Below, piece after piece: positions 1 to 11,391 of a stretch of 11,391 bases of DNA (its first letter is position 1; each line of letters opens with the position of its first letter). The stretch covers positions 1-11,391 of the forward strand of contig JARGFV010000086.1 in assembly GCA_029210545.1 (NCBI GenBank), in the 5' to 3' direction. Both the position numbers and the translations under genes were made by a program. The notes under the pieces were generated by a model. It was given only the letters and a program-made list of their open reading frames with translations. It did not search any database and had not been told where the DNA came from. Source of the DNA: a bacterium (GTDB lineage Bacteria; BMS3Abin14).

Positions 1-4
1 CTTA

Positions 5-39
5 CAAATCAATGACTTACGGAGCGAGTCATTGATTTG
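5..39. repeat. Perfect inverted repeat, 13-bp arms
   Basis: Arms 5-17 and 27-39 are exact reverse complements around a 9-nt loop TACGGAGCG (18-26). This is the first of three consecutive hairpin-forming elements upstream of the serine palmitoyltransferase-like gene. No T-run follows on the plus strand, so it is not an obvious intrinsic terminator. The loop core recurs in the azlD start hairpin (4076-4087), which suggests a related repeat family. Function unknown. Confidence 0.85.
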
Positions 40-40
40 G

Positions 41-58
41 GCGCCCCGCGCGGGGCGC
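41..58. repeat. Perfect 18-bp GC palindrome
   Basis: GCGCCCCGCGCGGGGCGC is its own reverse complement with no loop. It lies between two hairpin repeats in the leader of the first gene. As double-stranded DNA it could be a protein-binding site or cruciform centre. No function can be assigned from sequence. Confidence 0.8.
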
Positions 59-59
59 G

Positions 60-86
60 TTGATGGACTTTTTGCGAGTCCATCAA
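60..86. repeat. Perfect inverted repeat, 10-bp arms
   Basis: Arms 60-69 (TTGATGGACT) and 77-86 (AGTCCATCAA) flank the loop TTTTGCG. The ribosome-binding site of the next gene starts 6 nt later (92-98). A folded leader would therefore leave the SD free but sit directly beside it. Its right half resembles that of the repeat at 5-39 (GCGAGTC followed by a CAT..A stretch), so the two may be diverged copies. Confidence 0.8.
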
Positions 87-107
87 TCTTCAGGGGAGAA
101 ATGCCAG

Positions 108-1289
108 ATGGGAATCTTCGACAAGTGCATCAATTACACAGATCCGGACAAGGTCATGGCTGCCGGAGTCTATCCCTACTTCAGGACGATCGAGTCCCAG
201 CAGGATCCCGTAGTCATCATGGGCGGCAAGGAGGTCGTCATGTGCGGGTCCAACAACTACCTGGGTCTCACCTCTGATCCCAGGGTCAAGGAGGCAGCTG
301 TCGACGCCATCAGGAAGTACGGCACCGGCTGTGCCGGCTCCCGCTTTCTGAACGGCACCCTGGACATCCACGTCCAGCTGGAAGAAAAGCTGGCCGCCTT
401 TTTCCGGAAGGAAGGGGCGCTGGTCTACGCTACGGGCTACCAGACCAACCTGGGAGTGCTGTCAGCCCTGGTCACCCGGGGGGACATCGCCCTCAGCGAT
501 CGCCAGAACCACGCCTCCATCGTCGACGGTCTGAGGCTCGGATACGGTGATATAAGGAAGTTCAAACATAACGATGTCAAGGACCTTGATCGTAACCTCG
601 AAAGCCTGCGGGACAAGAACAAGCTGGTGGTGGTGGACGGGGTGTTCAGCATGGAGGGGGACATCACGCCCCTGGACGGGATCGCCGGGCTCAGGAAAAA
701 ACACGAATTCGGCATCATGGTGGACGATGCCCACGGAGTCGGTGTGCTGGGTGCAACCGGTAGGGGGACTGCCGAACAGTTTGGTCTGGAGGACGAGGTG
801 GATATCATCATGGGGACCTACAGTAAATCCCTGGCCACCATCGGCGGGTTTGTGGTCGCTTCCGCGGATATCATCAAGTATCTGAAGCATGTGAGCCGTT
901 CCATGATCTTTTCGGCCAGCCTCGCCCCTGGCCTTGTGGCTGCCGTGAGCGCTGCCCTCGACATTATCGACCAGGAGCCGGAGCGCCGTGAAAAGTTGTG
1001 GAAAAACACCAGAAAGATGTTGGATGGGTTCCAATCATTGGGTTTTGATACCGGCGCCGCCGCCACGCCTATCATCCCCGTGATCGTGGGCGACGATATG
1101 CTGGTTTTCAAGATGGCCATGCTGCTTCAGGATGAGGGTGTGTTCGTCAATGCGGTGGTCAGTCCGGCAACACCTCCCGGCAGGGCCCTTCTCCGGACGA
1201 GCTACATGGCTACCCATACCGACGAACAGCTCGACCGTGTTCTGGAAGCGTTCGAGAAGGTGGGGAGGGGCGTAGGTTTGATATCTTGA
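108..1289 (+). CDS. Serine palmitoyltransferase-like alpha-oxoamine synthase
   Basis: PLP-dependent fold-type I enzyme of the alpha-oxoamine synthase family, 393 aa from ATG 108. I chose that start because AGGGGAG at 92-98 sits 9 nt upstream; longer in-frame starts at 60/63 lie inside a hairpin and lack an SD. Visible residues are H135 (NHASIVDG, PLP stacking), D206 and H209 (VDDAHG) and the Schiff-base lysine K240 in GTYSKSLATIGGF. Their spacing matches Sphingomonas SPT (H159, D231, H234, K265). The SKSLxTxGGF form around the lysine favours SPT, which condenses serine with a palmitoyl thioester to 3-ketosphinganine, over Kbl (TLGKALG) or BioF (TLGKAFG). Predicted cytosolic. The neighbouring acyltransferase-like and lipid-kinase-like genes support a sphingolipid role. 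The stop codon lies inside a perfect hairpin. The family is certain; the substrate is inferred. Confidence 0.85.
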   Translation: MGIFDKCINYTDPDKVMAAGVYPYFRTIESQQDPVVIMGGKEVVMCGSNNYLGLTSDPRVKEAAVDAIRKYGTGCAGSRFLNGTLDIHVQLEEKLAAFFRKEGALVYATGYQTNLGVLSALVTRGDIALSDRQNHASIVDGLRLGYGDIRKFKHNDVKDLDRNLESLRDKNKLVVVDGVFSMEGDITPLDGIAGLRKKHEFGIMVDDAHGVGVLGATGRGTAEQFGLEDEVDIIMGTYSKSLATIGGFVVASADIIKYLKHVSRSMIFSASLAPGLVAAVSAALDIIDQEPERREKLWKNTRKMLDGFQSLGFDTGAAATPIIPVIVGDDMLVFKMAMLLQDEGVFVNAVVSPATPPGRALLRTSYMATHTDEQLDRVLEAFEKVGRGVGLIS

Positions 1290-1309
1290 TGCACTCAAGA
1301 TATCAAACC
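1275..1309. repeat. Perfect inverted repeat over stop codon, 15-bp arms
   Basis: Arms 1275-1289 and 1295-1309 are exact reverse complements with loop TGCAC. The left arm is the last four codons plus the TGA of the SPT-like gene. It could act as an RNA-stabilising 3' hairpin or a weak terminator, but G-rich sequence rather than a U-run follows it. Confidence 0.85.
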
Positions 1310-1315
1310 CCACGA

Positions 1316-1344
1316 GGGGGAGAAGGGGAGAGGGGGCGACGGGG
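1316..1344 (+). other. Candidate G-quadruplex motif
   Basis: Four G-runs (5, 4, 5 and 4 G) are separated by loops AGAA, AGA and CGAC. This satisfies the strict G3+N1-7 definition with runs of four or more. It lies on the coding strand between the SPT-like and GNAT genes, so both the mRNA and the non-template DNA strand could fold. Confidence 0.6.
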
Positions 1345-1356
1345 CGAAACAAGGCG

Positions 1357-1385
1357 GGATCGGTTTTCTGCCGATCCTGTTTCTT
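1357..1385 (+). terminator. Possible weak intrinsic terminator or attenuator
   Basis: The stem GGATCGG (1357-1363) pairs with CCGATCC (1371-1377) across a 7-nt loop, followed by the T-rich stretch TGTTTCTT. The U-tract is interrupted, so termination would be partial. It lies 14 nt before the GNAT start and could tune read-through from the SPT-like gene. Confidence 0.35.
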
Positions 1386-1398
1386 CGGAACCGTTATT

Positions 1399-2568
1399 AT
1401 GAACTTGCGGATCGTTCCCGCCGATACCGGCCGCGCCTTTAAACAGTTCATCAACCTTCCCTGGTCGATCTACAGGGACGATCCTTACTGGGTTCCGCCC
1501 ATGAAATCGGCCGTCCGCTTCCTGTTGTCATCGAAGCACCCCTTTTACCGTCACGCCGAAATACGGCTGTTCCTGGCCATGAAACAGGGCGTTCCCGTGG
1601 GTCGGATCGCGGCCATCGTCAACCACCGTCACAACGAATTCCACGACGAGAAGGCCGGCTTTTTCGGGTTCTTCGAGTGTGTGGACGACCAGGACGTCGC
1701 CGACGCCCTCCTGGCCGGGGCCCAGGACTGGCTGGCCGCGTCAGGAGCCGATATCGTCCGCGGACCGGTCAACCCCAGCACCAACGAGGAGTGCGGGCTC
1801 CTGGTGGAGAACTTCCTCTCCTCACCCATGGTCATGATGACCTACAACCCGCCCTATTACGCCGACCTCCTGGTTGGGGCAGGTTATGAGAAGGCGAAGG
1901 ACCTTTACGCTTACTGGTATCACGTGGGTAAAAAACTGCCCGACAGGCTGGAACGGATCGCCCGAAAGGTGAAGGAGCGGGAGCCCGGGCTCAATGTCAG
2001 GCCCATCGACATGGGGCGTTTTACCGAGGAACTGGATGTCGTCAAGGTCGTCTACAATGAGGCGTGGGAGCGGAACTGGGGCTTCGTGCCCATGACGGCC
2101 GAGGAACTCGATCACATGGCACGCCAGCTCAAGCCGGTGGTTGTCCCCGAAATGGTCAGTCTTGCTTTTGTTGACGATGAACCGGCCGGGTTTATCCTGG
2201 CCCTTCCCGATCTGAACCAGGTCCTGAAGATCCTGAACGGGACCCTTTTCACCCCCAGGCTATTTAAAGCCCTGTCAGCCGGCAGAAGGATCCGGACGGG
2301 CCGCTGCCTCACCCTCGGGGTCCGGGAGAAGTTCCGCAAGAAGGGGATCGAGTCGGCCATGTTCGCGCAGGTCTGGGGAGCGGGTATCGAGAGAGGATAT
2401 CGGTACGGGGAGTTCTCCTGGATCCTCGAGGACAACACCATCGTCCACGATACGGCGACAAGGGTCTTTTCTGCCGAACATTACAAAACCTACCGGATCT
2501 ACGAAAAGCCTTTAGGGGAGAAGCCCTTGGGGGAAAAGCCGCTGGTATCATCCCATGGCCCTGTCTGA
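1399..2568 (+). CDS. GNAT-fold acyltransferase, candidate ceramide synthase (bCerS-like)
   Basis: A 389-aa protein, about twice a single GNAT domain. It fits the two-part bacterial family with a GPVNPSTNEECGLL signature (residues 122-135), MMTYNPPYY (146-154), a conserved Y..AW..NWGF block (219-229) and a C-terminal GNAT motif-A-like segment LGVREKFRKKGIESAM (306-321). No signal peptide or membrane segment is visible, so it is probably cytosolic or membrane-associated. Bacterial ceramide synthase of Caulobacter is also a GNAT-superfamily protein from a sphingolipid cluster. Adjacency to an SPT-like gene makes N-acylation of a sphingoid base the leading hypothesis, but that is inference. The start ATG lacks a clear SD. 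The C-terminus ends in three EKPLG-type units encoded by 15-bp repeats and overlaps the next gene by 14 nt. It could instead act on another amine. Confidence 0.7.
   Translation: MNLRIVPADTGRAFKQFINLPWSIYRDDPYWVPPMKSAVRFLLSSKHPFYRHAEIRLFLAMKQGVPVGRIAAIVNHRHNEFHDEKAGFFGFFECVDDQDVADALLAGAQDWLAASGADIVRGPVNPSTNEECGLLVENFLSSPMVMMTYNPPYYADLLVGAGYEKAKDLYAYWYHVGKKLPDRLERIARKVKEREPGLNVRPIDMGRFTEELDVVKVVYNEAWERNWGFVPMTAEELDHMARQLKPVVVPEMVSLAFVDDEPAGFILALPDLNQVLKILNGTLFTPRLFKALSAGRRIRTGRCLTLGVREKFRKKGIESAMFAQVWGAGIERGYRYGEFSWILEDNTIVHDTATRVFSAEHYKTYRIYEKPLGEKPLGEKPLVSSHGPV
2503..2544 (+). repeat. 15-bp tandem repeat at GNAT 3' end (EKPLG x3)
   Basis: Two full and one nearly full 15-bp unit, GARAAGCCNYTNGGG-like, encode EKPLG-EKPLG-EKPL (residues 369-382). 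Third positions have diverged, so the duplication is not recent or is under coding constraint. It pushes the stop codon 14 nt into the downstream gene. Confidence 0.75.
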
Positions 2569-3154
2569 CATCCGGAGCGAGATCCCGAGGACCTTCTTTC
2601 ATATCGTCGGGGGGATCTCCCTGGCCTGCGCGGCCTGGTTCCCTGACCCGCCGACCAACCAGATCGTTCTGGGCTTGATCTTCGCCGCTTCTGTCGCGGG
2701 AGAGATCGGCCGCCTGACCTTCCCCGGCCTTAACCGTCTGACTCTGGCTGTGGCCGGGTCCGTGATGCGCCCGGGTGAGAAAAAAGGGCTTTCCGGGCTT
2801 CCGGCGTTCACCGGCGGTGTCTTCGCGGCGTTCCTCCTGTTCCCGAAGCCGGTCGCCCTCGCGGCCCTGGTACCCCTCCTTTTCGGGGACCGCGCCGGCC
2901 TGCTGGTGGGGAAGGGTGTGGGCCGGATCCGGATGTGGGGCAAGACACTGGAAGGGAGCCTGGCCTGCCTGGTGGTGAGTTTCCTGGTATACATTCTCCT
3001 GGCCTGGAGTTGGCCCGGGGTTTTCGGGTATCCGCGGGGCGTGCTGTTCACGGCCGCGTTGGTGGGAACAATGGCCGAGGCGATGCCAAGACCCTTCGAC
3101 GACAACATCACGATACCAATAGCTGTTGGTATTTTTCTTACACTCGTAACCTAG
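2555..3154 (+). CDS. Diacylglycerol/polyprenol kinase family membrane protein (DGK1/SEC59-like)
   Basis: A 199-aa integral membrane protein with five or six hydrophobic segments. It shows the motif set of the CTP-dependent lipid kinase family (yeast DGK1, dolichol kinase SEC59, plant VTE5/FOLK): N-terminal R..FH.VGG (residues 12-20), GDRAGLLVGKGVG (111-123), GKTLEGSLA (129-137) and the C-terminal GTMAEAMPRPFDDNITIP (171-188), which corresponds to the DDN..IP signature. The members transfer phosphate from a nucleotide to a membrane lipid alcohol. The start overlaps the GNAT gene by 14 nt, so translational coupling is likely. Next to SPT- and ceramide-synthase-like genes, the natural inference is phosphorylation of a sphingoid base, ceramide or related lipid. 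A polyprenol or diacylglycerol substrate cannot be excluded. It is too short for CdsA, which also carries a different signature. Confidence 0.75.
   Translation: MALSDIRSEIPRTFFHIVGGISLACAAWFPDPPTNQIVLGLIFAASVAGEIGRLTFPGLNRLTLAVAGSVMRPGEKKGLSGLPAFTGGVFAAFLLFPKPVALAALVPLLFGDRAGLLVGKGVGRIRMWGKTLEGSLACLVVSFLVYILLAWSWPGVFGYPRGVLFTAALVGTMAEAMPRPFDDNITIPIAVGIFLTLVT
3113..3137 (+). terminator. Weak AT-rich hairpin plus T-run inside the kinase gene end
   Basis: ATACCAA (3113-3119) pairs with TTGGTAT (3126-3132), loop TAGCTG, followed directly by TTTTC. The geometry is terminator-like but the stem is AT-rich and lies within the last codons of the coding sequence. It may be chance. Confidence 0.25.
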
Positions 3155-3212
3155 AACGATGCGCAAGGAGCGAAGAAAGAAGGAAATGCGTGTTTCCTTC
3201 GCTCATCGTTCT
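3153..3212. repeat. Long interrupted inverted repeat after lipid-kinase gene
   Basis: Three paired blocks fold into one hairpin: AGAACGATG (3153-3161) with CATCGTTCT (3204-3212), GAGCGAAG (3168-3175) with CTTCGCTC (3197-3204, sharing base 3204) and GGAAA (3182-3186) with TTTCC (3193-3197, sharing base 3197), with a 6-nt terminal loop. It starts within the TAG stop. The left side has extra unpaired bases. It probably marks the 3' end of the lipid-gene transcript. Confidence 0.75.
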
Positions 3213-3214
3213 TC

Positions 3215-3234
3215 GAGCTTCGCGCTCATTTTTT
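3215..3234 (+). terminator. Probable rho-independent terminator before azlC
   Basis: A short GAGC/GCTC stem (3215-3218 with 3224-3227, loop TTCGC) is followed by A and six T's (3229-3234). It lies immediately after the larger hairpin ending at 3212. Together they would separate the lipid genes from azlCD. The stem is only 4 bp, so efficiency is uncertain. Confidence 0.45.
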
Positions 3235-3269
3235 GAGGTCAACTATTAAAGCTCTTAGCTCAAAAAATG
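3227..3269. repeat. Inverted repeat, 11-bp arms, upstream of azlC
   Basis: CATTTTTTGAG (3227-3237) is the exact reverse complement of CTCAAAAAATG (3259-3269), with a 21-nt loop. It overlaps the T-run of the preceding terminator and ends 5 nt before the likely azlC ATG (3275). Pairing would occupy the region where an SD should be. It could serve as an anti-terminator-like alternative to the 3215-3234 stem or as a translation-repressing structure. Confidence 0.65.
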
Positions 3270-3274
3270 GTTCA

Positions 3275-4075
3275 ATGATCCGCCGGGCACTTTCCGACGC
3301 GATACCTATCGTGGTCGGATACATCCCCATGGGCGCGGCCTACGGGATCCTGGCCCGCCAGGCCGGCATGGAGTTCCTGCCTGCCGTTTTCATGTCCCTG
3401 GTTGTCTTCGCCGGGGCCAGCCAGTTCATCGCCGTGGGGCTTCTCGCCGCCGGGGCAACGGCCTTCGAGGTGGTGGGGACCACCCTGTTTGTGAACCTGC
3501 GCCATGTCCTCATGAGCGCCTCCCTGTCGCCTCATTACCAGGATGCCCCCCGGGGGGTCATCCCGTTCGTGGCCTGGGGGGTGACTGACGAGACCTTTGC
3601 CATCTCCATCGGGCGCTACATCGCCGGCGAGGCTGACCACAGGTACGGCCTGACCCTCCATTACACGGCCTACGCAAGCTGGGTGTCCGGGACGGTTGCA
3701 GGCGCTCTGGCCGGGACTCTCATTCCTCCGGCTCTCCAGAGCAGCCTGGAATTTTCCCTTTACGCCATGTTCGTTGGGCTGGTGATCCTCCAGATCACCG
3801 ACAGGCTGCACCTTGCGGTGGCAGCACTGTCCGCAGCGCTCTGTACCCTGCTCACGGGGGTTATGAAAGGAACCTGGCCGGTCATCGCGGCCGCGATCCT
3901 TGGGGCGACTGTGGGGCTCGTTCTGGAAAGTTGGACGCGAAAACGCCCTTCGGCGGGCTCAGGGCAGGCGGGGGACACGGGGAGGACTATGAGTCCAAAG
4001 TCCAAAGTCCAAAGTCCAAAGGGAAACCTGGAACGCGGAACCCGGGACTCGCAACTCCCAGGAAGATCAGAATGA
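3275..4075 (+). CDS. azlC: AzlC family branched-chain amino acid exporter, large subunit
   Basis: Multi-pass inner-membrane protein of the AzlC/YgaZ family, which with AzlD/YgaH exports branched-chain amino acids. Family features are the N-terminal IPIVVGYIPMGAAYGILARQAG block, FAGASQFIAVGLL, NLRHVLMSASLSPH and FVAWGVTDETFA. I place the start at ATG 3275 because homologs begin near this Met; an upstream TTG at 3233 lies inside a hairpin and would add 14 atypical residues. No strong SD is visible. The protein is 266 aa, longer than the usual 230-245. The extra C-terminus after about LESWTRKRP is encoded by a repeat module (3944-3970) and a 7-bp-period array (3993-4055), so it is low-complexity and probably not functional. 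The stop overlaps the azlD start as ATGA. Confidence 0.88.
   Translation: MIRRALSDAIPIVVGYIPMGAAYGILARQAGMEFLPAVFMSLVVFAGASQFIAVGLLAAGATAFEVVGTTLFVNLRHVLMSASLSPHYQDAPRGVIPFVAWGVTDETFAISIGRYIAGEADHRYGLTLHYTAYASWVSGTVAGALAGTLIPPALQSSLEFSLYAMFVGLVILQITDRLHLAVAALSAALCTLLTGVMKGTWPVIAAAILGATVGLVLESWTRKRPSAGSGQAGDTGRTMSPKSKVQSPKGNLERGTRDSQLPGRSE
3944..3970 (+). repeat. REP-like GC repeat module in azlC 3' end
   Basis: The segment has the form CCTTCGGCGGGCTCAGGGCAGG with GCCCT/AGGGC arms. From memory it resembles a CTTCGACAAGCTCAGGGCAGGC-type interspersed repeat common in environmental bacterial genomes. It encodes the PSAGSGQAG stretch of the AzlC tail. Copy number in this genome cannot be seen from one window. 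Confidence 0.5.
3993..4055. repeat. Degenerate heptanucleotide tandem array in azlC 3' end
   Basis: Four exact GTCCAAA units (3993-4020) continue in 7-bp register as GGGAAAC, CTGGAAC, GCGGAAC, CCGGGAC and TCGCAAC. The array stops exactly where the 20-bp inverted repeat of the azlD start begins (4056). The period is 7, not 3, so the coding frame is rotated in each unit and the AzlC tail reads as low-complexity SPKSK/VQSPK-type sequence. Confidence 0.85.
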
Positions 4076-4107
4076 ATACGGAGCGACTCATTCTGATCTT
4101 CCTGGGA
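4056..4107. repeat. Perfect 20-bp inverted repeat over azlC stop/azlD start
   Basis: Arms 4056-4075 and 4088-4107 are exact reverse complements with a 12-nt loop ATACGGAGCGAC. The azlD ATG (4072-4074) and the azlC TGA (4073-4075) lie at the base of the loop within the left arm. The right arm is azlD codons 6-12. In mRNA this would be a very stable hairpin that buries the azlD initiation codon, so azlD would need azlC translation to open it. Confidence 0.9.
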
Positions 4108-4395
4108 ATGTGGTCCGTGACCTATTTCCCACGCCTGGCGCCCCTGTTCGCCCTGAGCCAGGTGCGCCTGCCCGCGGGGCTGTTGACCTGGCTGTCCTAC
4201 CTGCCGGCGGCCATCCTCTCGGCCTTGATCCTCCCCGGCGCCATCATGAGGAACGGCTCCGTGGATCCGGGTTTGACCAACCCGGCCGTGTGGGCCCTGG
4301 CGGCGAGCTTTCTCGTGGCTGTAAAGACACGCAACCTCATCCTGACCATGGTCGCGGGCGGGGTAGTCGTGTTCGTGGGGCAGACGATGATCTGA
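4072..4395 (+). CDS. azlD: AzlD family branched-chain amino acid exporter, small subunit
   Basis: A 107-aa protein with four hydrophobic segments and the AzlD signature near the N-terminus (residues 7-20: ILIFLGMWSVTYFP), followed by a RLAPLFAL stretch. It closes with KTRNLILTMVAGG and VVVFVGQ. It is the obligate small partner of AzlC in the membrane export complex. Start ATG 4072 overlaps the azlC stop (ATGA), giving translational coupling. The earlier in-frame codons from 3931 run through repeat sequence and are not part of the gene. The first 12 codons are contained in a perfect hairpin. Confidence 0.88.
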   Translation: MNTERLILIFLGMWSVTYFPRLAPLFALSQVRLPAGLLTWLSYLPAAILSALILPGAIMRNGSVDPGLTNPAVWALAASFLVAVKTRNLILTMVAGGVVVFVGQTMI

Positions 4396-4429
4396 GTTTT
4401 CGGTTTGCAGTTTACGGTTTACAGTTGAT
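4395..4429. repeat. Degenerate heptanucleotide array after azlD
   Basis: Units AGTTTTC, GGTTTGC, AGTTTAC, GGTTTAC and AGTTGAT are in exact 7-bp register, starting at the last base of the azlD stop codon. Same architecture as 3993-4055 but a different unit sequence. Confidence 0.75.
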
Positions 4430-4480
4430 AGAGTCGCGAAAAGTCCAGGCGTAATTTTTCCCGGCTCATTAATATCCTGG

Positions 4481-4510
4481 GGAAAGGGAAAAGCGTCGTT
4501 TTCCCTTTCC
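4481..4510. repeat. Perfect inverted repeat, 12-bp arms
   Basis: GGAAAGGGAAAA (4481-4492) and TTTTCCCTTTCC (4499-4510) with loop GCGTCG lie between azlD and the tolC remnant. The right arm carries a T-run inside the stem, so it may terminate azlCD transcription imperfectly. Stretch 4430-4592 otherwise shows no gene. Confidence 0.75.
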
Positions 4511-4592
4511 TCACGGATCGACGACATATTTGCCGGTCATCTGGAAGTTTGATGCGAGGAACTGTTCTGGAGCCTTTATGGTCAGCAACTTT

Positions 4593-5090
4593 ATGAAAAT
4601 AAAGGGTAAAGTGACGTAGCTGGCATGGAGGACGACCCTGGCGCTGTGTCTCCTTTCAGGGTTCCTTCCCGCAGGTGCGGCGTTCGCCCAGGGTCCCCTG
4701 GAACTGACCCTATCCAATGCTGTCGAACAGGTCCGCCTCCACAACCTTTTTGTCGAAGCTGAAAGTTATTCGGTAGCCGGAGCCATGGCCGGGATCCTCC
4801 AGGAACGGGGCAAATTTCATCCAAGGCTCAATTTCAGTCTCTCCCATAATACCCGGGGGTACGAAACGCCATCCCAGCTGGAGCCCACGAGGGAGGAAAG
4901 CGCGCGCGGGGACCTGAGCCTGGAGATGATGACCCCCCAGGGGACACCTATGAGGTGAGCCTGGGCGGTCAGTGGGTAACAAGCGATATGGGGTTCCTTG
5001 TGCAGAATCCGTACTACCAGTCCGAGGCCGCGGAAACCATGGTCCGTCCTCTCATACGGGGGGCGGGGGACAATATCGCCAGCACGGGGA
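4593..5090 (+). pseudogene. TolC-family outer-membrane efflux protein remnant
   Basis: From ATG 4593 the frame reads MKIKGKVT, then a TAG stop (4617-4619), then continues as a signal peptide (TLALCLLSGFLPAGAAFA, about 4632-4685) and a TolC-like N-terminus: LELTLSNAVEQVRLHN, followed by [15 protein letters not shown]. At about 4941-4944 the frame shifts; one missing G in the run GGGG would restore [13 protein letters not shown], the usual TolC order. The other frame then continues to [14 protein letters not shown], a recognisable TolC family motif. The remaining ~300 residues are absent, because sequence switches to SecA near 5085-5100. Nonsense mutation, frameshift and truncation together mark it as dead. 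TolC channels normally pair with type I secretion or efflux pumps; none remains here. The frameshift alone could be an assembly error. Confidence 0.75.
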
Positions 5091-5569
5091 TCGACGCGGT
5101 GCTCAATGCCAGGCAGGATGACCACGAGGCGCAGATCATTTCAGAGGCCGGGCAGCGGGGACGGGTGACCGTGGCCACCAACATGGCCGGGCGCGGTACA
5201 GACATCACACTGGGCGACGGTGTCATGGAACTGGGCGGGCTTCATGTCCTCGCCACCGAGCTGCATGACGCCGGCCGCATCGACAGACAGCTTTACGGGC
5301 GTTGCGGGCGCCAGGGCGATCCTGGCGATTACGAGGCTGTCGTTTCCCTGGAAGACAACCTGTTCGACGGGCACATCGAAAAACCCCTGGGCCGGTTGGC
5401 GGCCAGGCTCACCAACCCGGATTCACCGCTGGGGAACCTGGCCGGCCGGCTCTTTGCCGGGATCGTCCAGAGAAAGGTCCAGAACGAGCATTTCCAGCTC
5501 AGGAAGAACCTGCTGAGGATGGACGAGGCCATGGAGAAAGCGATAGCGTTTTCAGGGAAAGGCGAATGA
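4955..5569 (+). pseudogene. Accessory SecA-like ATPase, C-terminal fragment fused to TolC sequence
   Basis: The longest open frame starts at GTG 4955 (204 aa). Its first ~45 residues are TolC-derived. From about [18 protein letters not shown] onward it is SecA nucleotide-binding domain 2: [13 protein letters not shown] (helicase motif V region), [22 protein letters not shown] and [10 protein letters not shown] (motif VI), then a helical tail ending in FSGKGE. The [19 protein letters not shown] form differs from housekeeping SecA ([19 protein letters not shown]), so it belonged to an accessory paralog. Walker A/B, the preprotein-crosslinking domain and most of the protein are missing, so it cannot be a working motor. 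The junction is in frame, as expected from an internal deletion between two adjacent secretion genes. The stop lies within a perfect hairpin. Confidence 0.8.
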
Positions 5570-5593
5570 ATCAGCATACAGCTGATTCATTCG
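5563..5593. repeat. Perfect inverted repeat over SecA-fragment stop, 13-bp arms
   Basis: CGAATGAATCAGC (5563-5575) and GCTGATTCATTCG (5581-5593) pair across loop ATACA. The TGA stop (5567-5569) is inside the left arm, the same arrangement as at the SPT-like gene end. No clear U-run follows. Confidence 0.85.
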
Positions 5594-5617
5594 TGTATCC
5601 GTGGAGCGTGATTGCGT

Positions 5618-5665
5618 GTAAGCGATAGATCTTCTCGCGCTTACGCTTTACGCACGAACGCACCC
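5618..5665. repeat. Heptad-like repeat and hairpin between convergent genes
   Basis: GTAAGCG (5618-5624) pairs with CGCTTAC (5638-5644). The latter begins a 7-bp series CGCTTAC, GCTTTAC, GCACGAA, CGCACCC that becomes increasingly degenerate. It lies between the convergent SecA fragment and antiporter genes and may help termination in either direction. Confidence 0.4.
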
Positions 5666-5675
5666 ACAAGCGTGG

Positions 5676-5695
5676 TAGGGCCCTTTGGGCTCCTA
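5676..5695 (-). terminator. GC hairpin at antiporter stop codon
   Basis: TAGGGCCC (5676-5683) pairs with GGGCTCCTA (5687-5695) with one bulge and loop TTT. The antiporter stop codon (5693-5695, TAG on the minus strand) is part of the stem. No T-run follows on the minus strand, so it is a hairpin rather than a proven terminator. Confidence 0.4.
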
Positions 5696-6634
5696 TGCGG
5701 CTCCGCGCACGTACGGCAATGACAGGACAAAGAACCCGTACAGCATAAGGATCCCTGCCGCGGCCCAGCGGGGGATGGTCCCGTACCTGCGGATGATAAG
5801 CCAGGGGATGATGGTCACAATGAGCAGGACCGGGAATTCGTATTCAGTCGTCCCGTGCGGGATCGGAATGGGCCTGACCATGGATACCAGTCCCAGTGCC
5901 ATCCCGATATTGATGATGTTGCTCCCCACGACGTTTCCCACCGTGATATCCGAATCCCTTTTGAAAGCGGCAACGACGCTGGTGGCCAGTTCAGGCAGAG
6001 AGGTGCCCACGGCGACCAGGGTAAGGCCGATAACGATCTCCCGTACTCCGAAGTAACGGGCCACGGCGATGCCTGAGCTCACCAGCAGTTTGGCACCCAC
6101 GAGCACCACAATGATGCCGATGACAGTCAACCCCCAGCTTTTACCAACTGTAACTGTCGGCAGGTCTGTATCCGTTGTCTCGCCTGCCTCGTGGGGACTG
6201 GTCACCGTGTAGTGGAGGTAACCGGCGCATACCAGGGCGAGGATGAAACCGTCGAAGCGGCCCAGTGTCCCGTCGAAGGACTGGATATACAAAAGGCCCG
6301 TGAGCGCCAGCAGGAAAGGGTAGTCGACCTTTTGAAGGGATTTCGGGACGACCAGCTCCAGGAACAGGCAGGACAGCCCCAGGACAAGGGCAAGGTTCGC
6401 GATGTTGCTCCCGATCACGTTGCCGAGGGCGACCTCGCTGCTCCCGGTCACAGCCGCGATGAGGGTCACTACCAGTTCGGGGCAGCTGGTGCCTAAAGCC
6501 ACCACTGTCGCGGCCACGGCGAAGGTGCTCATACCGGCGCGCAGCGCGAGTCCCCTGGCGCCCTCAACCAGATAGATGGCCCCGAAATACAGGGCCAGGA
6601 TGCCGACGGCTATGAGGAGGAAATGAGTGATCAT
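5693..6634 (-). CDS. Calcium/sodium antiporter, CaCA family (YrbG-like)
   Basis: A 313-aa inner-membrane protein with about ten hydrophobic segments and the two inverted alpha-repeats that define Ca2+/cation antiporters. Alpha-1 (residues ~45-80) has VVALGTSCPELVVT and GNVIGSNIANLAL; alpha-2 (~205-245) has LVAVGTSLPELATS and GNVVGSNIINIG. The acidic residues of the PE(L) motifs (E53, E215) are present. The loop at about 145-165 separates the halves. It exchanges Ca2+ for Na+ or H+ across the inner membrane. Length is normal for the bacterial YrbG/CaxA group. The start ATG has no good SD, and a heptanucleotide array abuts it, so expression probably depends on read-through from ubiE upstream on the minus strand, 46 nt away. 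Confidence 0.9.
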   Translation of the reverse strand: MITHFLLIAVGILALYFGAIYLVEGARGLALRAGMSTFAVAATVVALGTSCPELVVTLIAAVTGSSEVALGNVIGSNIANLALVLGLSCLFLELVVPKSLQKVDYPFLLALTGLLYIQSFDGTLGRFDGFILALVCAGYLHYTVTSPHEAGETTDTDLPTVTVGKSWGLTVIGIIVVLVGAKLLVSSGIAVARYFGVREIVIGLTLVAVGTSLPELATSVVAAFKRDSDITVGNVVGSNIINIGMALGLVSMVRPIPIPHGTTEYEFPVLLIVTIIPWLIIRRYGTIPRWAAAGILMLYGFFVLSLPYVRGAA

Positions 6635-6638
6635 GACA

Positions 6639-6673
6639 AGTAGCCGGTAGCCAGTAGCCAGGAGTCAGGAGAA
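6639..6673. repeat. Degenerate heptanucleotide array between ubiE and antiporter
   Basis: AGTAGCC, GGTAGCC, AGTAGCC, AGGAGTC, AGGAGAA in uninterrupted 7-bp register fill nearly all of the 46-nt gap between the two minus-strand genes. The array occupies the place where an SD for the antiporter would be expected. Confidence 0.85.
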
Positions 6674-6680
6674 AGGCTGT

Positions 6681-7424
6681 TCAATCGCTCTTCTGCCTTC
6701 CGGCTTTTGTCTCCTGTTTTTCTCCCGCGTGGATACAGGCGATCCCGAAGGTGAGCGGCCTGTACCTGATATTCACGAGGCCCGCTTCGAGCATCTCCCG
6801 GCCCAGTTCAAAAGGGTTGGGGAAAGCGTCCACCGAGCGGGGCAGGTAACGGTAGGCCCCCTGGTCGCCCGAGATGATCCCTCCCAGCAAAGGCATCACA
6901 CGGTGGAAATAGAAGTTGAACAGCGGGCCGATGAGCGGCCGGTCCAGGGGTGAGAACTCCAGGATAACCACCCTTCCCCCGGGTCTCAAGACCCGGGCCA
7001 TCTCCCTGAGGGCGTCGACCCTGCTGCTGAGGTTTCTCAGGCCGAAGGCGATGGTGACAGCTTCGAAAGTCTCTTCGCCGAAGGGAAGGGCGTAGGCGTC
7101 GCCGGCGGTGAGACGGATCCTTTCAGACCGCCTTCTTTCAAGCTTCCGTGAGCCGATCTTGAGCATGGGGAGGGTAAAATCGGCGCCCACGATGAGGCGC
7201 CGTCCCGGCCGCTCCTTCTCCAGGGTCAGGGCGACGTCGGCGGTCCCGGCGGCCAGGTCCAGGACGGGGTGTCCATCCCCCGCCGGGATCTCCGAAACCA
7301 GCTCCCTGCGCCAGCGCACGTCGGTACCGAGGCTGAAAAGACGGTTCAGCAGATCGTATTGTCCCGCGATGGATGAGAACATCCGGCGTACGGCCGGAGA
7401 ACCGGAAATGCCTGGCTCAGACAA
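6681..7424 (-). CDS. menG: Demethylmenaquinone/ubiquinone C-methyltransferase
   Basis: Class I SAM-dependent methyltransferase of the UbiE/MenG family, 247 aa, performing the last C-methylation of the menaquinone (or ubiquinone) ring. SAM motif I is VLDLAAGTADVAL (residues 54-66). The family signatures are AFGLRNLSSR (126-135), RVLRPGGRVVILEFS (144-158) and YRYLPRSVDAFP (191-202). The N-terminal V..MF.SIA..YDLLN.L.S.G.D..WR pattern is also diagnostic. The start is TTG, supported by AGGAG six nt upstream. The protein normally ends near GIACIHAGEK; the remaining residues (QETKAGRQKSD) are encoded by a 7-bp-period array, the same kind of tail as in AzlC. Menaquinone is the likelier product in an anaerobic deltaproteobacterium, but that is inference (ubiE is the alternative symbol). 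Confidence 0.93.
   Translation of the reverse strand: MSEPGISGSPAVRRMFSSIAGQYDLLNRLFSLGTDVRWRRELVSEIPAGDGHPVLDLAAGTADVALTLEKERPGRRLIVGADFTLPMLKIGSRKLERRRSERIRLTAGDAYALPFGEETFEAVTIAFGLRNLSSRVDALREMARVLRPGGRVVILEFSPLDRPLIGPLFNFYFHRVMPLLGGIISGDQGAYRYLPRSVDAFPNPFELGREMLEAGLVNIRYRPLTFGIACIHAGEKQETKAGRQKSD
6691..6718. repeat. Degenerate heptanucleotide array encoding UbiE/MenG tail
   Basis: TTCTGCC, TTCCGGC, TTTTGTC, TCCTGTT in 7-bp register (plus-strand reading) encode the last residues of the methyltransferase on the minus strand. Confidence 0.6.
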
Positions 7425-7673
7425 ATATTACTCCTGTTGTTGAAGTGTTGAGGATATGCAAGTGCTCGGAATATATCCGAAAAGAGAAGGAAATTAAACA
7501 AAAACCCGGAAAAAATTGGTTCATCCGGTTAATACATACAGGTGCGGCGTCACACCCAAACCCGGAAGAGCGTTCACCACCCGTTCGTCACACCAGGCAT
7601 GTGACTCACTGGAGGCACGGAGAGAGGCGGAGAAATCCTTTTCCAAAGGAGAGGTCAGATGTGGGATGTGGAA
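7425..7673. other. Intergenic stretch between HD-GYP gene and ubiE/menG
   Basis: No coding sequence is supported here. Visible elements are the ubiE SD, an imperfect palindrome TCGGA-TATAT-TCCGA-like at about 7468-7483 whose TATATT could be a minus-strand -10 (no convincing -35), a GTCACA/TGTGAC hairpin near 7587-7605, and a short heptad series next to the HD-GYP stop. An independent promoter for ubiE is plausible but not shown. Confidence 0.4.
7431..7435 (-). promoter_or_regulatory. Strong ribosome-binding site deciding a TTG start
   Basis: AGGAG on the minus strand ends six nt before TTG (7424-7422). No ATG occurs close by in the frame, and UbiE homologs start about this far before the V..MF motif, so the SD supports TTG as the real initiation codon. 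Confidence 0.75.
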
Positions 7674-7674
7674 T
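7654..7674. repeat. Short heptanucleotide series at HD-GYP 3' end
   Basis: GTCAGAT, GTGGGAT and GTGGAAT are three 7-bp units in register that run into the TGA stop (complement of 7674-7676). Short enough to be chance alone, but it matches the pattern at other gene ends in the window. Confidence 0.45.
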
Positions 7675-9929
7675 CAGTTTTCGAGCATCTTCAGGAACTC
7701 GTCCACGATTTCCTGATCCCACATCCCTTCCTGGGCTTCGCTGCGAAGGATCCTGGATGCTTCCTCGGGTGAAAAGGCTGGACGGTATGGACGGCGGCGG
7801 ACGAGGGTGTCGTAGACGTCGACGACCGAAACGATCCTCGCCGGCAGGGGGATATTGTTCCCCCGGAGCCCTTCCGGGTAACCCTTGCCGTCCATCCGTT
7901 CGTGGTGGTGCTTGATAACAGGAAGCGCGCCGTCGAGCATGGAAAAGGCTCTGCACAGGTCGTAACCGAGCCTGGGGTGGGATTTGACCACCATGAACTC
8001 TTCGGCCGACAGCATGCCCTCCCTGGTGATGATCTTGCCCGGCAGAAAGATCTTGCCCACATCGTGAAGGAGGCCTCCCCACCGCAGGGCGTCGATCTTA
8101 TCCGGTTCGAGGCCGAGGCGGGCGCCGAGAGCCACCGAGAGGTTGGAAACATGCTGCCCGTGCCCCTGGACATCCGTGTCCCCCTCCTCCAGGAGCCTGA
8201 CGAGCCTTTTGAGAAACGCCTCGACCTCCTCCGTTCCGGACATCAGTTGCGCGAGATCCAGGGAGCTCTTTACGCGATGGAGAAAATAATCGTTGGAAGC
8301 GCCTGCCGGAATGTAGTCGGCAGGAAGAAGGGCGGATGGTGAAGGGCCTTCCCCACCGCCTCCCTCATACCTGATGAGTATGGGAGTGTCGCGGCTTGTG
8401 AGGGAAGGGCCGAGCCGTTCCATGAGATCGGGGATCTTGTCCAGGCCGCCCTGGAGGATCACCAGGCTTGCATTGATCTTTCCGGGATCCCGCTTCTCCT
8501 CCATCGGCAGGATTTGGACCTGTCCGAACCCCTGGGATCTCAGGAGGGAGGCCAGTTCCTCACCACCCCGGCTGTCTCCGGCGACAACGATCCTCTCGCC
8601 CGAGGCGTGGCTGGTCTCGCCGCCGGTGAGATCCCGGGCCCTGTTCCTGAGGGAATCCCTGATCTCGTCGGTTCCCCATCCTTCCTCCCCTATGGACACC
8701 GTGACCAGGCGGATCTCCCACGGCGGCACCCCCATGTCCTCGGCTCTCGACATTATCCTGGACAGGGCGATCTGGGCCCTTTCAGATGGCGTTTCCGGGA
8801 GGATGAGGGACAGGTCCGTCTCGCCGGTGATGAAATCGAGATCGAAATTTCTGAGTATGGACCTTATCTCGCCGGCGATTTTCAGGAAGCTTTCCCCGGA
8901 CTGGAATCGGATGCGGGCAACGGTGAAGGGAAGCTGCGCCTTCTGGGACCAGTTCACGATCTCCGGGTAGACGAAGCGGAAAAATTCCAGGAGAGGGATG
9001 CCCGTGGACGGATCGGAAAATCCGTTCCTGCTCAGGAGGAGGGCGTTGCCCAGTAATTTCTGATGGCCCCGGTTCCTGTCGAGGAGCCTTCGGACACGGG
9101 CGAGCACTTCGACGTTCCGGGCAGGCTTGATGAGGTAATCGTCGGGGCCTGACTCCATCCCGACGACGCGGTTATCCAGTTCGGGAACCGATGTGAGCAT
9201 GAGCAGGGGTGTGTACCTGGTCTCTTCCTGTTTCTTCAGGTAACGGCAAAGCTCAAGGCCGTCCAGGTCCGGAAACAGAAGATCCACGATGATCAGCTGC
9301 GGCGCTTTTTGCCTGATGTGCCAGAGAGCGTCAGACGGCGTTCTCGCCTTGACGACCTCGCACGGGATCTGCTCGAGCAGCCGTCCTATATTCTCCATCT
9401 CGGAGGCCTCGTCCTCTACCAGCAGAACGGTCGGGATTAGGTCGTCGTGGGTGAAAGGCCTGATCTTCTTTCGGAGCAGGAACTGTTCCTGGATGCGGAT
9501 CTGGCCGAGGAGTTGACGGTTCCTGAGAAGAGACCCGACCCTGGCGAGGAGTTCCAGGGACCTGACCGGGCGCATCAGGGTGTCGTCAAGGCCTTCCCTG
9601 AGGTTTATCGGAACGTTGTCCTCTTCGTCGGGATCCATGAGAAACAGGAGGGGCAGGGGAGCGGCCTCGTCCAGTTGCCCCATGAGTCGCACAAAACCGC
9701 CGTCCTCGCCGGCCGCGCACCTGTGATCGATGATAATGATGTGGGGGACTCCCTCTGCCACGCGATCAACGGCTTCGGAAGGGCCGTGGACAGCGACGAC
9801 ATTGAAGTCGGCACCCAGAAGCTGGGCCCGGAGCACAGCCCGCTCGGAATTTTCAGGGGTTATGATGAATACGAGGGGATTCCAGGTCATAATTTGCGCT
9901 TCTGCACCGATCTTGTCGCGCTCATGCAC
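7674..9929 (-). CDS. Multi-receiver HD-GYP cyclic dinucleotide phosphodiesterase
   Basis: A 751-aa cytosolic signalling protein. Residues 16-137 form a receiver-like domain with D68 but Arg (R120) where the conserved Lys should be, so probably non-phosphorylated. Residues 166-285 form a complete receiver (E172/D173, phospho-acceptor D216, T246, K268). Residues 300-420 resemble a GGDEF fold with the signature decayed to TGETD (368-372), so no cyclase activity is expected. Residues 445-560 look like another degenerate receiver. Residues 585-735 are an HD-GYP domain with H593, HDVGK (622-626), H651, HHxxxDGKGYP (675-685) and D704, all metal-ligand positions and the GYP motif intact, so hydrolysis of a cyclic dinucleotide is expected. 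The longest start is GTG 9929; ATG 9890 (residue 14) is an alternative, and neither has a good SD. It lies 27 nt after the GGDEF gene, almost certainly in one operon. Confidence 0.88.
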   Translation of the reverse strand: MHERDKIGAEAQIMTWNPLVFIITPENSERAVLRAQLLGADFNVVAVHGPSEAVDRVAEGVPHIIIIDHRCAAGEDGGFVRLMGQLDEAAPLPLLFLMDPDEEDNVPINLREGLDDTLMRPVRSLELLARVGSLLRNRQLLGQIRIQEQFLLRKKIRPFTHDDLIPTVLLVEDEASEMENIGRLLEQIPCEVVKARTPSDALWHIRQKAPQLIIVDLLFPDLDGLELCRYLKKQEETRYTPLLMLTSVPELDNRVVGMESGPDDYLIKPARNVEVLARVRRLLDRNRGHQKLLGNALLLSRNGFSDPSTGIPLLEFFRFVYPEIVNWSQKAQLPFTVARIRFQSGESFLKIAGEIRSILRNFDLDFITGETDLSLILPETPSERAQIALSRIMSRAEDMGVPPWEIRLVTVSIGEEGWGTDEIRDSLRNRARDLTGGETSHASGERIVVAGDSRGGEELASLLRSQGFGQVQILPMEEKRDPGKINASLVILQGGLDKIPDLMERLGPSLTSRDTPILIRYEGGGGEGPSPSALLPADYIPAGASNDYFLHRVKSSLDLAQLMSGTEEVEAFLKRLVRLLEEGDTDVQGHGQHVSNLSVALGARLGLEPDKIDALRWGGLLHDVGKIFLPGKIITREGMLSAEEFMVVKSHPRLGYDLCRAFSMLDGALPVIKHHHERMDGKGYPEGLRGNNIPLPARIVSVVDVYDTLVRRRPYRPAFSPEEASRILRSEAQEGMWDQEIVDEFLKMLEN

Positions 9930-9954
9930 TGAAATTTCAGATCACGCTGAAATT
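9929..9954. repeat. Palindrome and inverted repeat between GGDEF and HD-GYP genes
   Basis: CTGAAATTTCAG (9929-9940) is a perfect 12-bp palindrome. Its right half AATTTCAG (9933-9940) also pairs with CTGAAATT (9947-9954) across loop ATCACG. The element fills the 27-nt gap and touches the GTG start codon, so two alternative folds are possible. It could set the ratio of the two proteins by affecting HD-GYP initiation. Confidence 0.65.
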
Positions 9955-9956
9955 CC

Positions 9957-10958
9957 TCAGCTGACAGTTATCGTGTTCTTCCCACGATCCTTGCTGCGGT
10001 ACATGGAAACGTCGGCGCTTCTGAGAAGCCCCTTCAGGTCCTGTGCGTCCTCGGGGAAATTGGCGACGCCGAAACTCGCCGTGACCTTGACGTGGTGGCC
10101 GTCTTCCTCAAGGCACACAGCTTCGTTCAACGCGACGCGGATCTTCTCGACTGCTTCGATGGCCTCGTTCTTGTTCCGGCCGGGCAGGACGACGACGTAT
10201 TCGTCGCCCCCGTAACGGACCAGGAAGTCGTCCCCGGCGAGCTGGGTGGCGATGGCTTCGGCGACCTCCTTTAGGACCTTGCTTCCCATGGGATGTCCGT
10301 ATGTGTCCACGATGCGCTTGAAGTTGTCCATGTCGAGGAACACCAGGGACGTCGCCTGTCCTGAATCGATGATCTCGGCAAGTTTCTGGTGCAGGAACCT
10401 GCTGTTGTAAAAGCCGGAGACGTCGTCGGTGACGACCAGTTTCTCGATCTTCTCGTGGTTGAGGGCGTTGCTGATGGAGATGGCGACGAAATCGGACAGG
10501 ATCTGGAGAATGGGAAAAATCCGGTGCTCGAACAGTTCCTGGTTCTCCGGGTTGATGATCTGCAGGACACCGATGACCCTTTCGCCCAGCTTGAGGGGCA
10601 GCGTGATGAGGGAGTGGGTCTTGAATCCGGTCCGGCTGTCCACCCTTTTGTCGAAATGAGGTTCGCTCCCGGTGTCCGGAACGAGGATCGGCTCGCCCGT
10701 TTCGGCGACCATTCCGGCCAACCCTTCACCGACCTTCAGTGTCAGCCTTTTGAGGTCCTTTCCCTCCAGCCCGACCACCACCTCGAAGCGAAGCTCCTGG
10801 CGCTCGGCGTCCATGAGGTAAAGGGTCCAGTTCTGGGCCCGGATCAGCTGGCTCAGGCGGTTCAGAATGATCTTCAGGATCTCTTCCCTGTCGAGGGTCG
10901 AGGTGACGGCCTTGCCGAGCTCGACACACGCCATAAGTTGTTCGGTCAGGTCGCTCAT
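9957..10958 (-). CDS. GAF-GGDEF nucleotide cyclase, candidate Hypr-type (cGAMP) enzyme
   Basis: A 333-aa cytosolic protein: GAF sensor (residues ~10-165), then GGDEF (175-333). Catalytic features are intact: metal ligands D209 and D252/E253 and the RYGGDEY signature (248-254). The two residues that hydrogen-bond guanine in PleD (N335, D344) are changed: FKxIND reads FKRIVD (V217) and GHxxGD reads GHPMGS (S226). Asp-to-Ser at this site is the hallmark described for Hypr GGDEF enzymes of Geobacter, which accept ATP and make 3',3'-cGAMP. The I-site RxxD is also lost (A241-G-D-D244), so product inhibition at that site is unlikely. ATG 10958 is preceded by GGAGA (10966-10970). A sigma70-like promoter lies at 11028-11056. 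Diguanylate cyclase remains the default alternative. Confidence 0.88.
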   Translation of the reverse strand: MSDLTEQLMACVELGKAVTSTLDREEILKIILNRLSQLIRAQNWTLYLMDAERQELRFEVVVGLEGKDLKRLTLKVGEGLAGMVAETGEPILVPDTGSEPHFDKRVDSRTGFKTHSLITLPLKLGERVIGVLQIINPENQELFEHRIFPILQILSDFVAISISNALNHEKIEKLVVTDDVSGFYNSRFLHQKLAEIIDSGQATSLVFLDMDNFKRIVDTYGHPMGSKVLKEVAEAIATQLAGDDFLVRYGGDEYVVVLPGRNKNEAIEAVEKIRVALNEAVCLEEDGHHVKVTASFGVANFPEDAQDLKGLLRSADVSMYRSKDRGKNTITVS

Positions 10959-11027
10959 GGTCTTATCTCCAATGGTGGGTTGGAATCTTCAAGGTTCTCA
11001 AGCAGTTACATTCCACATGCATTACTG

Positions 11028-11056
11028 AAGGTAACGGTACAGAAGTAAGGTGTCAA
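11028..11056 (-). promoter_or_regulatory. Sigma70-like promoter of the GGDEF/HD-GYP operon
   Basis: On the minus strand, TTGACA (complement of 11051-11056) is a perfect -35, followed by a 17-nt spacer and TACCTT (11028-11033), a 3/6 -10. Initiation near 11021 would give a leader of about 63 nt before ATG 10958. The -35 and spacing are ideal; the -10 is weak, as for regulated promoters. Confidence 0.5.
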
Positions 11057-11094
11057 GGAAAGGAGTTTACCCGGTCAATGATAAGGGGATAAAC

Positions 11095-11115
11095 AGTGAA
11101 CAGTTGATTATTTAC
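11095..11115. repeat. Short heptanucleotide series in divergent intergenic region
   Basis: AGTGAAC, AGTTGAT and TATTTAC are three units in 7-bp register. The middle unit is identical to the last unit of the array after azlD (4423-4429). Short, so moderate support only. Confidence 0.4.
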
Positions 11116-11228
11116 AGCGACACACCTTGGTGAACCGTTCCGCGGTCCGATTCATGGTGAAAAGGGCGCCTCAAGGTGGTATTTTCTTGAATCCGGGTAA
11201 ATAATGATCGATTGAGGGAGGTGCTATC

Positions 11229-11391
11229 GTGTCGTGGTCAGGGGAAAAGTTGAAAAGAAGGATCATGGTGACAGCCGTGTGGGCCATTGGAGGAGCCCTG
11301 CTTTTCCTTTGGGTGGGGATGACCCTGATAGCATATGGCCTTTTGAGAGCGGATGAACCGGCGCAGGCCGATGCTGTTGTCGTTCTTTTCC
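11229..11391 (+). CDS. YdcF/DUF218-like membrane protein, N-terminal part
   Basis: Open frame from GTG 11229 to the window end (54 codons, no stop). GGGAGGTG (11215-11222) is a strong SD about six nt upstream, which decides the start. The protein begins with a basic stretch (EKLKRR) and a single hydrophobic segment (residues ~14-40), then ADEPAQADAVVVLF. A membrane anchor followed by a (Q)ADAVVVL strand is how DUF218 proteins (YdcF, ElyC, SanA) begin; these are implicated in envelope or undecaprenyl-phosphate metabolism. Partial, so the family call rests on this N-terminus only. Divergent from the GGDEF gene. Confidence 0.6.
   Translation, partial: MSWSGEKLKRRIMVTAVWAIGGALLFLWVGMTLIAYGLLRADEPAQADAVVVLF

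Follow-up and report, generated by a model that had tools for sequence, protein, structure and literature searches.

The window, that is, the whole stretch of 11,391 nucleotides analysed here, encodes a 333-aa GAF-GGDEF protein (9957..10958, minus strand, translated from an ATG start) whose Hypr ancestry is supported by a phylogeny of GGDEF domains. It falls into a group marked by Val and Ser at the two guanine-contacting positions, which is apparently a conserved, undescribed branch of the Hypr clade. That this protein makes 3',3'-cGAMP is plausible, at about an even chance, as judged from sequence comparison. That the lineage could make cGAMP is better supported by a GacA-like paralogue.

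Domain organization and base-contacting residues

The features of the protein, and the gene that follows it, are given below in window coordinates. Columns were assigned by alignment to GacA (PDB 6d9m) together with 130-160 GGDEF domains.

10473..10892 (minus strand): GAF domain, residues 23-162 (Pfam scan)
9975..10433 (minus strand): GGDEF domain, residues 176-328 (Pfam scan, E 1e-35)
10401..10403 (minus strand): Ser186 codon, cross-dimer base-stacking site (canonical enzymes have Arg here and GacA has Tyr304)
10308..10310 (minus strand): Val217 codon, column of PleD N335 and GacA Asn339
10281..10283 (minus strand): Ser226 codon, column of PleD D344 and GacA Ser348
10236..10238 (minus strand): Ala241 codon, column of the I-site RxxD Arg, which is absent
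10197..10211 (minus strand): GGDEY catalytic motif, residues 250-254
7674..9929 (minus strand): REC-REC-HD-GYP protein, 751 aa, 27 bp downstream of the GGDEF gene on the same strand

In the alignment to 6d9m the window protein reads DMDNFKRIVDTYGHPMGSKVL and GacA reads DLDFFKGVNDTHGHLVGSQVL, and because Ser226 is aligned with the serine of 6d9m it is the Hypr serine. The original prediction had placed Val217 and Ser226 at the N335 and D344 columns and Ala241 at the I-site, with the metal and catalytic residues (D209, RYGGDEY) retained; the translation and the alignments with GSU1658 (6d9m) and other GGDEF domains bear out all of these residues, their numbers and their codons. Also kept are K323 (K442 column) and K327 (R446 column). 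The same Val and Ser are carried by a 78% orthologue (L017/L056), and since the pair occurs in this orthologue and in 28 distinct domains belonging to one clade, it is neither a chance finding nor a sequencing error.

With both guanine contacts, Asn335 and Asp344, replaced by Val217 and Ser226, the protein falls outside the canonical diguanylate cyclases, and with the I-site RxxD lost at Ala241 it falls outside the feedback-inhibited ones. This loss, which the original prediction had taken as a further distinguishing mark, does set it apart from feedback-inhibited cyclases, but it is not a Hypr trait, since the I-site of GacA works and that of Bd0367 is conserved. Among solved structures, the best matches of the GAF domain are GAF domains of cyclic-nucleotide phosphodiesterase and adenylate cyclase (5w10, 1ykd), and its ligand may therefore be a cyclic nucleotide.

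Phylogeny of the Val/Ser domains

Homologues were collected from 61 related genomes, from the GTDB species collection and by motif searches, and their maximum-likelihood tree rests on 154 columns, those of the cross-dimer site, N335 and D344 having been left out. Even without these specificity columns, the window protein and GacA were placed in one clade (support 96/89), in agreement with the kinship originally proposed. All Ser domains except one (L059) were grouped with GacA at this same node, an exclusivity that holds for the sampled domains rather than for all GGDEF domains, the sampling being tilted toward relatives of the query. The exception, a GGDEF domain from Acidobacteriota (Thermoanaerobaculia) with Ser344 and Asn335, lies outside the GacA clade and is possibly an independent Asp-to-Ser change.

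The Val/Ser domains, 28 rows in the tree, form a monophyletic group (100/93), with a single origin in 100% of the bootstraps, and come from Desulfobulbales, Desulfobacterales, Desulfobacca and the window lineage. The nearest relatives of the group combine Asn with Ser in a GAF-GGDEF architecture (L018-L021, L028; supported jointly with it at 94/87), and the order of events, as read from the tree, would be D344S first and N335V later, once. Throughout the 28 domains, Val, Ser, the GGDE[F/Y] motif, the Tyr preceding it and the Lys at the R446 position are found in 100%, the position of GacA Tyr304 is occupied by Thr or Ser (Thr in 93%), and the RxxD I-site is missing. The metal, general-base and phosphate residues (D209, GGDE[F/Y] and the lysines at the K442 and R446 positions) are kept in 28 out of 28. 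Among 160 distinct GGDEF domains, Val at 335 was paired with Ser at 344 in 29 out of 29 cases and never with Asp; part of the sample was gathered with a Val/Ser motif, so that the count is inflated, but the absence of Val/Asp among similarity-found domains is unaffected. The motif GGDE[F/Y], with its central Asp, was found in all 73 Ser domains examined.

The Val/Ser domains are joined to GAF (P0001, L056-L058), PAS-PAS (Desulfopila, L061) or REC (L144, L152) input modules, as is expected of a regulated catalytic output. They are under purifying selection, with a GGDEF-domain dN/dS of 0.19 for the window gene against its 78% orthologue and of 0.06-0.17 for the other unsaturated pairs (Nei-Gojobori). 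Val/Ser genes were detected in 16 out of 146 Desulfobulbales genomes, in two out of 395 genomes of a phylum-wide sample searched with a stricter motif, and in two of the 12 genomes of the window's own family.

A GacA-like paralogue in the same family

Two of the 15 GGDEF matches in the window genome have Ser at the D344 position, the window gene and a paralogue (L006; G000:C2:33169-34614, L205:5170-6615) that a domain scan, run on this member only, shows to be a REC-GAF-GGDEF protein. The paralogue resembles the window protein in its Ser at 344, its GGDEY motif, its GAF input and its position in the same overall clade, but differs in the added REC domain, the Asn that is kept, the Tyr at the cross-dimer site and an intact I-site (RKVD). 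Proteins of this type (Asn, Ser, Tyr, RKVD) were found in 12 out of 12 family genomes (L006, L025, L027, L030, L031, L034, L035, L037, L038, L040, L041 and L218), this single family of 12 genomes being the whole of the phylum that was searched. The paralogue thus looks like the GacA equivalent and would be the best candidate for the cGAMP synthase of the lineage. The original proposal that the lineage uses cGAMP signalling is therefore better carried by this paralogue, present in every family genome, than by the window gene, which was found in two of the 12, nor was a cGAMP-type riboswitch detected in the window genome; the cGAMP route of the lineage is corrected accordingly.

An A at position 20 of GEMM-I aptamers marks cGAMP binding. 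No match to the GEMM-I (c-di-GMP-I) riboswitch was detected in the window genome (~97% complete, 241 contigs); the GEMM-I aptamers of other family members read as G20, and in the genomes bearing Val/Ser domains these riboswitches are nearly all G20, of the c-di-GMP type. One A20-equivalent aptamer (L185, ~1508, minus strand) was observed in a Desulfobulbaceae genome (G071) that carries a Val/Ser GGDEF domain, and is a possible cGAMP-type riboswitch. With none in the window genome and this lone candidate elsewhere, there are too few such riboswitches to serve as a clue to the product. The diadenylate cyclase (DAC) domain PF02457 was found in 31 out of 31 genomes tested, the window genome included, ruling out that the GGDEF enzyme supplies c-di-AMP in place of a missing DAC.

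Gene neighbourhood

The HD-GYP gene is present in 12 out of 12 family genomes and is thus a core gene, whereas the GGDEF gene beside it was found in two. An apt-like (phosphoribosyltransferase) gene comes first in G002, followed by the GGDEF gene and the HD-GYP gene, whereas the sister genomes G003 and G011 have the apt-like gene directly next to the HD-GYP gene and lack a GGDEF gene at that place, suggesting that the GGDEF gene was either inserted as an optional element beside the core HD-GYP gene or lost in the other genomes. The HD-GYP protein is a candidate phosphodiesterase partner without a specific tie to the GGDEF gene, its wider distribution weakening the idea of a dedicated degradation enzyme. 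In the neighbourhoods of the other orders, no conserved neighbour or cGAMP effector travels with the Val/Ser genes.

Two other regions of the window were observed:

4620-5569 (plus strand): 112-aa secreted-looking ORF, with no Pfam match, running out of frame into a SecA-like 3' fragment that has the P-loop domain only
60-3154 (plus strand): serine palmitoyltransferase-like enzyme of the AOS family, below the NCBIfam cut-offs, followed by two ORFs of 389 and 199 aa with no Pfam or NCBIfam match

The 112-aa ORF is a possible N-terminus of an outer-membrane protein. Because G002 and G003 also have SecA-like sequence close to their HD-GYP gene, the first region looks like a deletion or decay, or an assembly join. 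The second is a possible sphingolipid-type lipid cluster.

Predicted activity of the window protein and alternative readings

Hypr enzymes, with Ser or Thr at 344, make up ~0.17% of GGDEF domains (PMC9140294). In GacA, Ser348 contacts the Watson-Crick face of the base and Asn339 its sugar edge, and the enzyme, with its Asn kept, prefers GTP over ATP (PMC6456294). According to the Goldilocks model the serine is functional only with GGDEF and not with GGEEF, the general base being the fourth residue of the motif and working across the dimer (PMC6456294). A cross-dimer Arg stacked on the guanine favours c-di-GMP, and mostly cGAMP was made by those enzymes that have Tyr, Ser, Ala or Gln at this site (PMC6456294).

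The window protein has Ser226, common ancestry with GacA and also the published correlates beyond the serine, GGDE[F/Y] instead of GGEEF and a non-Arg cross-dimer residue. Taken together, Ser226, GGDEY and Ser186 indicate a promiscuous, cGAMP-capable enzyme. The Hypr kinship originally proposed thus stands as to the ancestry of Ser226, but Val217 departs from GacA, which keeps Asn339 (PMC6456294), and this makes the product less certain. Asn at this position is a general GGDEF feature outside the published Hypr definition. No assay of a Val-bearing GGDEF enzyme was found in the literature examined, which did not extend to the 2016 PNAS Hypr study, and Val217 lies outside the range that the examined literature describes.

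We infer the activity, the product and the GAF ligand of the window protein from these comparisons, and give half of our belief to a cytosolic, GAF-gated, product-insensitive promiscuous dinucleotide cyclase that would make mainly 3',3'-cGAMP within a mix. Its GGDEF domains would dimerise with one purine NTP bound to each, and the conserved Glu of GGDEY would activate the 3'-OH across the dimer. Ser226 in place of the guanine-selecting Asp should allow ATP to be accepted beside GTP, and the preference for GTP would be weakened further by Val217, through loss of the remaining contact with the guanine sugar edge, and by Ser186, through loss of the guanine-stacking cross-dimer Arg; Val217 might also weaken overall binding. 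As the I-site is gone, no shut-off by c-di-GMP would be expected, and the product may be broken down by the neighbouring HD-GYP protein. Against this reading stand the lack of GEMM-I matches in the window genome and the G20 type of nearly all those in genomes with Val/Ser domains, the absence of a conserved effector or neighbour accompanying the clade, and the patchy presence of the gene in its own family.

The same residues could also be read as an adenine-preferring site using mainly ATP, with c-di-AMP or obligatorily mixed products, a reading that we consider unlikely. The two hydrogen bonds specific to guanine are gone, as is the Arg that favours it, and the C2-H face of adenine would be well accommodated by Val; N335V is fixed, was derived once and occurs in a Ser344 background only, with Thr or Ser co-fixed at the cross-dimer site, and since even the Asn-keeping GacA prefers GTP (PMC6456294), removal of the Asn should push towards ATP. 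However, Val gives adenine no specific hydrogen bond either, so that general promiscuity is at least as probable, and with PF02457 in 31 out of 31 genomes a second source of c-di-AMP would be unneeded. Extended to the whole branch, this reading would have the Val/Ser base pocket rebuilt for adenine, giving an ATP-preferring, c-di-GMP-insensitive cyclase on GAF, PAS and REC sensors in several Desulfobacterota orders, which we find doubtful; if true, sulfate reducers and related anaerobes would own a GGDEF-made, adenine-containing second messenger.

It is likewise improbable that the domain is weak or dead and serves as a nucleotide-binding sensor or acts by contacting other proteins, of which the HD-GYP protein encoded 27 bp downstream on the same strand would be an example. 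Since N335 and D344 have been termed essential for the activity of canonical GGDEF enzymes (PMC7288161), their loss, here together with that of the I-site, could cripple the enzyme. Against this, all 28 Val/Ser domains keep their metal, general-base and phosphate residues, under purifying selection, the domain occurs with several kinds of sensor module, a conserved adjacent partner is missing from most Val/Ser genes, and sister genomes have the HD-GYP gene without the GGDEF gene. Least probable, and in our view quite remote, is an ordinary diguanylate cyclase in practice, which in vivo would make chiefly c-di-GMP even with these substitutions. Known Hypr enzymes do make c-di-GMP too, and the genome has abundant c-di-GMP machinery (15 GGDEF and many HD-GYP matches), but the guanine-favouring N335, D344 and cross-dimer Arg are all gone and the protein lies inside the clade that contains GacA.

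What is understood of Hypr specificity derives from a single structure, where the base is contacted by Asn and Ser, and a natural Val/Ser branch without the I-site would let the residues that choose between ATP and GTP be probed directly. The branch also bears on the uncoupling of cGAMP synthesis from c-di-GMP, and suggests that sulfate-reducing bacteria and related anaerobes may use signalling of the cGAMP type.

Comparison with known GGDEF enzymes

GacA (GSU1658/Gmet_1914, PDB 6d9m), the cGAMP synthase of Geobacter, and the window protein belong to the same clade and have in common the Ser at D344, GGDE[F/Y] preceded by Tyr, the Lys at the R446 position and a non-Arg cross-dimer residue. Unlike the window protein, with Val217, Ser186 and no I-site, GacA has Asn339, Tyr304, a c-di-GMP-binding I-site and a REC domain. 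Bd0367, the Hypr GGDEF protein of Bdellovibrio bacteriovorus, is described as having Ser at the D344 position (S214), as in the window protein, but with a conserved I-site and Met at the cross-dimer site. GSU1937, the second Hypr-type GGDEF protein of Geobacter, affects cGAMP in vivo (PMC8835794) and shares the diagnostic Ser, whereas its GGDDF motif and membrane HAMP architecture contrast with the GGDEY motif and soluble GAF domain of the window protein. The canonical PleD and WspR are similar to it in fold and in metal and catalytic residues, but have Asn335, Asp344, the cross-dimer Arg and usually the I-site, all four of which differ in the window protein.
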